Of a DNA stretch of 64,000 bases, positions 1 through 64,000 are shown one piece after another (position 1 is the first letter of the stretch; each line of letters opens with the position of its first letter). The DNA is from Pontibacter beigongshangensis (GTDB lineage Bacteria; Bacteroidota; Bacteroidia; Cytophagales; Hymenobacteraceae): contig NZ_VFSD01000016.1 in assembly GCF_014332515.1 (NCBI RefSeq), positions 1-64,000 of the forward strand, written 5' to 3'. The translations under genes and the position numbers were made by a program. The notes under the pieces are model-generated. The model made no database searches, was not told the origin of the DNA, and saw only the letters and a list, made by a program, of their open reading frames with translations.

Positions 1-30
1 TATTTGAATACATTTGTCCCTCCGGAGCGG
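1..30 (+). repeat. Core repeat, cut by the window edge
   Basis: Degenerate copy of the dispersed intergenic core described for 6981-7189. It reads ATTTGAATA followed by CCCTCCGGAGC, matching the core in forward orientation. The left end lies at or beyond the window start. Confidence 0.5.
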
Positions 31-64
31 CTTTAACTGCTGATGCTGCTGCGTATAGGATGCT

Positions 65-349
65 ATGGATGTAACTGCCTTTAAAGAAAGTCTTTCTGCC
101 GCCCAGCCACCAGCCGGCGTTTCGGTGTACATGCAGGCGCTTTGGTTCGATGCCAAAGGCAACTGGGAAAAAGCCCATGTGCTGATACAGGACCTCCCGG
201 ATAAAAACGCCGCCTGGATACATGCTTACCTGCACCGCAAAGAAGGCGATATCTGGAATGCCGACTACTGGTACCGCCGGGCTGCCAAAACAAGGCCAGC
301 TGTTTCTTTAGAAGAAGAGTGGGAGGGGCTGGTGCAGGCGCTTGAGTAA
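65..349 (+). CDS. Small conserved-looking protein of unknown function
   Basis: A 94-residue soluble protein with no signal peptide and no membrane segment. It is rich in Trp and Tyr (for example ADYWYRRAA near residue 66) and acidic at its C-terminus. I do not recognise a family. The ATG at 65 is the first in frame and codon use resembles the neighbouring genes. It ends 12 bases before the next ORF in the same direction, so the two may be co-transcribed. A short helical repeat protein (TPR-like single motif) is possible from the WNADYWYRRAAKTRP stretch, but this is inference. Confidence 0.6.
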   Translation: MDVTAFKESLSAAQPPAGVSVYMQALWFDAKGNWEKAHVLIQDLPDKNAAWIHAYLHRKEGDIWNADYWYRRAAKTRPAVSLEEEWEGLVQALE

Positions 350-361
350 TATCCTGAGTTT

Positions 362-664
362 ATGCAGAAGAAAAGATTTAATATTAATGCGATTGTTTGT
401 TTCATTTTAGCGTTGGAATTCCTAGGGGCGGGTATTTACATGCTTATAAACAATCTTGTTGCTTATGGTGTCCGTAGCAGAACGCTTTCTTTGTATGGCT
501 TTGGTGGGAGCTTGTTAATCTTAGTAAGCATTGTGTTTTTTTATGTAGCATATCATTCTTTGTCTCCTTTTGGAAAAATTAGAACATTTTTAGAAGATAG
601 TAACAAAATGCCGAGAAGAAGAAAAACCAACCACATTAAGAAAAGAATACAAACAAAGGAGTAG
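362..664 (+). CDS. Small two-helix membrane protein, unknown function
   Basis: A 100-residue protein with two clear hydrophobic segments (about residues 9-30 and 46-66). A strongly basic C-terminal tail (PRRRKTNHIKKR) would stay in the cytoplasm by the positive-inside rule. Base composition is more AT-rich than the gene before it. It sits 12 bases downstream of the 94-residue ORF and just before a decayed HAD-like gene. No family is recognised. Confidence 0.55.
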   Translation: MQKKRFNINAIVCFILALEFLGAGIYMLINNLVAYGVRSRTLSLYGFGGSLLILVSIVFFYVAYHSLSPFGKIRTFLEDSNKMPRRRKTNHIKKRIQTKE

Positions 665-729
665 ACCTATTAAAACACGAGTTACTTTGTTTGACAAGCT
701 TACATAAGGATAATAAATCTACAATAATA

Positions 730-1137
730 GTGTCATTTGGCCTTGACGGTACCCTTACTACCTTCCAGATTGGAGATTTCTCTACAGATAAGAGAAATAC
801 TTTTTAATGGACAAAAGGAGTAGTATCGATCAGGAAGGGGACTACATTCTTATTCAAAGAACTAAGTCGTAGGGGACACAAAGTCGGAATTTACACAACA
901 TCTTATCGCAACATTACCTGGATCCATTTTCAGTTCCTGACCTATAGCATCAAAAACGACTTCATTATTAATGAAGCACTTAACCGTACAGAGTTACACA
1001 ATAGAAGCCTTTGTTGCTCTAAAAATCCTCCAGCATTTAATATTGATTTACATTTAGACGATGCAGCAGGTGTTGCGGTAGAAGGGGAAAAATTAAATTT
1101 TAAAACCATCCTAATATTAAAGAATGATATTGATTAG
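730..1137 (+). pseudogene. Decayed HAD-like hydrolase
   Basis: Translating from GTG 730 gives VSFGLDGTLT, a degraded form of the HAD motif I (DxDGT), with the first Asp replaced by Gly. A TAA at 805 interrupts the frame, which then stays open to TAG 1135-1137. Further along are GHKVGIYTTSYRN (motif II region, Thr/Ser) and LHLDDAAGVAVEG, which resembles the motif IV DD pair. The loss of motif I's nucleophile and the internal stop show it is inactive. It could be read as two short ORFs, but the continuity of HAD motifs across the stop favours a pseudogene. Confidence 0.6.
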
Positions 1138-1272
1138 TTGGATAAAATATTAAGTACATATAATGATGCCCTGAGTGCTTCAGTTTATGTTCACCTATTC
1201 ATAAATTCTTAACAAATGCCTTCCCAATTTCCTTAGCAACTATAAATCTCAACATCGTATATTTAACCTCTA

Positions 1273-1761
1273 ATGAGAGAGGAAACCAAAATCACGCCCA
1301 AGCCGGAGAAAAAGATTATCGGGAGACGCGAGCGCGTGTCGTTTCCGGAGCTGGACCTGGAGGAGATCGAGGCCAAGATAGATACGGGGGCCTACACCTC
1401 CGCCATCCATTGTTCCGACATACACGAAGAATCGCTGCCAGACGGATCCCGGGTTATTAGTTTTGACCTGCTGGACCCTTCGCACCCCCAGTACAATCAC
1501 CGGCGGTTCACCTTTACCGACTATACCTTTCGCGACATCAAAAGCTCGAACGGAGAGGTGCAGCAGCGGTATGTGATCAGGACCCGTATCAAGTTTTTTG
1601 AGGAAGAAATAGAAGCGGAGTTTTCCCTCTCAGACCGTAGCGACATGAAATACCCCGTGCTCATAGGCCGGACATTGTTGCGAGGCCGGTTCATAGTAGA
1701 TGTTTCCCGTAAAAACGTCGCCAGAAAAACGAACATCAAACAGAAAAAAAAACATTTATGA
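1273..1761 (+). CDS. RimK-associated retropepsin-like (ATP-dependent zinc) protease
   Basis: A 162-residue protein of the PF05618 family, often annotated as ATP-dependent zinc protease or RimB. The aspartic-protease-like motif [11 protein letters not shown] lies at residues 36-46 (Asp37-Thr38-Gly39), and the family's [10 protein letters not shown] block is near residue 128. No signal peptide is present, so it acts in the cytoplasm. The stop codon overlaps the start of rimK (ATGA at 1758-1761), which implies translational coupling. In this family's usual context the protein accompanies an ATP-grasp ligase that adds amino acids to a protein tail; whether it trims those tails here is inference. 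Confidence 0.88.
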
Positions 1762-2666
1762 AAATAGCCATTCTCTCCCGCAACCCGAAACTGTACTCTA
1801 CCAAGCGTCTGGTGGAGGCAGCAGAGCAGCGGGGGCACGAGGCCGTAGTGCTCGACCATTTGCGCTGCGACCTTATAGTGGAGCAGGGCAACCCGCATAT
1901 CCTGTACAAAGGCGAGCGCCTGACTGGGTTCGATGCCGTTATTCCGCGCATCGGGGCCTCTGTTACTTTTTACGGCACGGCCGTGGTGCGCCAGTTCGAG
2001 ATGATGAAAGTGAAAAGCATTGTGGCCTCGCAATCTATTGTGCGCTCCCGCGATAAATTGCGCAGCCTCCAGATTCTGGCCCGCGCCGGGCTGGGCATGC
2101 CCAAAACCGCCTTTACCAACTACTCCAAAGAAACCTCCGAGCTGGTGAAAGAGGTAGGAGGGGCGCCGCTCGTCATTAAACTCCTGGAAGGTACGCAAGG
2201 CCTGGGCGTAGTGCTGGCCGAAACTAAAAAAGCTGCCGAATCGGTGATTGAGGCTTTCCATAACCTGCAGGCGCGTATTATTGTGCAGGAGTTTGTGGCA
2301 GAGGCAGGCGGAGCCGACATACGGGCTTTTGTAGTGAACGGCGAGGTAGTGGGCGCCATGAAGCGACAGGGCAAGGAGGGCGAGTTTCGCTCTAACCTGC
2401 ACCGTGGGGGCAAGGCAACCCTCATCAAACTCTCGCGCCAGGAGAAAGCCGCTGCCCTGCTTGCCGCCAAATCGCTTGGCCTGAATGTGGCCGGGGTAGA
2501 TATGCTGCAGTCGAAGCGGGGGCCGCTGATACTGGAAGTAAACTCATCGCCGGGGCTGGAAGGCATCGAGAAGGCCACCCAAAAAGACATAGCTGGCAAA
2601 ATCATAGAATTTACAGAAGTGCTGGTAAAGAAAAAGCTCACCAAAAAGAAAGACGTTAGCGAGTAG
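1758..2666 (+). CDS. rimK: RimK-type ATP-grasp ligase
   Basis: A 302-residue ATP-grasp protein. N-terminal pre-ATP-grasp domain about residues 1-95, SRDKL near 97, the ATP-lid/lysine region [11 protein letters not shown] near 141, the acidic metal-binding stretch ADIRAF near 187, NLHRGG near 213 and the terminal [10 protein letters not shown] near 261. Length matches E. coli RimK (about 300), which adds glutamates to ribosomal protein S6. It overlaps the protease gene upstream by four bases and ends one base before the deacylase gene, so the three form one operon. The substrate in this organism cannot be told from sequence. Confidence 0.93.
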
Positions 2667-2667
2667 C

Positions 2668-3609
2668 ATGCCAGAAACCATAACGATAAACGGAAGGTCT
2701 ATAGACAGAGGTGAGAAAGTGCTCACCAAACTGGTGATTTCGAAGCTGCCGAGCGGCACCATTATAGAAATCCCGGTATATGTGTTCAGGTCGGTGCACG
2801 ATGGGCCGGTGGTGCTGCTTATGGCCGGCATGCACGGCGACGAAGTAAACGGCATCGAGATCATCAGGCGCATGCTGGGCAAAAAAATGCTCTATCCACT
2901 AAAAGGCACCATTATAGCCGTGCCCATCCTGAACATCTATGGTTTCCTGAACTTCTCGCGCGATGTGCCCGATGGCAAAGACGTGAACCGCAGCTTTCCG
3001 GGGAGTAAAGACGGTTCCCTGGCCAGCCGTGTGGCGTACCGGTTTATGAAGGAGGTAATGCCGTATATAGACTATGGCATCGATTTCCACACCGGCGGTG
3101 CGAGCCGGTCCAACTATCCGCAGATACGCTGTGTGCTCGACCACCCGAAGAATGTGGAGCTGTCGCAGGCCTTTGGAGCGCCTTTTATTCTGGATGCCTC
3201 TTTCAGAACCGGCTCGCTCCGGAAGGAAGCCTGGAAACAGGGCAAGTCTATTTTGGTGTATGAGTCGGGCGAATCGCTGCGTTTTGATGAGGTGGGAATC
3301 TGTACCGGCATAGAGGGCACCTGCCGGCTGCTGCACCACCTCGGCATGATGGCCGGTGCCCCGGCGGCCGCACAGGAGCCTGTGGTATGCCGAAAGGATG
3401 TGTGGGTGCGGGCCAAGAACGCGGGGCTTTTCAGGAGCATCGTGAAGTCGGGCGAGTATGTGAAAAAGAACCAGGCACTGGGTACCATTACCGACCCTTA
3501 CGGCGAAATGGAAGTAAAAATTGCAGCCTCCTCGGCAGGGTATATTATTGGCCTCAACAACATGCCGGTTGTAAACCAGGGCGATGCGCTGGTGCACATC
3601 GCGTTTTGA
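2668..3609 (+). CDS. Succinylglutamate desuccinylase/aspartoacylase family zinc deacylase
   Basis: A 313-residue M14-like deacylase. The zinc ligands are visible as MHGDE (His56, Glu59) and FHTGG (His141), and the general base as YESGES (Glu199). The C-terminal part (about 235-313) is the beta-domain seen in the family. This branch regularly travels with RimK and the retropepsin-like protease, as here, and probably acts on a peptide or acylated amino-acid bond linked to RimK's product; it is not expected to be the arginine-catabolic AstE because no ast genes are nearby. It is the last gene of the operon. Confidence 0.88.
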   Translation: MPETITINGRSIDRGEKVLTKLVISKLPSGTIIEIPVYVFRSVHDGPVVLLMAGMHGDEVNGIEIIRRMLGKKMLYPLKGTIIAVPILNIYGFLNFSRDVPDGKDVNRSFPGSKDGSLASRVAYRFMKEVMPYIDYGIDFHTGGASRSNYPQIRCVLDHPKNVELSQAFGAPFILDASFRTGSLRKEAWKQGKSILVYESGESLRFDEVGICTGIEGTCRLLHHLGMMAGAPAAAQEPVVCRKDVWVRAKNAGLFRSIVKSGEYVKKNQALGTITDPYGEMEVKIAASSAGYIIGLNNMPVVNQGDALVHIAF

Positions 3610-3676
3610 CTTATCCTGTTCTTACCTGCTCCGCTTTGTGTACACCATTCATCACCTGAAGCTTTTTCGGACTGCT

Positions 3677-3812
3677 TATTGTTGTTTGGTAAATGGTTAA
3701 TTGGGAGATATGAAGTGGAGAAGATGTGGATATGAGATACTTGACTTTCAACGCTTCACGAATCAAAAGTTTAGTATCTCACTGGAAGGCCTTTTTCATT
3801 CAAATAATTTGC
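3677..3812 (-). repeat. Core repeat with AT-rich spacer-type flank
   Basis: A core copy in reverse orientation at 3783-3812 (GGAAGGCC, then TTTTTCATT, CAAATAATTT). It is preceded by GGTAAATGGTTAATTGGGA and two TAGTATCTC/GAGATACT-like stretches resembling the spacers of the composite elements at 6981 and 8989. The outer left core is not recognisable, so this may be a decayed composite. Confidence 0.6.
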
Positions 3813-3843
3813 TTCTGACCCAATAGGTTGGAGTTTATATTAC

Positions 3844-4707
3844 ATGATGTACTTACAGGATTTGGCGCAGCACCAGATGATCGCGTACCAGGATTTATTT
3901 CAGCTACAAAAGTTGCCAAGCAGTTCCTTCCGGGAACCTTCCGCCTCTGAGTTCTACCAGGTTTTGCTAATGGAAGGAAGCGGCAAAATCAGCATCGACT
4001 TTGTGGAGTATGAGTTTGCCGGAAAAATCGCTTTGTTTACCACACCCTACCAGCATCTAAGTATTACCGGAACCACTGACTTCCTCATCGAGCGGCTTGC
4101 CTTCCACGGCGATTTTTACTGCATTGAGTATCATAAAAAAGAAGTTGCCTGCAACGGCTTGCTGTTCAACAATATCTACAGACACCCTTTTATTCCGTTA
4201 GATGACGACGAACTGCATGCCATCTTCGAGAAGATCCGGGTTGAAATAGAGAAGGAGGAACCGCATTCGGAGCCTATTCTGCGCACCTACCTGCAACTGA
4301 TCCTGGCTATCTCGAGCAAAATTAAAATAGTGGCGCAACAGGTGGTGGCACAGGGCACTCCAATACCGCTGGTAAAGTTTAAGGAGCTTTTGGAAGCAAA
4401 TTTTCTGACGCAACGCAACATAACCTTCTATGCCGACGAGTTGGCCCTTTCGCCGAATACGCTCACCCGGAAATGTAAGCAGTACTTCGGGAAGTCGCCA
4501 TCGCAACTGATACAGGAGAGGGTGGTGCTGGAGGCTAAAAAGCAACTTCACCTTACCTACAAAAGCATTAAGGAGGTGGCAGCCGCCCTGAATTTTGACG
4601 ATGAACATTATTTCAGCCGCTTTTTTAAGAAGCACACAGGTGTGTCACCTACCAGTTACCGGGAGAAGGTCGGTATCTCTATTGTGGCAGATTTGTCCAT
4701 GAAATAG
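3844..4707 (+). CDS. AraC-family transcriptional regulator
   Basis: A 287-residue regulator. The N-terminal ~170 residues form a cupin-like sensor region, and the C-terminal ~95 residues carry two helix-turn-helix motifs (ITFYADELALSPNTLTRKCK and the SIKEVAAALNFDDEHYFSRFFKK stretch, ending in GVSPTSYRE, the typical AraC terminus). It starts at ATG 3844; ATG 3847 is also possible. The DUF417 membrane protein gene begins 48 bases after its stop with its own -7 box, making that gene a likely target. The sensor domain lacks an obvious metal or thiol signature, so the inducer is unknown. Confidence 0.9.
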   Translation: MMYLQDLAQHQMIAYQDLFQLQKLPSSSFREPSASEFYQVLLMEGSGKISIDFVEYEFAGKIALFTTPYQHLSITGTTDFLIERLAFHGDFYCIEYHKKEVACNGLLFNNIYRHPFIPLDDDELHAIFEKIRVEIEKEEPHSEPILRTYLQLILAISSKIKIVAQQVVAQGTPIPLVKFKELLEANFLTQRNITFYADELALSPNTLTRKCKQYFGKSPSQLIQERVVLEAKKQLHLTYKSIKEVAAALNFDDEHYFSRFFKKHTGVSPTSYREKVGISIVADLSMK

Positions 4708-4743
4708 AAATATCTGTCCATTTACCCGCGCCTGGTTTTGGAT

Positions 4744-4751
4744 TAGTTTTG
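4744..4751 (+). promoter_or_regulatory. Candidate Bacteroidota -7 box for the DUF417 gene
   Basis: TAGTTTTG fits the TAnnTTTG -7 consensus of Bacteroidota housekeeping promoters and lies directly before ATG 4756, so the transcript would have a very short leader or none. No good -33 TTTG is seen at the expected spacing. Confidence 0.35.
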
Positions 4752-4755
4752 TAGC

Positions 4756-5376
4756 ATGAAAGATACGATACAAAACCTGATCGAAATAGTAGCCAATTCA
4801 CAGCGCTATTTTATTCATTTCACCAGGATAGCCATTTTTGTCGTGATGGCCTGGATCGGTGGATTGAAAGCCTTTCAGTATGAGGCAGACGGGATTGTGC
4901 CCTTTGTAGCCAACAGCCCTGTGATGAGCTTTTTTTACAGCAAGGAGGCACCGGAGTACATGCAATACAAAAACAGGGAAGGCGAGTTTATTCCTAAGAA
5001 CATAGCCTGGCACCAGGAGAACAACACCTACACCTTCTCATACGCACTCGGCACTGTGATCGTAATTATCGGGCTGCTGACCTTAGCCGGTATTTTTAAT
5101 GCCAGGGCCGGGCTGCTGGGCGGCCTGCTAACGGTGGGGATGTCGGTGGTGACGCTCTCGTTCCTGATCACAACCCCGGAAGTGTACGTGCCCGATCTGG
5201 GCGGGCCTGACCACGGGTTTCCTTACCTGTCCGGGGCTGGCAGGCTTGTTATAAAAGACATCATCATGATGGCTGCCGGGCTTGTGGTGGCATCAGATGC
5301 TGCCAAAACGCTGCTGAAAGGAAACACATCCCGGTCTGTAGCGGCTGAAAGCATCCGGTACCGGGAGTCCGCTTAG
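4756..5376 (+). CDS. DUF417 family inner-membrane protein (RclC/YkgB-like)
   Basis: A 206-residue membrane protein with about four hydrophobic segments (residues ~21-40, ~95-115, ~118-138, ~160-182). The segment WIGGLKAFQYEADGIVPFVANSP is characteristic of the DUF417/YkgB family, which includes RclC of the E. coli reactive-chlorine-resistance operon. In E. coli that operon is controlled by an AraC-family activator, RclR, and an AraC gene also lies directly upstream here. Function in stress resistance is inference from family. A strong palindromic terminator follows 25 bases after the stop. Confidence 0.85.
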   Translation: MKDTIQNLIEIVANSQRYFIHFTRIAIFVVMAWIGGLKAFQYEADGIVPFVANSPVMSFFYSKEAPEYMQYKNREGEFIPKNIAWHQENNTYTFSYALGTVIVIIGLLTLAGIFNARAGLLGGLLTVGMSVVTLSFLITTPEVYVPDLGGPDHGFPYLSGAGRLVIKDIIMMAAGLVVASDAAKTLLKGNTSRSVAAESIRYRESA

Positions 5377-5401
5377 GCATTTGCCAGGATAGCCTGGGAA
5401 G

Positions 5402-5445
5402 CAACAAAAAAGGAGGGCTCTGGTGAGAGTCCTCCTTTTTTGTTG
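5402..5445. terminator. Bidirectional intrinsic terminator
   Basis: Perfect 15-bp arms, CAACAAAAAAGGAGG and its reverse complement, with extra CTCT/AGAG pairing inside the loop. The A-run and T-run flank the stem on both sides, so it serves the DUF417 gene (+) and the convergent outer-membrane protein gene (-). Confidence 0.9.
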
Positions 5446-5460
5446 TCGTATTTAAGTGTG

Positions 5461-5955
5461 CTAAAACACGTAGCGCACATGCAGGGCAGAGTCCCAGAAG
5501 CCGCCGCCGCTTGGTATGTTGATATAAGGCTTTATGTCGGCACCGATCGTAAACGGAATATCGCGGATAAAGTATTCGAGGCCCAGGATACCATCTACGC
5601 CCAGGCCGAGCACGTGCTTGTCGTGGTAATGCTTGTGATGACGATCGTAGTAGTAGCTGCCCTCGTAGAAGCCCACGTGGCCTCCCAGGCCGTAGTACCA
5701 TTGCAGGCCGCTCACGTTAAAGGCCTGTGCGTGTTTTTCGTATAGCAGTGTAAGGGTGGTGCCTCTGTGGCGGAACCTGGTGCTGATGATGCCCTCTATA
5801 GCGGCATCGCTTTTAATAAAGTGTTTAATAGTCAGGCCTGATGCTACCCCACCCCGGAAGCCGATACCGGTAGAATAGCCACTTTGTGCCTGTGCTCCCA
5901 CTGCACAAGCGATTACAATCATAAAGGTGAATGATAATCTGATAATAGTTTTCAT
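5461..5955 (-). CDS. Small outer-membrane beta-barrel protein
   Basis: A 164-residue protein starting at the ATG complement 5953-5955. The longer frame to 6039 was rejected because this internal Met begins a clean signal peptide (MKTIIRLSFTFMIVIACAVGAQAQ). The mature part is a small barrel with alternating aromatic strands (LQWYYGLGGHVGFYEG) and a C-terminal Phe (HVRYVF). A His-rich loop, DRHHKHYHDKH, near residue 105 of the mature region is notable and could bind metal, which is inference. It converges with the DUF417 gene across a shared terminator. Confidence 0.75.
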   Translation of the reverse strand: MKTIIRLSFTFMIVIACAVGAQAQSGYSTGIGFRGGVASGLTIKHFIKSDAAIEGIISTRFRHRGTTLTLLYEKHAQAFNVSGLQWYYGLGGHVGFYEGSYYYDRHHKHYHDKHVLGLGVDGILGLEYFIRDIPFTIGADIKPYINIPSGGGFWDSALHVRYVF

Positions 5956-6055
5956 GTTTATTTTATAAATTTGACTAAAAGCGGCACCAAACTGGCCATG
6001 TGGCTGCAAAGTTAAAATTTCTGGCGTAGCAAAGGCCACAATTCATACCTGATAA

Positions 6056-6841
6056 TTATTTTTTGGGCGAAGCTTTATAGGACTGGAGATAGGCAGTTTT
6101 TTGGGTGCGCCTGCCTATTAGCTTAAAAAAAGTGATAAAGCCTTCGTTATCAAGTTGTAAGGCTTTGGCGAAGGGGTCTGGCTTTTTTTCTTCGGCATAA
6201 TCGCGGATGTACTCGTTGCGCACCAGGGCTGCCTCTGCCAGCTGGCAGGCTTCCTGTATCTGCACCAGGCCGGTTTTTTCCCACAGTTTCCGCCACCAGT
6301 CTATGGCATGAATAAAGTACCAATAGTTTTGGTAGTCTTCTTTCAGGAACTCCGGCACCTGCTCCAGCGTCTCGATCTCTTTTGTGAAGCAGACATCCAC
6401 CAGCGCAATATGGCCGTCGGGCTTCAGGAAGCGGGCAATGTAAGGAAGGTACTTTTCGTCGGTGCCGAAGTAGGTGTAGGAGTCTACCACAATAATGGCA
6501 TCAAAATACTCGTCGGCAAAAGGGAGCGACCGGGCGTCGGCCTCGATCGGGATTACCTTGTCTTCGCAGCCTTCCTGCAGAATGCGCTCGTAGTTGGCAC
6601 TGGCCGAAATGGCTTCGTCTACGGCCCAGACGGTAACGCCGAATTCCTTAGCCAGGAAAATGGAACTGATGGCCTTGCCGCAGCCCAGGTCCAGCACGCG
6701 CATGCCGGGCTTCAGGTGGAGCGACTTGGTCAGGCTTTCGAGGTTGAGGAGCACGTTTTCGCCCATCGAGTGTTTCCGCACCCAGGCCGGGTCGTAGCGC
6801 GAGGCCTTCGGAAACACATGTTGCAAGTGTTTGTCTGTCAT
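6056..6841 (-). CDS. Class I SAM-dependent methyltransferase
   Basis: A 261-residue soluble protein. SAM-binding motif I is VLDLGCGKAISS (about residues 49-60), the acidic end of strand 2 is WAVDEA, motif III is DARSLPF with DAIIVVDSYTYFG, and the post-core region has FLKPDGHIALVD. The substrate is unknown; the C-terminal ~100 residues are family-specific and Trp-rich (YFIHAIDWWRKLWEK). ATG complement at 6839-6841 is chosen because the start is immediately followed by the conserved N-terminal helix. It is monocistronic, with repeat-bearing spacer on its upstream side. Confidence 0.85.
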   Translation of the reverse strand: MTDKHLQHVFPKASRYDPAWVRKHSMGENVLLNLESLTKSLHLKPGMRVLDLGCGKAISSIFLAKEFGVTVWAVDEAISASANYERILQEGCEDKVIPIEADARSLPFADEYFDAIIVVDSYTYFGTDEKYLPYIARFLKPDGHIALVDVCFTKEIETLEQVPEFLKEDYQNYWYFIHAIDWWRKLWEKTGLVQIQEACQLAEAALVRNEYIRDYAEEKKPDPFAKALQLDNEGFITFFKLIGRRTQKTAYLQSYKASPKK

Positions 6842-6980
6842 AGAAAATCTTAGGAATAATTTAAAACATTTGTTATAGTAGCCTCACCGACTTTTGTGGG
6901 CGGAAGCATTTTCTCGGAAAAGAATCCAGGGCAGGCGAAAAGTGCCCTGTGCAGGCACCCACATGAGCAGCAGCAGCAGA

Positions 6981-7189
6981 GTCTCCGGAGGGCTGTTTTT
7001 ATTGGAATAATTGCTGGTTGATTGTTAGTTGTTGATTGCTAGTTGCTGATTGTTAAATTGTTGATCTGGGAATATATAGATGACCAGTTAAACACAATTC
7101 AGTTCATAACTCTTAATTCATAAAAAGTCTAGCATCTAACATCTAGCTTCTAGTATCTACATAGAAGGCCATTTTCATTCAAATAATTC
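6981..7189 (-). repeat. Composite direct-repeat element, copy 1 (209 bp)
   Basis: Two copies of the core lie in the same orientation at the ends: core A at 6981-7013 (CTCCGGAGGGCTG, then TTTTTATTGGAATAATT) and core B at 7164-7189 (GAAGGCCATTTTCATT, CAAATAATTC). Read in forward orientation the core consensus is AATTATTCyAATrAAAA followed by two variable bases and GCCCTCCGGAGGC. The spacer carries TTGATTGTTAGTTGTTGATT, AGATGACCAG and AACTCTTAATTCATAA, shared with the copy at 8989. It sits between the methyltransferase promoter and the reductase 3' end. No ORF is inside. Confidence 0.8.
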
Positions 7190-7222
7190 AGGAAAGTGAG
7201 GGCCATGGCAGGCCAAGGAGGC

Positions 7223-7897
7223 TCAACCAGCAGATCTGGCTAAATCTTCGATGTCGTCGGATGGGTAGATGTGCACGCCTTTTTTATCTTGTGCGGCAGC
7301 ATGCAGCATGGCTTTGGCAACCGTTTCGCCTTGAATAGGCTTGTACTTTTCGAGCGGGCCGATAAGCAGGTTGCTGAGGGGGCGCATCACCTTGCTGGCC
7401 AGTTCTTCGCCGGTACGCTGCTCTTCGCGCTCACCTAGCAGCAACGAGGGCCTGAATATGTGCACCGAATCGTACCCCATGCCGGTAACTTCCTTCTCCA
7501 TAGTGCCTTTTACGCGGTTATAGAAAAACAGCGCCCTATCGTCGGCGCCCATGGCCGATACCACCAGAAACTGGCTCGCCCCTTGGCTGAGCGCCAGCTC
7601 TGCCAGCTGCTTCACATAGGCAAGGTCTACTTTCTGAAAGGCATCTTTTGAGCCCGCTTTGCGGATGGTGGTACCCAGGCAGCAATACACATCATCGGCT
7701 GCGAGGTTGGCTTTGTACTTTGGGAGCTCATCGAAGTCAATAACCTTCTGATCGAGCTTGGGGTGGATAACGGGTACATCGCGACGGCCAATAGACACAA
7801 CCTGGTCGTAGCGATCGGAGTTCAGGAGCAGCTGCAGGCAGTGGCCCCCGACCAGCCCGCTGGTACCGGCAATAAGTGCGGTTCTTGTTTTTTGCAT
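7223..7897 (-). CDS. TIP30/YbjT-like NAD(P)-binding reductase
   Basis: A 224-residue atypical short-chain dehydrogenase. The nucleotide-binding motif is AGTSGLVGGHCLQLLL (residues 9-24), with CCLGTTIRKAGS near 73 and SAMGADDRALFFYNRVKG near 117, where the Tyr-x3-Lys active-site pair (Tyr..Lys) is retained as YNRVK. This matches the HTATIP2/TIP30 group of single-domain oxidoreductases. The substrate is unknown. It lies alone, with a 98-base gap to the divergently placed 3' side of cvfB; codon use is ordinary. Confidence 0.85.
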   Translation of the reverse strand: MQKTRTALIAGTSGLVGGHCLQLLLNSDRYDQVVSIGRRDVPVIHPKLDQKVIDFDELPKYKANLAADDVYCCLGTTIRKAGSKDAFQKVDLAYVKQLAELALSQGASQFLVVSAMGADDRALFFYNRVKGTMEKEVTGMGYDSVHIFRPSLLLGEREEQRTGEELASKVMRPLSNLLIGPLEKYKPIQGETVAKAMLHAAAQDKKGVHIYPSDDIEDLARSAG

Positions 7898-7995
7898 AGC
7901 ATTAAGGCAGGCTTTTTAGCAGACCTTACGCGATGTACCGGTTTTTGGGGCGAAATGTTGTGCTCTAAACTACAAAGTTGGAGAAAGAAAAGAAT

Positions 7996-8832
7996 TTACA
8001 GCACCAGCCTGATGTGATCTGGCTCTATCACAATACGCCCCGCCTTGTACAGGCTGCCAATGGCGCGTTTAAAATTCTTCTTGCTCATGGCCAGCTTCTC
8101 GTAAATCTCTTCGGGGCTACTTTTGTCAGATAGGTACAGCTGGCCGCCCTGCTGCCGGAGCAGTTCCAGAATCTGTTCTGTGGCATCGCTTACCTCGTTA
8201 AAGCCACCGCCGGTTCTGCGCAGCGTCACGTCTATTTTGTTGTCGGGCCGGATGGTTTTTACAAAGCCTGTGAGCTTGTCGCCAATCTCTACTGTCTGGA
8301 ACACCTCGTTCTTATAGAGAATGCCCATGTACAGGTTGTCGATGAGCACTTTGTAGCCGATGTCGGTGGAGCCGATCACCATCAGGCTCACTTCCTGGTT
8401 TTCAACAAGCCGGATGTCGTCGTTTTGCAGGTACTTGCCGAGCTTGGCGGTGGCTACCACGCGGTCTGAGGTTTCGTCTACGTAGAGGTACACGCAGTAT
8501 TTGCGGCCGGGCAGCATCTTCTCTTTCTGGTTGTGCAGCGGCACGAGCAGGTCTTTCTCCAGGCCCCAGTCCAAAAAAGCGCCGAAGGGCGTGCTGTCTT
8601 TCACGGTGAGGCAGGCAAACTCGCCCACCGTGGCCTTGGGCGTCAGGTTGGTGGCGATCACGCGGTCTTCGGAGTCGCGGTACACGAATACGTGCACCAT
8701 GTCGCCAATCTTAGCGCCTTCCGGAATGTATTTGGTTGGCAGCAGGATATCGCCGTCTTCTGAGGTGAGGTACACTCCAAAATCTACTGCTCTGCTTATT
8801 TCTAAGGTATTATAGTTGCCAAGGTCTACCAT
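7996..8832 (-). CDS. cvfB: CvfB-type S1 RNA-binding protein
   Basis: A 278-residue protein with three S1-like OB folds followed by a winged-helix domain, the architecture of CvfB/YitL. The first fold starts with YNTLEISRAVDFGVYL, the second includes VKDSTPFGAFLDWGLEKDLLVP, the third DVTLRRTGG, and the winged helix at ~215-278 includes SPEEIYEKLAMSKKNFKRAIGSLYKAGRI. In Firmicutes CvfB influences virulence factor expression and binds RNA; the role here is not known. Start ATG complement 8830-8832 leaves the first S1 domain intact. Confidence 0.88.
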   Translation of the reverse strand: MVDLGNYNTLEISRAVDFGVYLTSEDGDILLPTKYIPEGAKIGDMVHVFVYRDSEDRVIATNLTPKATVGEFACLTVKDSTPFGAFLDWGLEKDLLVPLHNQKEKMLPGRKYCVYLYVDETSDRVVATAKLGKYLQNDDIRLVENQEVSLMVIGSTDIGYKVLIDNLYMGILYKNEVFQTVEIGDKLTGFVKTIRPDNKIDVTLRRTGGGFNEVSDATEQILELLRQQGGQLYLSDKSSPEEIYEKLAMSKKNFKRAIGSLYKAGRIVIEPDHIRLVL

Positions 8833-8988
8833 CTTTTGTTCGCCGTTTAGTTCTAGCTGCGTATGCTGCTTTAGCGCAAAGCTACAGAAATACTGCCTGG
8901 TGTAAAAGCAGAATCTGCTGCACGCACCTGTTTTGCTACATACGCAGGTAATATAGTGGAGGCCAAACTCAAGCGAGCCAATATTTTG

Positions 8989-9191
8989 AATTATTTAAAT
9001 GAAAATGGCCTTCCAGAGCCTGTTTAGACACAAGGCACAGGACTCTCCTAAAGTTATGAGTTATGAGTTAAGAGTTGAATGGTGTTTTGCTGGTCATCTT
9101 CAAAATTTAAATCAACCATTTAACAATTTAACCATTTAACAATCAACAACCAGCAACCGAATTATTCCAATAAAAACAGCCCTTCGGAGGC
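8989..9191 (+). repeat. Composite direct-repeat element, copy 2 (203 bp)
   Basis: Forward orientation. Core B at 8989-9020 (GAATTATTTAAATGAAAATG, GCCTTCCAGAGCC) and core A at 9160-9191 (AATTATTCCAATAAAAACA, GCCCTTCGGAGGC) flank a spacer carrying CTTAACTCTTAACTCATAAC (as complement), GCTGGTCATCTTC and CCATTTAACAATTTAACC. On the reverse strand the spacer aligns by eye with that of copy 1. The element fills the gap between cvfB and the barrel gene and ends 12 bases before the barrel gene's stop. Confidence 0.8.
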
Positions 9192-9202
9192 GAAGCACTG
9201 CC

Positions 9203-11098
9203 TTACCGGAACTCCGTAACGCCGGGTTGCGTGAAGCGGAAGTCGGCAAAGTCGTAGAAGGGGCGCGTGGAGTCGTAGATCCTGAAATTGTTGAAGTTCT
9301 GCAGCGGCGGTCCTTTCGGGTAATAGTTGAGCAGAATCTGGATGGTGCTGAAAGAGAGGTACTCGTTGCGGAACCTGAACCCGATGCCAAAACCCGTATA
9401 CGGCTTTGATTTGAGCGGAGAGCTCTTGTTGCCGGTAGACAGCCAGGCCATATCGGCAAAGGCCACCGTAGCCAGTCTGAAGCCGAACAGCGAGAAAGGC
9501 GTGTACAGGTTTGCCTCATAATTGATGGCGATGCGCTTGCTGCCCCGCACAAAATCGGATCGGAAGCCTCTCAGGCCGTTTTCGTTGTTGATGGTCAGGA
9601 GCTCCTCCGGAAACCGGTTCACGCCAAACGTGCCCCGCCCGATAATATAGTGCCGCAGTTTCCAGTTGCCCCACTCCGACAGCCTGGTAAAGTACATGGT
9701 CTCCAGGTCCAGCACGCCCTGCTCCAGCTGGTTGTTCCTGACAAAAGACCCGTAGGCTGCTCTGGCAAAGATGTATCCGAAAGTGGGATTATATTTGGCA
9801 ACAGAGCCTTCGGTGCTGAAGTAGGCCCTGTTTGCAAGGTCTCCTTTCTGATAACCGTAGGTAAAAGCGAAAAGGCTGCCCGCCGGAACGTCTTCTGTGC
9901 GGCCAAAACCAAACAGAAAGCGGTCTTTGTAGTAGCGCCGCACGCTGTAGCCGATACTGCCCAGCACCAGGGTGTTGCTCTGGAAGCTGGGAGAGGGGGA
10001 GGTGCTGTAGTCGGTGTTGATCAGGCGCATGGCCAGAATGGTGCGCGCCCTCGGCTCAAAGCCCAGGTTGTAAGTCTTAAATTTAAAGGCCCTGCCCAAC
10101 CAGACATCGTGGCGGGTATACACCACATTTTTATGGTAAGGCAGCGAGTCGGCTGCCACGGGCGGAAACAGAACCAGCTCATCGGCCCATTTCGTGCCAA
10201 TGGCCCCTGCATATTTGGTGTTGGTGGAGAAGAAGTCGCGCCGCAGGTAGGCGCTTCGCTCTTTAAAGTAATTCTCGTTGGCATAAATAATATCGGCCGA
10301 GATATAAGAGTTGCTGATGTTTTCGATCGTGTAGGCGGCGGTTGCTTCCCAGGGGCGGGGCCGGTCCATGTTAAAGCGGTAGGAGGTGCGCAGCTGATGG
10401 CCCAGGCCCAGAAAATTAAGCTCTCGCACAGCCACTCTGCCGGCTCCCGAAGAGGGCGAGTAGGAGCCGGAGCCCCCAAGGCTAAACACATCTTTTGTTA
10501 TAACGAACACATCCACACTGTCTTCGGTGGTGGTAGCCTCGTTCACGATAATGCGGGCATCGAGCAGGTAGCTGGTCTGGCGCAGCAAACGTTCCGACTC
10601 CACGAGTGCCAGCGGCTCCAGGTACTCGAAGCTCCGGAAGAGCAGTTTGTTCCGGATCAGCCGCTGCCTGGTTTTCATGTGAAGCGAGTTACCTGCCTTC
10701 TCGAAGAAGTTCTGCGGTACCCGGGAAGTGTCGTTGATAGAATAGCCAAAGGCGTTCAGGTTCCTGATTTCGATGTTCCGCACCACCTTGTAATTGTGCC
10801 GCTCATACTCCCGCTCTATCAGTTCCGCGTCCAGGCCATACACTTCCTCCTCCCGGCGGTCGAACACGAGTATGGCCTTCAACAACTTGCCCATAATGGT
10901 TTTTCGCTGCGAAATCTGCCGGAGGTTGCTCATCATACGCTCGTCGAACTTGGGCTTCAGCGTGTCGGACTCAATTGTGCTCAAGCTATCTTTTTTACCG
11001 GCACCAACTTCCTGCCCATGGCATACTCCTGCCAGCAGCAAAATGCTGGTAAGGCATAAGAAAGTAGTCCGGGTTAAAAAGAAATGCAGTAAAAGCAT
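9203..11098 (-). CDS. BamA/TamA-like outer-membrane barrel protein
   Basis: A 631-residue protein with a signal peptide (hydrophobic residues ~3-28, cleavage after CHGQ-like end). The N-terminal ~180 residues hold a POTRA-like region (NYKVVRNIEIRNLNAFGYS and ARIIVNEATTTEDSVDVFVITKD). The rest is a beta-barrel with conserved GLRGFRSDFVRGSKR (the family's xRGF-type motif, about residue 515) and the strand VAFADMAWLS. It is a single-gene unit, distinct from the essential BamA by length and by having fewer POTRA repeats. Its client is unknown. ATG complement 11096-11098 gives the complete signal peptide. Confidence 0.82.
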   Translation of the reverse strand: MLLLHFFLTRTTFLCLTSILLLAGVCHGQEVGAGKKDSLSTIESDTLKPKFDERMMSNLRQISQRKTIMGKLLKAILVFDRREEEVYGLDAELIEREYERHNYKVVRNIEIRNLNAFGYSINDTSRVPQNFFEKAGNSLHMKTRQRLIRNKLLFRSFEYLEPLALVESERLLRQTSYLLDARIIVNEATTTEDSVDVFVITKDVFSLGGSGSYSPSSGAGRVAVRELNFLGLGHQLRTSYRFNMDRPRPWEATAAYTIENISNSYISADIIYANENYFKERSAYLRRDFFSTNTKYAGAIGTKWADELVLFPPVAADSLPYHKNVVYTRHDVWLGRAFKFKTYNLGFEPRARTILAMRLINTDYSTSPSPSFQSNTLVLGSIGYSVRRYYKDRFLFGFGRTEDVPAGSLFAFTYGYQKGDLANRAYFSTEGSVAKYNPTFGYIFARAAYGSFVRNNQLEQGVLDLETMYFTRLSEWGNWKLRHYIIGRGTFGVNRFPEELLTINNENGLRGFRSDFVRGSKRIAINYEANLYTPFSLFGFRLATVAFADMAWLSTGNKSSPLKSKPYTGFGIGFRFRNEYLSFSTIQILLNYYPKGPPLQNFNNFRIYDSTRPFYDFADFRFTQPGVTEFR

Positions 11099-11906
11099 GT
11101 TGGTGTCAGTGGTTATCCGGCTTTGGTTCAGCCTCCGAATTTAACGTTTTCTTTAGCGATATATGTTATAATACTAGGCAGTAATTAATCAGAATACATA
11201 ACAAAGTTCTGGTAAAAATAGGTTTAGGCACAGGCAAAAATAATGGCGGGGCAGGAAAACTGCTTTATTGGCGCAGTGGATTTTTCCCGGCCATCGGAGG
11301 TTCTTGCAAATTATATAACCAGCAGGTTGGGTGCCGGCAGGTGTAGCACCAGGAGCCCCATTCCGATGGGGAAAATTACCTGCTGCGCAACGACACTTCT
11401 CCCCCTGGCGTGGCCAGGTTAGAGCCGATTTGGGAAATATGGATCCAGAATAGCACTTGTGTCAGGCTATGATCGTCTCTTCTTTCTAATACAATGCTAT
11501 TTTTTGGGCTGATTATCAGGTGTTTATGAGGTATAAGGCAAGTGCGGTTTTTGTACGAGGCCTGGCACGGTTTTTTAGCATGTAGTTTACCAATCTGGCA
11601 CAGCCCTACAATAAAAGAAGCTACAGGAAGGCACAAGACTTACAAGAGGAGGCTGGTCTATAAGTGATCCTATGAAGCTTTTAGCAGTAGCAGCAGGCAA
11701 TATTATCTCCGGAGGGTCAATTTCATTTGAAAAATTGCTTTATCAGATTTTCAGGGCAGGAGGCCAGCTAAAGCTTCTTCTGTTGCTAAAAAAGTTAGTT
11801 TTGAGTGGTATGTGGAAAACATTGTTTATAACTTTTGCTAATTTTAATAGTTTAATCTGGCACATCCTGCTATCTTTAAAACATCAAAGCAGGAGATAAG
11901 CGCTAG
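11099..11906. other. Non-coding spacer of 0.8 kb
   Basis: I see no convincing gene. Two short ORFs (11376-11636 reverse, 11672-11899 forward) have low-complexity hydrophobic or Cys-scattered translations, and the second runs across a core repeat at 11705-11738. Composition is AT-rich compared with the flanking genes. The 3' end holds the promoter of the radical SAM gene, which I could not place with confidence. Confidence 0.6.
11705..11738 (-). repeat. Solo core repeat, degenerate
   Basis: Reverse-orientation core reading CTCCGGAGGGTCAATTTC, then ATTTGAAAAATTGC. It has the CTCCGGAGGG block intact and two or three changes in the AT half. Confidence 0.6.
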
Positions 11907-13172
11907 ATGGACAGTAAGATAACCGATAAACTAAGAATATTAGCAGACGCCGCCAAGTACGACGTTTCCTGCTCTTCGAGCGGTGGCAAGCGGAAGAACG
12001 AGAACAAGGGCTTAGGAAATGCGGAAGGCGTGGGCATCTGCCACAGCTATACCGAGGACGGCCGGTGTGTGTCGTTGCTCAAGATTCTGCTTACCAATTT
12101 CTGCATCTACGATTGCGCCTACTGTGTTACCCGAAAAAGCAACGACGTGCAGCGGGCAGCATTCACAGTGCAGGAGGTAGTGGACCTGACCATTAATTTT
12201 TACCGCCGCAACTACATAGAGGGGCTGTTCCTGAGCTCCGGCATTTTTAAAGATGCCGACTATACCATGGAGCGGCTGGTGCGGGTGGCCAGAAAGCTGC
12301 GGCAGGAGGAGAAGTTTAACGGCTACATCCACCTGAAGACCATACCGGGAGCCAGCGAGGAGCTTATAAAGGAGGCAGGCCGCTATGCCGACAGGCTGAG
12401 CGTGAACATAGAGCTGCCATCGGAGCAGAGCCTGCAGCAACTGGCACCCGAAAAGAGTTATGCAGAGGTGTTGGTGCCGATGGAATCCATCAGCAAGCAG
12501 TTGGTACAGGCAAAAGAGGAGCAGAAGCTCTTTAAGTCTGCCCCTTCGTTTGCGCCGGCCGGGCAGAGCACGCAGCTTATTGTGGGTGCCTCCGCCGAAA
12601 GCGACCGCCAGATTCTGCAGCTCTCAGACCAGCTCTACAAGGGCTATAACCTGAAGCGGGTGTACTACTCAGGCTATGTGCCGGTTAGCAGCGATGTGCG
12701 CCTGCCACTGGTGACAGAGCCGCCCATTATCCGCGAAAACCGCATCTACCAGGCCGATTGGCTGATGCGCTTTTATGGCTTTGATGTGCAGGAGATTGTA
12801 GATGAGCAGCACCCCGACCTGGACCTGGACATAGATCCGAAGCTGGCCTGGGCCTTGCGCAACAGGCATGCTTTTCCGGTGGAGCTCAACACAGCCGATT
12901 ATGCGCTGATACTGCGGGTGCCGGGCATTGGTGTAAAGTCGGCGAAGAAGATCGTGTCGGCCAGGCGGTTTGCGCCGCTGCATTTCGACCATCTGCGGAA
13001 AATGGGGGTGGTGCTGAAGCGGGCAAAATATTTTATCACCTGCCAGACCAAAAGCCTGCAACGGCAGGAGTTTGACTCTCTCTACATTCGCCGCAAGATA
13101 CTTTTCGGCGATGGCTCCGTGCGGAGCGCTTTACTGACACAGCAGCTCGACTTGTTTCAGCAGGCCAGTTAG
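11907..13172 (+). CDS. Putative DNA modification/repair radical SAM protein
   Basis: A 421-residue protein of the TIGR03916 type. The radical SAM cluster is CIYDCAYC (Cys67, Cys71, Cys74 region). It has an unusual Cys-rich N-terminus (YDVSCSSSGG) and a C-terminal helix-hairpin-helix DNA-binding block, LNTADYALILRVPGIGVKSAKKIV, near residues 332-355. The family is almost always paired with a DUF4130 protein (TIGR03915), which is present here at 13771. The HhH and partner suggest a role on DNA; the chemistry is not established. Start ATG 11907 retains the conserved N-terminus (KLRILADAAKYDVSC). Confidence 0.9.
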   Translation: MDSKITDKLRILADAAKYDVSCSSSGGKRKNENKGLGNAEGVGICHSYTEDGRCVSLLKILLTNFCIYDCAYCVTRKSNDVQRAAFTVQEVVDLTINFYRRNYIEGLFLSSGIFKDADYTMERLVRVARKLRQEEKFNGYIHLKTIPGASEELIKEAGRYADRLSVNIELPSEQSLQQLAPEKSYAEVLVPMESISKQLVQAKEEQKLFKSAPSFAPAGQSTQLIVGASAESDRQILQLSDQLYKGYNLKRVYYSGYVPVSSDVRLPLVTEPPIIRENRIYQADWLMRFYGFDVQEIVDEQHPDLDLDIDPKLAWALRNRHAFPVELNTADYALILRVPGIGVKSAKKIVSARRFAPLHFDHLRKMGVVLKRAKYFITCQTKSLQRQEFDSLYIRRKILFGDGSVRSALLTQQLDLFQQAS

Positions 13173-13770
13173 AGCTGCCTCATAATGCAAGCAAGGCTTT
13201 AGCTGCTCTAAAAATGATTCGTGGTACAGACAGTTCAGAAACTAAAATTTGTAAAGTTCAAAAAGATAAGATCATGAGAAATAACACAAAAGTTGCCCGC
13301 GTTACCTGCTACTGCAAACTCAACATGTTGGTTCCTCACCTGCAACGCCTTACCTCCGGCCTGGCATCCGATCCTAAAAACCAGAAATCGAAGGCAAACT
13401 GAGCCCGCAGCTGCGCTCCTGCTTGCCGTTCGGGCAATTATTTACCTTAAAAGGTTGCCAGCTTGCCTTGTGCCAACGTGGCAGCAGACGGATAATGGAC
13501 AGTGGCTGTCCTGTCTGCAATTGCTGTGGGGCCGGAACTGAGGCTTCGGCAGCGGTTGGCCGAATTATTCTAACCAAAATGCCCATCCGAAGACGGCGGG
13601 TTCTGTTGCTGCAGCTGTAGCCAGTTTCAGATAACAGCCTTTACTCACGGCAAAAGGATCTGGAGAGGGCTTTCAGTAGAAATTATTGGAATGAAAAACC
13701 CCCTCCAGACAGGTTCTTTCCTACAACTGCACTGGTTTGGCGCCGGTTCTGCCTGCTATAATATGATTTT
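13173..13770. other. Spacer between the radical SAM gene and its DUF4130 partner
   Basis: About 600 bases with no supported gene. Short overlapping ORFs at 13214-13620 in two frames have no recognisable domain and no consistent codon bias. Two forward core repeats lie in its second half. The partners are usually adjacent or overlapping, so this spacer looks like an expansion of an operon junction. Confidence 0.6.
13563..13713 (+). repeat. Pair of forward core repeats, shortened composite
   Basis: Cores at 13563-13594 (GAATTATTCTAACCAAAATG, CCCATCCGAAGAC) and 13681-13713 (AATTATTGGAATGAAAAA, CCCCCTCCAGACAGG) are in direct orientation, 151 bp overall. The spacer does not resemble the standard spacer, so this is either an internally deleted composite or two independent insertions. 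Confidence 0.55.
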
Positions 13771-14556
13771 ATGGTGCTTTATACCTACGATGGCTCTTTT
13801 GAGGGGCTGCTTACCGTTGTATTCGAGGCGTATGAGCGCAAAGCGTGGCCACATGGCATCGCTCAGGAGCACCTGGCGCAGCCTTTACTCCTGGGCCAGA
13901 CCGTTGCCGTAACAACAGACGAGGCAAAGGCAGCCAGGGTGTGGCAGGGGCTGGAGAAGCGCCTGTCGGCAGGGGCCTTGCGCTCGCTTTACCATACCTA
14001 CCTGTGGGAGCAGCCGGGCTTCGAGATGCTGGTGTTCAACTATGCGCGCCTGGTATTCAGCAGCCCGGAGAACATAGAAGGCAACTTTACAGCCGACTGT
14101 GTGCTGCAGGTGCAGCAGGCCAGCAAGCAGGTGCACCGCGAAAAGCACCGTATGGAAGCATTTGTGCGGTTCCAGAAAACACAGGACAGTATGTTTTATG
14201 CCTCCATCACACCCGATTATAATGTACTGCCGCTTATCATCGACCACTTCCGGAGAAGGTACGCTGATCAGCAGTGGGTGATCTACGACCTGCGCCGCCG
14301 CTACGGAACCTTTTACAACCTCCAGACTGTTAACTTTATACGCTTGGAGAAAACGGATCTGCTTAGGCGTAGACAAGGAGTACTTCAAAAAAAATCGTTT
14401 GATGTCGAAGAAGCTAAGTACCAGCAGCTCTGGCAGGTTTACTTCGACCATGTAAATATTCCGGAGCGAAAAAACCTCAAACTGCACCTCCGGCATGTGC
14501 CAAAGCGCTACTGGAAATACTTGTCAGAAAAGCAACCAAGGCATATTTTTGACTAG
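13771..14556 (+). CDS. TIGR03915/DUF4130 DNA-metabolism protein
   Basis: A 261-residue protein starting MVLYTYDGSFEGLLTVVFEAY, the hallmark N-terminus of the family. The DUF4130 domain covers about residues 85-255, with HRMEAFVRFQKTQDSMFYASITPDYNVLPLIIDHFRRRYADQQWVIYD and the terminal RHVPKRYWKYLSEK (family ends with this type of motif). The fold is related to uracil-DNA glycosylase-like proteins in family descriptions, but catalysis has not been shown. It works with the radical SAM protein upstream by genomic association. The start at ATG 13771 is fixed by the conserved YDGSFEG opening. Confidence 0.9.
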   Translation: MVLYTYDGSFEGLLTVVFEAYERKAWPHGIAQEHLAQPLLLGQTVAVTTDEAKAARVWQGLEKRLSAGALRSLYHTYLWEQPGFEMLVFNYARLVFSSPENIEGNFTADCVLQVQQASKQVHREKHRMEAFVRFQKTQDSMFYASITPDYNVLPLIIDHFRRRYADQQWVIYDLRRRYGTFYNLQTVNFIRLEKTDLLRRRQGVLQKKSFDVEEAKYQQLWQVYFDHVNIPERKNLKLHLRHVPKRYWKYLSEKQPRHIFD

Positions 14557-14742
14557 AATAGAGCTTGCACAGGCGTCACCTGCACCGGCTAACAACAGTT
14601 ATAGGATGGCACTATTGTATAACCAAAGCTGTAGCAGATGCGTATAAAGCTATATATGTTTTTTGAAATTTATAGCAGCCAGGCATCCTGCCCCCGTTTT
14701 GCACGCCTTAGTGCCTTCTGCTAAAACCTTAAACTTTTCAAT

Positions 14743-15111
14743 ATGAATAACCGCGTACGGAAGAAACTCATACAAGTAGCCCGTGGAAGAGCCCACCTGA
14801 TGTCTTTTCAAAATTTAGTGATCGAAGCTGAGCTTGGCCTGAACCTGGATAACTCTTACGAGAAGTGTCAGCTGAACGAGGTGATCGATGAAATTTCTGA
14901 GGAAGAGTATGCAGCCGGAAGACCATTGTTAAGTGCCTTAGTACAAGTTAGAGGAAACCGCAACCAGGGAGACAGCTTTTTCAGGCTGTGCGAGCGCCTC
15001 GGCCTTGGCGACTGGAAGAGCCTGAAGAAGGACCGCGAGTTCCTGGAGCAACAACGAGAAGCCTGCCGGGATTTCTGGCAGAATAACACCAACTTTTCAT
15101 CTTATTTATAA
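14743..15111 (+). CDS. Conserved hypothetical protein
   Basis: A 122-residue soluble protein, charged, predicted mostly helical. It starts with MNNRVRKKLIQVARGRAHLMSFQNLVIEAELGL and ends with ACRDFWQNNTNFSSYL. There is no membrane segment or known motif. Good codon use, a plausible AT-rich upstream region and a strong terminator 70 bases downstream support a real gene. A role in nucleic-acid binding is only suggested by the basic N-terminus. Confidence 0.7.
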   Translation: MNNRVRKKLIQVARGRAHLMSFQNLVIEAELGLNLDNSYEKCQLNEVIDEISEEEYAAGRPLLSALVQVRGNRNQGDSFFRLCERLGLGDWKSLKKDREFLEQQREACRDFWQNNTNFSSYL

Positions 15112-15182
15112 CACAAGCCGGAGAAACCGCTTTTTTAGGCGGTAGGATTTTCTGCTATTCTACCCTTTTTCACCTTTACCAT

Positions 15183-15227
15183 AAAAAAGGCCAGTGTGCA
15201 CGTTAGCAGTGCACACTGGCCTTTTTT
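15183..15227. terminator. Intrinsic terminator
   Basis: AAAAAAGGCCAGTGTGCAC pairs with its perfect reverse complement across a 7-base loop and both flanks are A/T runs. It closes the 122-residue gene. Confidence 0.9.
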
Positions 15228-15617
15228 GATTTACTTTCTATGCAGGTTACGGGACTTAAAAACAGCGCCTTTGGCTACCGGGAAGCAGTATGGCTGTACT
15301 CAGCCAAGACAAGCGCGCCACCTGCAAAACCTCTTAAACATCTTAATTGTAGAATAACCTCCTGTAGTGAATGCCTGCAACACACCTCAGCCCCTGCTAC
15401 TGCTCCAGGCAACCATGAGGGTAGGGCAGACTTATTTATAGGATATTATTTTAAAATAAATAGGGTGTTATATAGATGATCTGGGCATTTATATATTAAT
15501 TTATGAATCAGTTTTGTAATTCCATCATCTTTCTATAGGTCTTTTTTTAAGAATCTATAAATCAGCCACTTGATTAAATATTAAAAAATATAAATATTAA
15601 TAGTAATCTTGCCGCCT
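15228..15617. other. Spacer before the DUF3857 pair
   Basis: AT-rich from about 15430, with stretches such as TTAAAATAAATAGGG and TTAAAAAATATAAATA directly before the coding start. No supported gene: the ORF at 15240-15479 has no domain or bias. Presumably holds the promoter of the DUF3857 operon. Confidence 0.5.
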
Positions 15618-17591
15618 ATGAGAACTCATATGTTTACAAAACTGTATTCGGTATTTTTCCTGTGTATCTTTTATGGCCTGCCTGTTGCCGTTGCGCAGGA
15701 AGAAGCCGCCAAGTTTGGCAAGGTTAGCGAGGCTGAGCTGCGAATGAAGTCCTATGAGAAAGACACAAGTGCTGCTGCCGTTGTGCTTTCGGACTTTGGC
15801 TATTCTTATTTTACCACAAATGGCACGCTTAAGCTGATGTTTGAGCGCCACACCCGTATCAAGATCCTGAAGAAATCGGGCTATGACTGGGCAAATGTGG
15901 AGCTGCCCTATTACCGAAGAAATGCAGACAAGGAAGTGATCACCTCCATCAAAGGGTTTACCTATAACCTGGAAAATGGCAAAATAACAAAGGATAAGCT
16001 GGAGTCGAAAGCCGTTTTCGACGAAAAAATCAACGAGAACCTCTCTCAGAAGAAGTTTACCTTGCCAAACGTAAAAGAGGGCTCTGTTATTGAGTTCTCC
16101 TACACCGTTACTTCTGACTTTATTTACACGCTGAACAGCTGGGAGTTTCAGACCACCATCCCGACTATGTGGAGCGAGTACCGCGCCCGGATACCAGAGT
16201 ACTTCGATTACAAGTTTCTCCAAAACGGTTATCATAACTTCTATACCACCAAGAAAGACGCGGCCGCATCGGCCAATGCGGAGTTACGCAACGAGGCCTA
16301 TGTGTGGGCAATGAAAGATGTGCCGGCCCTGCAGGAAGAGAAATATATAACCACACTGAAAGACTACCAGGCCAGACTCGATTTCGAATTGCAGCTTTTA
16401 AAGGTGCCTGGCGAGTTCCCCAAGGTTATGACCGGCAACTGGGATGAGGTTATCAAGAAACTGATGGAAGAGGAACGCTTTGGGACGCAGCTAAAGCGCA
16501 GCGGCTTCTTTAAAAATGAAATTGCAGCCATCAAAGCGAAGCATACAAGCCCGCAGGCACAGGTGGAGGCTATTTATGAACTGGTGAAGAGCGCCGTGAA
16601 ATGGAACGGCAAGCAAAGCATTTATACAACCAGCACTACCCGCAAAGCCTTCGATAACAGAACCGGCAACTCAGCAGATGTGAACATGCTTTTGACGGCC
16701 ATGCTGCTGGAGGCCGATATCGATGCCTCGCCCGTGCTGCTCAGTACCAGGCGCAATGGCCGTGTTACGAAAGGCTCTCCTTTGATCACACAGTTTAATT
16801 ATGTGATCGCCTATGTAAAAGTGGACGAAAAAGAGTACCTGCTCGATGCCACCGACCCGATGCTGCCAGCGGGCATGTTGCCATACCGCTGCCTCAATGG
16901 CGACGGATACCTCATTAACCGGACTTCGCACCGGTGGGTGCCCCTGAAACCTACGGGCAACTACACCACCTTTTGTATGGGCGAGCTTGCCATAGATGCG
17001 AAAGGCGAAATAAAGGGAAAGATCAGTGAATCGAACACGGGGTACAGCGCCCTGAGCTTGCGTGAAAGTATAAAAGAAGAGGGCAAGGAGAAGTTTGCAG
17101 AGAAACGGAACAAGGAAATTGGCGACATGAAGTACGGTGAGCCTACCATCACGAACCTTGAGGAGCTAGACAAAGCCCTGAACCTGGTGTACGAAATTAC
17201 AGGCAGTGGCAATGGCCAGGCTAACGATCTGCTTTACCTGAACCCCATGCTGAACAAAGGCGAAAAAGAGAATCCGTTTAAATTAGCGGAGCGAATGTAC
17301 CCGGTAGACTTCGGTTATCCTTATGATGAGACGTTTATGTGCAAAATCGCTATTCCGGAAGGCTATGAGGTAGATGAGACTCCAAAGAGCATTGCTGTTT
17401 CGTTACCGAACAACGGCGGAAAGTTTACTTACATCGTGGAGCGTAGAGACGCTGAAATACAGGTAATGAGCAAGATCAACATAAGCAAGCCGCTCTATTT
17501 TGCCGAAGAGTATCCGTACCTCAAGGAGTTTTACAACCAGATTGTGGCAAAGCACGCCGAGCAGATTGTGCTGAAGAAAAAGTATGAATAA
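15618..17591 (+). CDS. DUF3857/transglutaminase-fold exported protein, likely non-catalytic
   Basis: A 657-residue protein. I take ATG 15618 (alternatives TTG 15609, ATG 15630); MFTKLYSVFFLCIFYGLPVAVAQ is the signal peptide. The DUF3857 domain spans about 40-190 (AVVLSDFGYSYF, FEFSYTVTSDF), and a transglutaminase-like core lies near 300-400. In that core the position of the usual Cys reads GNSADVNMLL (Ser) and the usual His region reads QFNYVIAYV (Asn), while the Asp remains in LLDATDP. So the papain-like triad appears lost. It is followed by a paralogue with the triad intact, 135 bases downstream. Confidence 0.85.
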   Translation: MRTHMFTKLYSVFFLCIFYGLPVAVAQEEAAKFGKVSEAELRMKSYEKDTSAAAVVLSDFGYSYFTTNGTLKLMFERHTRIKILKKSGYDWANVELPYYRRNADKEVITSIKGFTYNLENGKITKDKLESKAVFDEKINENLSQKKFTLPNVKEGSVIEFSYTVTSDFIYTLNSWEFQTTIPTMWSEYRARIPEYFDYKFLQNGYHNFYTTKKDAAASANAELRNEAYVWAMKDVPALQEEKYITTLKDYQARLDFELQLLKVPGEFPKVMTGNWDEVIKKLMEEERFGTQLKRSGFFKNEIAAIKAKHTSPQAQVEAIYELVKSAVKWNGKQSIYTTSTTRKAFDNRTGNSADVNMLLTAMLLEADIDASPVLLSTRRNGRVTKGSPLITQFNYVIAYVKVDEKEYLLDATDPMLPAGMLPYRCLNGDGYLINRTSHRWVPLKPTGNYTTFCMGELAIDAKGEIKGKISESNTGYSALSLRESIKEEGKEKFAEKRNKEIGDMKYGEPTITNLEELDKALNLVYEITGSGNGQANDLLYLNPMLNKGEKENPFKLAERMYPVDFGYPYDETFMCKIAIPEGYEVDETPKSIAVSLPNNGGKFTYIVERRDAEIQVMSKINISKPLYFAEEYPYLKEFYNQIVAKHAEQIVLKKKYE

Positions 17592-17726
17592 GGAGTGTCT
17601 TTCTGCTGGTAGCTGAAATTGCAGTGTGAGTGGCAGCCTCCTGAAGTAATGTAGAGGTAAAGAGGATAGTTAAAAGTCTACGAGCCAAATCGGTGCCCTC
17701 ACTCATTCAATTTTTCTGTTATTGTA

Positions 17727-19658
17727 ATGATTACGTATATGCATAAAATTTACTTTCTAGCTCTTCTTTTCATCGCGGTGTCCGGGCGCCTGCAGGAGGC
17801 AGGGGCTACAGCGGGCAAAACAGTGCCGGAAGCCGACCTGAACAAAGGAGCCAACGTGGTGGTGCGCTCAGAAGAAACTTACTTTACCGTAAACTCCGCA
17901 GGCAGCGGCACCAAACGCATAAAAGCCACCATCAAAATCCTGAACAGTAACGGGGAGCACGAGGCCAGGTTGTATGTACCCTACGACAAACTTACGAAAG
18001 TCGACTTTATAAAAGGGACGACCTATGACATGCTCGGCAAAAAGATCAAGACTATTAAAAAGAGTGATATAAAGGATGTAAGTGCCATTTCTGATATCTC
18101 GCTCTTCGATGATAACCGGGTAAAAGTAGTAGATCTTACGCACAGTGCTTTCCCATATACTGTGGAGTACGAGTACCAGTATACCACCAGCAATATGCTG
18201 GTAGGTTACCCCCGGTGGGTGCCGCAGGACCAGACAAAGCTATCGGTTGAGTCGGCCATGTTTCAGGTAACGATGCCCAAGGGAATGAAACTGCGCTACC
18301 TGGAGTCGAACCTGGAAAAGAAAGTAACGAAAGAGTCTACGGCAACACACGATGTATATACCTGGCGTGTGCAGAACCTGGCACCGCTTGCTGATCCGGA
18401 ACCTTACGGCCCTTCAGCCCTGGAACGCCTGCGTTCGGTGCGCACAGCTCCTGCCGATTTCGAAGTACAGGGCTATGCCGGCAACATGGAGACTTGGGAA
18501 GACTTCGGGCACTGGATTAATAAGCTCAATGCAGGCCGCGATGTACTGCCAGAGGCTACCAGGCAGCAGATGCAGGCCTTGGTAGCCAATGCTCAAAGCC
18601 CGGAGGAAAAGGTGCAGAAAGTTTACGAGTTTTTGCAATCAAAGACCCGCTACATTAATGTGTCGCTAGGCATAGGAGGCTGGCAACCCTTTGAGGCCGG
18701 TTATGTAGATGCCAAAGGCTATGGCGATTGCAAAGGCCTCTCTAACTACACCAAAGCCTTGCTCAGTGCGGTAGGCGTTGAGTCGTACTACACACTCATA
18801 AATGCCGGGCGTAACATGCCAGCCATGATACAGGATTTCCCGAGTTCGCAGTTTAACCATGCTATACTTTGTGTGCCGATGCCACAAGATACCATCTGGC
18901 TCGAGTGCACCGACCAGACAGAAGCCAGTGGTTACGCAGGAAGCTGGACAGGCGATCGGCATGCCCTCTTAATCACTCCTGAAGGAGGTAAAGTAGTTAA
19001 AACGCCGACATACGGCGCTGCCGATAATCTGCAAAAGCGCAGCATTCTGGTAAAGCTGGATGAAAAAGGAAATGGTTTAGCCAACGTTACAACCCTCTAC
19101 ACAGGCACTCAGCATGAGTCCATAAAAGATGTGATTTACAAGGCTAAACCCGAGGAGCAGCGTAAATGGCTGTATGATCAGATAGGTTTACCTGCCTTTG
19201 AAATTAATAATTTCTCCCTCGACATCAAAAAAAGCAAATTGCCGGAAGTAACTGAAAAATTAGATCTTAGCGTGGCCAAATGTGTGACTATTAGCGGCAA
19301 GCGCCTGTTCCTGACACCTAATCTAATGAACAAGTGGGGGCATGTGCCCAATTCTGTCGAAGACCGAAAATCGGAGGTGGTGAGTAATTGGTCGTTTCTG
19401 GATGTAGACACCGTTTTATACCAGTTGCCTCCCGGCTATGCCCTGGAATCTAAGCCACAGAATATTGAATTTAAATCTGAGTTTGGCGAGTACAAAGCGC
19501 AAACCATAGTCGATGGGCTGCAGGTAACGTATATCCGGACGCTGCAGATGGAAAAAGGAAGGTTTGCTCCTGACAAATATCCGGCCCTGATCGAGTTTAT
19601 GAACAGCCTGATAAAAGCCGACAAACAACAAGTCGTATTCGTGAAGAACGTGCCCTAG
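17727..19658 (+). CDS. DUF3857/transglutaminase exported protein
   Basis: A 643-residue exported protein (signal peptide MHKIYFLALLFIAVSG from ATG 17739, or 17727). DUF3857 covers about 45-200 (VVVRSEETYFTVNSAG, TVEYEYQYTTSN). The transglutaminase domain covers about 285-400 with the Cys in YGDCKGLSNYTKALL, the His in QFNHAILCVP and the Asp in ECTDQTE, so all three catalytic residues are present. Members of this group are periplasmic or surface proteins in Bacteroidota with no settled substrate. Likely co-transcribed with the preceding paralogue. Confidence 0.87.
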   Translation: MITYMHKIYFLALLFIAVSGRLQEAGATAGKTVPEADLNKGANVVVRSEETYFTVNSAGSGTKRIKATIKILNSNGEHEARLYVPYDKLTKVDFIKGTTYDMLGKKIKTIKKSDIKDVSAISDISLFDDNRVKVVDLTHSAFPYTVEYEYQYTTSNMLVGYPRWVPQDQTKLSVESAMFQVTMPKGMKLRYLESNLEKKVTKESTATHDVYTWRVQNLAPLADPEPYGPSALERLRSVRTAPADFEVQGYAGNMETWEDFGHWINKLNAGRDVLPEATRQQMQALVANAQSPEEKVQKVYEFLQSKTRYINVSLGIGGWQPFEAGYVDAKGYGDCKGLSNYTKALLSAVGVESYYTLINAGRNMPAMIQDFPSSQFNHAILCVPMPQDTIWLECTDQTEASGYAGSWTGDRHALLITPEGGKVVKTPTYGAADNLQKRSILVKLDEKGNGLANVTTLYTGTQHESIKDVIYKAKPEEQRKWLYDQIGLPAFEINNFSLDIKKSKLPEVTEKLDLSVAKCVTISGKRLFLTPNLMNKWGHVPNSVEDRKSEVVSNWSFLDVDTVLYQLPPGYALESKPQNIEFKSEFGEYKAQTIVDGLQVTYIRTLQMEKGRFAPDKYPALIEFMNSLIKADKQQVVFVKNVP

Positions 19659-19687
19659 CAGAAGCCTTGAGAAGCCTCCGGAAGACG

Positions 19688-19720
19688 AATTATTCTAATG
19701 AAAATCGCCCTACGGAGGCT
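19688..19720 (+). repeat. Solo core repeat
   Basis: Forward core: AATTATTCTAATGAAAATC followed by GCCCTACGGAGGC. It lies 30 bases after the stop of the DUF3857 gene. Confidence 0.75.
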
Positions 19721-19855
19721 TTTCTGCATTTGCTCGTACCTCATTAGGCGAGCTGCTGATTATTCTGAAAAATATTTGACAAAAGCTGCGTCTTTTCAGA
19801 AGTGCCGGCGTCTTCAGGGTGTAAATCAGAACAAAACACCTAGAAGACCATAGCC

Positions 19856-20272
19856 ATGAAAAGATTCCATGTAAACGTGAGAGTAAAGAATTTAGAAGAA
19901 TCAATAGCTTTTTATAAAGCCTTGTTTGCCGCAGCGCCCACTGTTCAGAAACCGGACTATGCTAAATGGATGCTTGAAGACCCTAAAATTAACTTCGCTA
20001 TTTCGCTGCACCCCGAGAACGCCGGCATTGAGCACTTAGGCATACAGGTCGAGAGCGACGAGGAACTGAAAGAGGTGTATGGCCGCATGAAGGAGGCCAA
20101 AGGAGCGATCCGGGAAGAAGGCAAATGCACCTGCTGCTATGCCAAATCAGAAAAATCGTGGATTACCGACCCACAGGGAGTAGACTGGGAGACGTTCTTT
20201 ACCTTCGGCACCTCCACCCTCTACGGCGAGGGTGCCAATGCCCGACCCCTGGCAGCAGCACCTGCTATTTAG
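19856..20272 (+). CDS. arsI: ArsI/CadI-type vicinal-oxygen-chelate metalloenzyme
   Basis: A 138-residue single VOC-fold protein. From memory of the characterised ArsI C-As lyase, the Fe(II) ligands are a His near position 5, a His near 62 and a Glu near 115, with a vicinal Cys pair near 96-97. Here His5, His60, Glu112 and Cys93-Cys94 sit at matching places (FHVNV, IEHLGI, DWETF, CTCCYAK). It is therefore probably an aerobic organoarsenical lyase or a related metal-handling protein. No arsR, arsB or arsC is in the window; a SigZ gene follows. Confidence 0.85.
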   Translation: MKRFHVNVRVKNLEESIAFYKALFAAAPTVQKPDYAKWMLEDPKINFAISLHPENAGIEHLGIQVESDEELKEVYGRMKEAKGAIREEGKCTCCYAKSEKSWITDPQGVDWETFFTFGTSTLYGEGANARPLAAAPAI

Positions 20273-20285
20273 TGCAAGATAAACG

Positions 20286-20330
20286 AAGCAAGTCAGGAAC
20301 CTGTCTGTTGAACAGCCTCCTGGCTTGCTT
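20286..20330 (+). terminator. Intrinsic terminator after arsI
   Basis: AAGCAAGTCAGG pairs with CCTGGCTTGCTT (one G-T pair), followed by a run of T. It separates arsI from sigZ. Confidence 0.75.
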
Positions 20331-20416
20331 TTTAAGCCTGGCACCACTATAACAGGGCTGCTGTACAAGTAGCGAAATATTATTACATTTATATCTTAGA
20401 AGGAATTCATACTACA

Positions 20417-21031
20417 GTGCATATGTCTGATCGTTGCCATGCCCTAGAACAACCCAGTGGTCCTGCTGCGGATACCTGCCGCGCAGTGGCGCCTGTCTTT
20501 TTAGCCTATGAAGCACAACTGAAAGGTTTTGTGCAGAAACGAGTGTCAGATAAAGACGAAGCAGCCGATATTCTGCAGCAACTTTACCTCAAGCTATACA
20601 AAAACTGCGAGCAACTGCAGGAGGTGCAGCATATAAAAGGCTGGCTATACCAGATTACACGCAACGCTGTCTATGATTTTTTCCGTGAAAGTGGCCGAAG
20701 CGAAAGCCTGGAATCTCAGGTCGAGCTAGCTGATGATGACTTCGTAGACCAGAGCCAGCAGGAAATAGAAGCCCTGGTAGCACCACTGATTAATTTGCTG
20801 CCTGAAGAATATGCTGTACCACTCCGCCTGAGCGAATTAGAAGGTATCAGCCAGAAGGAGATAGCAGTGCGCTTAGGCATGTCTTATTCAGGAGCCAAAT
20901 CGAGGGTGCAGCGGGGGCGGGAGTTGCTGAAGAAAAAGTTTGCAGCATGCTGCCATTTAGAGTTCAGCCACGACGGGCAATTAACGGGAGCACAGGTGAA
21001 AGCCGGTTGCACGCCACTGCAGGGATTATAG
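20417..21031 (+). CDS. sigZ: ECF-type RNA polymerase sigma factor SigZ
   Basis: A 204-residue sigma factor. Region 2 is about residues 30-95 (DEAADILQQLYLKLYKN, IKGWLYQITRNAVYDFFRE), and region 4 about 130-180 (LRLSELEGISQKEIAVRLGM, SGAKSRVQRGRELLKKKF). After region 4 comes a Cys-bearing tail, CCHLEFSHDGQLTG then KAGC. That tail recurs in Bacteroidota SigZ proteins as I remember them. Translation may start at ATG 20423 (MSDRC). No anti-sigma gene is next to it, so control could be by the tail itself; this is inference. Confidence 0.87.
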   Translation: MHMSDRCHALEQPSGPAADTCRAVAPVFLAYEAQLKGFVQKRVSDKDEAADILQQLYLKLYKNCEQLQEVQHIKGWLYQITRNAVYDFFRESGRSESLESQVELADDDFVDQSQQEIEALVAPLINLLPEEYAVPLRLSELEGISQKEIAVRLGMSYSGAKSRVQRGRELLKKKFAACCHLEFSHDGQLTGAQVKAGCTPLQGL

Positions 21032-21110
21032 GAACAATTTTTACACGTCCTTCCTCTCTTCCTCCCACTCGTCGTAGACGAGCGCGAGAACTTTTCATTC
21101 ATTCAACTTT

Positions 21111-23207
21111 TTAAAATCGGTACCGCATCTGCACCCGCACATCAGATCTCCGGGGACCTTCTATGGTTTCCAAGCCGGAGCCGATGGTGTTTTGGTTGCG
21201 GTAGTGGGTGAGGCCGTATTTCGCCCAAAGGTCGAGGCGGCGCATGGGGCGTAGCTGCACCAGGGCGTAGAAGCGGGTGCCTCTGCCAAAGAAGGCTGGT
21301 ATGGCAAAAGCAGAGAGCACATCGCGCTCGAACACATACTGGCGGGTGTCGTAGCTGTCGGTGTCGAAAATGGCGTAGCGGGTGCTGAGGCGGATGGAGC
21401 GGAAGTTGAAGTTAATATCTTGTGCGATCATATAGCCCGTAGTTTTCGGCGACTCTTGCGCATAGCTGCTGAATTGCACCCGCGACCGCAAAGAAACCCG
21501 ATGAGCGGGAGAGAAATCGTAGTACAGCAGGTAATTCCGTCGTTCCGCCTGCGCCACGTAATCGATGCTGGTGGTGTTGTTGGCCATGTTCAGTCCCTTT
21601 TGCTCCGCCCTGACCTGCGCATACAAGGTCGATTGGCGTGTAGGCCGGAAGAGCAGCCGGACCAGGTATTCATCCCCGTGCGAAGGGGCATCTACCCGGT
21701 AGCGCAGCCACGGAAACCGGAAGCGATCGTAATAGGCAGTGAGCTCCCACTTCGGAAAAGGTTTTAGTTTGATGCCTGTGTAGAAACCGCTCTCGTTGAT
21801 GTTACGGGTGCTCTCGCCAAAGGCATTGCCATAAAACGAATGAAAGTCGCGGGCATAGTAGCGTTGCAGCATGGCTAGTTCCACCTTGTTCGATAAGTTG
21901 GCAATCAACCCGTTTACGGTGCCCACGCCGCCACTTTGTGAATAGGCAGTTTCTCCGAACAGGTACACATTCTGCCATACATAGCTGTAGTGGGTGCTGA
22001 GGTTCAGGTTGTGCGTGCCGCCAAACTCGAAGCGCTGGTAAGCGGCATCGGCTTTTTGAACGGAGGCACTAAAGGAGGTGCTGACGGCTGTAATGCCGGC
22101 CGAAAAAGCTCTGTCGCTGCTCTGGAAACTGAGGTTGCCGCCCACGATCTGCTCCCGCACCTGCTGCCTGTTGGCCAGTTCGGTGGGGGTGCGGTGGAAG
22201 CCGGAGACTTGTACGCCAGTGAAAAAAGAGAAGTCCTCCAGGGTATCCACCTGTGTTGTCTGCAGGTTGGCGTCAATTCTTTTGCTGGAGAGGAAAGAAG
22301 TGAAATTAAGATGTTTGGTAACAGCATACGTAGCAGCTGCCCCTCTAAAAAAATTGTTTTCCAGTATTGAGTTATAAGGCCTGATGCCCAGGTTTGCCCG
22401 GCTTACGGTGGTAATGGTTTCGCTGCCTTTGCCCACACTGTAGCCGGAGGAGAGTAGCAGGCCCTGCCCGAATTGCAGCTGGTAATCGCCTAAGGCAATA
22501 GCTTTGAACTTGCCTTTGTTGTAGAGTTGCAGGTGCGCCGAGTAAAAATCGAAGCCGTAGCGACGGGTGCTGCTGTCCCAGGTTATTTGTTCTCCGGCGT
22601 CTTTCTCGGCGGTAAAGCCTAAGCTGTAGTCGCGGGTGTGGCTTACGCGGTAGCGCAGCAGGAGCTTATCGGGGGAGCCAAGGTAGCGGGTGGTGGAGCG
22701 GCTGGTGCTGTCGAGTGGTGAATAGCCTCTTCGCTGTTGCAAGGTGCGGTCGTAGCGCATGATCAGGGCGTTGTTGTCTTCGCCCACAATGCGTTGCCAG
22801 AGTGGCCGCTGATCTGCGTTGAGTCCTGCATCCTCTACCCGCACAAAATACACCAGCTGGTAAATTGTTAGCAGGTCGAAGCCGGCGATAGATTGCAACT
22901 CGTAAATGCTCAGAAGTTTGCCGTTCTTCTCAATATGATCAAAAAGCGCATTGATCTGCGGGCGCGACAGGATGTAAAGCGAAGCCAGTTCTTCGGGGGT
23001 GGTGTGGTTGAGGTCGATGGGGTGCTGGTAGTATTGGAATAAGGTTTCGTACATGTCCTCGTACGGCACATTTTCATCTTCCTGCTGCGCAAAGAGCTCC
23101 TGCACAAACAGGTCGAAATCGAAGGTGTTGCGACGGAAATCCTGGGCCTGCGATGGCAGCTTGCTGAGTAGCAACAGTAGTAGCAAAGTGCAGATCCGCT
23201 GTGCCAT
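21111..23207 (-). CDS. Helix-hairpin-helix outer-membrane barrel protein
   Basis: A 698-residue exported protein. Signal peptide residues ~1-21 (ICTLLLLLLLSKLPSQAQ). The N-terminal periplasmic portion (~55-125) holds ComEA-like helix-hairpin-helix motifs, IDLNHTTPEELASLYILSRPQINALFDHI and LLSIYELQSIAGFDLLTIYQL. The rest is a long beta-barrel that ends in RVQMRYRF. Such HhH-barrel proteins are common in Bacteroidota and their function is not known. It lies 5 bases downstream of the PorV-like gene on the same strand, so the two form an operon. Confidence 0.83.
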   Translation of the reverse strand: MAQRICTLLLLLLLSKLPSQAQDFRRNTFDFDLFVQELFAQQEDENVPYEDMYETLFQYYQHPIDLNHTTPEELASLYILSRPQINALFDHIEKNGKLLSIYELQSIAGFDLLTIYQLVYFVRVEDAGLNADQRPLWQRIVGEDNNALIMRYDRTLQQRRGYSPLDSTSRSTTRYLGSPDKLLLRYRVSHTRDYSLGFTAEKDAGEQITWDSSTRRYGFDFYSAHLQLYNKGKFKAIALGDYQLQFGQGLLLSSGYSVGKGSETITTVSRANLGIRPYNSILENNFFRGAAATYAVTKHLNFTSFLSSKRIDANLQTTQVDTLEDFSFFTGVQVSGFHRTPTELANRQQVREQIVGGNLSFQSSDRAFSAGITAVSTSFSASVQKADAAYQRFEFGGTHNLNLSTHYSYVWQNVYLFGETAYSQSGGVGTVNGLIANLSNKVELAMLQRYYARDFHSFYGNAFGESTRNINESGFYTGIKLKPFPKWELTAYYDRFRFPWLRYRVDAPSHGDEYLVRLLFRPTRQSTLYAQVRAEQKGLNMANNTTSIDYVAQAERRNYLLYYDFSPAHRVSLRSRVQFSSYAQESPKTTGYMIAQDINFNFRSIRLSTRYAIFDTDSYDTRQYVFERDVLSAFAIPAFFGRGTRFYALVQLRPMRRLDLWAKYGLTHYRNQNTIGSGLETIEGPRRSDVRVQMRYRF

Positions 23208-23212
23208 ATAGG

Positions 23213-23929
23213 TCAGTTATGCTTGTACGAAATGGAGAGGTGGTGGCTGAGGCCCAGCAAGGTGGTGGTGCCGAGGGCATAATCGACCTGCAGGTGCCGT
23301 GCCAGAAAGCCAGCGCCAAAGGTGGTGGTGCTGGTTTGGGCAGAAAAGCCGGTGCGCAGCGCAAACTTTTCGATTAGCTTATATTCGATGCCTGCTTTCA
23401 GATCGGCAGGGTAGTTGATGTCTTTCTCGGTTTCGGCGCTCAGCAGCAGCTTCTGGTACGGGCGGTAAGCCAGTCCCGCTTTCATGATCGTAGGCAGGCG
23501 CTCATCCTCAAAAGTAGCTACTTTGGCCTGGTTGAGGTTATAGGCATAGGCCCCGAAAAACAGATCGGGAATTACCTCTGCCTGCACCCCCACAGAAAAC
23601 GTAAAAGCCTTCCTGCTTCCAAGCCCCTGCGCCGCCACCTGCCATACATCTGCCTTGGCTCCCAAACTGAACTGCCCGATCTGGTGCCCAAAGCCCAGTC
23701 CCAGCGACTGACGGCTAAACAAGTCATCGCCGAACCGGCTCATGCTCAACCCAAAGGTGCCAATATCTTTTACCGGGAGAGCGCCCAGAAAGGCAACGGT
23801 AGTGAAAGCGCTCAGGCCGAATCTGTTTTCGGCGTAAACGCCCACCATCGGTTTTTCTATTTTCCCGATGCCTGCTACATTGTTTTGCAGCGCCCAAAGC
23901 CCCGGAAAGGTAACCGCCGCATTACCCAT
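23213..23929 (-). CDS. PorV/PorQ-like outer-membrane protein, start codon uncertain
   Basis: At least 238 residues of an FadL-like barrel. The frame continues upstream without a stop to about 24037, reading LLHTTLFICLLLPHLAKAQ and then IPGGARAAAMGNA. That is a signal peptide followed by the GARAxxMGxA motif typical of PorV/PorQ-family proteins. The ATG complement at 23927-23929 falls inside that motif, so it cannot be the native start; no ATG, GTG or TTG exists in the upstream extension. Either ATA/ATT/CTG is used, or the start has been lost. Such proteins assist type IX secretion or surface assembly. Confidence 0.7.
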   Translation of the reverse strand: MGNAAVTFPGLWALQNNVAGIGKIEKPMVGVYAENRFGLSAFTTVAFLGALPVKDIGTFGLSMSRFGDDLFSRQSLGLGFGHQIGQFSLGAKADVWQVAAQGLGSRKAFTFSVGVQAEVIPDLFFGAYAYNLNQAKVATFEDERLPTIMKAGLAYRPYQKLLLSAETEKDINYPADLKAGIEYKLIEKFALRTGFSAQTSTTTFGAGFLARHLQVDYALGTTTLLGLSHHLSISYKHN

Positions 23930-24164
23930 GGCAGCAGCACGGGCACCGCCTGGTATTTCGGCCTGGGCCTTAGCCAGGTGGGGGAGTAGCAGGCAAATAA
24001 ATAGTGTTGTGTGAAGTAGTATAGTTATCCCATCCTTCTAAAATTTTACACTGTTTTTACCCGCTTTCTACGTGCAGGCGCGAAAAAGTATTAGCAGTTT
24101 TATGAAATAAATTCTACTTTAAAGAAAAAAACGCTGTTATAGCTTTTGAAAGGCAGAAATAGAT

Positions 24165-24226
24165 GTGCTAACTACGCCCATAGTGCAGATAAGCGTAGGT
24201 TGGGGAGTTATTACGTTTATCTGGGA
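24165..24226 (+). other. Sequence upstream of the cassette array
   Basis: The stretch before the first cassette boundary holds TGCTAAC at 24166-24172 and an ATAAGCGT/ACGTTTAT pair (24189-24196, 24212-24219, one G-T) seven bases before the GTT box. That spacing equals the L'-R' spacing of the two attC-like sites, so this could be a decayed attC or an attI-type target. Evidence is weak. Confidence 0.3.
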
Positions 24227-25216
24227 GTTGGCAGGAATTTGAACGATGAAAGAAATCAAGTGGGTGTTTAATATAATAGCCGTTTTTTTAATCCTGTTCT
24301 GTACAAAGAACAGTTTGGCCAGTCCACAATTACCTGATTACATTATTTACAAAGCTGACACCATTCCTATCTACAATTTGCTCCTTGAACAATACCTGCA
24401 AAAGATAGATAAAAACAGTCAGGGCAGCCTTTTTGGCTTAGAGTTTAGAAGTGGTGCTTCGCTTAATTGCTGGCGGGGATACCAAGCCATTTACACAATT
24501 GAAAATGACAGCCTTTTCTTAAAGGAGATAATCGGCTGTGGAGAGCTCCAAAGTGGTAATTCAATAGACCAGGAAGCTTCTCAGCAAAGATTAATTGACA
24601 TTTTTGGTGAGCAAGTAATAAAAGGTAAAGTGTTTTTAGACTGGTACTCTGGTGAGTTCAGCTTGTCGAAGGAAAATCTGCTGAGATGGGATGGCGTTTT
24701 TCATAAAACTTTTGAAAAAGAGACCTTGGTGCAAGTAGAAGGTGGGAAAGTCAAGAGCATAACGGCAATCACAAATTACGAAGACGCTCCAGACAGAATA
24801 GACAGGAGATATGATGATAAAATAGCTGACATTCTTTTCAAGGAACTTGAGAAGATAAAATGGAAGAGCATTGATAAGTTCGATTGCTCAGAGAAGTTTC
24901 TTATAACCATCGGCACAGACGGCAGAATAAGCAGGGTGACTATGGCTGATTATCAGACAAGAGAAGATGTCAAAGATTATTGGGATATGAATGAATATAA
25001 CTATTGCATAAGGACTATCAGAAAAGGGCTCAAAGGTTTAAAGTTTGACATCCTGAAAATCAATGGTAAACCTATCGAAGAAACTATTCTGGTTGAGATA
25101 TGGCTGGAAGATGACGGCAAACTTGAAAACTGGACAAATTAAAAGAACAACCTTCTGCCAACAAAGTGCAGCCTTTAAGCTCAGCTACGCCTCGTCCATC
25201 GGCTGCACGAGTAACG
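24227..25216 (+). mobile_element. Gene cassette 1 (integron type)
   Basis: The 5' boundary GTTGGCAG (24227-24234) is the exact reverse complement of CTGCCAAC (25155-25162), which follows the stop of the enclosed gene. The predicted excised circle runs from 24228 to 25216, 989 bp. The gene fills nearly the whole unit, starting 18 bases after the boundary. Confidence 0.75.
24246..25142 (+). CDS. Exported protein of unknown function, cassette-borne
   Basis: A 298-residue protein with a signal peptide (IIAVFLILFCTKNSLA, residues ~10-26). The mature part is acidic, without a recognised domain; it contains a pair of Cys in RSGASLNCWRGY and EIIGCGEL. The C-terminal ~90 residues (KFLITIGTDGRISRVTMADYQ, followed by an IRTIRKGLKGLKFDIL stretch) resemble the fold of the TonB-C-like or carboxy-terminal sensor domains seen in Bacteroidota secreted proteins; this is only suggestive. 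Composition is clearly more AT-rich than the genes around it, in line with recent transfer. Confidence 0.8.
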   Translation: MKEIKWVFNIIAVFLILFCTKNSLASPQLPDYIIYKADTIPIYNLLLEQYLQKIDKNSQGSLFGLEFRSGASLNCWRGYQAIYTIENDSLFLKEIIGCGELQSGNSIDQEASQQRLIDIFGEQVIKGKVFLDWYSGEFSLSKENLLRWDGVFHKTFEKETLVQVEGGKVKSITAITNYEDAPDRIDRRYDDKIADILFKELEKIKWKSIDKFDCSEKFLITIGTDGRISRVTMADYQTREDVKDYWDMNEYNYCIRTIRKGLKGLKFDILKINGKPIEETILVEIWLEDDGKLENWTN

Positions 25217-25222
25217 TTAGGT
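25156..25222 (+). other. attC-like recombination site 1
   Basis: Order of boxes: R'' TGCCAAC (25156-25162), three A bases, L'' GTGCAGCC (25166-25173), a 27-base loop, L' GGCTGCAC (25201-25208), seven bases, R' GTTAGGTG (25216-25223). L'' and L' are perfect reverse complements. R' belongs to the next cassette, as in integrated attC sites. Confidence 0.75.
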
Positions 25223-25878
25223 GGTATAAAAAAAGAATGAAGACTCTATTGTTACATATCCTGTTGCTCTTTAGCTCATGTGCCTACGGACAAAAATCTG
25301 TGCTTCAGTCTGACTCAAAGCAACCAAATGAATCGACCATTCAGATGACTTTTGAAGGGCAGTATGATTTCTTAGTTGCATACACAGAAGAAAGCTATTG
25401 GTGGAGCGACAGACAGTTCTACCAAATTTTAGCGCTCAAAGACGGAAAGTGGAGCTTGATAACATTAGTATCGAAAAGAAAGAAGAATGGTGATTTTAGG
25501 AAACCAACCATCAGAGTTAGCTCATTTGAAAAGGACAAAGCACAATTGCTGTTAAACCAGTTAGACCAATTAAGCTTTTGGACATTAAATTCAGACTCTC
25601 TTAACATAACTCGAAGAGAAAACCCTGACTCTACTGTCACGACATACACAATATCTGACGCTGTAAACTATAAGTTCGAAGTAATGACGAAGGAAGGTTA
25701 CAAAGTGATAGAAGCATATGCACCAGAACACTTTCTTGAAAAACTTCCTGAAATTAAGAGCAGGCAGAAGTTTATAATTGGCAGGGACATATTCAAAACA
25801 GCGTTGAAAAATTAAATCACCTAACAAAGTTCAGCCTTTATGCTTTGTCCGCCTCGCCCATCGGCTGCACAATGACCG
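25217..25878 (+). mobile_element. Gene cassette 2 (integron type)
   Basis: The 5' boundary GTTAGGTG (25216-25223) is the exact reverse complement of CACCTAAC (25818-25825), three bases after the stop of the enclosed gene. Its five variable bases differ from those of cassette 1, so each cassette carries its own matched pair. Predicted circle 662 bp. Confidence 0.75.
25237..25815 (+). CDS. Exported protein of unknown function, cassette-borne
   Basis: A 192-residue protein. I start it at ATG 25237 (MKTLLLHILLLFSSCAYGQ, a signal peptide, possibly lipoprotein-like at SSC), not at the GTG 25063 of the longer open frame, which would cross the attC-like site. The mature part has no family I recognise; it is rich in Lys and Ser with a YTEESYWWSDRQFYQIL stretch near 50. 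AT-rich like the other cassette gene, starting 20 bases after the cassette boundary. Confidence 0.75.
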   Translation: MKTLLLHILLLFSSCAYGQKSVLQSDSKQPNESTIQMTFEGQYDFLVAYTEESYWWSDRQFYQILALKDGKWSLITLVSKRKKNGDFRKPTIRVSSFEKDKAQLLLNQLDQLSFWTLNSDSLNITRRENPDSTVTTYTISDAVNYKFEVMTKEGYKVIEAYAPEHFLEKLPEIKSRQKFIIGRDIFKTALKN

Positions 25879-25884
25879 TTCAAC
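25818..25884 (+). other. attC-like recombination site 2
   Basis: R'' CACCTAAC (25818-25825), three A bases, L'' GTTCAGCC (25829-25836), a 26-base loop, L' GGCTGCAC (25863-25870), seven bases, R' GTTCAAC (25878-25884). Spacings equal those of site 1, and the loop ends share GCCTCG and CCATC. Confidence 0.75.
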
Positions 25885-25959
25885 ACAAACACCGCCCAAC
25901 CTCGCCCCAAAGTCAAACAACTGATTCCGAGAGCATGATGCCAAGACTTGCCAGCGGAA

Positions 25960-25991
25960 AATTATTCAAATGAAAATGGCCTTCCAGGGCC
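25960..25991 (+). repeat. Solo core repeat
   Basis: Forward core: AATTATTCAAATGAAAATG, then GCCTTCCAGGGCC. It lies between the cassette array and the S46 peptidase terminator. Confidence 0.75.
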
Positions 25992-26001
25992 TTTATAACG
26001 G

Positions 26002-26037
26002 CAAAAGCGGCTGCCCCATCTGGAGCAGCCGCTTTTG
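26002..26037 (-). terminator. Intrinsic terminator of the S46 peptidase gene
   Basis: CAAAAGCGGCTGC and its perfect complement GCAGCCGCTTTTG around a 10-base loop, placed 18 bases beyond the stop of the reverse-strand peptidase gene. Confidence 0.88.
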
Positions 26038-26055
26038 TTATTGAACAGGCAAAAC

Positions 26056-28383
26056 TTAGTTTCTTACCTCAACGGTAACGCGTTTTTTGCCTTCTTTCTT
26101 CTTCACCTTCACTTTGTTTTCTCCACTGGAGAGTTTGGCTTTGGCTTCCTCTACCGCTTCATTTAGCAGGTCTGTCTGCTGAGTGCCTGATGCTGTAGTT
26201 TTGTCGGTGTCGTCTGGGCCTGGGTTTCCGTTGTCTACGATCTTCATTTCGCTGATCAGGTTGCTGGCTCCGGCATATTTGTCGATAATGAACAGCACGT
26301 AGCGAATGTCTACGTTGATGCAGCGTTTGTACTCGGGGTCGTATACCAGGTCGCCGGTCATGGCTTCCCAGTTGCCATCGAAGGCCAGCCCGATGAGCTC
26401 ACCGTTGCCGTTTATAACCGGCGAGCCGGAGTTACCGCCCGTAATGTCGTTGTCGGTGATGAAGTTCACCACCAGTTCACCGTCCTTGTTGGCGTAGCGG
26501 CCGTAGTCTTTGGCCTCGTAGAGCTGCTTTAGTTTGGCAGGTACGATAAACTCCTCGTTGTTAGGGTCTTCTTTTGCCATCATGCCTTCCATGGTTGTGT
26601 AGTAGCTGTAGCGCACTGCATCCTGCGGGCTGTAGTCTTTTACGGCACCGTAGCTAAGGCGCAGGGTAGAGTTGGCATCAGGGTAGTACACCTTGTCGGG
26701 GTTCATCTGGCGCAGCGCGGCTACATAATGGCGGTTGGCAGTGGCCAGTTTGGCGTTGCTTTCGGCCAGGTGCGGCATAATATTGCTTCGGTAGTTGTCG
26801 ATAATGCTGCTCACGAGCTGGTAGGCCGGGTCGTTTTCGAGTTGCTTTAGCGTCGGGTTTTTCAGGAAGGCCTCTGTCTGCTGCGCCGACACCAGGAAGG
26901 ATTTGCTGTACACTTCATCAGCCAGTTTCTGGAAGTTGCCCTTGTGCTTCTGCACCAGCTTTTTGAACGACTCGGGCTGCTGCTCTTTGGCAATATCCTG
27001 GTGGTAAAACTGCAGCAGGGCTGCAAACACTTTTTTATCGGTGGCGGCATTGTAATCCTTGAAATGTGCTTCTACCCGTGGCCGGACATCCTCCACCGCC
27101 TGTTTTACGTTTGCGTCGTTCCCCGCCTTCAGCGCAGCGTGCAGTGCCGACATGCGGTAGGCGAGCAACAGCGACTCGGTGCCCAGAATGGCCTCGTTGA
27201 GGTAGATGTTGCCCAGGTTGTATTTCTCTATGTTGGCGTACGCATCCCGGATCTGGTTGAGCACATCGCCGTACTGCGCTTTCCGTTTCGGGTCGGCATT
27301 TACCCAGTTCTGGAAGGCGGCTTCGTCAGCTTCTTTTCCCTCCACGGTTTTCATGCGCTTAATACCCTCGTTCTGGCCAATAGAGTATTTGTAGTAGTTC
27401 GCGGTGGAGGCATGCTTAGAGGCATATTTAATGCGGGTCGCCGGATCTTTGTCCATGTCTTCTTTCCACAGCGCCAGTTTCTCCTCACGCAGCTTTATGC
27501 GCGTTTTATTAAGCTGGTTCAGCTCCAGTTTCAGGCCATGTGAGGTCATGAAGCGTTGTGTGCGGCCCGGAAAGCCGAACACCATGGCAAAGTCGCCCTG
27601 GTCTTTGCTGCTGATAGAAAGCGGCAGGAAGTGCTTTGGCTTGTAAGGCACGTTGTTCTGGCTGTAAGCGGCCGGCTTGCCGTCGGGGGCCATGTACACG
27701 CGGAACAGGGCAAAGTCGCCGGTGTGGCGGGGCCACATCCAGTTGTCGGTGTCGCCGCCGTATTTACCAACCGAAGAGGGCGGAGCACCTACCAGGCGCA
27801 CATCCGTAAAGCGCTCGTACACGAACATGTAATATTCGTTGCCATTGAAAAAATCGCGCACATAGCTGATGTACTGGCCGTTGTTGCTGGCCTCGCGGGC
27901 GATGGCCTGCACACGCTGCCCCACTTTCTGGGCGCGCTCCTGCTCCGGCGTGTTGTTGTCGATGCCTTCTAATACCTGGCTGGTAACGTCTTCCATACGC
28001 ACAAGTATGTCTACGAACAGGCTCGGGTTAGAAAGTTCCTGCTCTTTGGACTTGGCCCAGAAACCGTCGGTCAGGTAGTCGTTCTCGGTGCTGGAGTGCG
28101 ACTGTATGGCGCTGTAACCACAATGGTGGTTGGTAAGCAGCAGGCCCTCCGGCGATACGAACTCGCCGGTACAGAAACCGCCGAACTGCACAATGGCGTC
28201 TTTGAGGCTGGCATTGTTCACGCTGTAAATTTCTTCGGCTGTGAGCTGCAGGCCCTGCTTCTGCATATCCACGTGGTTAAGGCGCTTGATGAGCAGCGGC
28301 AGCCACATGCCCTCGTCGGCCCTGGCCCCGAAAGGCAGGCTCAGCGAGACAAGGATCAGGAGTGAAAGGATTTTTCTGAACAT
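26056..28383 (-). CDS. S46 family dipeptidyl-peptidase
   Basis: A 775-residue exported serine peptidase. I start at ATG complement 28381-28383, which begins the signal peptide MFRKILSLLILVSLSLPFGARA; the longer frame adds 17 residues without function. The catalytic His is in LLLTNHHCGY (residue ~87), the Asp in DNWMWPRHTGDFALF (~220) and the Ser in GGNSGSPVI (~640). The S1 site reads FDGNW, with the Gly that, from memory, marks DPP7-type specificity for hydrophobic residues, as opposed to Arg in DPP11. It cleaves dipeptides from peptides in the periplasm. Monocistronic. Confidence 0.93.
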   Translation of the reverse strand: MFRKILSLLILVSLSLPFGARADEGMWLPLLIKRLNHVDMQKQGLQLTAEEIYSVNNASLKDAIVQFGGFCTGEFVSPEGLLLTNHHCGYSAIQSHSSTENDYLTDGFWAKSKEQELSNPSLFVDILVRMEDVTSQVLEGIDNNTPEQERAQKVGQRVQAIAREASNNGQYISYVRDFFNGNEYYMFVYERFTDVRLVGAPPSSVGKYGGDTDNWMWPRHTGDFALFRVYMAPDGKPAAYSQNNVPYKPKHFLPLSISSKDQGDFAMVFGFPGRTQRFMTSHGLKLELNQLNKTRIKLREEKLALWKEDMDKDPATRIKYASKHASTANYYKYSIGQNEGIKRMKTVEGKEADEAAFQNWVNADPKRKAQYGDVLNQIRDAYANIEKYNLGNIYLNEAILGTESLLLAYRMSALHAALKAGNDANVKQAVEDVRPRVEAHFKDYNAATDKKVFAALLQFYHQDIAKEQQPESFKKLVQKHKGNFQKLADEVYSKSFLVSAQQTEAFLKNPTLKQLENDPAYQLVSSIIDNYRSNIMPHLAESNAKLATANRHYVAALRQMNPDKVYYPDANSTLRLSYGAVKDYSPQDAVRYSYYTTMEGMMAKEDPNNEEFIVPAKLKQLYEAKDYGRYANKDGELVVNFITDNDITGGNSGSPVINGNGELIGLAFDGNWEAMTGDLVYDPEYKRCINVDIRYVLFIIDKYAGASNLISEMKIVDNGNPGPDDTDKTTASGTQQTDLLNEAVEEAKAKLSSGENKVKVKKKEGKKRVTVEVRN

Positions 28384-28411
28384 ATTGTTTTTTCGATGTA
28401 GTTTATAGATG

Positions 28412-28419
28412 CAAAAATA
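28412..28419 (-). promoter_or_regulatory. Candidate -7 box for the S46 gene
   Basis: On the reverse strand TATTTTTG matches TAnnTTTG, about 28 bases before the start codon. No clear -33 element. Confidence 0.4.
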
Positions 28420-28572
28420 ACAAAAACTGTGCATTATTGGTTAGATTAAAGAAGCCACACGTGTATACGTTCCCAAACTCTTCCTTGCCAGCTGCTGTTA
28501 TATTTGCTGAAGCATGGAGGCGCAGGCTGCAGTACGTTGCTTCCTGAGGAGTGAGGCAAGGACGCAAAATTA

Positions 28573-28604
28573 AATTATTCTAATGAAAACAGCCCTCCAG
28601 AGCG
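28573..28604 (+). repeat. Solo core repeat
   Basis: Forward core: AATTATTCTAATGAAAACA followed by GCCCTCCAGAGCG, in the divergent region between the S46 gene and yidD. Confidence 0.75.
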
Positions 28605-28650
28605 TTTAGGCTCCTGGTGCCCGGTTGAAGAAATGTATAAAGATTCCTAC

Positions 28651-28872
28651 ATGACCTGGATTTTGCAGAAGCTATTCCTGGGGATTATTTGGGTGTACCA
28701 GCACCTGATTTCGCCCATAACGCCGGCCAGTTGCCGCTATACGCCTACCTGCTCCAACTACGCCATAGAGGCCATCAAAAAGTATGGTCCGTTTAAAGGC
28801 GGCTGGATGGGGCTGAAGCGCATTGGCCGCTGCCACCCCTGGGGCGGCAGCGGCTATGACCCGGTGCCGTAA
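28651..28872 (+). CDS. yidD: Membrane protein insertion efficiency factor YidD
   Basis: A 73-residue protein of the YidD family. It carries an N-terminal amphipathic/hydrophobic helix ([19 protein letters not shown]), [19 protein letters not shown] and the terminal block [15 protein letters not shown], all family-defining. It assists YidC-dependent insertion at the inner membrane. ATG 28651 gives the usual length; ATG 28633 would add six residues. It is not beside rnpA/yidC here, which is common in Bacteroidota. Confidence 0.93.
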
Positions 28873-29172
28873 GTTATTGCCAGGAATCACCCTTTGAAGC
28901 GTTTATGCTCTCTCTGAGTTTTGTTAAAGTCAATGCAGCCTGTAGAGAAAGGGTGGCATAGCATACCATACCATTACCTGCCTTGACCAGGATCTTGCAG
29001 CAATTATTTGAATAAAAGTGGTCCTGCTTTACTGCTGTGGCTGCTGCTCTGTGGTGGCTATGCCTACTAATTTTTTACATACTGTTGCCTGTTATCAGAT
29101 GAAAGGAGTAGCGAAATTCGCTTCTTTCATCTTACCTGGCTTGCAAATTAAGCACAGGCAGGTGTCTGGTTC
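28873..29172. other. Spacer between yidD and sdpI
   Basis: About 300 bases with a partial core repeat at 29002-29028 (AATTATTTG, AATAAAAGTG, GTCCTGC) in forward orientation. No gene supported; the forward ORF from 29018 is antisense to sdpI. Confidence 0.5.
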
Positions 29173-29850
29173 TCAGGCTTGGCTGTTTAGCTTCTTTTCT
29201 TTTTTCGACTCCATATACGAGTACGTTACCGGAACTAGCACCAGTATGGCGATTATTGCAATCAGCAGGACTTGCCGGACCATGCTGTCATCTACCAGTG
29301 CCAGGAGCGCGATCAGCAGGCCGCCGGCAAACCAGATGGGGCCGCTGAGCCGGTGCGTCTTTCGCCAGACGGTTTCGCTCTCCAGTGTCCAGGGGGTGCG
29401 TATGCCGATAAAATAGTTGGGTTTGAGGCTTTGCAGGTAGTTGCCCAGCGCCGCAACAAGCACACCGATGGAGATTAAGATAAGATTTAGGTTTACGGCT
29501 TGCTGGCCTGAAGCACTATATATACTATACACACCCAGGGCTGCCATAAACAGCACCAGCACAACCCGGATTCTGGCATAAACAGGGCTGGTATGTTCTA
29601 TTTTTCGTTTCGGATCTATTTTGGGCAGCAGGAGCAGGAGCAGGTATAATCCAACGGTGATGAAGAGCAAAAGGCCAATTAGTATTGATTTATCTGCCCA
29701 GCCATCGGCCTCGCCCTGCAGGTTAAAATGTATGGGAACGCGTGCCGGAAGTTCCTGCCAGCTTAGCCACAGGTATACGAACGGCACCAGCATAACAAGC
29801 CACAAAAAAAATTCGGTTCTCAGGTTTACTTTTTTCATTGAGTTGATCAT
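29173..29850 (-). CDS. sdpI: SdpI family membrane protein (DUF1648)
   Basis: A 225-residue membrane protein with about six hydrophobic segments. The N-terminal DUF1648 motif is LPARVPIHFNLQGEADGW (residues ~33-50), and the C-terminal SdpI signature is FIGIRTPWTLESETVWRKTHRLSG (~145-168). In Bacillus SdpI gives immunity to the SdpC toxin and signals to the repressor SdpR. No SdpC-like toxin gene is visible here, so the role may be general envelope stress. Its start overlaps the stop of sdpR by one base (TAATG), indicating coupling. Confidence 0.88.
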   Translation of the reverse strand: MINSMKKVNLRTEFFLWLVMLVPFVYLWLSWQELPARVPIHFNLQGEADGWADKSILIGLLLFITVGLYLLLLLLPKIDPKRKIEHTSPVYARIRVVLVLFMAALGVYSIYSASGQQAVNLNLILISIGVLVAALGNYLQSLKPNYFIGIRTPWTLESETVWRKTHRLSGPIWFAGGLLIALLALVDDSMVRQVLLIAIIAILVLVPVTYSYMESKKEKKLNSQA

Positions 29851-30104
29851 TAGTCTTTTAGTGTCACAAGCCAGTTCAGAATATCGTCGAGAACGGTGGT
29901 GCTGAGAGAGTAGATTACAAACTGGCCCTGCTTCTCCGATGTCACCAGTTCTGCCTGACTCAGGATGTCGAGGTGGTGTGAGATGCTGGGTTTTGTAATG
30001 TTGAAGGCCTCTGCGATCTCGCCAGCCGTCATGTCTTTTTCCTTGAGGAGCCTGAGGATGTCGCGCCTGGTCTGATCGTTGAGTGCCTTGAAGACCTTGT
30101 TCAT
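29850..30104 (-). CDS. sdpR: ArsR-family autorepressor SdpR
   Basis: An 84-residue winged-helix repressor. It has LNDQTRRDILRLLKEKDMTAGEIAEAFN, then ITKPSISHHLDILSQAELV (recognition helix near 38-52) and the wing KQGQFVIYSL. No Cys metal-binding motif, as expected for SdpR-type regulators that are not metal sensors. It is first in the operon with sdpI. A 22-bp palindrome lies 10 bases before its start codon. Confidence 0.88.
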   Translation of the reverse strand: MNKVFKALNDQTRRDILRLLKEKDMTAGEIAEAFNITKPSISHHLDILSQAELVTSEKQGQFVIYSLSTTVLDDILNWLVTLKD

Positions 30105-30113
30105 GTAATTAGG

Positions 30114-30135
30114 TATTTAGACAAATGTCTAAATA
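30114..30135 (-). promoter_or_regulatory. Candidate SdpR operator
   Basis: Perfect palindrome with arms TATTTAGACA and TGTCTAAATA around AA, sitting directly upstream of sdpR. Position and symmetry fit the autorepression site of an ArsR-type dimer. Confidence 0.7.
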
Positions 30136-30270
30136 AGTTTCGAAAAATAAAATAGTGCCGTAAATTTTTTTCTGGGTCAGTGCCTCGTCCGGCAAAGTCT
30201 AAAGGCCATTTGCGGATAATCCCGGAGGAGGTGCTGGCTGTGCCGGACGGTTTAGAAAAGCGCGACGCAC

Positions 30271-30302
30271 AGATTATTCTAATAAAAACGGCCCTCCCAA
30301 AC
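30271..30302 (+). repeat. Solo core repeat
   Basis: Forward core: AGATTATTCTAATAAAAACG followed by GCCCTCCCAAAC, in the divergent gap between sdpR and the MFS gene. Confidence 0.7.
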
Positions 30303-30372
30303 AACTCCTCCTGCTGCTGCTGTGCCCCGCAATACCCGAAAATTGCCTAGCTTTGTGCCATTAAAAGAGCAT

Positions 30373-31536
30373 ATGGCAGAAAAGACTTCCCGCGTTTACG
30401 GCTTGCAATTCGGATTACTTTGTCTGAGCTCCTTTCTTTTCTTTGCCAGCTTTAACATGCTTATCCCGGAGTTGCCCAACTACCTCACGAGCCTGGGCGG
30501 GGCAGAATATAAAGGACTGATTATCTCGTTGTTTACCCTCACAGCCGGCCTCTCGCGGCCCTTCAGCGGGAAACTGGCGGATAAGATCGGTCGCATTCCG
30601 GTAATGGTGGTGGGTGGGGCTGTGTGCCTGGCCTGCGGATTTTTGTACCCCCTTACCGGCTCGGTGGCCGCTTTTCTGCTGCTGCGGTTTGTGCATGGCT
30701 TTTCTACGGGTTTTACGCCTACCGGCATTGGCGCCTATGTGGCCGATATTATACCGGTGCACCGCAGGGGAGAGGCTACCGGCCTGCTGGGGCTGGCGGG
30801 CAGCCTGGGCATGGCGGCAGGTCCTGCCATGGGCGGCACCATTGCCAACCACTTCTCGCTGGATATTATGTTCTATGCCTCCTCTGCGCTGGCCTTTCTG
30901 GCCGTGGCCGTGGTGGCACGTATGCCCGAAACCCTGGATGAAACCCAGAAATTCAGGGTGGGGATGTTGAAAATAACCAGGAAAGAGATTTTTGAGCCCC
31001 GGGTGTTTCATCCCTCGCTGGTCATGTTTTTTACGATCTTCTCGTTTGGGGCGATCTTAACCGTAGTGCCCGATTTTAGTGAGCACCTGGGCATTCAGAA
31101 CAAGGGCCTCTTTTTTACAAGTTTCACGCTCTCTTCGCTGGCCGTCAGGTTCCTGGCTGGCCGCCTATCCGATAAATACGGGCGCATTACCATCCTGAGA
31201 CTGAGCGCTGCGGTGCTGGTGCTGGCGCTGGTGTGGCTGGGCATGGCCAAGTCGGCGGTAGATCTGCTCACGGCAGCCGCTATTTTTGGCCTTGCCTCGG
31301 GCATGAATTCCCCCACCATTTTTGCCTGGACCATAGACCTGAGTCACGAGGCGCACCGCGGCAGAGCCATGGCCACCATGTATATTGCCTTGGAGGCGGG
31401 CATCGGCATTGGTGCCCTCTCCTCCAGCTGGATCTACAACAACCAGTCAGCCAATTTCCCGCTGGTGTTCTTCACCTGTGCCGGCACTGCCCTGCTGGCT
31501 TTCTTGTACCTGATGCTCCTCGTGAAAAAGGAATAG
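30373..31536 (+). CDS. MFS transporter
   Basis: A 387-residue transporter with about 12 hydrophobic segments. I use ATG 30373 (MAEKTSRVYGLQFGLL); GTG 30322 would add 17 residues overlapping no known domain. The loop 2-3 motif reads GKLADKIGRIPVMVVGG and a similar motif in the second half reads GRLSDKYGRITILRL, both typical. The sequence resembles drug/multidrug or sugar-efflux MFS members; the substrate cannot be assigned. It is transcribed away from sdpR. Confidence 0.85.
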   Translation: MAEKTSRVYGLQFGLLCLSSFLFFASFNMLIPELPNYLTSLGGAEYKGLIISLFTLTAGLSRPFSGKLADKIGRIPVMVVGGAVCLACGFLYPLTGSVAAFLLLRFVHGFSTGFTPTGIGAYVADIIPVHRRGEATGLLGLAGSLGMAAGPAMGGTIANHFSLDIMFYASSALAFLAVAVVARMPETLDETQKFRVGMLKITRKEIFEPRVFHPSLVMFFTIFSFGAILTVVPDFSEHLGIQNKGLFFTSFTLSSLAVRFLAGRLSDKYGRITILRLSAAVLVLALVWLGMAKSAVDLLTAAAIFGLASGMNSPTIFAWTIDLSHEAHRGRAMATMYIALEAGIGIGALSSSWIYNNQSANFPLVFFTCAGTALLAFLYLMLLVKKE

Positions 31537-31974
31537 CACTGTTAGCACGATTGCTATTGGGGTATCGGGGCAATTATTCTAATCAAAAATGCCCTCCGGA
31601 GGCTTTTCCGTTACTGCTATAGGTCCTGCTGTTGATCTTGTAGGTGGCTGCCATAATGCAGTTTGCTGCTGGCGTGTTGCAAAGGTTCTGGCGTTCCGCC
31701 TGATCATTTGCAGCTATGTGCTGCCAAAGATCAGGCGGATTAGTCTATTTGCAAGTATATTATCATATCATGATGTTGTAATTGTCCAAAAAAACATGGA
31801 GTATATTCAGCTTCTTTCGCAATATCTGCGTACTAGGGCAAAGCTGTTTTAGAGTGCCGGTTCTTCTGTCATGGCACAGATTTCAATAAGTTATAAGAAG
31901 AATTAGCAAAGCCGAAAGGTGGTGCAAGAGAAACAGCAGGAGTCTTTTTATTTATCAGTAAAAGTTAATGGCGA
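31537..31974. other. Spacer after the MFS gene
   Basis: About 440 bases. A forward core repeat lies at 31572-31603; otherwise AT-rich sequence with no supported gene or RNA. Confidence 0.5.
31572..31603 (+). repeat. Solo core repeat
   Basis: Forward core, one of the best matches: AATTATTCTAATCAAAAAT followed by GCCCTCCGGAGGC, 36 bases after the MFS stop. Confidence 0.8.
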
Positions 31975-32658
31975 ATGATTTTCAACAACCCGGTTCTTCT
32001 TGGGCTTGCAGGCATGTTGGTGTTGGGTAAAACGGAGAGCCCGACACGGCCTGAGCCAATTGCAATAAGTCAGGAAAAGTTTTTTGGCGTAGACCCCTCC
32101 ACCTGCGAGGTTATAGAGTTTATGGAAGATGGCCTGAAGCAGGGAAACATAAGCGAGATTTTGAGCGAAGGAACTCCTGTCAGGATAACAGCCCAAAGGC
32201 GGCTGTCAGGCGGGCAATACGAGAGCGAAAATGCGGCCAGCCTGTTTGATACCAGCTATCCGGTTGCGGAAACCTCTGATTTTGAGACGCCTAACCCGAA
32301 TGCGCTGCGGGCCATGGGCAAAGTGCTGACGGTAAATGGAAGCGAGGCCGGCGCGCCTACCCTTAACAAAAGCGGCGGCAAACTGGAGCTCGACTTCTCT
32401 GCCATGAATTCGATTACCCTCAAAGCCGTGCACGTGCTCGACATCACCAAATCAGACGCTGGCTCTAAATTGGAGTTGATTAATAAAAATGGTGAAATAA
32501 TCAGAACCTTTCCCCTCCCGATTACGAATACTCATGGAGCGGTCAGACTAAACACTGGCGACGTAAAAGGAGTAGCTAAAATGAGAGTCGTGTTTGGAGA
32601 TGAAAAGCATTCAACTGGCGGAGGCGCCATAGATGTCATCGAGTTTTGCCGCGATTAA
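31975..32658 (+). CDS. Hypothetical protein, possibly exported
   Basis: A 227-residue protein with a short hydrophobic N-terminus (NPVLLGLAGMLVLG). The middle and C-terminal region (about 100-225) reads like a beta-sandwich: ALRAMGKVLTVNGSEAG, LELDFSAMNSITLKAVHVLDI, GAVRLNTGDVKGVAKMRVVF, with an acidic end GAIDVIEFCRD. No family is recognised; a carbohydrate- or surface-binding role is a guess from the fold. It is followed after 130 bases by a strong terminator. Confidence 0.6.
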   Translation: MIFNNPVLLGLAGMLVLGKTESPTRPEPIAISQEKFFGVDPSTCEVIEFMEDGLKQGNISEILSEGTPVRITAQRRLSGGQYESENAASLFDTSYPVAETSDFETPNPNALRAMGKVLTVNGSEAGAPTLNKSGGKLELDFSAMNSITLKAVHVLDITKSDAGSKLELINKNGEIIRTFPLPITNTHGAVRLNTGDVKGVAKMRVVFGDEKHSTGGGAIDVIEFCRD

Positions 32659-33150
32659 ATCAATTATTAACACTAACCATACCATTACCATGTATCCTAA
32701 AGTATTTATGATTTTCAGATCTTTAATATGCTTCATCAGTCAGGATGGAGTGTAGCGCTATATAAAATAGTTTTAAACTATTGCCTGAAACGCCTCACAA
32801 CCTTTTAGTTGTGAGGCGTTTCTCTTTAAAGGCATACGGGCCTCCCAAAGCTGCTGAGCCCAACAACTGGCAACCAGACCAGCACGGGCAGATAAAAAAG
32901 CGAAAAGCCGATTTATAGCTGGTAAGCTGCTCTGCTCTAATTTCGCGGTTTTAAGTGCTCAAGCGCCTCCAGCTTGTGGTTTATGGCTTGCACCCGTATA
33001 ACAGGAGCAGGTAAGCAGGTATGGCGGAAGATATAAACCAGAGCAGCCGGCAGTAACCTGCCCGATTTAAGAGAGCGCTTCTCTGGGAGTTCACTTTTTT
33101 GTATCTTTCAAGCTTAAATTCAGATTGGCGAAAGCCAGTACGATACTACC
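32659..33150. other. Spacer before cysE
   Basis: About 490 bases containing the terminator at 32787-32822 and the cysE promoter region. No gene supported; short ATG frames near 32690 and 32730 are below 25 codons. Confidence 0.5.
32787..32822. terminator. Intrinsic terminator
   Basis: GAAACGCCTCACAAC with a perfect complement across a six-base loop, then TCTTT. Closes the hypothetical gene ending at 32658. Confidence 0.88.
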
Positions 33151-33984
33151 ATGGATACTGCTTTTCTTGACTATTTATACCAGGAGCATCAAAAGGCACA
33201 ACATCAGGTGTCTGACGCCGCTATTTGCGAGTTGATAGAGGGGGTGGTGCAGCTGCTTTTTCCTACCTTGTCAGATCGGCAGTTCAAGAGCCCGGAAGAG
33301 CTGAAAGCCTACGCGAAGGGGCTCAAAAAAGAGCTGCACAGGCTACTGAAGAGGATGCAGCCCGAGCTGCCTGCACCGGCAAAAGAACTCACCAACGGCT
33401 TGATGGAGCGTTTGCCCCACATACACCGGCTCCTGATGGAAGACGCCATGGCCATACTGGAGGGCGACCCGGCTGCCCGCCACCTGGATGAGGTGATCAG
33501 AACGTACCCCGGGTTCAAGGCAGTCGTGATCTACAGGCTGGCAAATGTGCTGTATCGTTTGCAGATACCGCTACTGCCGCGTGTGCTGTCGGAGTACGCG
33601 CATGCCAAAACGGGTATCGATGTGCATCCGGGCGCAGTTATAGGCACGCATTTCTGCATCGACCACGGCACGGGCGTGGTTATTGGCGAAACGGCCGTGA
33701 TCGGGAACAACGTCAAAATATACCAGGGGGTTACTCTTGGCGCCCTGAGCGTAGATAAAGCCATGGCCTTTACCAAGCGGCATCCTACCATCGAAAATAA
33801 TGTCGTGATTTATGCTGGCGCCACTATTCTGGGCGGTAATACCGTGGTTGGGGCGAACAGTATTATCGGAGGTAACGTATGGCTTACAGAGAGTGTGCCG
33901 CCTTACTCACGGGTATACCATCGTTCGCAGATACATGTCAGCCGCTCAGCCGGCCCTACAGAAGCATTAAATTATTCAATTTAA
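33151..33984 (+). CDS. cysE: Serine O-acetyltransferase
   Basis: A 277-residue enzyme that acetylates serine for cysteine synthesis. The N-terminal helical domain (~1-140) is followed by left-handed beta-helix hexapeptide repeats (IDVHPGAVIGTHFCIDHGTG, VVIGETAVIGNNVKIYQGVTLGA, NNVVIYAGATILGGNTVVGANSIIGGNVWL). The catalytic His is in FCIDHGTGVVIGE and the substrate loop in GVTLGALS. The next gene is cysteine synthase, starting 12 bases later. Length is typical of EpsC-like/plant-type SATs. Confidence 0.93.
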   Translation: MDTAFLDYLYQEHQKAQHQVSDAAICELIEGVVQLLFPTLSDRQFKSPEELKAYAKGLKKELHRLLKRMQPELPAPAKELTNGLMERLPHIHRLLMEDAMAILEGDPAARHLDEVIRTYPGFKAVVIYRLANVLYRLQIPLLPRVLSEYAHAKTGIDVHPGAVIGTHFCIDHGTGVVIGETAVIGNNVKIYQGVTLGALSVDKAMAFTKRHPTIENNVVIYAGATILGGNTVVGANSIIGGNVWLTESVPPYSRVYHRSQIHVSRSAGPTEALNYSI

Positions 33985-33996
33985 ACTACATAAGAA

Positions 33997-34917
33997 ATGA
34001 AAGCTACGAGCATTCTGGCAACAATAGGCAATACGCCTGTAGTACGAATTAATAAGCTGTTTAAGAACAAAGAGGTAGAGGTGTGGGTGAAAATGGAGCG
34101 CAGCAACCCTGGTGGCAGCATAAAAGACCGGATTGCGCTCTCTATGATAGAAGATGCCGAACAAAAGGGGCTGCTGCACAAGAATAGCATCATTATAGAA
34201 CCCACTTCCGGTAACACCGGCGTAGGGCTGGCCATGGTGGCCGCCGTAAAGGGCTATGAGCTGATTCTGGTTATGCCGGAGTCTATGTCGATAGAGCGCA
34301 GGCGACAAATGGCAGCCTATGGAGCCAAAATGGAGCTGACACCACGCGAGAAAGGCATGAAAGGGGCCATTGAGCGGGCCAGGGAGCTGGCTGAGGAGAA
34401 TGAGAACAGCTGGATGCCCATGCAGTTCGATAACGAGGCGAACACACGCATTCATATTGAGGGCACTGCCAAAGAGATTCTGGAAGATTTTCCGGAAGGG
34501 TTCGATTACTTTATTACAGGCGTTGGCACCGGAGGGCATATTACAGGAGTGGCCAAAGTGCTGAAAGCAAAATTTCCGCACATAAAAGTATATGCTGTGG
34601 AGCCGTCTGCATCGCCGGTGCTCAGCGGCGGACAGCCAGGGCCGCACCCATTACAGGGCATAGGTGCCGGGTTTATTCCTTCGATAATGGACACGAAGCT
34701 GCTGGACGGGGTGATTCAGGTAAAGCCGGAAGAGGCTTTTGACTATACCCGCCGGGCAGCAGCCGAAGAAGGCATTTTCTTGGGCATCTCCTCTGGGTCG
34801 TCGCTGGCGGCAGTGGCCCAGAAGCTGGAAGGCGAAATTCCCGCAGGCTCCCGCATCCTGACCTTCTGCTACGACACAGGCGAGCGCTACCTGTCGGTAG
34901 AGGGGCTGTTTGTGTAA
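33997..34917 (+). CDS. cysM: Cysteine synthase B-type (O-acetylserine sulfhydrylase)
   Basis: A 306-residue PLP enzyme that makes cysteine from O-acetylserine and sulfide. PLP Lys43 is in [12 protein letters not shown], the substrate loop is [12 protein letters not shown], the phosphate-binding loop [11 protein letters not shown], and SSGSS near 268 binds the pyridine nitrogen. The short length and the loop around [11 protein letters not shown] place it near CysM. It forms an operon with the serine acetyltransferase, and a terminator follows. Confidence 0.93.
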
Positions 34918-34935
34918 TTTATAGAGAGATTAAGG

Positions 34936-34980
34936 GCGCCTCCCTTAGCTGTTGCCTGGTGCTGCAGTTGGGGGAGGCGC
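34936..34980 (+). terminator. Intrinsic terminator of the cysteine operon
   Basis: GCGCCTCCC and GGGAGGCGC form the stem around a 27-base loop, followed by TGTTGTTTT. Confidence 0.7.
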
Positions 34981-35026
34981 TGTTGTTTTACTACGGGTAT
35001 TTTTCAGCAGCACCCGGAGCAGCAAA

Positions 35027-35058
35027 GCCTTTGGAGGGGCGTTTTCATTGGAATAATT
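35027..35058 (-). repeat. Solo core repeat
   Basis: Reverse core: GCCTTTGGAGGGGC, then GTTTTCATTGGAATAATT. It lies between the cysteine operon and the decayed regulator. Confidence 0.75.
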
Positions 35059-35089
35059 TGGCCTTAATAGCTGTATTGCCCGGCAGCAG

Positions 35090-35685
35090 CTATAGCTTTG
35101 TTAGTAACTGAAGGAAGTCTGCTTTTTTGCGGGTTGATACCTCAATTTCGGAGTTGTCGAGAAGTGTGACGTAGCCTCCTTTGCCCTTATTGTAGCTCCT
35201 GATGTAGGCAATGTTGAAGAGATGAGAATTGGGCACTTTGAAAAAGTTGTAATTTGCCAGTAGTTCTTCAAACTCTTTTAATGCTCTGAATATCAGCAGG
35301 TTTTGATTGTTGGCCAGGTAGATGTTGGTATAATTGGCTCCGGCATGGCACCTGATACTATCTTTGATGTTTACAAAGGTGTAGCTGTTCAGGGTGGGTA
35401 ATACAATTCTTTTGGAAGAGCCTTTTAAATCGCTGAGGTTGTGCATGAGTACTTCCAGTTTACCTGACAACTGACTTTCCGAGATTTTTTCAGGCATTTT
35501 TCTACAGCCTGTCCCAGGTCATCGGCATCTATGGGTTTAAGCAGATAATCAAGCGCACTGCACTTTATGGCCTTTAGTGCAAACTTTTCGTAGGCCGTAG
35601 TGAAAACAAGTTCGAAGTTATGGTGATCCAGTTGCTGCAACAGCTCAAATCCGGTGTACATCAGAACCAAAACTGTGGCTGGCAA
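35090..35685 (-). pseudogene. Decayed LytTR response regulator
   Basis: Two reverse-strand frames together form the C-terminal part of a LytTR-type regulator. The frame at 35425-35685 reads TGFELLQQLDHHNFELVFTT then AYEKFALKAIKCSALDYLLKPID, the second half of a receiver domain; the frame at 35090-35497 is a LytTR DNA-binding domain (FVNIKDSIRCHAGANYTNIYL, FKVPNSHLFNIAYI). They overlap in different frames, so a frameshift separates them. The first half of the receiver, with the phosphoacceptor Asp, is missing beyond about 35690. Confidence 0.75.
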
Positions 35686-35752
35686 GTGGTCTTTGGTTAA
35701 CCAGGAAGTTTTTTATTTGCCGGAGCAGTAGGAAGCCATTAACATACTACGG

Positions 35753-36702
35753 TTGGAGTATTTCTTTAAAGTTGGAGAAGGAAACCTGACGAACCCCCAA
35801 GCCTATACAGATTTTACCCCGGCTCCGGCTCTGGAACTGCAAGGCACCGATTTTGTAGCCAATACCTCCGACCTGGCAGCGGGCGAGAATTTCACGATCT
35901 ATGTTAGAGCCTTCACCGAGAATGGCACTCCCAGCTTATACAGCAGCACCACCTTCGCTCTCAGAACCGTTACCGCTATTCTTGTAACCAGCATAGAGGC
36001 AACCGAGATAGACTGTGGCGAACCAGCAACCGGATCAATGACTGTTAATGCCACAGGTGGTGAGGGTACGCTGCAATATAGTATCGATGGGGAAAACTAT
36101 TCCGCAGCCAATAATTTTGAAGGACTTGCTGCCGATGAGTATATATTAAAGGCAATATGTAGGGCTACGTGGAAAGCAGAGAAGTGGGGGTAACAGCCAA
36201 AGAAATGCCTGAAACACCCGTGCTGCAGGTTCAGGATGAGGAGGGAGGAATTCTGCTATCTGTCAGTGAGCCTGGCGGAGACCTGCAGTGGTACAGAGAT
36301 GGCGCACCAGTAAAAAGTGCCACTGCCAACACCTTAGCTGTAGAGGAAGCCGGATCATATTATGTTACAGTTACCAGCGAAGATGGCTGTACCGCTGCAT
36401 CAGAGCCGTTTAGTGTTACCAGCCTGGGGAACAATTATTTGTCACAGGCCACTTTGGTTTATCCAAACCCTGCCACCTCAGAACTGTTTATCCAATTGCC
36501 AAGCCAGGTTCAATCCGGCAAAGAAGTACAGTTGCACCTCTATAATTTGCAGGGGACCCCGGTGGCAGCATCAGAGTTTAACCATGTGGTGGATCAGCCT
36601 GTAAACGTAGAGCTGTCAGTGCTAAGCGAGAGCATGTATTTGCTTCGGCTGTTAGGTGAAGATCTGGTAATCGTAAAACGAGTCCAGGTATGGGGGCATT
36701 AA
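35753..36702 (+). pseudogene. 5'-truncated, frameshifted T9SS-sorted surface protein
   Basis: A fragment of a large secreted protein. The first frame (35753-36193) has Ig-like/fibronectin-like repeats (TDFTPAPALELQG, NATGGEGTLQYSIDGENYSA); the second (36169-36702) carries EEAGSYYVTVTSEDGCTAAS and ends with a type A T9SS sorting domain (LVYPNPATSELFIQL, MYLLRLLGEDLVIVKRVQV). There is no signal peptide, the 5' part is missing, and a frameshift lies near 36150-36170. T9SS would have anchored the intact protein on the cell surface. Confidence 0.8.
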
Positions 36703-36753
36703 GTAGCGGTATATTTAAGACAACTTGTGTACAGATTGGTGGGTGCATAAAAA

Positions 36754-36785
36754 AAGCACTTACCAGTTTTACCTCGTAAGTGCTT
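36754..36785. terminator. Intrinsic terminator of tRNA-Ala
   Basis: AAGCACTTAC and GTAAGTGCTT form the stem around a 12-base loop, with A-rich sequence on the left, which is the T-run on the reverse strand. It lies nine bases past the tRNA 3' end. Confidence 0.75.
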
Positions 36786-36794
36786 GATTATCAG

Positions 36795-36868
<74 letters not shown>

Positions 36869-36938
36869 TTGTTTGTGATGCAAAAATAGAACAAATTTCT
36901 TGATTCCAAAATACCTGCAGCAAATTTCTTGAAAATAA

Positions 36939-36966
36939 AAAAGGCGGGGTGTTTTCCCCGCCTTTT
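36939..36966. terminator. Intrinsic terminator of the TonB receptor gene
   Basis: AAAAGGCGGGG and CCCCGCCTTTT with a six-base loop; lies 22 bases beyond the stop of the reverse-strand receptor gene. Confidence 0.9.
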
Positions 36967-36987
36967 CTGTGTGAGCTGGTATACCTC

Positions 36988-39900
36988 TTAGTTAAAGATA
37001 TAGCGAAGACCGATCTGGCCTACCCATCTTGATCCACTGAGGGGATCGTCAGAGATGGTATAAGGTTTCGCGTCTGCAGGAAGCGAATATTTGTAAACAG
37101 GGGTGTTGCCTTCAAAGGTTAACAGATCCAGTACGGCAAAGTTGTTGTCCCAGTAAGATCCACCGAATCCGCTTCTTTCGCCCCAGTTTTTGTTCAGCAG
37201 GTTGCCTACATTGAGAATATCGACAGAAAGCTGCAGCGTATTGCGTTTGCCGGCTACATCCGTAAAGATGTCCTGAATAATTTTCAGGTCGAACTGATGC
37301 GTAAAGGGTGTTCTGGCGGCATTTCTTTCGGTATATTGTCCTCTGCGGTCTCTTAAGTAATCCCGCGATTCGATAAAAGAGTTAAGCTGGCTCCATTGTG
37401 CAGCCTGCTCAGCTTCTGTACCTGTAAAGGTGATTTCGCTGGCGTCTCTTGGCACATACATCAGGCTGAAGTGGTTGCTGTTCGACGTGGAGAAGGTAGA
37501 CCGGTTCAGGTCGCCGCGCACGATGTAGGAATAAGCCGGGCCAGACTGACCTGTGTAAAACAGCGTAACAGAGGTGCCTAAGAAGTTCAGATATTCTTTT
37601 CTGTAAGAAACAGCGCCAACTATTCTGGAACCAACATTGTATGGAGAGAAGCCAACATCCACGTTATTGGAGCCATTTACAGAGGCCACCCTGTAGTAAT
37701 TGGAGTGGTTCTGCGATGAGGTGCCCGGGAACAGATCCTTAGACTCAGTGTAGGAGTAGGCTATCGAACCGTAAAAACCGCTGTCGAAGGTTTTCTGAAG
37801 CTGCGCGGTGGCAGTCCAGGAGTAGCCTTTGTTCACGTTGTCGATATACACCACCTCTGTGTATTGAGAGAGTCTTCTTCTGGCATTGATGTCGGCTGGG
37901 TACACGAGCCTGTTGTCTGCTCCTGCCAAGGTTCCTTCGGGCTGCACGAGGTTGAGGTTGGTAAACCGGAAAGAGTTCAGGTTCCTGGAGTACATAAACT
38001 CTGCCGTACCGATCAGGCCAAAGGGCAGCTGCTGATCAATGGCAATGTTGGTTCTGGCAATTTGCGGCAATCTGAAGTTCTCGTCCAGTACCGTAATATT
38101 ACCACCAGGGCCGGATGCTGCTGCTCTTTTGGGCTGGTTGTTGGGGTCAGCTACAAAGTTTACGTTGGCAGGAGCTCCCTGCGGGGTATTGATGCGGTTC
38201 TGGTCTAACAGCACACCAGACTGGGTGAAGGCGCCGCCCGCCCAGACAAACGGGAACCTGGAGGTGAAGATCCCGGTACCGCCTCTTACCTGTGTGGTTC
38301 TGTCGCCTTTTACATCCCAGTTAAAACCAACGCGCGGAGACCACATAAAGGCTGGCTTCGGCATTTTATTCGTCTGCACATTATACTGTTTGGCCAGTAC
38401 AGAATTGTTGAAATCCTGGTTCTCCATGGGTTCATCCAGATAAACCGGTATGTCCATGCGGATACCGCCAGTAACTTTCAGGTTGTCCGTAACCTGGTAC
38501 TCATCCTGGGCATAGAAACCAAGCTGCAGGGCCTTAAACTTAGCGCCTTCTCTTGGGTCGTCGGTTCTGCTGTACTGGTAGGTAAGGCTGTTGGCTAAGC
38601 CCAGCTGCCAGTTTTCGATAGCTGTTCTGGCCGGAATAGCGCCATTGGCAGATGCCGGTGACTGGTTAAATTCATAATCTCCAAACGCCTGGCCAATAAA
38701 GGCATTGTACATGTTGTAGAACTCGTTATGAGTGCCAAATGTGAACGTATGTTTGCCGGCAAAAATGTTCAGGTTATCGGTTAAGGTGAAGATATCCTGG
38801 TCGAGCTGGTTCACAGCGGAGAATGCCTCTGTGCCTAGGCTAACCGTTCTGCTGCCCGGCAACCGGAGCGTAACCCGCGGGAAAGGAGCGCCAGGAGCAG
38901 ATCTTGGCTCTCTTACCCTGGTATAGCCCGCCACCAGGTTGTTGGAGATCCGGTCTGAGAAGCGGCTGTTGAGTTCTATTACGGCAGAAGAAGTGTTGCT
39001 TTCTCTCAGAATTGCGCCATTGGAAAATGTAATGGCCCTGGGCGTTCTGTTCAGTTGGGTTGTCTCTCCGAACGTGTAGCTGTAGCGGGTAGTCAGTTTG
39101 TGCCTGTTGGAAATGTTCCAGTCCAGCCTGCCGAAAATTTTCTGTGAGGAGTTTGTCTCTTCCTGGTCCATGAAGCTGCCTGGGTCGTAGCCCAATTCTC
39201 TGGCACGGGCAGCGATAGACTCCAACTCAGCTACGGCAAACTCTGATCCTGCCTGACCTGGGGCAAAGCTAAGTGGTGTTACTCTGTCGGTCTTTTCAGC
39301 ATTCAGAAAGAAAAACAGCTTGTCTTTAATAATAGGGCCGCCTACACGGAAGCCATATTGCTTGTCCGTAAAGTTGGCAAAGCGGGTTCCTTCCTGTCCT
39401 TCGGCTAACAAGCCGCCAGGAGTTTTGCCGGCTAATTTCTCGTTTCTAAAATAATAGTAGGCTGAGCCTGAAAAGTCGTTGGTACCGGAGCGGGTAACGG
39501 CAGAGATACCGCCACCGGCAAAGCCGCCTAAGCGAACATCGAAGGGGGCAATCTGCACGTTGAACTGCTCAATGGCATCAAGCGAAATAGGAGAGGTGCC
39601 GGTGCTACCGCCGTTGGTACCCGTGTCAGAAAGGCCGAAAACATCGTTGCTCACGGCACCGTCTATGGTAAGCTGGTTAAATCTGTTGTTGATACCGGCA
39701 ATAGAAATAGAGCTTCCTTTAATATCAGCCTGGGGTGTTAAGCGGGCGAAATCGTTGATGCCCCGCGTAACAGTAGGAAGCGTAGCGATTTGCTCCGTTC
39801 TGATGGTGGTGGAGGCACCGGTTCTGTCGCCGTTTATCACATTGTCGCGGTTGCTCACAACTTCTACCTGGCCCAGCGACAGGCTGTTGGGGCTGAGCGT

Positions 39901-40227
39901 AAAGTTCAGGTTAAGCGTCTGGCCAAGCGTTAGAGAGATATTTTCGGTTACTTTATCCTGAAAGCCTACAAACGAAACCGTAATGGTGTAGGGGCCACCT
40001 ACCCGCATGTTCTGTATGCTAAATCTGCCTTGGGTATTGGTAGGGGCTGCATATTGGGTGTTGGTGGGGGTATGTACTGCCACAACCGTTGCACCAGGTA
40101 GTTCGGCACCACTGTCGTCCCGTACCACGCCACTCATAGAGGCGGTAGTGCTACCCTGTGACCAGGCAAGCTCTACAGGTAAAACAAGTGCCAGTATTAA
40201 GGCAATCTTAAAATAAAAGTTCTTCAT
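36988..40227 (-). CDS. Oar-like TonB-dependent receptor
   Basis: A 1079-residue outer-membrane receptor with signal peptide (NFYFKIALILALVLPVELAWSQ). A carboxypeptidase-regulatory-like domain follows (SMSGVVRDDSGAELPGATVV, residues ~30-110), then the plug (DGAVSNDVFGLSD, near 195; GFAGGGISAVTRSGTNDFSG, near 245) and a barrel of over 700 residues. This is the architecture of Oar-type receptors, which in some bacteria act in signal export or in uptake of large substrates. No SusD partner is adjacent, so a glycan-uptake PUL role is unlikely. Confidence 0.9.
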   Translation of the reverse strand: MKNFYFKIALILALVLPVELAWSQGSTTASMSGVVRDDSGAELPGATVVAVHTPTNTQYAAPTNTQGRFSIQNMRVGGPYTITVSFVGFQDKVTENISLTLGQTLNLNFTLSPNSLSLGQVEVVSNRDNVINGDRTGASTTIRTEQIATLPTVTRGINDFARLTPQADIKGSSISIAGINNRFNQLTIDGAVSNDVFGLSDTGTNGGSTGTSPISLDAIEQFNVQIAPFDVRLGGFAGGGISAVTRSGTNDFSGSAYYYFRNEKLAGKTPGGLLAEGQEGTRFANFTDKQYGFRVGGPIIKDKLFFFLNAEKTDRVTPLSFAPGQAGSEFAVAELESIAARARELGYDPGSFMDQEETNSSQKIFGRLDWNISNRHKLTTRYSYTFGETTQLNRTPRAITFSNGAILRESNTSSAVIELNSRFSDRISNNLVAGYTRVREPRSAPGAPFPRVTLRLPGSRTVSLGTEAFSAVNQLDQDIFTLTDNLNIFAGKHTFTFGTHNEFYNMYNAFIGQAFGDYEFNQSPASANGAIPARTAIENWQLGLANSLTYQYSRTDDPREGAKFKALQLGFYAQDEYQVTDNLKVTGGIRMDIPVYLDEPMENQDFNNSVLAKQYNVQTNKMPKPAFMWSPRVGFNWDVKGDRTTQVRGGTGIFTSRFPFVWAGGAFTQSGVLLDQNRINTPQGAPANVNFVADPNNQPKRAAASGPGGNITVLDENFRLPQIARTNIAIDQQLPFGLIGTAEFMYSRNLNSFRFTNLNLVQPEGTLAGADNRLVYPADINARRRLSQYTEVVYIDNVNKGYSWTATAQLQKTFDSGFYGSIAYSYTESKDLFPGTSSQNHSNYYRVASVNGSNNVDVGFSPYNVGSRIVGAVSYRKEYLNFLGTSVTLFYTGQSGPAYSYIVRGDLNRSTFSTSNSNHFSLMYVPRDASEITFTGTEAEQAAQWSQLNSFIESRDYLRDRRGQYTERNAARTPFTHQFDLKIIQDIFTDVAGKRNTLQLSVDILNVGNLLNKNWGERSGFGGSYWDNNFAVLDLLTFEGNTPVYKYSLPADAKPYTISDDPLSGSRWVGQIGLRYIFN

Positions 40228-40243
40228 GAAGTAGTTTTTTTTA

Positions 40244-40251
40244 CAAAGTTA
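40244..40251 (-). promoter_or_regulatory. Candidate -7 box for the TonB receptor gene
   Basis: On the reverse strand TAACTTTG matches TAnnTTTG, 17 bases before the start codon. Confidence 0.45.
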
Positions 40252-40371
40252 GCAAGTGTTGGTTTGGGTAAAGTTAAGATTGTGTTAAGAGTTGTAGGTT
40301 GCGTGTAAAGGTGATGGACATGCTACATAGGCAGAAGGAATTAGATTATAAGATGCGCGGGGTAGCCTGGC

Positions 40372-41013
40372 TTAAAGTGGCGGCCTGACTGCCTTGATGA
40401 ATATTTTCTGATAGTGGTCTGAGAATAAGTTGTTTTCGATAACGCCAAGGCTGGTGGAGGCATGAATGAATTTGATCTCCTGGCTGCTGATAACCTCCGT
40501 AACCATGCCCACATGCGTTACTTCGCGGCTGTTTCTGGAGGCCCCGAAAAATACAAGATCACCCTCTCTGAGTTCTCTTACCCTGACAGTTTTGCCAAAG
40601 CGGCTCTGCTCCTCTGAGGTGCGGGGGAGTTTTACATTGATGCTCTCGAACGAGGTGCAGAGCAGGCCGGAGCAATCCATGCCCACCCGTGAGGTGCCGC
40701 CCCATCGGTAGGGGGTGCCGGTATAGGAGCGCGCCGTCTGGATAACGGTGGCAATGTTGTGGTCGATGTTCCGGCTGGGCATCCGGGTGCGGCTCGTGCG
40801 GTCTTTAGAGCCTTCCGGCGGGGTTTTCTTATTTCTGCCGGCAAATTTACCGGCCCTGCGGGCCTCTTTTTTTTCCTGGGCTATCTGACGTGCCGACTTG
40901 TAGTTTTCGCCCCGTTTGCTGAAAGTTGGCCCTGATGACTGGCAGGAGGCCACAAAAATCAGTAAGGATAAAAGAAGGCCGGAAGCTGTGAAGAATTTTC
41001 TCAATGTGTTCAT
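40372..41013 (-). CDS. NlpC/P60 (C40) lipoprotein peptidase
   Basis: A 213-residue protein. The lipobox is LIFVASCQSS, so it is likely anchored to a membrane by Cys24. After a basic linker (~35-85) the C40 domain begins; the catalytic Cys is in MDCSGL (~112), His in THVGMV (~166) and the third His in FIHAS (~185). It cleaves peptide cross-bridges of cell-wall muropeptides. ATG complement 41011-41013 gives a full signal. Monocistronic, with a TAnnTTTG -7 box upstream. Confidence 0.92.
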   Translation of the reverse strand: MNTLRKFFTASGLLLSLLIFVASCQSSGPTFSKRGENYKSARQIAQEKKEARRAGKFAGRNKKTPPEGSKDRTSRTRMPSRNIDHNIATVIQTARSYTGTPYRWGGTSRVGMDCSGLLCTSFESINVKLPRTSEEQSRFGKTVRVRELREGDLVFFGASRNSREVTHVGMVTEVISSQEIKFIHASTSLGVIENNLFSDHYQKIFIKAVRPPL

Positions 41014-41029
41014 CCAACAAGAATTGATG

Positions 41030-41037
41030 CAAAATTA
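41030..41037 (-). promoter_or_regulatory. Candidate -7 box for the C40 gene
   Basis: On the reverse strand TAATTTTG matches TAnnTTTG, 17 bases before the start codon. Confidence 0.4.
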
Positions 41038-41290
41038 TAAAAGAAGTATAAACTTAAAGAATACGGCTCATTAAAAAAATGAAATTTTTTGAGACTGCTG
41101 CGGCATCGGTCGCAGGAGGCGTTTTAAAGCCCTTTTTAGACCTGTAAAACTGGACTCCCTCACTACTGCGGACCTGTGCCGGCGCTATCTCCCCGGAGTA
41201 GTAACGGAATGAAAACTGTTCCTATTATGTGGTTTCAATATAGCGTATATCTTATATTATGAAGCTAGCCAGCAGGTGTCCTCAGGCCCG

Positions 41291-41322
41291 GATTATTCTA
41301 ATAAAAAAGCCCCTCCGGAGGT
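41291..41322 (+). repeat. Solo core repeat
   Basis: Forward core: GATTATTCTAATAAAAAA, then GCCCCTCCGGAGG. Confidence 0.78.
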
Positions 41323-41345
41323 TCTGCTGCTCCGCAGCCACAAAA

Positions 41346-41387
41346 ACACGAGAACCGTGCAGGTGTCGGGCTGCACGGTTCTCGTGT
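41346..41387. terminator. Strong hairpin, probable terminator
   Basis: ACACGAGAACCGTGCAG pairs perfectly with CTGCACGGTTCTCGTGT across eight bases. It follows the reverse-strand genes at 41440-42573. The flanking T-run is weak, so an RNA-stabilising hairpin is possible. Confidence 0.75.
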
Positions 41388-41439
41388 GTAGATTCGGTGG
41401 GTAATAGATCGTAAGGTACGGTATTGGCTTTTTGCGGCT

Positions 41440-41673
41440 TTACAGGCTGCCAGTTCGTCTGTTCCTGGTCAGGAGCTCGCTGTCCATTCCCCGCAGGTTG
41501 TGCCATGATTGCATCAGGTTGATGTGAGATTCGTTTACGGGCACCTTGGCCCGGTACTGAAAGTCCTGCTCCGGGCTGGCCATTTCAAAGAGGTGCTCCT
41601 GCTGTTGCGTTTCCTGGGCTGTGCTGAGGTTTGCTCTTAATACGGCTTCTTCCAGCATTTTATCTTTTCTCAT
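41440..41673 (-). CDS. Small hypothetical protein
   Basis: A 77-residue soluble, polar protein (MRKDKMLEEAVLRANLSTAQ, QSWHNLRGMDSELLTRNRR) of unknown function. It lies 30 bases downstream of the alpha/beta hydrolase on the same strand, and a strong hairpin follows its stop after about 50 bases. The context and ordinary codon use support it; no family is recognised. Confidence 0.5.
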   Translation of the reverse strand: MRKDKMLEEAVLRANLSTAQETQQQEHLFEMASPEQDFQYRAKVPVNESHINLMQSWHNLRGMDSELLTRNRRTGSL

Positions 41674-41703
41674 AATGTGTGTCTTTTTATGTTCTACAAT
41701 GTT

Positions 41704-42573
41704 TTAAGAAGACAGCGGCATCGTTTCGCGCTTTTTTCTCTCCTCCACCATAAAGTTGTTTAAGTAGTCTGAGATGTCATCCATGCCGCCGCCTTCTATA
41801 GAGTACGTACTGTTGTCGAGATGGATGACATAACACTCGTGAAAAAATTGTTTCCATTTCTGCAGCGATTTCATGGCAGATAGTTTGTCGTACTCCCCCC
41901 ATAGCAATAACGTGGCGATATTCTGTATGGCGCTTCGCTTTTGCCATTGCTCGTTGTACCAGGCCGTGATTTCGGCCAGCTCCCGGGCTTCTGGCAGCAC
42001 TCGTTTTGATGGTGTCTGCGCGGCGGCATCTGCCGCCTCCAGGCTGCTGGCCAGTTTTTTGACCAGCGTGGGCCTGAAAGCATGAAGCCGGGCATAGAGC
42101 AGCTTGCCCAGGTGCAAAACAGGCCGGTTGCCAGCTCCGGCCTGCCGGGCGCTCTTGGTAAAGGAGCAGCTGGAGGTGTTTAACAGCATCAGGCTTCTGA
42201 TATTGCCGGCATGCTGAATGGCATAGGCCAGCCCTGCAGGCGTGCCCGCATCGTGCAGGAGCATATGTATGTCTTGCAGCTGCAGGTGTGCCAGCAGCTG
42301 CTCTACCAAGTAGGCATGGGTCTTGGGGTTGTAGGTCCAGTCTGCGGGCTCTCCGGTTTGTGTTGGCACAAAGGCCTCTATGGCAATGCACCGGTGCTGG
42401 CTACTGAGCTTATTCAGCAGTGGACGGTAATGTGTAGGCCACAAGGGCGTGCCATGCACGATTACGACAGGGGTGCCTTCGCCTTCGTCAATGTAGGTTA
42501 ATCTGCCCGAGGGCAGATCCAGGAAACCGGACCTGAAAGATTTGGCACCTGTATCCTTGCTGTGTGATTTCAT
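41704..42573 (-). CDS. Alpha/beta hydrolase, haloalkane-dehalogenase-like, catalytic His absent
   Basis: A 289-residue soluble protein. The oxyanion motif is VHGTPLWP (residues 39-46), the nucleophile elbow HDAGTPAG places Asp108 where haloalkane dehalogenases have their nucleophile, and LLWGEYDKL holds the acid (Asp229). Where the catalytic His should follow, the sequence reads NSTYSIEGGGMDD with no His. So a hydrolase reaction of the usual kind is doubtful. It lies back to back with asnB, 153 bases away. Confidence 0.8.
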   Translation of the reverse strand: MKSHSKDTGAKSFRSGFLDLPSGRLTYIDEGEGTPVVIVHGTPLWPTHYRPLLNKLSSQHRCIAIEAFVPTQTGEPADWTYNPKTHAYLVEQLLAHLQLQDIHMLLHDAGTPAGLAYAIQHAGNIRSLMLLNTSSCSFTKSARQAGAGNRPVLHLGKLLYARLHAFRPTLVKKLASSLEAADAAAQTPSKRVLPEARELAEITAWYNEQWQKRSAIQNIATLLLWGEYDKLSAMKSLQKWKQFFHECYVIHLDNSTYSIEGGGMDDISDYLNNFMVEERKKRETMPLSS

Positions 42574-42726
42574 ATGCTAGCAATTGTTGTCCTTAGTGAT
42601 ATACTTTATAGCGGATGGGAGGTTGTTGTTTTTGAGCGAAAAGAACTACCTTCAGGCCTTAAAAAGTGGTGCTGCTGTAGCAAATGCAGCAGATCAGCAC
42701 TGTTGTAAAACGATAGGTAAGCATAA

Positions 42727-44646
42727 ATGTGTGGGATAGCAGGTGTTTTTGCGTTTTCGGAGCCGGGAGTAGCGGCAATTGCCAGGCTGGAGGCCGCCGC
42801 CGCAACGCTGGCCCACCGCGGCCCCGATGGCGCAGGCATGCTCGTAAAGGGCAGGGCCGGGCTGGCTAGCCGCCGGCTGGCAGTGATCGCGCCCGGACGG
42901 GAAGCTGACCAGCCGATGAGCGATGCCTCAGGGCGCTATACGATGGTGTACAACGGCGAAGTGTTTAACTACCAGGCCCTCCGCAGAGACCTGCAGGCAG
43001 CAGGGTGTGAGTTCAGGACCGCTTCCGATACGGAGGTGCTGCTGCAGCTCTACCAGAAAGATGGCCCCGACTGCCTGAAGAAACTAAAAGGATTTTTTGC
43101 TTTCGCCATTTACGATGCCTCCGAAGAAACCCTGTTTTTAGCACGTGACCGATACGGCGAAAAACCGTTGTATTTCTACAAAGATGCCGACAAGTTCCTG
43201 TTCGCCTCCGAACTTTCTGCACTTATGGCCCTGGGCGTTCCACGTGAAGTAGACGCTGCCTCCCTTTACCAGTACCTGCAGCTAACCTATGTGCCTGCCC
43301 CGGCTTCTATGCTGCAAGGGGTGAAGAAACTGTTGCCCGGGCACTCGCTCCACCTCAAGGGCAGTCGGGTGCAGGAGCAGGTGTGGCACCGGTCTCCTTT
43401 CAACAGCGACAAGGCGGCCGTCAACCCCTTGCCTTATCCGCAGCAGCAGGCCAAGCTAAAGCGGCTGCTGGACCAGGCCGTGCAGCAGCGCCTGACCGCC
43501 GATGTGCCGGTAGGGGCCTTCCTGAGCGGTGGCACAGACTCGTCGGTGGTAGTGGCGTTGGCAGCCAGGCACACGCCCCGGCTCAGGACTTTTTCCCTGG
43601 GCTTTACCGACAGCCCTTATTTCGACGAAACAAATTATGCGCGGCTTGTCGCCCAAAAGCTGGGCACCGACCATACCGAGCTGCGCCTGAGTACAGCGCA
43701 GTTGCGGGAGTATCTGCTGCCCATGCTAAACTCCCTCAGCGAACCCTTTGCCGATTCCTCTGCCCTGGCCGTGTATGCCCTCAGCCAGCATGCCAGCCAA
43801 CAGGTAAAGGTGGTGCTCTCCGGCGATGGTGCCGACGAGCTATTTGGCGGCTATAACAAGCACCTGGCCGAATACAGGCTCCTGCAGGGCGGAGTAGAGG
43901 CAGGGGCTGTAAAAGCCCTCGACTTTTTGTGGAGCAGGCTGCCTTCGTCCCGAAACTCCTTTTTCGCCAACAAGGTCCGGCAGTTTCACCGGTTTGCCAC
44001 AGGGGCGCGGCTCACGGCGCAGGAGCGGTACTGGCTCTGGGCAACCTGGCAGAGTGAGCAGGAAGCCCTGGCACTGCTGCGCCCGGAGCAGCGGCTCGCT
44101 GCCTCCGGCAGGCTCTACAGGGCCAGAAAAGGCCGTTTAACTTCCTGTATCGACAATGCCCGCCCTGATCTGAACAGCGTGCTCTGTGCCGACACACAAC
44201 TGGTGCTGAGCAACGACATGCTGGTGAAAATCGACCTGATGGGCATGGCCAACGGACTGGAGATCAGGAGCCCGTTCCTGGATCACAAAATCGTGAAATT
44301 TGCGGCCTCGCTGCCGGTAGCCTCTAAAGTCAATATGACCCTCCAGAAAAAGATCCTGAAAGAGACATTCCGGCAGGAACTGCCGGAGGAGCTGTTCAGG
44401 CGTCCGAAAAAAGGATTCGAAGTGCCATTGGCTGCTCTATGGCGCGGGGAGGTACAGGAGCAGCTGCGAGAGCTTCTTTCGGACGACTTTATTTCTGGCC
44501 AGGCCATTTTTGATTTGCAGGAAATCAGGCAGCTGCGAAAGCAGGTGTCCGCTGCCGGCCCTGGCGGAAGCCACGCCGCCACCCGCCTGTGGACTATACT
44601 TGTATTCCAGTTCTGGTGGAGGAAATGGATAGTGGGTACTGTCTAA
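42727..44646 (+). CDS. asnB: AsnB-type glutamine amidotransferase
   Basis: A 639-residue class II amidotransferase. The N-terminal glutaminase starts MCGIAGVF with the catalytic Cys2, followed by HRGPDGAG; the synthetase domain has the ATP pyrophosphatase loop FLSGGTDSSVV (~260) and GDGADELFGGY. It transfers ammonia from glutamine onto an adenylated carboxylate. Its position before sugar-nucleotide and glycosyltransferase genes suggests that it may amidate a uronic acid in a surface polysaccharide, as AsnB-like proteins do in other O-antigen clusters, instead of making free asparagine. Confidence 0.87.
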   Translation: MCGIAGVFAFSEPGVAAIARLEAAAATLAHRGPDGAGMLVKGRAGLASRRLAVIAPGREADQPMSDASGRYTMVYNGEVFNYQALRRDLQAAGCEFRTASDTEVLLQLYQKDGPDCLKKLKGFFAFAIYDASEETLFLARDRYGEKPLYFYKDADKFLFASELSALMALGVPREVDAASLYQYLQLTYVPAPASMLQGVKKLLPGHSLHLKGSRVQEQVWHRSPFNSDKAAVNPLPYPQQQAKLKRLLDQAVQQRLTADVPVGAFLSGGTDSSVVVALAARHTPRLRTFSLGFTDSPYFDETNYARLVAQKLGTDHTELRLSTAQLREYLLPMLNSLSEPFADSSALAVYALSQHASQQVKVVLSGDGADELFGGYNKHLAEYRLLQGGVEAGAVKALDFLWSRLPSSRNSFFANKVRQFHRFATGARLTAQERYWLWATWQSEQEALALLRPEQRLAASGRLYRARKGRLTSCIDNARPDLNSVLCADTQLVLSNDMLVKIDLMGMANGLEIRSPFLDHKIVKFAASLPVASKVNMTLQKKILKETFRQELPEELFRRPKKGFEVPLAALWRGEVQEQLRELLSDDFISGQAIFDLQEIRQLRKQVSAAGPGGSHAATRLWTILVFQFWWRKWIVGTV

Positions 44647-44679
44647 AAACCGGAAAATGTGTTGTGTGGCAGCAGCAGA

Positions 44680-44882
44680 GCCTCCGGAGGGCTGATTTCA
44701 TTGGAATAATTTGCTTGCTGATTGTTAAATGGCTGCATGGTTATATGGTTGATGTGGAGATGAATAACCGGAAAAAGCTGTTATAAAATGATCCACTCTT
44801 CAAGCATAACTTTTAAAGAAGGTCCTGTGTCCTTTTCTAATAGCAGCAGAGCCTCTGGAGGGCACTTTTTATTTCAATAATT
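44680..44882 (-). repeat. Composite direct-repeat element, copy 3 (203 bp)
   Basis: Core A at 44680-44711 (GCCTCCGGAGGGC, TGATTTCATTGGAATAATTT) and core B at 44851-44882 (GCCTCTGGAGGGC, ACTTTTTATTTCAATAATTC) in the same orientation. The spacer has GCTGATTGTTAAATGG, TATGGTTGATGTGGAG and AAGGTCCTGTGTCC, the last shared with copy 2 on its reverse strand. Confidence 0.8.
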
Positions 44883-45185
44883 CATAACCCGCCTGTGTAA
44901 CCTTGATCAGAGAAGTTAGTAAGTGCAGGGGGCGGGCAGCCACACGAAAGGCTACAGCCTGATAAAACAAAACGAACTGCTAAGCCTGCTCCAATATCCA
45001 TTTAATCCAATCAAAACATTTTGATTAAAAAAGTGAGCAGCAGGTGTAGTTAGTTTGCCATATTTTGATTATTATAGTGCAATAAAAAAGGATTTAACTT
45101 CTATTTTTATATTTGAATGCTTTATTTTTTCACATACAGAACATAAATCCATATAAATTTGCAATCTTAACTAAATGAAACTGAT
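44883..45185. other. Promoter-bearing spacer before ugd
   Basis: About 300 bases, strongly AT-rich from 45050. It contains TAAATTTG at 45154-45161, a TAnnTTTG -7 box with 24 bases to the start codon. No gene is supported. Confidence 0.5.
45154..45161 (+). promoter_or_regulatory. Candidate -7 box for ugd
   Basis: TAAATTTG fits TAnnTTTG; the upstream -33 region has only a T-run. Confidence 0.45.
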
Positions 45186-46532
45186 ATGAAAATTGCTGTA
45201 GTTGGCACCGGATATGTGGGCTTGGTTACCGGAACCTGCTTTGCTGAGGTAGGTATTGATGTAACATGTATCGATATAGATACCAAAAAAATCGAGAATC
45301 TAAGGCAGGGCATACTTCCTATTTACGAGCCCGGGCTGGAAGAAATGGTGCTGCGCAATGCGCAGAAAGAGCGCCTGACTTTTTCCACTGATCTGGCCGC
45401 GAGCGTGCAGGGCTGCGACGTAGCCTTTATCGCCGTGGGAACCCCTCCGGGAGAAGACGGCAGCGCCGACCTGAAATATGTGCTGGCCGTAGCACGCAGC
45501 ATCGGGCAGAACATAACCGACTACACCGTGGTAGTTACCAAGAGCACCGTGCCGGTGGGAACAGCCAAAAAGGTGCGCCAGGCCATAGAGCAGGAACTGG
45601 AGGTGCGCGGGGTAGATATTCCTTTTGATGTGGCCTCCAACCCGGAGTTCCTGAAGGAGGGCGCCGCCATCGAAGACTTCCTGAAACCAGACCGGATCGT
45701 GGTGGGGGTTTCTTCAGAAAGAGCAGAAGACATGATGACCAAGCTCTACAAGCCATTCCTGATGAACGGCCACCCGCTCATTTTCATGGATGTGCCCTCT
45801 GCCGAAATGACCAAATATGCCGCCAATGCCATGCTGGCCACCAAGATCAGTTTCATGAACGACATCGCCAACCTGTGCGAAATTATGGGTGCCGATGTAA
45901 ACATGGTGCGCAAAGGCATTGGCAGCGATGCCCGCATCGGCAATAAGTTCATATATCCGGGTATCGGCTACGGCGGCTCCTGCTTCCCTAAGGATGTAAA
46001 GGCACTGGTAAAGACTGCTGCTGAGAACGGATATGAGATGCAGGTGCTGAAGGCGGTGGAGCAGGTGAACGAGAACCAGAAGTCGGTGCTGTTCAATAAA
46101 ATCAACAAACACTTTGATGGCAACCTGGCCGGTAAGATATTTGCTATCTGGGGGCTCTCCTTTAAGCCGAAAACAGACGACATGCGCGAGGCGCCCTCGC
46201 TGGTGATTATTGAGAAGCTGCTGGAGCAGGGTGCCAGCGTGCGCGCCTACGACCCTGTAGCCATGAAAGAGGCCGAGCACACCCTCGGCGACAGCATTTA
46301 CTATGGAAAAGACGAGTATGAGGCCCTGATTGATGCCGATGCCCTGTTGCTGGTAACAGAGTGGCCTGAGTTCAGAGCGCCTAATTTTAATGTGGTAGGC
46401 AAATTAATGAAAGATAAAGTAGTGTTTGATGGCCGTAATATTTACGATGCCTCCGAATTGCGTGAGAAGGGCTTCGTATATTATGGTATCGGTGTTAAAC
46501 AGAACGTAGAGCAGGAAAACGCAGCAGTATAA
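45186..46532 (+). CDS. ugd: UDP-glucose 6-dehydrogenase
   Basis: A 448-residue enzyme that oxidises UDP-glucose to UDP-glucuronate. N-terminal NAD-binding motif VGTGYVGLVTG (6-16), central helix-linked domain, the catalytic Cys in GYGGSCFPKD (~263), and C-terminal UDP-binding GLSFKPKTDDMREAPS. It supplies the substrate of the next gene, which starts six bases after its stop; together they make UDP-xylose or a related precursor for surface polysaccharide. Confidence 0.95.
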   Translation: MKIAVVGTGYVGLVTGTCFAEVGIDVTCIDIDTKKIENLRQGILPIYEPGLEEMVLRNAQKERLTFSTDLAASVQGCDVAFIAVGTPPGEDGSADLKYVLAVARSIGQNITDYTVVVTKSTVPVGTAKKVRQAIEQELEVRGVDIPFDVASNPEFLKEGAAIEDFLKPDRIVVGVSSERAEDMMTKLYKPFLMNGHPLIFMDVPSAEMTKYAANAMLATKISFMNDIANLCEIMGADVNMVRKGIGSDARIGNKFIYPGIGYGGSCFPKDVKALVKTAAENGYEMQVLKAVEQVNENQKSVLFNKINKHFDGNLAGKIFAIWGLSFKPKTDDMREAPSLVIIEKLLEQGASVRAYDPVAMKEAEHTLGDSIYYGKDEYEALIDADALLLVTEWPEFRAPNFNVVGKLMKDKVVFDGRNIYDASELREKGFVYYGIGVKQNVEQENAAV

Positions 46533-46538
46533 ATAGAT

Positions 46539-47507
46539 ATGTCAAGAAAACGTGTATTAGTTACAGGGGGCGCAGGCTTCCTGGGGTCCCACCTTTGCGA
46601 CCGGTTGATTAAAGAAGATTACCATGTGATCGCCATGGATAACCTGATTACCGGGAATCTCAGCAACATAGAACATCTTTTTAAGCTCGAGAACTTCGAG
46701 TTTTATCACCACGATGTTTCCAAGTTTGTGCATGTTCCCGGAAAGCTGGATTACATTTTGCATTTTGCATCTCCGGCCAGCCCGATAGATTACCTCAAAA
46801 TTCCGATCCAGACCCTGAAAGTAGGCTCTTTGGGTACACATAACCTGCTGGGCCTGGCCAGAAACAAAGGAGCCCGGATGCTAATTGCCTCTACGTCTGA
46901 GGTGTACGGCGACCCGCTGGTGCACCCACAGACAGAAGATTATTGGGGTAACGTAAACCCGGTTGGTCCACGCGGTTGCTACGACGAAGCCAAGCGCTTC
47001 CAGGAAGCCATGACCATGGCTTACCACATGCACCATGGCATCGAGACACGGATTGTGCGCATCTTTAACACCTATGGCCCCCGCATGCGCCTGAACGACG
47101 GCCGTGTATTGCCAGCCTTCCTGAGCCAGGCACTCAGAGGCGAGCCACTAAGCATTTTTGGAGACGGTTCACAGACCAGGTCGTTCTGCTATGTAGATGA
47201 CCTGATTGAGGGCATATACCGCCTCTTGCTGAGTGACTACGTTTATCCGGTAAATATCGGTAACCCTTCGGAGATAACGATTAAGCAATTTGCTGAGGAA
47301 ATCTGCAAGCTTACCGGTGTAGAACTAAAGTTAGAATACCAGCCCTTGCCAAAAGACGATCCGCAGAAGCGCCAGCCAGATATTACCAAAGCCAGAGAAA
47401 TTCTGGGCTGGGAACCACAGGTGGGGCGTGCTGAAGGACTTAGGAGAACCCTGGAATATTTTAAAGAAAATATTCATGTTGCACCTAAAGAGGCGCGCAG
47501 CTTTTAA
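46539..47507 (+). CDS. UDP-glucuronate decarboxylase (UDP-xylose synthase type)
   Basis: A 322-residue SDR epimerase-family enzyme. NAD motif [11 protein letters not shown] (9-19), [13 protein letters not shown] (typical of UXS), catalytic TSEVYG region with CYDEAKR (Tyr-x3-Lys), and [17 protein letters not shown], also typical of UXS. It decarboxylates UDP-glucuronate to UDP-xylose. A bidirectional palindrome follows its stop, so it ends the ugd operon. Confidence 0.9.
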
Positions 47508-47522
47508 TGATTTGAAACTTTG

Positions 47523-47558
47523 AAAAGGGGCTCAGAATTTAAATTCTGAGCCCCTTTT
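47523..47558. terminator. Bidirectional terminator palindrome
   Basis: AAAAGGGGCTCAGAATTT followed directly by its exact reverse complement. It sits between the convergent UXS-type gene (+) and the glycosyltransferase-like gene (-). Confidence 0.92.
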
Positions 47559-47560
47559 TA

Positions 47561-48805
47561 TTATAATTCATCCTGCAGCAATATATCACGCAGGCGTTCG
47601 CCACTCTTCCCGTCAAATTTGTACAGCCAGTCTTCTGTGAATTTTGCCTTGTGGGGGAGTTGCTGCTGGTGGAGTTCGTCTATATGCTGCAGTGCCCACT
47701 CCAGATCCTGCATATTATAAAGAGGATAGGCCACACCTGCGTCTATAAAAGATTTTGATACGTCTAGCCTGCCTGCGGGGTGGTTTTCCAAGGTAAGTAC
47801 CGTTGTATGTTTCATCGCGACTAAAGGCAAGAGGTAGGTTGAGAAAAAACCCATGACCAAACTAACTTTCGGGAGGAGCTTTAGCAGGTGATCATTATCA
47901 ATAACTGTTGTGTTATAATACGAGGGCCAGAGGCCTTGCTCCCAAGGTGACTGTTCAGGATGGGGCTTTAGGTAAATGTGGTAATCTAGTCTAGCTGCCT
48001 GTTCTATAACTTGTTGTACCAGTTGTTTATAATAATGCCTGTTCCATCCAAATAGCTCACGATGTGCTAGTCCCTGATCTACAAAAAGGAGAGACTTTAC
48101 TTCGGGTTGAGGGGCTGCGGTAACTGTAGCAAGCCTATCGAAATAAGGAATGCCTGTAAAGTATACTTTTTGCTGAGCTAACAGGTAATCGTAATGCTCG
48201 TGCACACTATGTGTTTTAGGACAAAAAGAAATATAAAAATCTGCAGTTCGGAGTGGGGTCTTTAGTTTCTTGAAAGTATCCAGATAGCTGTATTGACTTC
48301 TTATCTTGATAAATTCTCGTAAAAAGTCTGAAAATGGCTCCGGTAGCTCTCGTGCCGTGTTTCGTAGAAATATGTGGGCTCTTAACCTGGCAGAAAATTG
48401 CGAAAGTTTGTTCAGGAGTAAAGACATGCGAGCCGGCTTTTTCTGGTTTAGTATATGTTGTTCCAGCCTCACATTAATATTAATATCTCTGATGCCGTGG
48501 TCTAAATGATAAGTAGGTATTTTTAGTACCTTGCAGGTAAGTAAAAGCGCTAGCTGAAAGTATGACTCAATATAGAAGAAAATTACTTTAGATGGCGCTA
48601 TTTGTTCGATCAACTGGAAAGTGTGCTTATAATTTCCCCAGAAAATGGCTTCTCCATAAGTTTGATAGTAATTATTGGTTATTTCTTTTGGGGATGCAAA
48701 TTCTGCGAAATAAAACCTGAAATGACTTTTACATACCTGAAACAAGTCTAGATAATCAGCTCTATTAAAATTGCCAACAATCAGTAAAGTCGGTTTCTTC
48801 CCCAT
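47561..48805 (-). CDS. Capsule-type GT-B glycosyltransferase-like protein
   Basis: A 414-residue soluble protein without a signal peptide. Rossmann-like start KKPTLLIVGNFN, a basic middle, and the second half with LLFVDQG, YHIYLKPHPEQSPW, LLPKVSLVMGFFSTYLLP and TVLTLENHPAG. The KPHP motif and the following architecture resemble capsule/teichoic-acid polymerases and polysialyltransferase-like GT-B proteins. The donor and acceptor are unknown. AT-rich compared with ugd; divergent from the next glycosyltransferase with only a 36-base gap. Confidence 0.65.
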   Translation of the reverse strand: MGKKPTLLIVGNFNRADYLDLFQVCKSHFRFYFAEFASPKEITNNYYQTYGEAIFWGNYKHTFQLIEQIAPSKVIFFYIESYFQLALLLTCKVLKIPTYHLDHGIRDININVRLEQHILNQKKPARMSLLLNKLSQFSARLRAHIFLRNTARELPEPFSDFLREFIKIRSQYSYLDTFKKLKTPLRTADFYISFCPKTHSVHEHYDYLLAQQKVYFTGIPYFDRLATVTAAPQPEVKSLLFVDQGLAHRELFGWNRHYYKQLVQQVIEQAARLDYHIYLKPHPEQSPWEQGLWPSYYNTTVIDNDHLLKLLPKVSLVMGFFSTYLLPLVAMKHTTVLTLENHPAGRLDVSKSFIDAGVAYPLYNMQDLEWALQHIDELHQQQLPHKAKFTEDWLYKFDGKSGERLRDILLQDEL

Positions 48806-48841
48806 TTCTCAGATCAAAATTTTCAAGGTTGCCAGAAAAGC

Positions 48842-50044
48842 ATGGACTTAAAGAAAAACAACGTTGCTATTATTGCACCAGCTATAGCTCGCGAAGGAAT
48901 AACGATGCAAGTTACTACTCAACTAAATGCTTTACAACTTAACCACATTCATGTTTTCCTGATCATACTAGGCCCAGTTGATGAAAAAGTAATAGAAGAG
49001 CTTGAAATTCAGATACCCAATGAACGAAAGCTACTCCTAAACCTATCAACGTCATATCTGTCGGCAAGGGCTTTTTTTAATTCTTATAGCATTGTTTCTC
49101 CTATACTAAGGTTCATCAGGAAAAATAATATTGAAGCAGTAGTAGCACATGCGCCCTATGCTCATTTTATAATGAGGTTGGTAAAACTTGTTTCGTTACT
49201 TTCTGGAGTGAAATTTAAATTACTACAGTACTTTCATGGCATACAATATGTAGAGCATCCGGTAAACTCTGTTGCACGCTTTGGCATGAACAGCCTAAAT
49301 CAAGTACTGGCACTTTGGCTTGATGATGCCCACATATCGGTGTCATACGCCGTAAAGCATGATATTGAGTCAAACCTGATCCGTCTCCGCAGGCATGAAG
49401 TTATCTATAATTCAGTATATGGAAGTAGTAAGCTATCATCAGAAAACCAAGTTGTTTGGGAAAGGATAAGTGCTCTTCTACAGAGCAAGCCAAATAGCTA
49501 TAGGATAGTTTTGCCGAATAGGTTGCACCATAATAAGGGGCAGCGGTTTTTTATAGAAGTCTTGGCATTGTTTATTCAAGAAAACAAAGTTCTTCCTGCT
49601 GAACTGGCTGTATATATGGTTGGGGAAGGTCCTGGAAGAGCAGAAATAGAGGCTGCTATAGCCAATCATATACTACTACAGCCTTTTGTTACGCTTACTG
49701 GGGCATTGCCAAACCCGGTCCTAAGAAGAATGATAGAAGTTGCTGATTTGGTGGTAGTTCCTTCCTTTTTTGAAGGATTTTCTTTCTCAGCATTAGAAGC
49801 TTTACAAGCTGGCGCAGTCCTACTTACTTCTGATACAGGAGGGCTAAAAGAGGTCGTTCAGAATAAAGTTACAGGGTTTACCTTTAAAAATAAGTCTAGA
49901 AAAGATTGCTTGAAAGTTCTTTCTTTTATCTATTCGAACAAGAAGGCTGTTCTTATAGACAGAAATAAGATTATGAAAGACTTAAAAAACAGGTTTTCAG
50001 CAGAGACGCATGTTAGGCAATTGCTAGATTTGATAAACAGTTAA
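48842..50044 (+). CDS. Family 4 glycosyltransferase
   Basis: A 400-residue GT-B protein. N-terminal domain with an unusual ITMQVTTQLNALQ, C-terminal nucleotide-sugar domain with YRIVLPNRLHHNKGQRFFIE, YMVGEGPGRAEIE and the family's E-x7-E motif in VVPSFFEGFSFSALEALQAG. It builds part of a surface polysaccharide. Markedly AT-rich. It ends three bases before the next glycosyltransferase gene, so they form an operon. Confidence 0.87.
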   Translation: MDLKKNNVAIIAPAIAREGITMQVTTQLNALQLNHIHVFLIILGPVDEKVIEELEIQIPNERKLLLNLSTSYLSARAFFNSYSIVSPILRFIRKNNIEAVVAHAPYAHFIMRLVKLVSLLSGVKFKLLQYFHGIQYVEHPVNSVARFGMNSLNQVLALWLDDAHISVSYAVKHDIESNLIRLRRHEVIYNSVYGSSKLSSENQVVWERISALLQSKPNSYRIVLPNRLHHNKGQRFFIEVLALFIQENKVLPAELAVYMVGEGPGRAEIEAAIANHILLQPFVTLTGALPNPVLRRMIEVADLVVVPSFFEGFSFSALEALQAGAVLLTSDTGGLKEVVQNKVTGFTFKNKSRKDCLKVLSFIYSNKKAVLIDRNKIMKDLKNRFSAETHVRQLLDLINS

Positions 50045-50047
50045 GGT

Positions 50048-51265
50048 ATGTCGAAGCGACTTTTAGTATTATGCTATTGGGGCATGAATGATCCACTTAC
50101 CCATGGTTCTATTCTTCCGCACCTCCGGATTATAGCTCAGTTGCCTAGTGTTGATATTGTGCTTTTCGCTACTATAGAGCGTGACCGGAAGCACGAGCTA
50201 GATGAGCGTGTACTTGACGGAATACGAAACGTGCGGCATATACCCTTGTTCAGTCAAAACATACCCATAAACCTGCTCAATAAGATTTATGACTTTTTAC
50301 TATTTCCAAAGCTGTTGAAACAGGTGGTCCTAGATCATAATATTACTGATATTATAGCCTTTAGTACACCTGCAGCATCTTTGGTGCATTTGCTTACAAA
50401 ACAGCTGAACCTTACCTACTATGTGGCTTTTTATGAACCTCATGCAGCTTATATGTTGGAAACAGGTATTTGGGGGAGATATGATCCAAGGTATATCTAT
50501 CAGAAGAAGTGGGAAAAGGAGCAGGCAAGAGATGCAAAAGGTTTGTTAGCTGTTTCGGAGGCATTCAGGCAGGAAATAAGTAGCAATAGTTTGGCCCCTG
50601 CTAGCAAAATCAGAGTAGTTCGTAATGCAGTGGACATGACCAAATTTTTGTCCAATCCGGCTAAGAGAAGTAAGGTTAAATATAACTTAGGAATAGCTGC
50701 CGAAACTACAGTTGGTGTGTATGTGGGGAAATTTGGAGGGCTCTATTTTGAAGAGGATGCGTTTGCGATTTATCAGTCTTGCTTTGAACTGATATCTAAC
50801 TTTAGTCTGCTAATTTTGACACCGCAGGAGCATGTGGTAATTTGTGAAAACACTCGAAGGACGAATTTAGATGAAAAGAAAATATTTGTGCTTACAGTGC
50901 CACATCAAGAAGTGCCGGATTACCTATCTGCCGCAGATTTTGCATTCGCCACCATAAAATCTTATCCCTCTGCCAGATACTGCTCCCCCGTCAAAATAGG
51001 CGAGTACTGGGCCAGCGGCCTGCCCGTGTTGCTGACAGAAGGCGTAGGCGATGACAGTGATATTATCAAAAATGAGGGAGGAGGAGCACTCTTTAACGTA
51101 GCAGTACCCGGAAGTGTGGAAAAGGCTATCCTCCAGATACAGGAAATTATAAATCAGCCCGGGCATCGGGAAGAGATAAGGAAGCTAGCCATCAAGTACC
51201 GGTCGCCGGACCGAATCAAAGAAGCGTATGAGTATTTCTTTGGTGCAAACAGGGAAGTGTCGTGA
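50048..51265 (+). CDS. Family 4-like glycosyltransferase, compositionally mosaic
   Basis: A 405-residue GT-B protein. KGLLAVSEAFRQEI and RVVRNAVDMTKF mark the inter-domain region, GVYVGKFGG the start of the C-terminal domain, and GEYWASGLPVLLTEGVGDDSD the sugar-nucleotide site. By eye the first ~880 bases are AT-rich like the gene before it, while the last ~330 are GC-rich like the gene after it. The change is near 50930-50980. It overlaps the next gene by four bases (GTGA). Confidence 0.83.
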   Translation: MSKRLLVLCYWGMNDPLTHGSILPHLRIIAQLPSVDIVLFATIERDRKHELDERVLDGIRNVRHIPLFSQNIPINLLNKIYDFLLFPKLLKQVVLDHNITDIIAFSTPAASLVHLLTKQLNLTYYVAFYEPHAAYMLETGIWGRYDPRYIYQKKWEKEQARDAKGLLAVSEAFRQEISSNSLAPASKIRVVRNAVDMTKFLSNPAKRSKVKYNLGIAAETTVGVYVGKFGGLYFEEDAFAIYQSCFELISNFSLLILTPQEHVVICENTRRTNLDEKKIFVLTVPHQEVPDYLSAADFAFATIKSYPSARYCSPVKIGEYWASGLPVLLTEGVGDDSDIIKNEGGGALFNVAVPGSVEKAILQIQEIINQPGHREEIRKLAIKYRSPDRIKEAYEYFFGANREVS

Positions 51266-52326
51266 AGGTACTCTTTGTAGTGCCCTACCCTTTAGGCCAG
51301 GCCGCTTCCCAGCGCTTCCGGTTTGAGCAGTACCTGCCGCAGTTGGAGCAGAAGGGCGTTTTAATTCAAGTAATCCCGTTCTGGAGCAGCAGCAGCTGGC
51401 GTGTGCTTTACCAGAGGGGCAAAATCATTCAAAAAATTGGTGGGCTGCTGCAGGGCTTTCTCAAGAGGGGGCTGCTCATAACCCGTCTCCACCAGTACGA
51501 TATTGTATTCATTCACCGCGAAGCCACCCCTGTAGGCCCGCCCTGGTTTGAGTGGCTGGTGGCAAAGGTGTGGAAAAAGAGAATCATATTCGATTTTGAC
51601 GATGCCATCTGGCTACCTGACGCATCAGTTGGCAACACAATAGCTGCCCGGCTGAAGTGGCACCACAAAACGGCTGCTATCTGCAGTTGGAGCTATAGAG
51701 TGAGTTGTGGCAACAGCTATCTGCAGCAATACGCGCTGGCGTTCAATAAAGCTTCCGTGCTGATGCCCACCACCATCGATACCCGGCAGCAACACAAACG
51801 GCAGAAGCAACAAAGCAGCCAAACTGTTACAGTAGGCTGGACTGGCTCGCACTCCACGCTGCCTTACCTCCGGCTGGTGGAACCTGTGTTGCAGCAGCTG
51901 CAGCAGCAGTACCAGTTTGAGTTTGTTGTAATTGCCGATAAAGCTCCGGAGTTAAACCTGATCTCCTGCACGTATGTGCCCTGGCGTAAAGAAACGGAGG
52001 TAGAAGACCTGCTCCGGCTCAACATCGGCATTATGCCGCTCCCTGATACCGAGTGGGCGAAAGGGAAATGCGCTTTTAAAGCACTGCAATACATGGCGTT
52101 GGGCATCCCGGCTGTTGTGTCGGCGGTGGGGGCTAACAAGTCTGCTGTGGTGGATGGTATTACCGGTTTTTGTTGCAGCACGCCTGAGGAGTGGTACAAG
52201 CGGCTGGAGCAGCTAATACTTGATCCTGAGCTAAGGGCAAAGATGGGTGCGGCCGGACGGGCGCAGGTAGAGGAGCATTATTCGGTAACAGCCAATACCA
52301 CCACCTTTCTGAGCCTGTTCTCCTAG
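51262..52326 (+). CDS. Family 4-like glycosyltransferase
   Basis: A 354-residue GT-B protein starting at GTG 51262. Signatures: VVPYPLGQAASQRFRFEQYL at the N-terminus, FIHREATPVGPPWFEWL, IIFDFDDAIWLPD, VGWTGSHSTLPYL, and ALQYMALGIPAVVSAVGANK. It is GC-rich, unlike the two AT-rich genes before it. Its stop TAG overlaps the stop of the TPR gene on the other strand (CTAG). Confidence 0.85.
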   Translation: MKVLFVVPYPLGQAASQRFRFEQYLPQLEQKGVLIQVIPFWSSSSWRVLYQRGKIIQKIGGLLQGFLKRGLLITRLHQYDIVFIHREATPVGPPWFEWLVAKVWKKRIIFDFDDAIWLPDASVGNTIAARLKWHHKTAAICSWSYRVSCGNSYLQQYALAFNKASVLMPTTIDTRQQHKRQKQQSSQTVTVGWTGSHSTLPYLRLVEPVLQQLQQQYQFEFVVIADKAPELNLISCTYVPWRKETEVEDLLRLNIGIMPLPDTEWAKGKCAFKALQYMALGIPAVVSAVGANKSAVVDGITGFCCSTPEEWYKRLEQLILDPELRAKMGAAGRAQVEEHYSVTANTTTFLSLFS

Positions 52327-53582
52327 ATTTTTTTGTTCTCCTTTAGGAACGTGCGGGCCTCCTTGAAATTGGCAGACTTCTTTTCGCTGTTGTTGATCAC
52401 GATCGTGTAGTAGCGCTTGGCCTCTTTCATGTCTTTCTCCTCTTTCGCAATTCTGGCCAGGTTTAAGAAAGAGCTTAGGTAGTAGCCAGAGTTCTTTTCG
52501 CCGGTTTGCTCCGTATATTTAATGACCTGGCGGTAATGCTGCTTCGCTTTGCTGAAGTCGCGGTACTTGTTATGATTTATGTAGGCAAGCACATAAGCGG
52601 CATAGCGACCGCTGATAGCCTCGTAACCAGGCATCTGGTTGTTCAACTTGTCAAGAATGTCAAGCGACACGCGCTCAGCCATTGTAAAGTGGCCCTGCAC
52701 AAACAACAGGCGGGCATAGGTTCTGTGGAAGTAGGCATTGTCGGGGTATCGGGTAATCAGGTCCTGCGAAACCCGCAGCGCATCTGCCAGATTGCCTTCT
52801 TCGTTGGCATAAATCCGCATCAGAAAGAACTTGGCCTCTGTGGCCGTGTAAAAGCCGTTGTTGGCCACGTGGCTGAGCTGCTTCACCCCCAGGCGCTTGT
52901 CGCCACTCGGGAAAAAGGCGAGCACCGGGCGCAGCAGCTTGTAGTTTTCATGAATCCAGATGGAGTAGTAATTAAAGAGCGCCTCACCGAACAGGAACTC
53001 AGGGCTCAGGCCGTTGCCGGACTTGGCTTTTTCCATGAACTCCAGCGCGCGTTTGCTGGCCACGGTTGCTTTGCGCCAGTTGCTGCGCTCCGAATGGAGG
53101 CGTGCCTCAAAGCCATGGGCCGCTGCCAGAAAAAAGGCCGCCTCAAAATTTTTGTTGTCCTGGTTGTACAGCACATTTGCTTTCTGAACGGTGCTGTCCA
53201 TGTAAGCAAAGAAAAGGTCATCATACTGGGTGGTCTGAATGTTGGTGGGCACGATCTTCCACCAGTTGCTTAGCCCCAACAGGAAGTACGCCATCGGGTG
53301 CTCCGGGTAGCGGCGGCGCAGCGACTTAAACTGCTTCTCGGCACGTTCATACTTAAAATTATACATGTTGTCCACTGCGCCTTCCAGCTCATACTGGATG
53401 TCCTTGTTTATCAGAAGCATCCCCTTTACATTTCCTTCCGGCAGCACCTCCACCTCCGAAAAATCGTATTCCGGCATGGCGACGGAGTCGGTCAGGGTCG
53501 TATCTGCTTGAGGCGCCTGCTCCTGGGCAGAGGCAAAAAGCGGGAAAAGGATGCTAGCAGCAACAATTAGAAATCTCTTCAT
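52323..53582 (-). CDS. Exported tetratricopeptide-repeat protein
   Basis: A 419-residue protein with a signal peptide (FLIVAASILFPLFASAQ). TPR-like helical pairs run through the body: YNFKYERAEKQFKSLRRRYPEHP, GNLADALRVSQDLITRYPDN, FVQGHFTMAERVSLDILDKL, FSKAKQHYRQVIKY, MKEAKRYYTIVINN. It is probably periplasmic and acts as a protein-binding scaffold; the partner is unknown. Convergent with the glycosyltransferase gene and divergent from the peptidase gene. Confidence 0.82.
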   Translation of the reverse strand: MKRFLIVAASILFPLFASAQEQAPQADTTLTDSVAMPEYDFSEVEVLPEGNVKGMLLINKDIQYELEGAVDNMYNFKYERAEKQFKSLRRRYPEHPMAYFLLGLSNWWKIVPTNIQTTQYDDLFFAYMDSTVQKANVLYNQDNKNFEAAFFLAAAHGFEARLHSERSNWRKATVASKRALEFMEKAKSGNGLSPEFLFGEALFNYYSIWIHENYKLLRPVLAFFPSGDKRLGVKQLSHVANNGFYTATEAKFFLMRIYANEEGNLADALRVSQDLITRYPDNAYFHRTYARLLFVQGHFTMAERVSLDILDKLNNQMPGYEAISGRYAAYVLAYINHNKYRDFSKAKQHYRQVIKYTEQTGEKNSGYYLSSFLNLARIAKEEKDMKEAKRYYTIVINNSEKKSANFKEARTFLKENKKI

Positions 53583-53659
53583 GAAATAAGATACTATGCA
53601 GGGTTTTCAGCAAAACTGCCTCTCAGATACCGAAAGGATAAAAGTAACAACAATTATGC

Positions 53660-53667
53660 TAAATTTG
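53660..53667 (+). promoter_or_regulatory. Candidate -7 box for the M42 peptidase gene
   Basis: TAAATTTG fits TAnnTTTG, 24 bases before the start codon. Confidence 0.4.
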
Positions 53668-53690
53668 AATGACAACTATCAGAAATTAAA

Positions 53691-54605
53691 ATGAAACTCC
53701 TGGAACAACTGTGTAAAATACATGCGCCGGCAGGCAACGAAAGATTGCTGTCTGACTTCTTGTTTAACTATATAGAGAAACATAAAGTTCAGTGGAAAGC
53801 AAATCCTGTGGTGCTGAGCGGGCATGAATTTCAGGATTGTATCCTGCTGGTTTTCGGGGAGCCCCGAACAGCCATTTTTGCACACATGGATTCCATCGGC
53901 TTCACGGTGCGGTATGGCCACCAACTTGTGCCCATCGGCAGTCCTGACATCAAAAACGGCTATAAGCTGGTGGGGGAGGATGCGCTGGGACCCATTGCAT
54001 GCACCCTTGCCTACGATGCCGAAGAAGGCGACCTGACCTACGAGTTTGAGCGGGAAATAGAACGCGGCACGGAGCTGACTTTTAAATGCGACTTCCGGGA
54101 GACAGAGGAGGCGGTGCAGTCCTGCTACCTCGATAACCGCCTGGGCATATGGAGTGCCCTGCAGGTAGCAGAGACCTTGGAGAATGGCATTATTGCCTTC
54201 AGTTGCTGGGAGGAGCATGGCGGTGGCTCTGTATCCTACCTCTCGCGTTATATTTATGAGCAGTACGGGGTGCGGCAGGGGCTGATATCAGACATTACCT
54301 GGGTAACGGAAGGGGTGCAGGCAGGCAAAGGTGTAGCCATCTCCTTGCGCGACAGCCTGATTCCCAGGAGGTCGTATGTGCAGCGGATTATTTCCATAGC
54401 CAAGGAGGCCGGCGTGCCTTATCAACTGGAGGTAGAGGGCGCCGGAGGCAGCGATGCCAAGGAGCTGCAGCGCAGCCACTACCCCTGGGATTGGTGCTTT
54501 GTGGGTGCCCCCGAAGACAATGTGCACACCCCCAACGAGATTGTGCATAAAGCCGACATAGCCAGCATGGTAGCCTTGTACAGGGCACTGATGGAGAAGC
54601 TGTAA
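53691..54605 (+). CDS. M42/M28-type metallo-aminopeptidase
   Basis: A 304-residue cytoplasmic peptidase. Metal ligands are visible as FAHMDSIGF (His-x-Asp), [10 protein letters not shown] (bridging Asp), WEEHGGGS (Glu-Glu base and ligand) and NVHTPNEIV (distal His). The inserted domain (~90-150) is the small beta domain expected in M42 proteins. It releases amino acids or acts on blocked peptides; the substrate is not known. It is a single-gene unit followed by a composite repeat. Confidence 0.87.
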
Positions 54606-55186
54606 GCAGCAGTAGTGCCTCTGAAGGACTGTTTTTATTCGAATAATTGCTGGTAACTGATTATTGGGTGTTGAATGGTTGATGAGGGAATTTGAACAGG
54701 AACCACAAAACACATTGCAATACTCAACTCTTAATTTCAGAAGCGCTCTGTGTGCTGCATCCTGTGTTCATTTCACCAGCAGCTGAAAGCTCTGGAGGGG
54801 CATTTTCATTAGAATAATTTGGGGAGCAGCGGCAATAGCAACGGGTTGCTGTGTTTTATTCGTCCATTAAAATTCAGTTCGGAGTAGCATGCAGTAAAAA
54901 ATTTGATATTGTCTATATAAACTATTGTGCATCAGAGGATAATGACTTAAATTGTGCAATTGATAAATACTGGCTTTGAGTTGGAATCTAAAATAAGTTA
55001 TACTTCTGAGGTGCTTCAGAATATGCTTTCCCTGATCCTGCTGTGCAATCTCGCAACGCCCTTTTCCAGAACAGATTGCAGGAAATAAATTGGTAAAGAT
55101 TAATGCTAATATTCGTTAGGATATTTCAGTACAAAACCTTTTCTTTAAAGAGTGCATTTTACAATACTAAACCCTACACTTTTTAT
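54606..55186. other. Spacer between the peptidase and hppA
   Basis: About 580 bases. The composite repeat fills the first third; the rest is AT-rich with no supported gene and presumably holds the hppA promoter. Confidence 0.5.
54617..54820 (-). repeat. Composite direct-repeat element, copy 4 (204 bp)
   Basis: Core A at 54617-54648 (GCCTCTGAAGGAC, TGTTTTTATTCGAATAATTG) and core B at 54789-54820 (GCTCTGGAGGGGC, ATTTTCATTAGAATAATTT), same orientation. Spacer features shared with other copies are GGTTGATGAGGGAA and CAACTCTTAATT. Confidence 0.8.
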
Positions 55187-57439
55187 ATGGAAAATATCCT
55201 TTACGCAATTCCCGGTTTCGGATTAGCTGCTCTATTATACACCTGGTTCAGGTCGGCCTGGGTCACGAAACAACCTGCCGGCAACGAGCGCATGAGCACT
55301 ATTGCCAGGCACATCGCTGATGGCGCCATGGCTTTTCTCAGGGCAGAATATAAAGTGATGTTCTACTTTGCTGTTATAGCATCGCTCTTCCTTTTCTATT
55401 TGGGTTATTCCAGCGAGCGCTCGCATTGGCTGATTGTGGTGTCCTTCCTGATCGGGGCATTCCTGTCGGCGCTGGCCGGTTTTATAGGCATGCGCATTGC
55501 CACCAAAGCCAACGTGCGTACCGCCGAGGCTGCCCGTACCAGCCTTTCGAAAGCACTGGAAGTTTCGTTTGCAGGCGGAACCGTCATGGGAATGGGCGTG
55601 GCTGGTCTGGCAGTGCTGGGACTGGGTTCCCTGTTTATCGTGTTTTACTACCTGTTTGTGCACAGCATCGGAGCCGATGTAAACGGTCTGGAAATGGAAC
55701 GGGCCCTAGAGGTGCTGACCGGTTTCTCGCTTGGCGCTGAAAGTATTGCCCTTTTTGCCCGTGTAGGCGGCGGTATTTATACCAAAGCAGCCGATGTGGG
55801 CGCTGACCTGGTAGGTAAGGTAGAGGCAGGCATCCCCGAAGACGATCCGCGTAACCCCGCCACTATCGCCGACAATGTGGGCGATAACGTGGGGGACGTG
55901 GCCGGTATGGGAGCCGACTTATTCGGTTCTTATGTGGCCACTATTCTGGCAACCATGGTGCTGGGGCGTGAAGTGGAGGTAGCGGATAACTTCGGAGGGT
56001 TGTCGCCGGTAATTCTCCCTATGCTCATCGCAGGCCTGGGTATTATTTTCTCCCTTATCGGGATGGCCTTTGTGCGGGTAAAAGAAGGCGGTAACGTACA
56101 GGCTGCCCTTAACTTAGGCAACTGGATATCTGTTGTCCTGACGGCCATCGGATCCTATGTGGCCATACACTGGCTCCTACCAGAGAACCTGTCGCTCCGC
56201 AATTTCGAGTTTACAGCCAACGGTGTGTTTCTGGCCGTGTTGGTGGGGCTGGTGGTTGGGTCGCTTATGAGTATCATCACCGAGTATTATACGGCAATGG
56301 GCAAAGGCCCGGTAAACTCTATTGTGCAGCAGTCCTCTACGGGACATGCCACGAACATTATTGCCGGCCTGGCCGTGGGCATGCACTCTACCGTGTTGCC
56401 CATTATTGTGCTGGCAGCTGGCATCGTGCTTTCTTATGCCGCTGCCGGATTGTATGGCGTGGCAATTGCGGCAGCCGGCATGATGGCGACCACCGCCATG
56501 CAGCTGGCCATAGATGCCTTCGGGCCGATAGCCGACAATGCCGGAGGTATAGCCGAGATGAGCGAACTGCCGAAAGAAGTGCGCGGCCGCACCGATATCC
56601 TGGATGCGGTGGGCAATACCACCGCCGCCACCGGAAAGGGCTTCGCCATTGCCTCTGCGGCTCTTACCTCGCTGGCCTTGTTTGCCGCCTTTGTGGGCAT
56701 AGCCGGTATTTCCAGCATAGACCTGTACAAGGCGCCTGTTTTGGCCGGCTTGTTTATAGGAGCCATGATTCCGTTTATTTTCTCAGCACTTGCCATAGCG
56801 GCCGTAGGTAGAGCGGCCATGGCCATGGTACATGAGGTGCGCCGGCAGTTCCGCGAAATTCCGGGCATTATGGAAGGAACAGGCATGCCGGAGTACGATA
56901 AATGTGTGGCCATCTCCACCAAGGCAGCCATCCGCGAAATGATGTTGCCGGGAGCCATTGCCCTGATCGTGCCGGTCATAGTTGGCTTTGGCTTCAAGGG
57001 CGTATTTGAAGACACCTCCTCTCCTGAAATACTGGGCGGACTGCTGGCCGGTGTAACGGTGTCGGGAGTGCTGATGGCTATGTTCCAGTCTAATGCCGGG
57101 GGAGCCTGGGACAATGCCAAAAAATCGTTTGAGCAGGGCGTGGAGATAAACGGCAAAATGGAGTACAAAGGCTCCGATGCACATAAAGCTTCTGTAACCG
57201 GCGATACCGTGGGCGATCCTTTCAAAGATACCTCCGGCCCATCTATGAATATCCTAATCAAGCTCATGTCCATTGTCTCGCTGGTAATCGCCCCGCATAT
57301 CGCGCTTGAGCAGGCGCCGCCAGTGCCGGAGCGCCCCATCGAGATAAACATGGACACCAAACAGGAGGCGCCTCTTACAACAGCTGATCAGGTGCGGACT
57401 GCCAACACAGTACTTGCCTACAGCCAGTCGGCACAGTAA
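55187..57439 (+). CDS. hppA: K+-dependent membrane-bound pyrophosphatase
   Basis: A 750-residue integral membrane ion pump. I use ATG 55187 (MENILYAIPGFGLAALLY); the frame back to 55103 adds a non-conserved segment. Motifs: the PPi site in GADLVGKVEAGIPEDDPRNP, DNVGDNVGDVAGMGADL, and the C-terminal GGAWDNAKK and GDTVGDPFKDTSGPS. The residue after GNTT reads Ala-Ala (GNTTAATGKGF), which marks the K+-dependent group. It couples pyrophosphate hydrolysis to Na+ and/or H+ export. Placed next to purine-salvage and GTPase genes that produce or use pyrophosphate-linked nucleotides. Confidence 0.94.
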   Translation: MENILYAIPGFGLAALLYTWFRSAWVTKQPAGNERMSTIARHIADGAMAFLRAEYKVMFYFAVIASLFLFYLGYSSERSHWLIVVSFLIGAFLSALAGFIGMRIATKANVRTAEAARTSLSKALEVSFAGGTVMGMGVAGLAVLGLGSLFIVFYYLFVHSIGADVNGLEMERALEVLTGFSLGAESIALFARVGGGIYTKAADVGADLVGKVEAGIPEDDPRNPATIADNVGDNVGDVAGMGADLFGSYVATILATMVLGREVEVADNFGGLSPVILPMLIAGLGIIFSLIGMAFVRVKEGGNVQAALNLGNWISVVLTAIGSYVAIHWLLPENLSLRNFEFTANGVFLAVLVGLVVGSLMSIITEYYTAMGKGPVNSIVQQSSTGHATNIIAGLAVGMHSTVLPIIVLAAGIVLSYAAAGLYGVAIAAAGMMATTAMQLAIDAFGPIADNAGGIAEMSELPKEVRGRTDILDAVGNTTAATGKGFAIASAALTSLALFAAFVGIAGISSIDLYKAPVLAGLFIGAMIPFIFSALAIAAVGRAAMAMVHEVRRQFREIPGIMEGTGMPEYDKCVAISTKAAIREMMLPGAIALIVPVIVGFGFKGVFEDTSSPEILGGLLAGVTVSGVLMAMFQSNAGGAWDNAKKSFEQGVEINGKMEYKGSDAHKASVTGDTVGDPFKDTSGPSMNILIKLMSIVSLVIAPHIALEQAPPVPERPIEINMDTKQEAPLTTADQVRTANTVLAYSQSAQ

Positions 57440-57457
57440 GCATACCTTTTGAGTAAT

Positions 57458-57487
57458 AATAAGCCTGACTTTTAAGTTGGGCTTATT
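57458..57487 (+). terminator. Intrinsic terminator of hppA
   Basis: AATAAGCC and GGCTTATT with inner ACTT/AAGT pairing, then a T-rich run. Confidence 0.8.
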
Positions 57488-57508
57488 TTTTATTTATACT
57501 TACCTTTG
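57477..57508 (+). promoter_or_regulatory. Candidate promoter of hpt
   Basis: TACCTTTG (57501-57508) fits the -7 consensus, and TTG at 57477-57479 lies 21 bases upstream, a permitted -33 spacing. It overlaps the hppA terminator. Confidence 0.5.
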
Positions 57509-57525
57509 TTCAGTCTAATAATTTC

Positions 57526-58074
57526 ATGCCCATGGAGCCCCGTAAAGTAACCTTACACGATTGCCAGTTCAGCACTTATATTTTTGAGGAGGAGATAATT
57601 GCCCGGATACAGATGCTGGCCGATCAGATTAATCAGGATTATGAAGGGAAGAACCCGCTGTTCCTGGCCGTATTGAACGGGTCGTTTATGTTTGCCTCAG
57701 ACCTGCTGAAACGGGTAACGGTGCCCTGCGAGATTGCTTTTGTGCGCCTCTCCTCGTACCAGGATATGCAGAGCACCGGCAAGGTAAAAGAGGTGTTGGG
57801 GCTGGTAGAAGACATTAAAGGGCGCCATGTCATAATATTAGAAGACATTGTAGACACCGGGCACACCCTGCAGCTTCTGGAGCAGCAGCTTCTGGAGAAG
57901 CAGCCTGCCTCGCTGGAGGTGGCGGCGCTGCTAGTCAAGCCCGAATGCCTGCAATACCCCCTGGAACTCAAATACGTCGCGAAAAATATTCCAAACGATT
58001 TTGTGGTAGGGTATGGGCTCGATTATAACGGAACAGGTAGAAACCTGCGCGATATTTACAAGATCGTGTCCTGA
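57526..58074 (+). CDS. hpt: Hypoxanthine phosphoribosyltransferase
   Basis: A 182-residue purine-salvage enzyme. The PPi-binding loop is VLNGSFMFASDLLKRV, the flexible loop includes RLSSYQDMQSTGKV, and the PRPP motif is VIILEDIVDTGHTLQ (Glu-Asp pair, near 105-119), with the purine-ring clamp near KNIPNDFVVGYGLDYN. It makes IMP or GMP from the free base and PRPP. ATG 57532 (MEPRKV) is an alternative start. adk follows 124 bases later. Confidence 0.92.
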   Translation: MPMEPRKVTLHDCQFSTYIFEEEIIARIQMLADQINQDYEGKNPLFLAVLNGSFMFASDLLKRVTVPCEIAFVRLSSYQDMQSTGKVKEVLGLVEDIKGRHVIILEDIVDTGHTLQLLEQQLLEKQPASLEVAALLVKPECLQYPLELKYVAKNIPNDFVVGYGLDYNGTGRNLRDIYKIVS

Positions 58075-58168
58075 CCGCAGCCCGCAGAACTTCTGCATCA
58101 GAGGCAATAAATAACATTTTTTGTGAAGGTTGTCTCCAGAAAAACGAACAAAATATTAATTTTATACT

Positions 58169-58176
58169 TACTTTTG
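58169..58176 (+). promoter_or_regulatory. Candidate -7 box for adk
   Basis: TACTTTTG fits TAnnTTTG, 22 bases before the start codon. Confidence 0.4.
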
Positions 58177-58198
58177 CCTTTTACATTCACGAAAAGAT

Positions 58199-58777
58199 AT
58201 GCTCAACATTGTTTTGTTTGGCCCTCCAGGAGCTGGCAAGGGAACACAAAGTCAGAAATTAATCGAGAAGTACAACCTGATCCACCTCTCAACCGGAGAT
58301 TTGTTACGGTCAGAGATTGCAGCTGGTTCTGAGCTAGGGCTTAAGGCCAAGTCTCTGATGGACAGTGGTTTGCTTGTTCCTGATGAAGTGGTGATCGGCA
58401 TGATTGCAAACAAAGTGAAGGAGCATACCCATGCCTCCGGATTTATTTTCGACGGGTTTCCGCGCACCGTGCCGCAGGCGCAAAGCTTGGACAAACTGCT
58501 GCAGGACAACGGAACAGAAATTACTGCCATGCTGGCCCTGAAGGTCGATGATGAGGAACTGACCAAGCGCTTGCTGCTTCGTGGCCAGACTTCAGGCCGC
58601 CCTGACGACCAGAATGAAGAACTGATCCGGAAGCGGGTGCAGGAGTATAACACCAAAACAACCCCCGTGGCAGATTTTTATGCTGGCCAGGGCAAGTTCT
58701 TTGCCGTGGATGGAATCGGTGAGATAGACGAGATCTTTGATCAGCTCTGCCAGCACATCGATAGCCTGAAACAATAG
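58199..58777 (+). CDS. adk: Adenylate kinase
   Basis: A 192-residue nucleoside-monophosphate kinase: AMP + ATP to 2 ADP. P-loop GPPGAGKGTQ (7-16), AMP-binding HLSTGDLLRSE and DGFPRTVPQAQ, and Arg residues in LLLRGQTSGRPDD. It has the short form of the LID without a zinc motif, the usual state in Bacteroidota. It is followed by obgE after 46 bases, probably in one transcript. Confidence 0.95.
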   Translation: MLNIVLFGPPGAGKGTQSQKLIEKYNLIHLSTGDLLRSEIAAGSELGLKAKSLMDSGLLVPDEVVIGMIANKVKEHTHASGFIFDGFPRTVPQAQSLDKLLQDNGTEITAMLALKVDDEELTKRLLLRGQTSGRPDDQNEELIRKRVQEYNTKTTPVADFYAGQGKFFAVDGIGEIDEIFDQLCQHIDSLKQ

Positions 58778-58823
58778 CAGCAAAGTTTCGAACTAAACAT
58801 TTTCATAGTTTTAAAAACCAGGT

Positions 58824-59816
58824 TTGGCATCATCAAACTTTATAGATTACGTTAAGATCTGCTCGCGCTCCGGCCGTGGCGGCGGCGGTTCTGCCCACTT
58901 GCACCGCGACAAGAGAACCGCCAAAGGCGGCCCTGACGGCGGCGACGGCGGCAGAGGCGGGCACGTTATCCTGCGCGGCAACTCACAGCTCTGGACTTTA
59001 CTGCACCTGCAGTACCGGAAGCATGTAATCGCCGAAAACGGACTTAACGGAGGCTCCGACCACTCTTCAGGAGCGCAGGGGCATGATGAGGTGCTGGAGG
59101 TGCCTTTAGGTACTATTGCCCGGGATGCCGAAACAGGCGAGTTTAAATGTGAGATAACGCAGCACGGGCAGGAAATAATACTGACGCCCGGTGGTCGTGG
59201 AGGCCTCGGCAACGCGCACTTTAAATCGCCCACCAACCAGACACCGCGTTACGCTCAGCCCGGCGAACCCGGCATAGAGGAGTGGGTGGTGCTGGAACTG
59301 AAGCTGCTGGCCGACGTGGGGCTGGTTGGTTTCCCGAATGCGGGCAAATCTACGCTGCTCTCTGTTGTGTCTGCCGCCAAACCCAAAATAGCCAACTACG
59401 CCTTTACCACGCTGGTCCCCAACCTGGGCGTGGTCGCCTACCGCGATTACAAATCGTTTGTGATGGCCGACATACCAGGTATTATTGAGGGAGCCTCTGA
59501 GGGCAAAGGCCTGGGGCTGCGCTTTTTGCGGCACATAGAACGAAACTCGATGCTGCTGTTTATGATCTCCTGCGATAGTCCTGATATTGCAGAAGAGTAT
59601 AAGGTGCTGCTGACAGAACTGGAGAAATACAACCCGGAGCTGCTCGACAAAAAGCGGATACTGGCCATCACCAAAACAGATATGATTGATGAGGAACTGG
59701 AGGCAGAGATAAAAGCGACCCTGCCAGAGGACCTGCCAACCGTCTTCATCTCTAGCATCACCCAAAAGAACCTTGGTCAGCTAAAGGATATGATCTGGGC
59801 CGCGCTGAATGGCTAA
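58824..59816 (+). CDS. obgE: Obg family GTPase
   Basis: A 330-residue ribosome-associated GTPase. The glycine-rich Obg domain is about residues 1-158 ([34 protein letters not shown]), and the G domain has G1 [12 protein letters not shown]3 DIPGIIEG, G4 TKTD. The start is TTG 58824 ([16 protein letters not shown]); no ATG fits in front of the Obg domain, and the conserved FIDYVKI begins six residues in. The C-terminal OCT domain of some Obg proteins is absent. Confidence 0.94.
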
Positions 59817-59898
59817 CTGGCTTGTTTAGTGGGCCTTGTCGCCTGGCTCTGTATCAGGCATCAGTGAGTATTCTGTGAGTATTCTGATAAATTACGAG

Positions 59899-59937
59899 AT
59901 CGGTAGAGGGTTTGTCAGCCCTCTACCGATTTTTTTA
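59899..59937 (+). terminator. Intrinsic terminator of obgE
   Basis: ATCGGTAGAGGG and CCCTCTACCGAT around an eight-base loop, followed by seven T bases. Confidence 0.9.
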
Positions 59938-60222
59938 TAGTCGAAGCAGGCAGAACAGCCTGGGGGAGGGCTGCTAAAGTCTGCAGCTGATGAACCTAAT
60001 TTTTGTTTATAACATTAAAGTTAAAGCACAGGTAGAGTGGAGACTTGGTAGCATTAAGAAGGTTGTACCTCAACCAATGCTGCTTATTACTCAAATACTC
60101 ATTCAAAATTATAAACAGTCACTCATTCACAATTCCAAACGTGCCACTATGTCACGGGGCCAGGTTTGGCAAGTTAATTGAAAAGGAAAGAGAGACTTAT
60201 CAACCGAAATTTTTAAGGCATT
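59938..60222. other. Spacer before grpE
   Basis: No gene supported. The short forward ORFs at 59990-60233 have no domain. No CIRCE-type inverted repeat (TTAGCACTC/GAGTGCTAA) is seen, so HrcA control of grpE-dnaJ is not indicated. Confidence 0.5.
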
Positions 60223-60801
60223 ATGTCAGATAAAAAGAACAGGAAAGAGCAGAACCCCGAGGAATTACAGGATGCTACTGCCAATTTGGAAGAAATCGGT
60301 CAGGAGCAGGCAGAGGCAGACGAGCAGTCTGACCTGACGGCCGAAGCAGCTGACACTGATACGACTGCCATAGAACTGGCAGAAATGAAAGATAAATATA
60401 TACGCCTGATGGCTGAGTTTGAGAACTTCAGACGCAGAACGGCTAAAGAGCGGATCGATCTGACAAAAACAGCCACCGAGGACCTGATGAGCAACCTGCT
60501 GCCTGTGCTCGACGATATGGACCGGGCTAAACAGGCATTAGTGGAGGTGCATGACGTAGAGTCTGCCCTGCAGGGCCTGGACCTGGTTTTTCATAAACTT
60601 GACGGTGTGTTGCAGCAGAAAGGGCTGAAAGTGATAGAGATAGGCGTGGGTAGCGAATTTGACAGCGACTTCCACGAGGCTGTTACCCAGATTCCGGCTC
60701 CGTCAGAAGACCTGAAAGGCAGGATAGTAGATGTGATTGAGAAGGGATATATCTTAAACGAGAAGGTAATCCGGTTCGCGAAAGTAATTATAGGAGCGTA
60801 A
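60223..60801 (+). CDS. grpE: Nucleotide exchange factor GrpE
   Basis: A 192-residue co-chaperone of DnaK. The acidic N-terminus (1-60) is followed by the long coiled coil (EMKDKYIRLMAEFENFRRRTAKERID) and the beta-wing domain (GLKVIEIGVGSEFDSDFHEAV, near 135-155; GYILNEKVIRFAKVIIGA at the end). It speeds ADP release from DnaK. dnaJ starts three bases after its stop, so they are one operon. Confidence 0.95.
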   Translation: MSDKKNRKEQNPEELQDATANLEEIGQEQAEADEQSDLTAEAADTDTTAIELAEMKDKYIRLMAEFENFRRRTAKERIDLTKTATEDLMSNLLPVLDDMDRAKQALVEVHDVESALQGLDLVFHKLDGVLQQKGLKVIEIGVGSEFDSDFHEAVTQIPAPSEDLKGRIVDVIEKGYILNEKVIRFAKVIIGA

Positions 60802-60804
60802 CGA

Positions 60805-61956
60805 ATGGCTAAGAGAGATTATTACGAGGTTTTGGGGTTAAGCAAGGGAGCCAGTCCGGAAGAAATAAAGAAGGCTTACCGCAAGATCGCCATTAAATTT
60901 CACCCCGATAAAAACCCGGACGACCCGACTGCCGAGGACAAGTTTAAGGAAGCAGCCGAGGCGTATGAGGTGCTGAGCAACGAACAGAAGCGGCAGCGCT
61001 ACGACCAGTTCGGGCACCAGGGTATGAACGGCGGCTTCGGCGGCGGTGGCGGCATGAACATGGAAGATATCTTCTCCCAGTTCGGCGACATCTTTGGCGG
61101 TGGCGGCGGCAGCCCTTTCGAAAGCTTTTTTGGAGGTGGCAGGCAAGGCGGCGGCCGGCGTACGCGCAAGGGCTCTAACCTGCGCATTAAGCTCAAACTC
61201 AACCTCGAGGAAATTGCCAACGGAGTAGAGAAAAAGATAAAGGTGAAACGGCATGTGGCCTGTGGCACCTGTGGAGGCAACGGCGCCAAAAACGGCACTG
61301 ACATGCAAACCTGTAACTCCTGCCAGGGATCAGGGCAGGTGCGCAAGGTGGTAAACACCATGCTGGGCCAGATGGTATCTACCGCTACGTGCCCTACCTG
61401 TAACGGCGAGGGCCGTATTGTAACCAAAAACTGCGACGTGTGCCATGGCAGCGGCCGGGAACTGCAGGAAGAGGTAATCACCATCAACGTGCCAGCCGGC
61501 GTAATGGATGGCATGCAGCTCTCCATGAGCGGCAAAGGCAACGTGCCGGAGCGCGGCGGCGTGCCGGGCGACCTTCTGATCCAGATAGAGGAAGAGGTGC
61601 ACCCATCCCTGAAACGTGACGGCAATAACGTCATTTTCGACCAGTACATCAGCTTTGTAGATGCTGCACTTGGCGCCGACATAGAAGTGCCGACCATTAC
61701 GGGCAAAGTAAAAGTAAACATAAAGCCGGGCACGCAAAGCGGCGAAATATTCAGGCTGCGCGGCAAAGGCATTAAAGATATAAACGGCTACGGCAAAGGC
61801 GACCAGCTGATCCATATCAACGTCTGGACTCCGAAATCGCTGAACAGTGAAGAGCGTGCCGCCCTGGAGCGCCTGCGCGAATCAGATAATTTTGCGCCGC
61901 ACCCAGGCAAAAACGACAAGGGCTTCTTTGAGAAAGTAAAAGATTATTTTCAATAA
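60805..61956 (+). CDS. dnaJ: Chaperone DnaJ
   Basis: A 383-residue J-protein. J domain 1-70 with the HPD motif at residues 33-35, a Gly/Phe-rich linker (~75-135), and four zinc-binding CxxCxGxG repeats: [24 protein letters not shown] and CDVCHGSG. The C-terminal substrate-binding domains follow. It delivers unfolded protein to DnaK. Co-transcribed with grpE; dnaK itself is not in this window. Confidence 0.96.
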
Positions 61957-61979
61957 ATAGCTCCCGCTACAGTTTCTAC

Positions 61980-62014
61980 AAAAGCCTGCCTTTTACCTAA
62001 AAGGCAGGCTTTTT
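61980..62014 (+). terminator. Intrinsic terminator of dnaJ
   Basis: AAAGCCTGCCTTTT and AAAAGGCAGGCTTT with a four-base loop, followed by more T. Confidence 0.9.
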
Positions 62015-62038
62015 TGGCTTTACAAGTGCAGCAGCGGA

Positions 62039-62070
62039 GCCTCCGGAGGGGCTTTTTGATTCAAATAATT
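62039..62070 (-). repeat. Core repeat
   Basis: Reverse core: GCCTCCGGAGGGGC, then TTTTTGATTCAAATAATTG, followed by spacer-like GCTGATTGTTA. Confidence 0.75.
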
Positions 62071-62508
62071 GCTGATTGTTATACCTAACCGCCTAAACCC
62101 TCTTCCATTAAAACCTTTATTCTTTTGTCAGTTGGGAAAAATCTTGTGGGCAAGATCCGTCTGTGGTCGAGAAGGGCAGTGAGTAGGCAAAACTGCTATG
62201 GGAGGATCTGATATTGACTGGTTGTTGGTTGCTGCCTGTGGAATGGTTGATAAGGGAGTATTGGAAGATGTGAAGATTTGAAAATTTGAGGATGAGGTGC
62301 AATAATTTTATATGAATTTCAGATCAGACTTTAGAAATATCAACTCTTACCTCAGAACTATTAACTCAAAACTCTTTGGGGTTCTGATTCAGACAAAAAA
62401 TATAATGTCTATAATCTAGTCTCTATCATCTAAAAAAGCGTTCTGTTACAAAAATATTGCCCTATCGCCAGAATAAAACTATTTTTACCTAAACTTAAAT
62501 GCAGCACC

Positions 62509-63420
62509 TTGAGCATCCTGAAAATTGATGGCGTTTCTAAGCGCTACGCCAATCATACCGCCCTCGACAATGTCAGCTTCGTTATTCCGACTGGCTGTAT
62601 TTTCGGTTTGCTGGGCCCTAACGGTGCCGGTAAAACCTCCCTGATCCGGATTATAACCCAGATTACCGGAGCCGATACCGGCGAAATACTATTTAGAGGA
62701 GAGCGTCTGAAGCCGCACCACATCCGGGAGATGGGCTACCTGCCCGAAGAGCGGGGGCTTTATAAGAAAATGAAGGTGGGTGAGCAACTCCTGTACCTGG
62801 CGCAGCTCAAGGGCCTGACGAAAGCAGACGCCACCGAACGCATAAAAGGCTGGATAGACCGGCTCGAAATCAGGGAATGGGTAGGCAAAAACATTGAGGA
62901 CCTCTCCAAAGGGATGCAGCAGAAGGTGCAGTTCATCGCCACGGTGCTGCACGAGCCCTCGCTGATTATTCTGGATGAGCCTTTCTCCGGCTTCGACCCG
63001 ATAAACGCCAACCTGATTAAAGACGAGATACTACGGCTGCGCGAAAGAGGCGCCTCTATTATTTTCTCGACCCACCGCATGGAGTCGGTGGAGGAGCTTT
63101 GCGACAATATTGCGCTCATTAACCGGGCCCAAAAAGTGCTCGACGGTTCTGTGAAAGAGATAAAGGAAGCTTATAAAACGGATACCTACCAGGTAATTGG
63201 CAACGGCAAGCTCCTGATCCTGAACCCGGATTTTGAGGTGCTGGAGCAGCACGAGAACCATGGCGTGTTCAGGGCTTCTATAAAGCTCCTGAATGGCACG
63301 CAACCAAACGACCTGCTCCGGTACCTGATCGAGCGGGTAGAGATTCACTCCTTTATAGAGCTGGTACCGAGCATAAACGACATCTTTATCAGAAAAGTAA
63401 AAGAAACACACCATGCATAA
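62509..63420 (+). CDS. ABC-2 type exporter, ATP-binding protein
   Basis: A 303-residue ATPase. Walker A is GPNGAGKTS (35-43), the signature LSKGMQQK (~132), Walker B LIILDEPFSGFDP, and the switch His in STHRM. The start is TTG 62509 (SILKIDGVSKRYANHTALDN); the ATG ten bases earlier is out of frame. The C-terminal ~80 residues match the NatA/YhaQ group, which drives Na+ or drug export. It overlaps the permease gene by eight bases. Confidence 0.88.
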   Translation: MSILKIDGVSKRYANHTALDNVSFVIPTGCIFGLLGPNGAGKTSLIRIITQITGADTGEILFRGERLKPHHIREMGYLPEERGLYKKMKVGEQLLYLAQLKGLTKADATERIKGWIDRLEIREWVGKNIEDLSKGMQQKVQFIATVLHEPSLIILDEPFSGFDPINANLIKDEILRLRERGASIIFSTHRMESVEELCDNIALINRAQKVLDGSVKEIKEAYKTDTYQVIGNGKLLILNPDFEVLEQHENHGVFRASIKLLNGTQPNDLLRYLIERVEIHSFIELVPSINDIFIRKVKETHHA

Positions 63421-64000
63421 AATCTGGTTGATTATTCAGCGGGAGTACCTGACGCGTGTCCGGAAAAAAAGCTTCATCATCATGACTTTTCTGACGCCGC
63501 TGCTCCTGGCTGCCTTTATGGTGGTGCCCGCCTGGCTGGCCACCGTGTCCGACAGCTCCGACGTGGTGATGGTGCTGGACGAAAGCGGCCTGTTTGTCGA
63601 CAAACTGGAGACAAAGAAAGACCTGCTTTTTATACCCATACAAGGCGACCTGGAGAGTGCCAAGGAGTTGTACCAGGAAACCGGGAACACAGCTCTGCTC
63701 TACATCCCGCAGATGGATATCAACGATCCGCAGGGTTTTAAAGTCTACTCCAAAAAGAACACCAACATCCAGACAAAAGCCAGGCTGGAGAATATGCTGG
63801 AGAAGGAGATCGAAAACCAGCGTTTTATAGCCTCCGGCATAGATCGGGAGCAGCTCAACAAAATGAAAGCCGACATCAGCATTGCCACCGTAAACCTGAG
63901 CGAAGAGGGCGAGCGCGATAACAACGCCTGGGTGACCTCAGGGGCCGGCATTATAGCGGCGGTAATTATTTACTTCTTCATTTTTATGTACGGCGTGCAG
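63413..64000 (+). CDS. ABC-2 type exporter permease (partial, cut by window end)
   Basis: At least 196 residues of a NatB/YhaP-like permease, from ATG 63413. It starts with MHKIWLIIQREYLTRVRKKS, then a first membrane helix (SFIIMTFLTPLLLAAFMVVPAWL), a large periplasmic domain (~45-175) and the start of the next helix (GAGIIAAVIIYFFIFMYG) at the edge. It forms the exporter with the preceding ATPase, with an eight-base gene overlap. Confidence 0.87.
   Translation, partial: MHKIWLIIQREYLTRVRKKSFIIMTFLTPLLLAAFMVVPAWLATVSDSSDVVMVLDESGLFVDKLETKKDLLFIPIQGDLESAKELYQETGNTALLYIPQMDINDPQGFKVYSKKNTNIQTKARLENMLEKEIENQRFIASGIDREQLNKMKADISIATVNLSEEGERDNNAWVTSGAGIIAAVIIYFFIFMYGVQ

Follow-up and report, generated by a model that had tools for sequence, protein, structure and literature searches.

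The two-cassette array found in the window, as we call the whole stretch of 64,000 nucleotides from contig NZ_VFSD01000016.1 of Pontibacter beigongshangensis analysed here, is more than a bare cluster of attC sites: it begins at an attI-like site, and this attI is one of several solo attIs that are scattered over the genome without a recombinase gene. We consider it probable that the array grew at such a solo attI, with cassettes captured in trans by a tyrosine recombinase devoid of the I2 patch of integron integrases, and that this system extends throughout Pontibacter and its relatives. The tie between the cassettes and a patchless recombinase suggests a second kind of integron.

The sequence-only reading that drew attention to this region had described integron-type cassettes with no integrase nearby, and rightly so: there is no PF00589 match on the window contig, all nine matches of the genome being on other contigs. 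Its four boxes are in place, with GTTGGCAG (24227-24234) exactly complementing CTGCCAAC (25155-25162) and GTTAGGTG (25216-25223) exactly complementing CACCTAAC (25818-25825), and the unit sizes that it gave (989 bp and 662 bp) are correct because the next GTT stands at 25878. The reading frames start 19 (ORF1) and 21 (ORF2) bases past the box and end 12 and 2 bases ahead of R'', close to the 18-20 and 3-13 bases given before, and both genes are AT-rich as claimed (38 and 40% GC in two 1-kb steps vs 55 and 53% alongside). The motif CATCGGCTGCAC occurs three times in the window at up to one mismatch, vs 0.32 times expected, its two exact copies being both L' boxes, which is more than chance would give. 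Under a site model of which both sites are themselves part, the attC of cassette 1 scores 75.9 bits and that of cassette 2, which has a T-C mismatch between L'' and L', 71.7 bits. The core of the window attI is an exact match to the motif, one of seven exact ones in the genome. Neither cassette ORF has a Pfam or NCBIfam match over the cut-off.

Table 1. Features of the cassette array, in window coordinates.
Feature	Position	Strand	Basis and remarks
attI-like site	24164..24226	+	core CATAGTGCAGATAA 24179-24192, imperfect inverted repeat, then GTT 24227; left end approximate
cassette 1, 989 bp	24227..25215	+	own R' box GTTGGCAG to base before next GTT; box pairing
cassette 1 ORF, 298 aa	24246..25142	+	signal-peptide-like N-terminus by eye
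attC of cassette 1	25155..25223	+	R'' CTGCCAAC, L'' GTGCAGCC, L' GGCTGCAC, plus R' of cassette 2
cassette 2, 662 bp	25216..25877	+	DNA identity to G017 and G016
cassette 2 ORF, 192 aa	25237..25815	+	lipoprotein-like N-terminus by eye
attC of cassette 2, last in array	25818..25884	+	includes following GTTCAAC at 25878
stretch without counterpart in G068	24058..25958		outer limits, local alignment (G068 only)

With two attC sites and no integrase nearby (PF00589, contig), the array has the make-up of a CALIN; CALINs, in our own reading of the term, have no attI platform, whereas this array starts from one. Elsewhere in the window, the GC content falls to 37-41% over 48-51 kb, within an AT-rich region (47561-52326) whose ORFs resemble by eye the glycosyltransferases of a polysaccharide locus.

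A similarity search with the window DNA revealed the same type of site at four further places in the genome. A model built from six sites of this genome (R1) found six strong sites (E <= 1.8e-12) and seven weaker ones, 13 in total at E <= 0.1; the strong six are those from which R1 was built, and four of these had already turned up in the DNA similarity search. The longest array found in this genome (L015, G000:C13:1-12000) has nine attC sites in 12 kb at the end of contig C13 opposite to its recombinase gene, in a stretch without a recombinase by PF00589. The sequence-only reading had proposed a search for similar sites in related genomes, and they are abundant there: among 59 genomes searched with R1 (E <= 0.01, stricter filters), attC-type sites are present in 37/37 of the genus and in 0/22 of other genera in the order. 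Applied to 40 recombinase loci together with the window and three further stretches, R1 yielded 101 sites; with a second model, R2, there were 176 at E <= 0.5. Across the 101 sites the L''/L' stem has 92.5% of its cells paired, vs 72.7% when shuffled and at most 43.8% when slid, in an alignment that had been fitted to this very stem, and 117 cells are altered on both sides vs 38 in shuffles; two of the five covariation measures were no higher than in shuffles (double-change pairs, 4 vs 4.0; further pair types, 11 vs 10.6). Pairs of neighbouring R2 sites lying 200-2500 bp apart, with both boxes readable, numbered 116 (out of 176 sites). In 71 of these, all four variable bases of R'' agree with the cassette's own start, compared with a mean of 4.4 and a maximum of 13 in 10,000 shuffles; agreement with the following box was seen in seven. 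Matching to the own start is the trace to be expected from excision and insertion of circles. Together with the covariation of the stem it indicates that these are genuine attC sites which close each cassette on its own start, as in classical integrons.

The cassettes mostly carry a single gene. With L015 and window sites excluded, as well as units above 2000 or below 250 bp, 119 of 120 units (<=2000 bp) contain an ORF of at least 50 aa, which lies in sense in 114 cases and in antisense in five; the median unit measures 627 bp and the median ORF 171 aa. A Pfam scan of 61 of the 114 sense ORFs gave 29 families, including HigB-like toxin, SUKH, MerT and DUFs, and the 25 families listed match one member each.

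That the genes travel as separate units, as first proposed, is borne out by cassette 2, which occurs in two other species with a box-exact start. Full-length relatives of its ORF, 80% and 82% identical, are present in 2/49 other genomes of the genus, and at the DNA level the identity is 84% to G017 over exactly 25216-25870 (the end of L') and 84% to G016 over 25216-25827, ending inside the attC. In both genomes the similarity begins precisely at the GTT at 25216, the DNA upstream is unrelated, and the attI motif again stands directly ahead of the cassette. Such comparisons indicate that cassette 2 has moved as a unit. For the ORF of cassette 1 we found distant homologues only, at eight places in other genomes of the genus, four of these eight loci carrying an attC. 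The sequence-only reading had named close relatives with both genes at the same place and diverged boxes as evidence against it; in the relatives compared the locus is empty, G068 and G027 keeping both flanking genes and lacking the insert. In G068, the nearest relative, similarity ends near window position 24057 and returns near 25959, with about 312 unrelated bases in between; a MAFFT alignment of the window with both genomes did not give clean insertion points, and the outer limits were taken from local alignment. R2 finds no sites in seven orthologous stretches (L174, L175, L178-L182).

The recombinase to which the arrays are linked has about 485 aa and combines an IntI/Xer-like catalytic half, without the I2 patch, with two tandem N-terminal domains; relative to IntI it is extended by about 205 aa at the N-terminus. 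P. beigongshangensis has two copies, at the end of contig C13 (L109) and at the start of contig C37 (L108); both end at contig ends, in or just past their attI, as do several in other genomes, so that neither copy can be seen next to its own array. The assemblies probably break here because the arrays are repeated. The genus set comprises 40 recombinase loci from 31/37 genomes; the remaining six (G006, G007, G014, G022, G032, G034) are listed with weaker, partial or fragmentary matches. These 40 loci, most of which span only about 1-3 kb upstream of the recombinase, contain 163 sites, of which 156 lie downstream on the same strand, seven downstream on the opposite strand and none upstream. Five of the seven opposite-strand sites belong to a single locus (L103, G002:C1:289288-309200), in which they follow the recombinase at a distance of at least 6.7 kb and may represent an inverted or second array. 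In a set of 48 named loci, mostly with 10 kb of upstream DNA and overlapping the first set in several contigs, so that the two are not independent, 50/50 sites are downstream on the same strand. No R2 site was found in 8/40 loci, each with less than 1.4 kb of downstream DNA. Other tyrosine recombinases of the genome were considered as the linked enzyme and rejected: 0/7 of their loci have attC sites (about 1.5 kb each side). A search for a LexA box ahead of the recombinase gene gave any match in only 2/20 loci. The enzyme also occurs in Rufibacter and Adhaeribacter and, among the matches listed, on at least two plasmids, of Pontibacter kalidii and Rufibacter tibetensis; the P. kalidii plasmid copy (L083) has four attC sites downstream.

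Between the recombinase gene and its array there is a putative attI, as in classical integrons. The motif CATAGTGCAGATAA or a close variant, followed by an inverted repeat, lies directly ahead of the first recognised cassette in 19/31 genus loci, two of the 19 having one mismatch in the start box; at the other genus loci the first R2 site is not the first cassette, or the start was not found. It is situated 136-147 bp past the recombinase stop in 17/19 cases; the other two, in which the gene end is altered, have it at 174 and 266 bp. By eye, a comparable stretch is present in all 21 named near loci, and in 16 it contains the exact CATAGTGC. The evidence for the sites and for the linkage of recombinase, attI and array is strong.

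The attI motif found after recombinase genes also immediately precedes the window array. Its 14-base core occurs at 19 places in the genome with at most one mismatch (at two mismatches there are 84 matches vs 40 for the reversed pattern), and 12 of the 19 have the form of an attI by eye: two at recombinase genes and ten solo, among them L185 without a GTT and the divergent L193, which has an attC by R2. A perfectly closed cassette comes after five of these ten, and after a sixth the cassette is closed with one mismatch. A search for a 17-base form in seven near-complete genomes gave 56 matches at no more than one mismatch, against none for the reversed pattern. Thirty of these matches were examined: tblastn finds a recombinase at eight and none at 22, the eight replacing a pattern-match count of 10/30 linked to a recombinase. 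A perfectly closed cassette follows 11 of the 22 solo sites, one of which (L236) is not attI-like in appearance. Six more genomes have loci with solo attIs ahead of scattered attCs (L044, L046, L051, L052, L056, L058); most loci of that survey showed none within the stretches examined.

Other elements may also be found at attIs. At three places in G022 (L232, L238, L244) the attI is followed by an IS110-family transposase gene, with the GTT replaced by GTGCCTGTATTG and with PF01548 and PF02371 in the two transposase genes scanned, so that at each of the three an IS110 element seems to be inserted precisely at the junction of the attI. Directly past the attI in L111, L117, L118, L226, L227 and L239, which belong to several species, there is a common stretch beginning with GTTGGCCGTGATTGGG or GTTAATCCGTCATTGGG and without an Rfam match. 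At or after the attI of nine loci there is no Rfam match, group II introns included.

A recombinase with the integron-specific patch, for which the sequence-only reading had advised a search, did not turn up: this and 58 related genomes of genus and order yielded no match to TIGR02249 (integron integrase) over the cut-off (0/59), and in place of a patch-bearing IntI it is a patchless relative that goes with the sites. The genus enzymes align to both ends of TIGR02249 and not to its middle, and residues 202-248 of the IntI structure 2a3v have no counterpart in the patchless enzyme. From the catalytic K to HxxR we counted 105 residues in 12/12 bona fide IntI of the phylum, 63 in 22/22 own and near enzymes, and 63-69 in 24/24 far ones; the XerD and XerC of P. 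beigongshangensis have 71 and 69. The patch region is missing in 46/46 own, near and far enzymes, and it is present in 12/12 IntI. The catalytic residues R, K, H, R, H and Y are conserved in 62/62 rows, both own copies included, as predicted for active tyrosine recombinases. The tree places the 12 IntI in a supported group of their own (100/100) and the near enzymes in a second one (100/100); near and far enzymes fall, with two unclassified rows, on one side of a weaker branch (91/54); the deep order is unsure because of long branches. By fold, the nearest structures to the catalytic half are those of XerA and XerH, followed by IntI. Of the enzymes tested, 5/5 have NF040815 ("site-specific tyrosine recombinase/integron integrase") as their top NCBIfam hit, so that public records may already call some of them "integron". 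The N-terminal piece has no Pfam match, to HARP or otherwise; among known domains, this half may be comparable in fold to DNA-structure-binding domains of the HARP type or to the N-terminal damage recognition domain of XPB (XPB-DRD).

In some Flavobacteria, Cytophagales and Ignavibacteria, genes for far relatives of the enzyme are followed by cassette-like arrays. Searching for a generic pattern (AAC, 8-bp stem, loop, stem, GTT), we found repeated sites downstream of the gene in Seonamhaeicola, Gelidibacter, Muricauda, MAGs of Bacteroidota and Cytophagales and an Ignavibacteria MAG, and a short run of such sites after a far relative in a Neomarinimicrobiota MAG. Within 26 far loci, 25/52 generic sites are preceded at 150-2000 bp by an exact own start (mean 6.2, maximum 16 in 2000 shuffles); nine of the 26 loci have no generic site, and seven more have sites without an own start only.

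Folding of the attC sites, which was part of the original claim, depends on the form in which the site is considered. As they stand in the array, the two sites fold no better than shuffles (bottom strand z -0.91 and -0.04); the site closed on its own R' is the better substrate. In this closed form, which it would have in an excised circle, attC1 reaches -14.9 kcal/mol on the top strand (z -2.9, 0/200 shuffles as good) and -15.0 kcal/mol on the bottom strand (z -2.7, 1/200). The same closed form of attC2 is weaker, with z -2.1 (5/200) for the bottom and z -0.7 (36/200) for the top strand. The proposed fold is consequently upheld for attC1 closed on its own box and weakly for attC2, and for neither in array form.

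In the explanation that we favour, the window represents a solo attI-like site at which two cassettes would have arrived independently. The patchless recombinase, coded on C13 and C37, would recombine attI with folded attC and thereby insert and excise cassettes as circles. Covariation of the stem and the circle-form folding of attC1 fit, indirectly, a folded single strand as the presumed substrate, and recognition of this folded form may fall to the two tandem N-terminal domains in place of I2. Some 140 bp past every recombinase gene there would be an attI belonging to it, followed by cassettes in the same orientation, and the enzyme would in addition serve in trans the solo attIs scattered over the chromosome. 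We count against this explanation that I2 is described as needed for IntI1 (PMC7790495), that both recombinase copies of this genome end at contig ends, that about half of the solo attIs have no closed cassette, that 8/40 loci lack a site and no LexA box was found ahead of the gene, and that attC2 folds weakly and neither site folds in array form. A wider proposal seems to us about as likely as not: a second integron lineage, with cassettes captured as folded DNA by an I2-less recombinase, a hairpin read by tandem structure-specific N-terminal domains and one or few genes serving about ten scattered attIs, may range from Bacteroidota into Ignavibacteria and Marinimicrobia.

Several other explanations have to be weighed. 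The palindromic form of the sites, their place after genes and their recurrence in the genome would also fit terminators or interspersed palindromic repeats that merely resemble attC among ordinary resident genes; this reading is scarcely credible in view of the own-start matching, the precise mobility of cassette 2, the empty loci and the linkage with recombinase and attI. It is also conceivable that the window holds an ordinary CALIN, whose cassettes were placed by a classical patch-bearing IntI since lost or residing in other bacteria, with the patchless enzyme as a bystander. CALINs are common in print, as far as the source consulted goes (PMC9024848), and other parts of the phylum often have bona fide IntI, with a match over the cut-off in 105/395 genomes. 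However, no IntI exceeds the cut-off in any of the 59 genomes of genus and order, only one of the 107 phylum genomes with an IntI match is labelled as the same class, and patchless enzyme, attI and arrays are linked throughout the loci examined, which makes a foreign or lost IntI very improbable.

A different question is how the patchless enzyme, if it is responsible, recognises its sites. It might act on double-stranded attC boxes in the ordinary way of Xer or Cre, with the hairpin as a by-product: it has no counterpart of the element that handles folded sites in IntI, and its catalytic half is nearest in fold to XerA and XerH. The covariation of L'' and L' (101 sites) and the pairing of R'' with the own cassette start are nevertheless what selection on the folded circle form would be expected to produce, and we regard action on double-stranded boxes as unlikely. 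The solo attI of the window could be the relic of a complete unit that has lost its recombinase gene by deletion, an account that concerns the origin of the solo attI only and is compatible with capture in trans. Shortened or frame-broken recombinase copies in several genomes, the two copies in this genome and five loci in G002 are in line with it, but tblastn detects no remnant (E <= 1e-3) within 1.5 kb each side at 22/30 attI loci of the seven near-complete genomes or at the ten solo loci of this genome, and similarity to the recombinase 3' flank ends, by eye, about 15 bases left of the attI core. A relic origin appears possible to us, though somewhat doubtful.

These arrays stand close to several known systems. 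With chromosomal integrons they share attC sites with R'', L'', L' and R', mostly one sense ORF per cassette, an attI beside a tyrosine recombinase gene and the GTT junction; unlike them, they go with a recombinase of the Pontibacter type, without I2 and with an extension of about 205 aa, and with many attIs away from recombinase genes. The chromosomal integrons of Treponema likewise have a recombinase transcribed toward the cassettes, in an atypical layout, but their genes are intI in the description available to us (PMC3607928), whereas the Pontibacter enzyme is patchless. With CALINs the window array shares the lack of a recombinase on the contig; it differs in beginning at an attI-like site common to recombinase loci. 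The enzyme itself resembles an "integron-like" subgroup of tyrosine recombinases and NF040815, its best match in the five enzymes tested; the insertion is not fully conserved in that subgroup (PMC8138268), and in the sources consulted neither the subgroup nor NF040815 has its patchless members tied to cassette arrays.

In the excerpts that we consulted, the insertion is termed essential for integron function (PMC8138268), and I2 is described as the innovation by which integron integrases recombine folded single strands, its deletion abolishing the function of IntI1 (PMC7790495). Integrons in Bacteroidota are already in print (PMC9668308, PMC8618304), as are delta-attI sites as parts of cassettes (PMC12901181), again as far as these sources were available to us. 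Among the matches listed in open-licence PMC we found no report of Pontibacter integrons or of cassette arrays with patchless recombinases. If a lineage without I2 has indeed kept attC cassettes, another solution to their recombination exists, and a natural comparison for the origin of integrons would be at hand. Such a lineage could also explain why a large survey, in the portion consulted, found few complete integrons in Bacteroidetes, since its search requires IntI (PMC9024848). Dispersed attIs served in trans, if confirmed, would be a novel arrangement, in which captured genes have many places in one genome at which to land.
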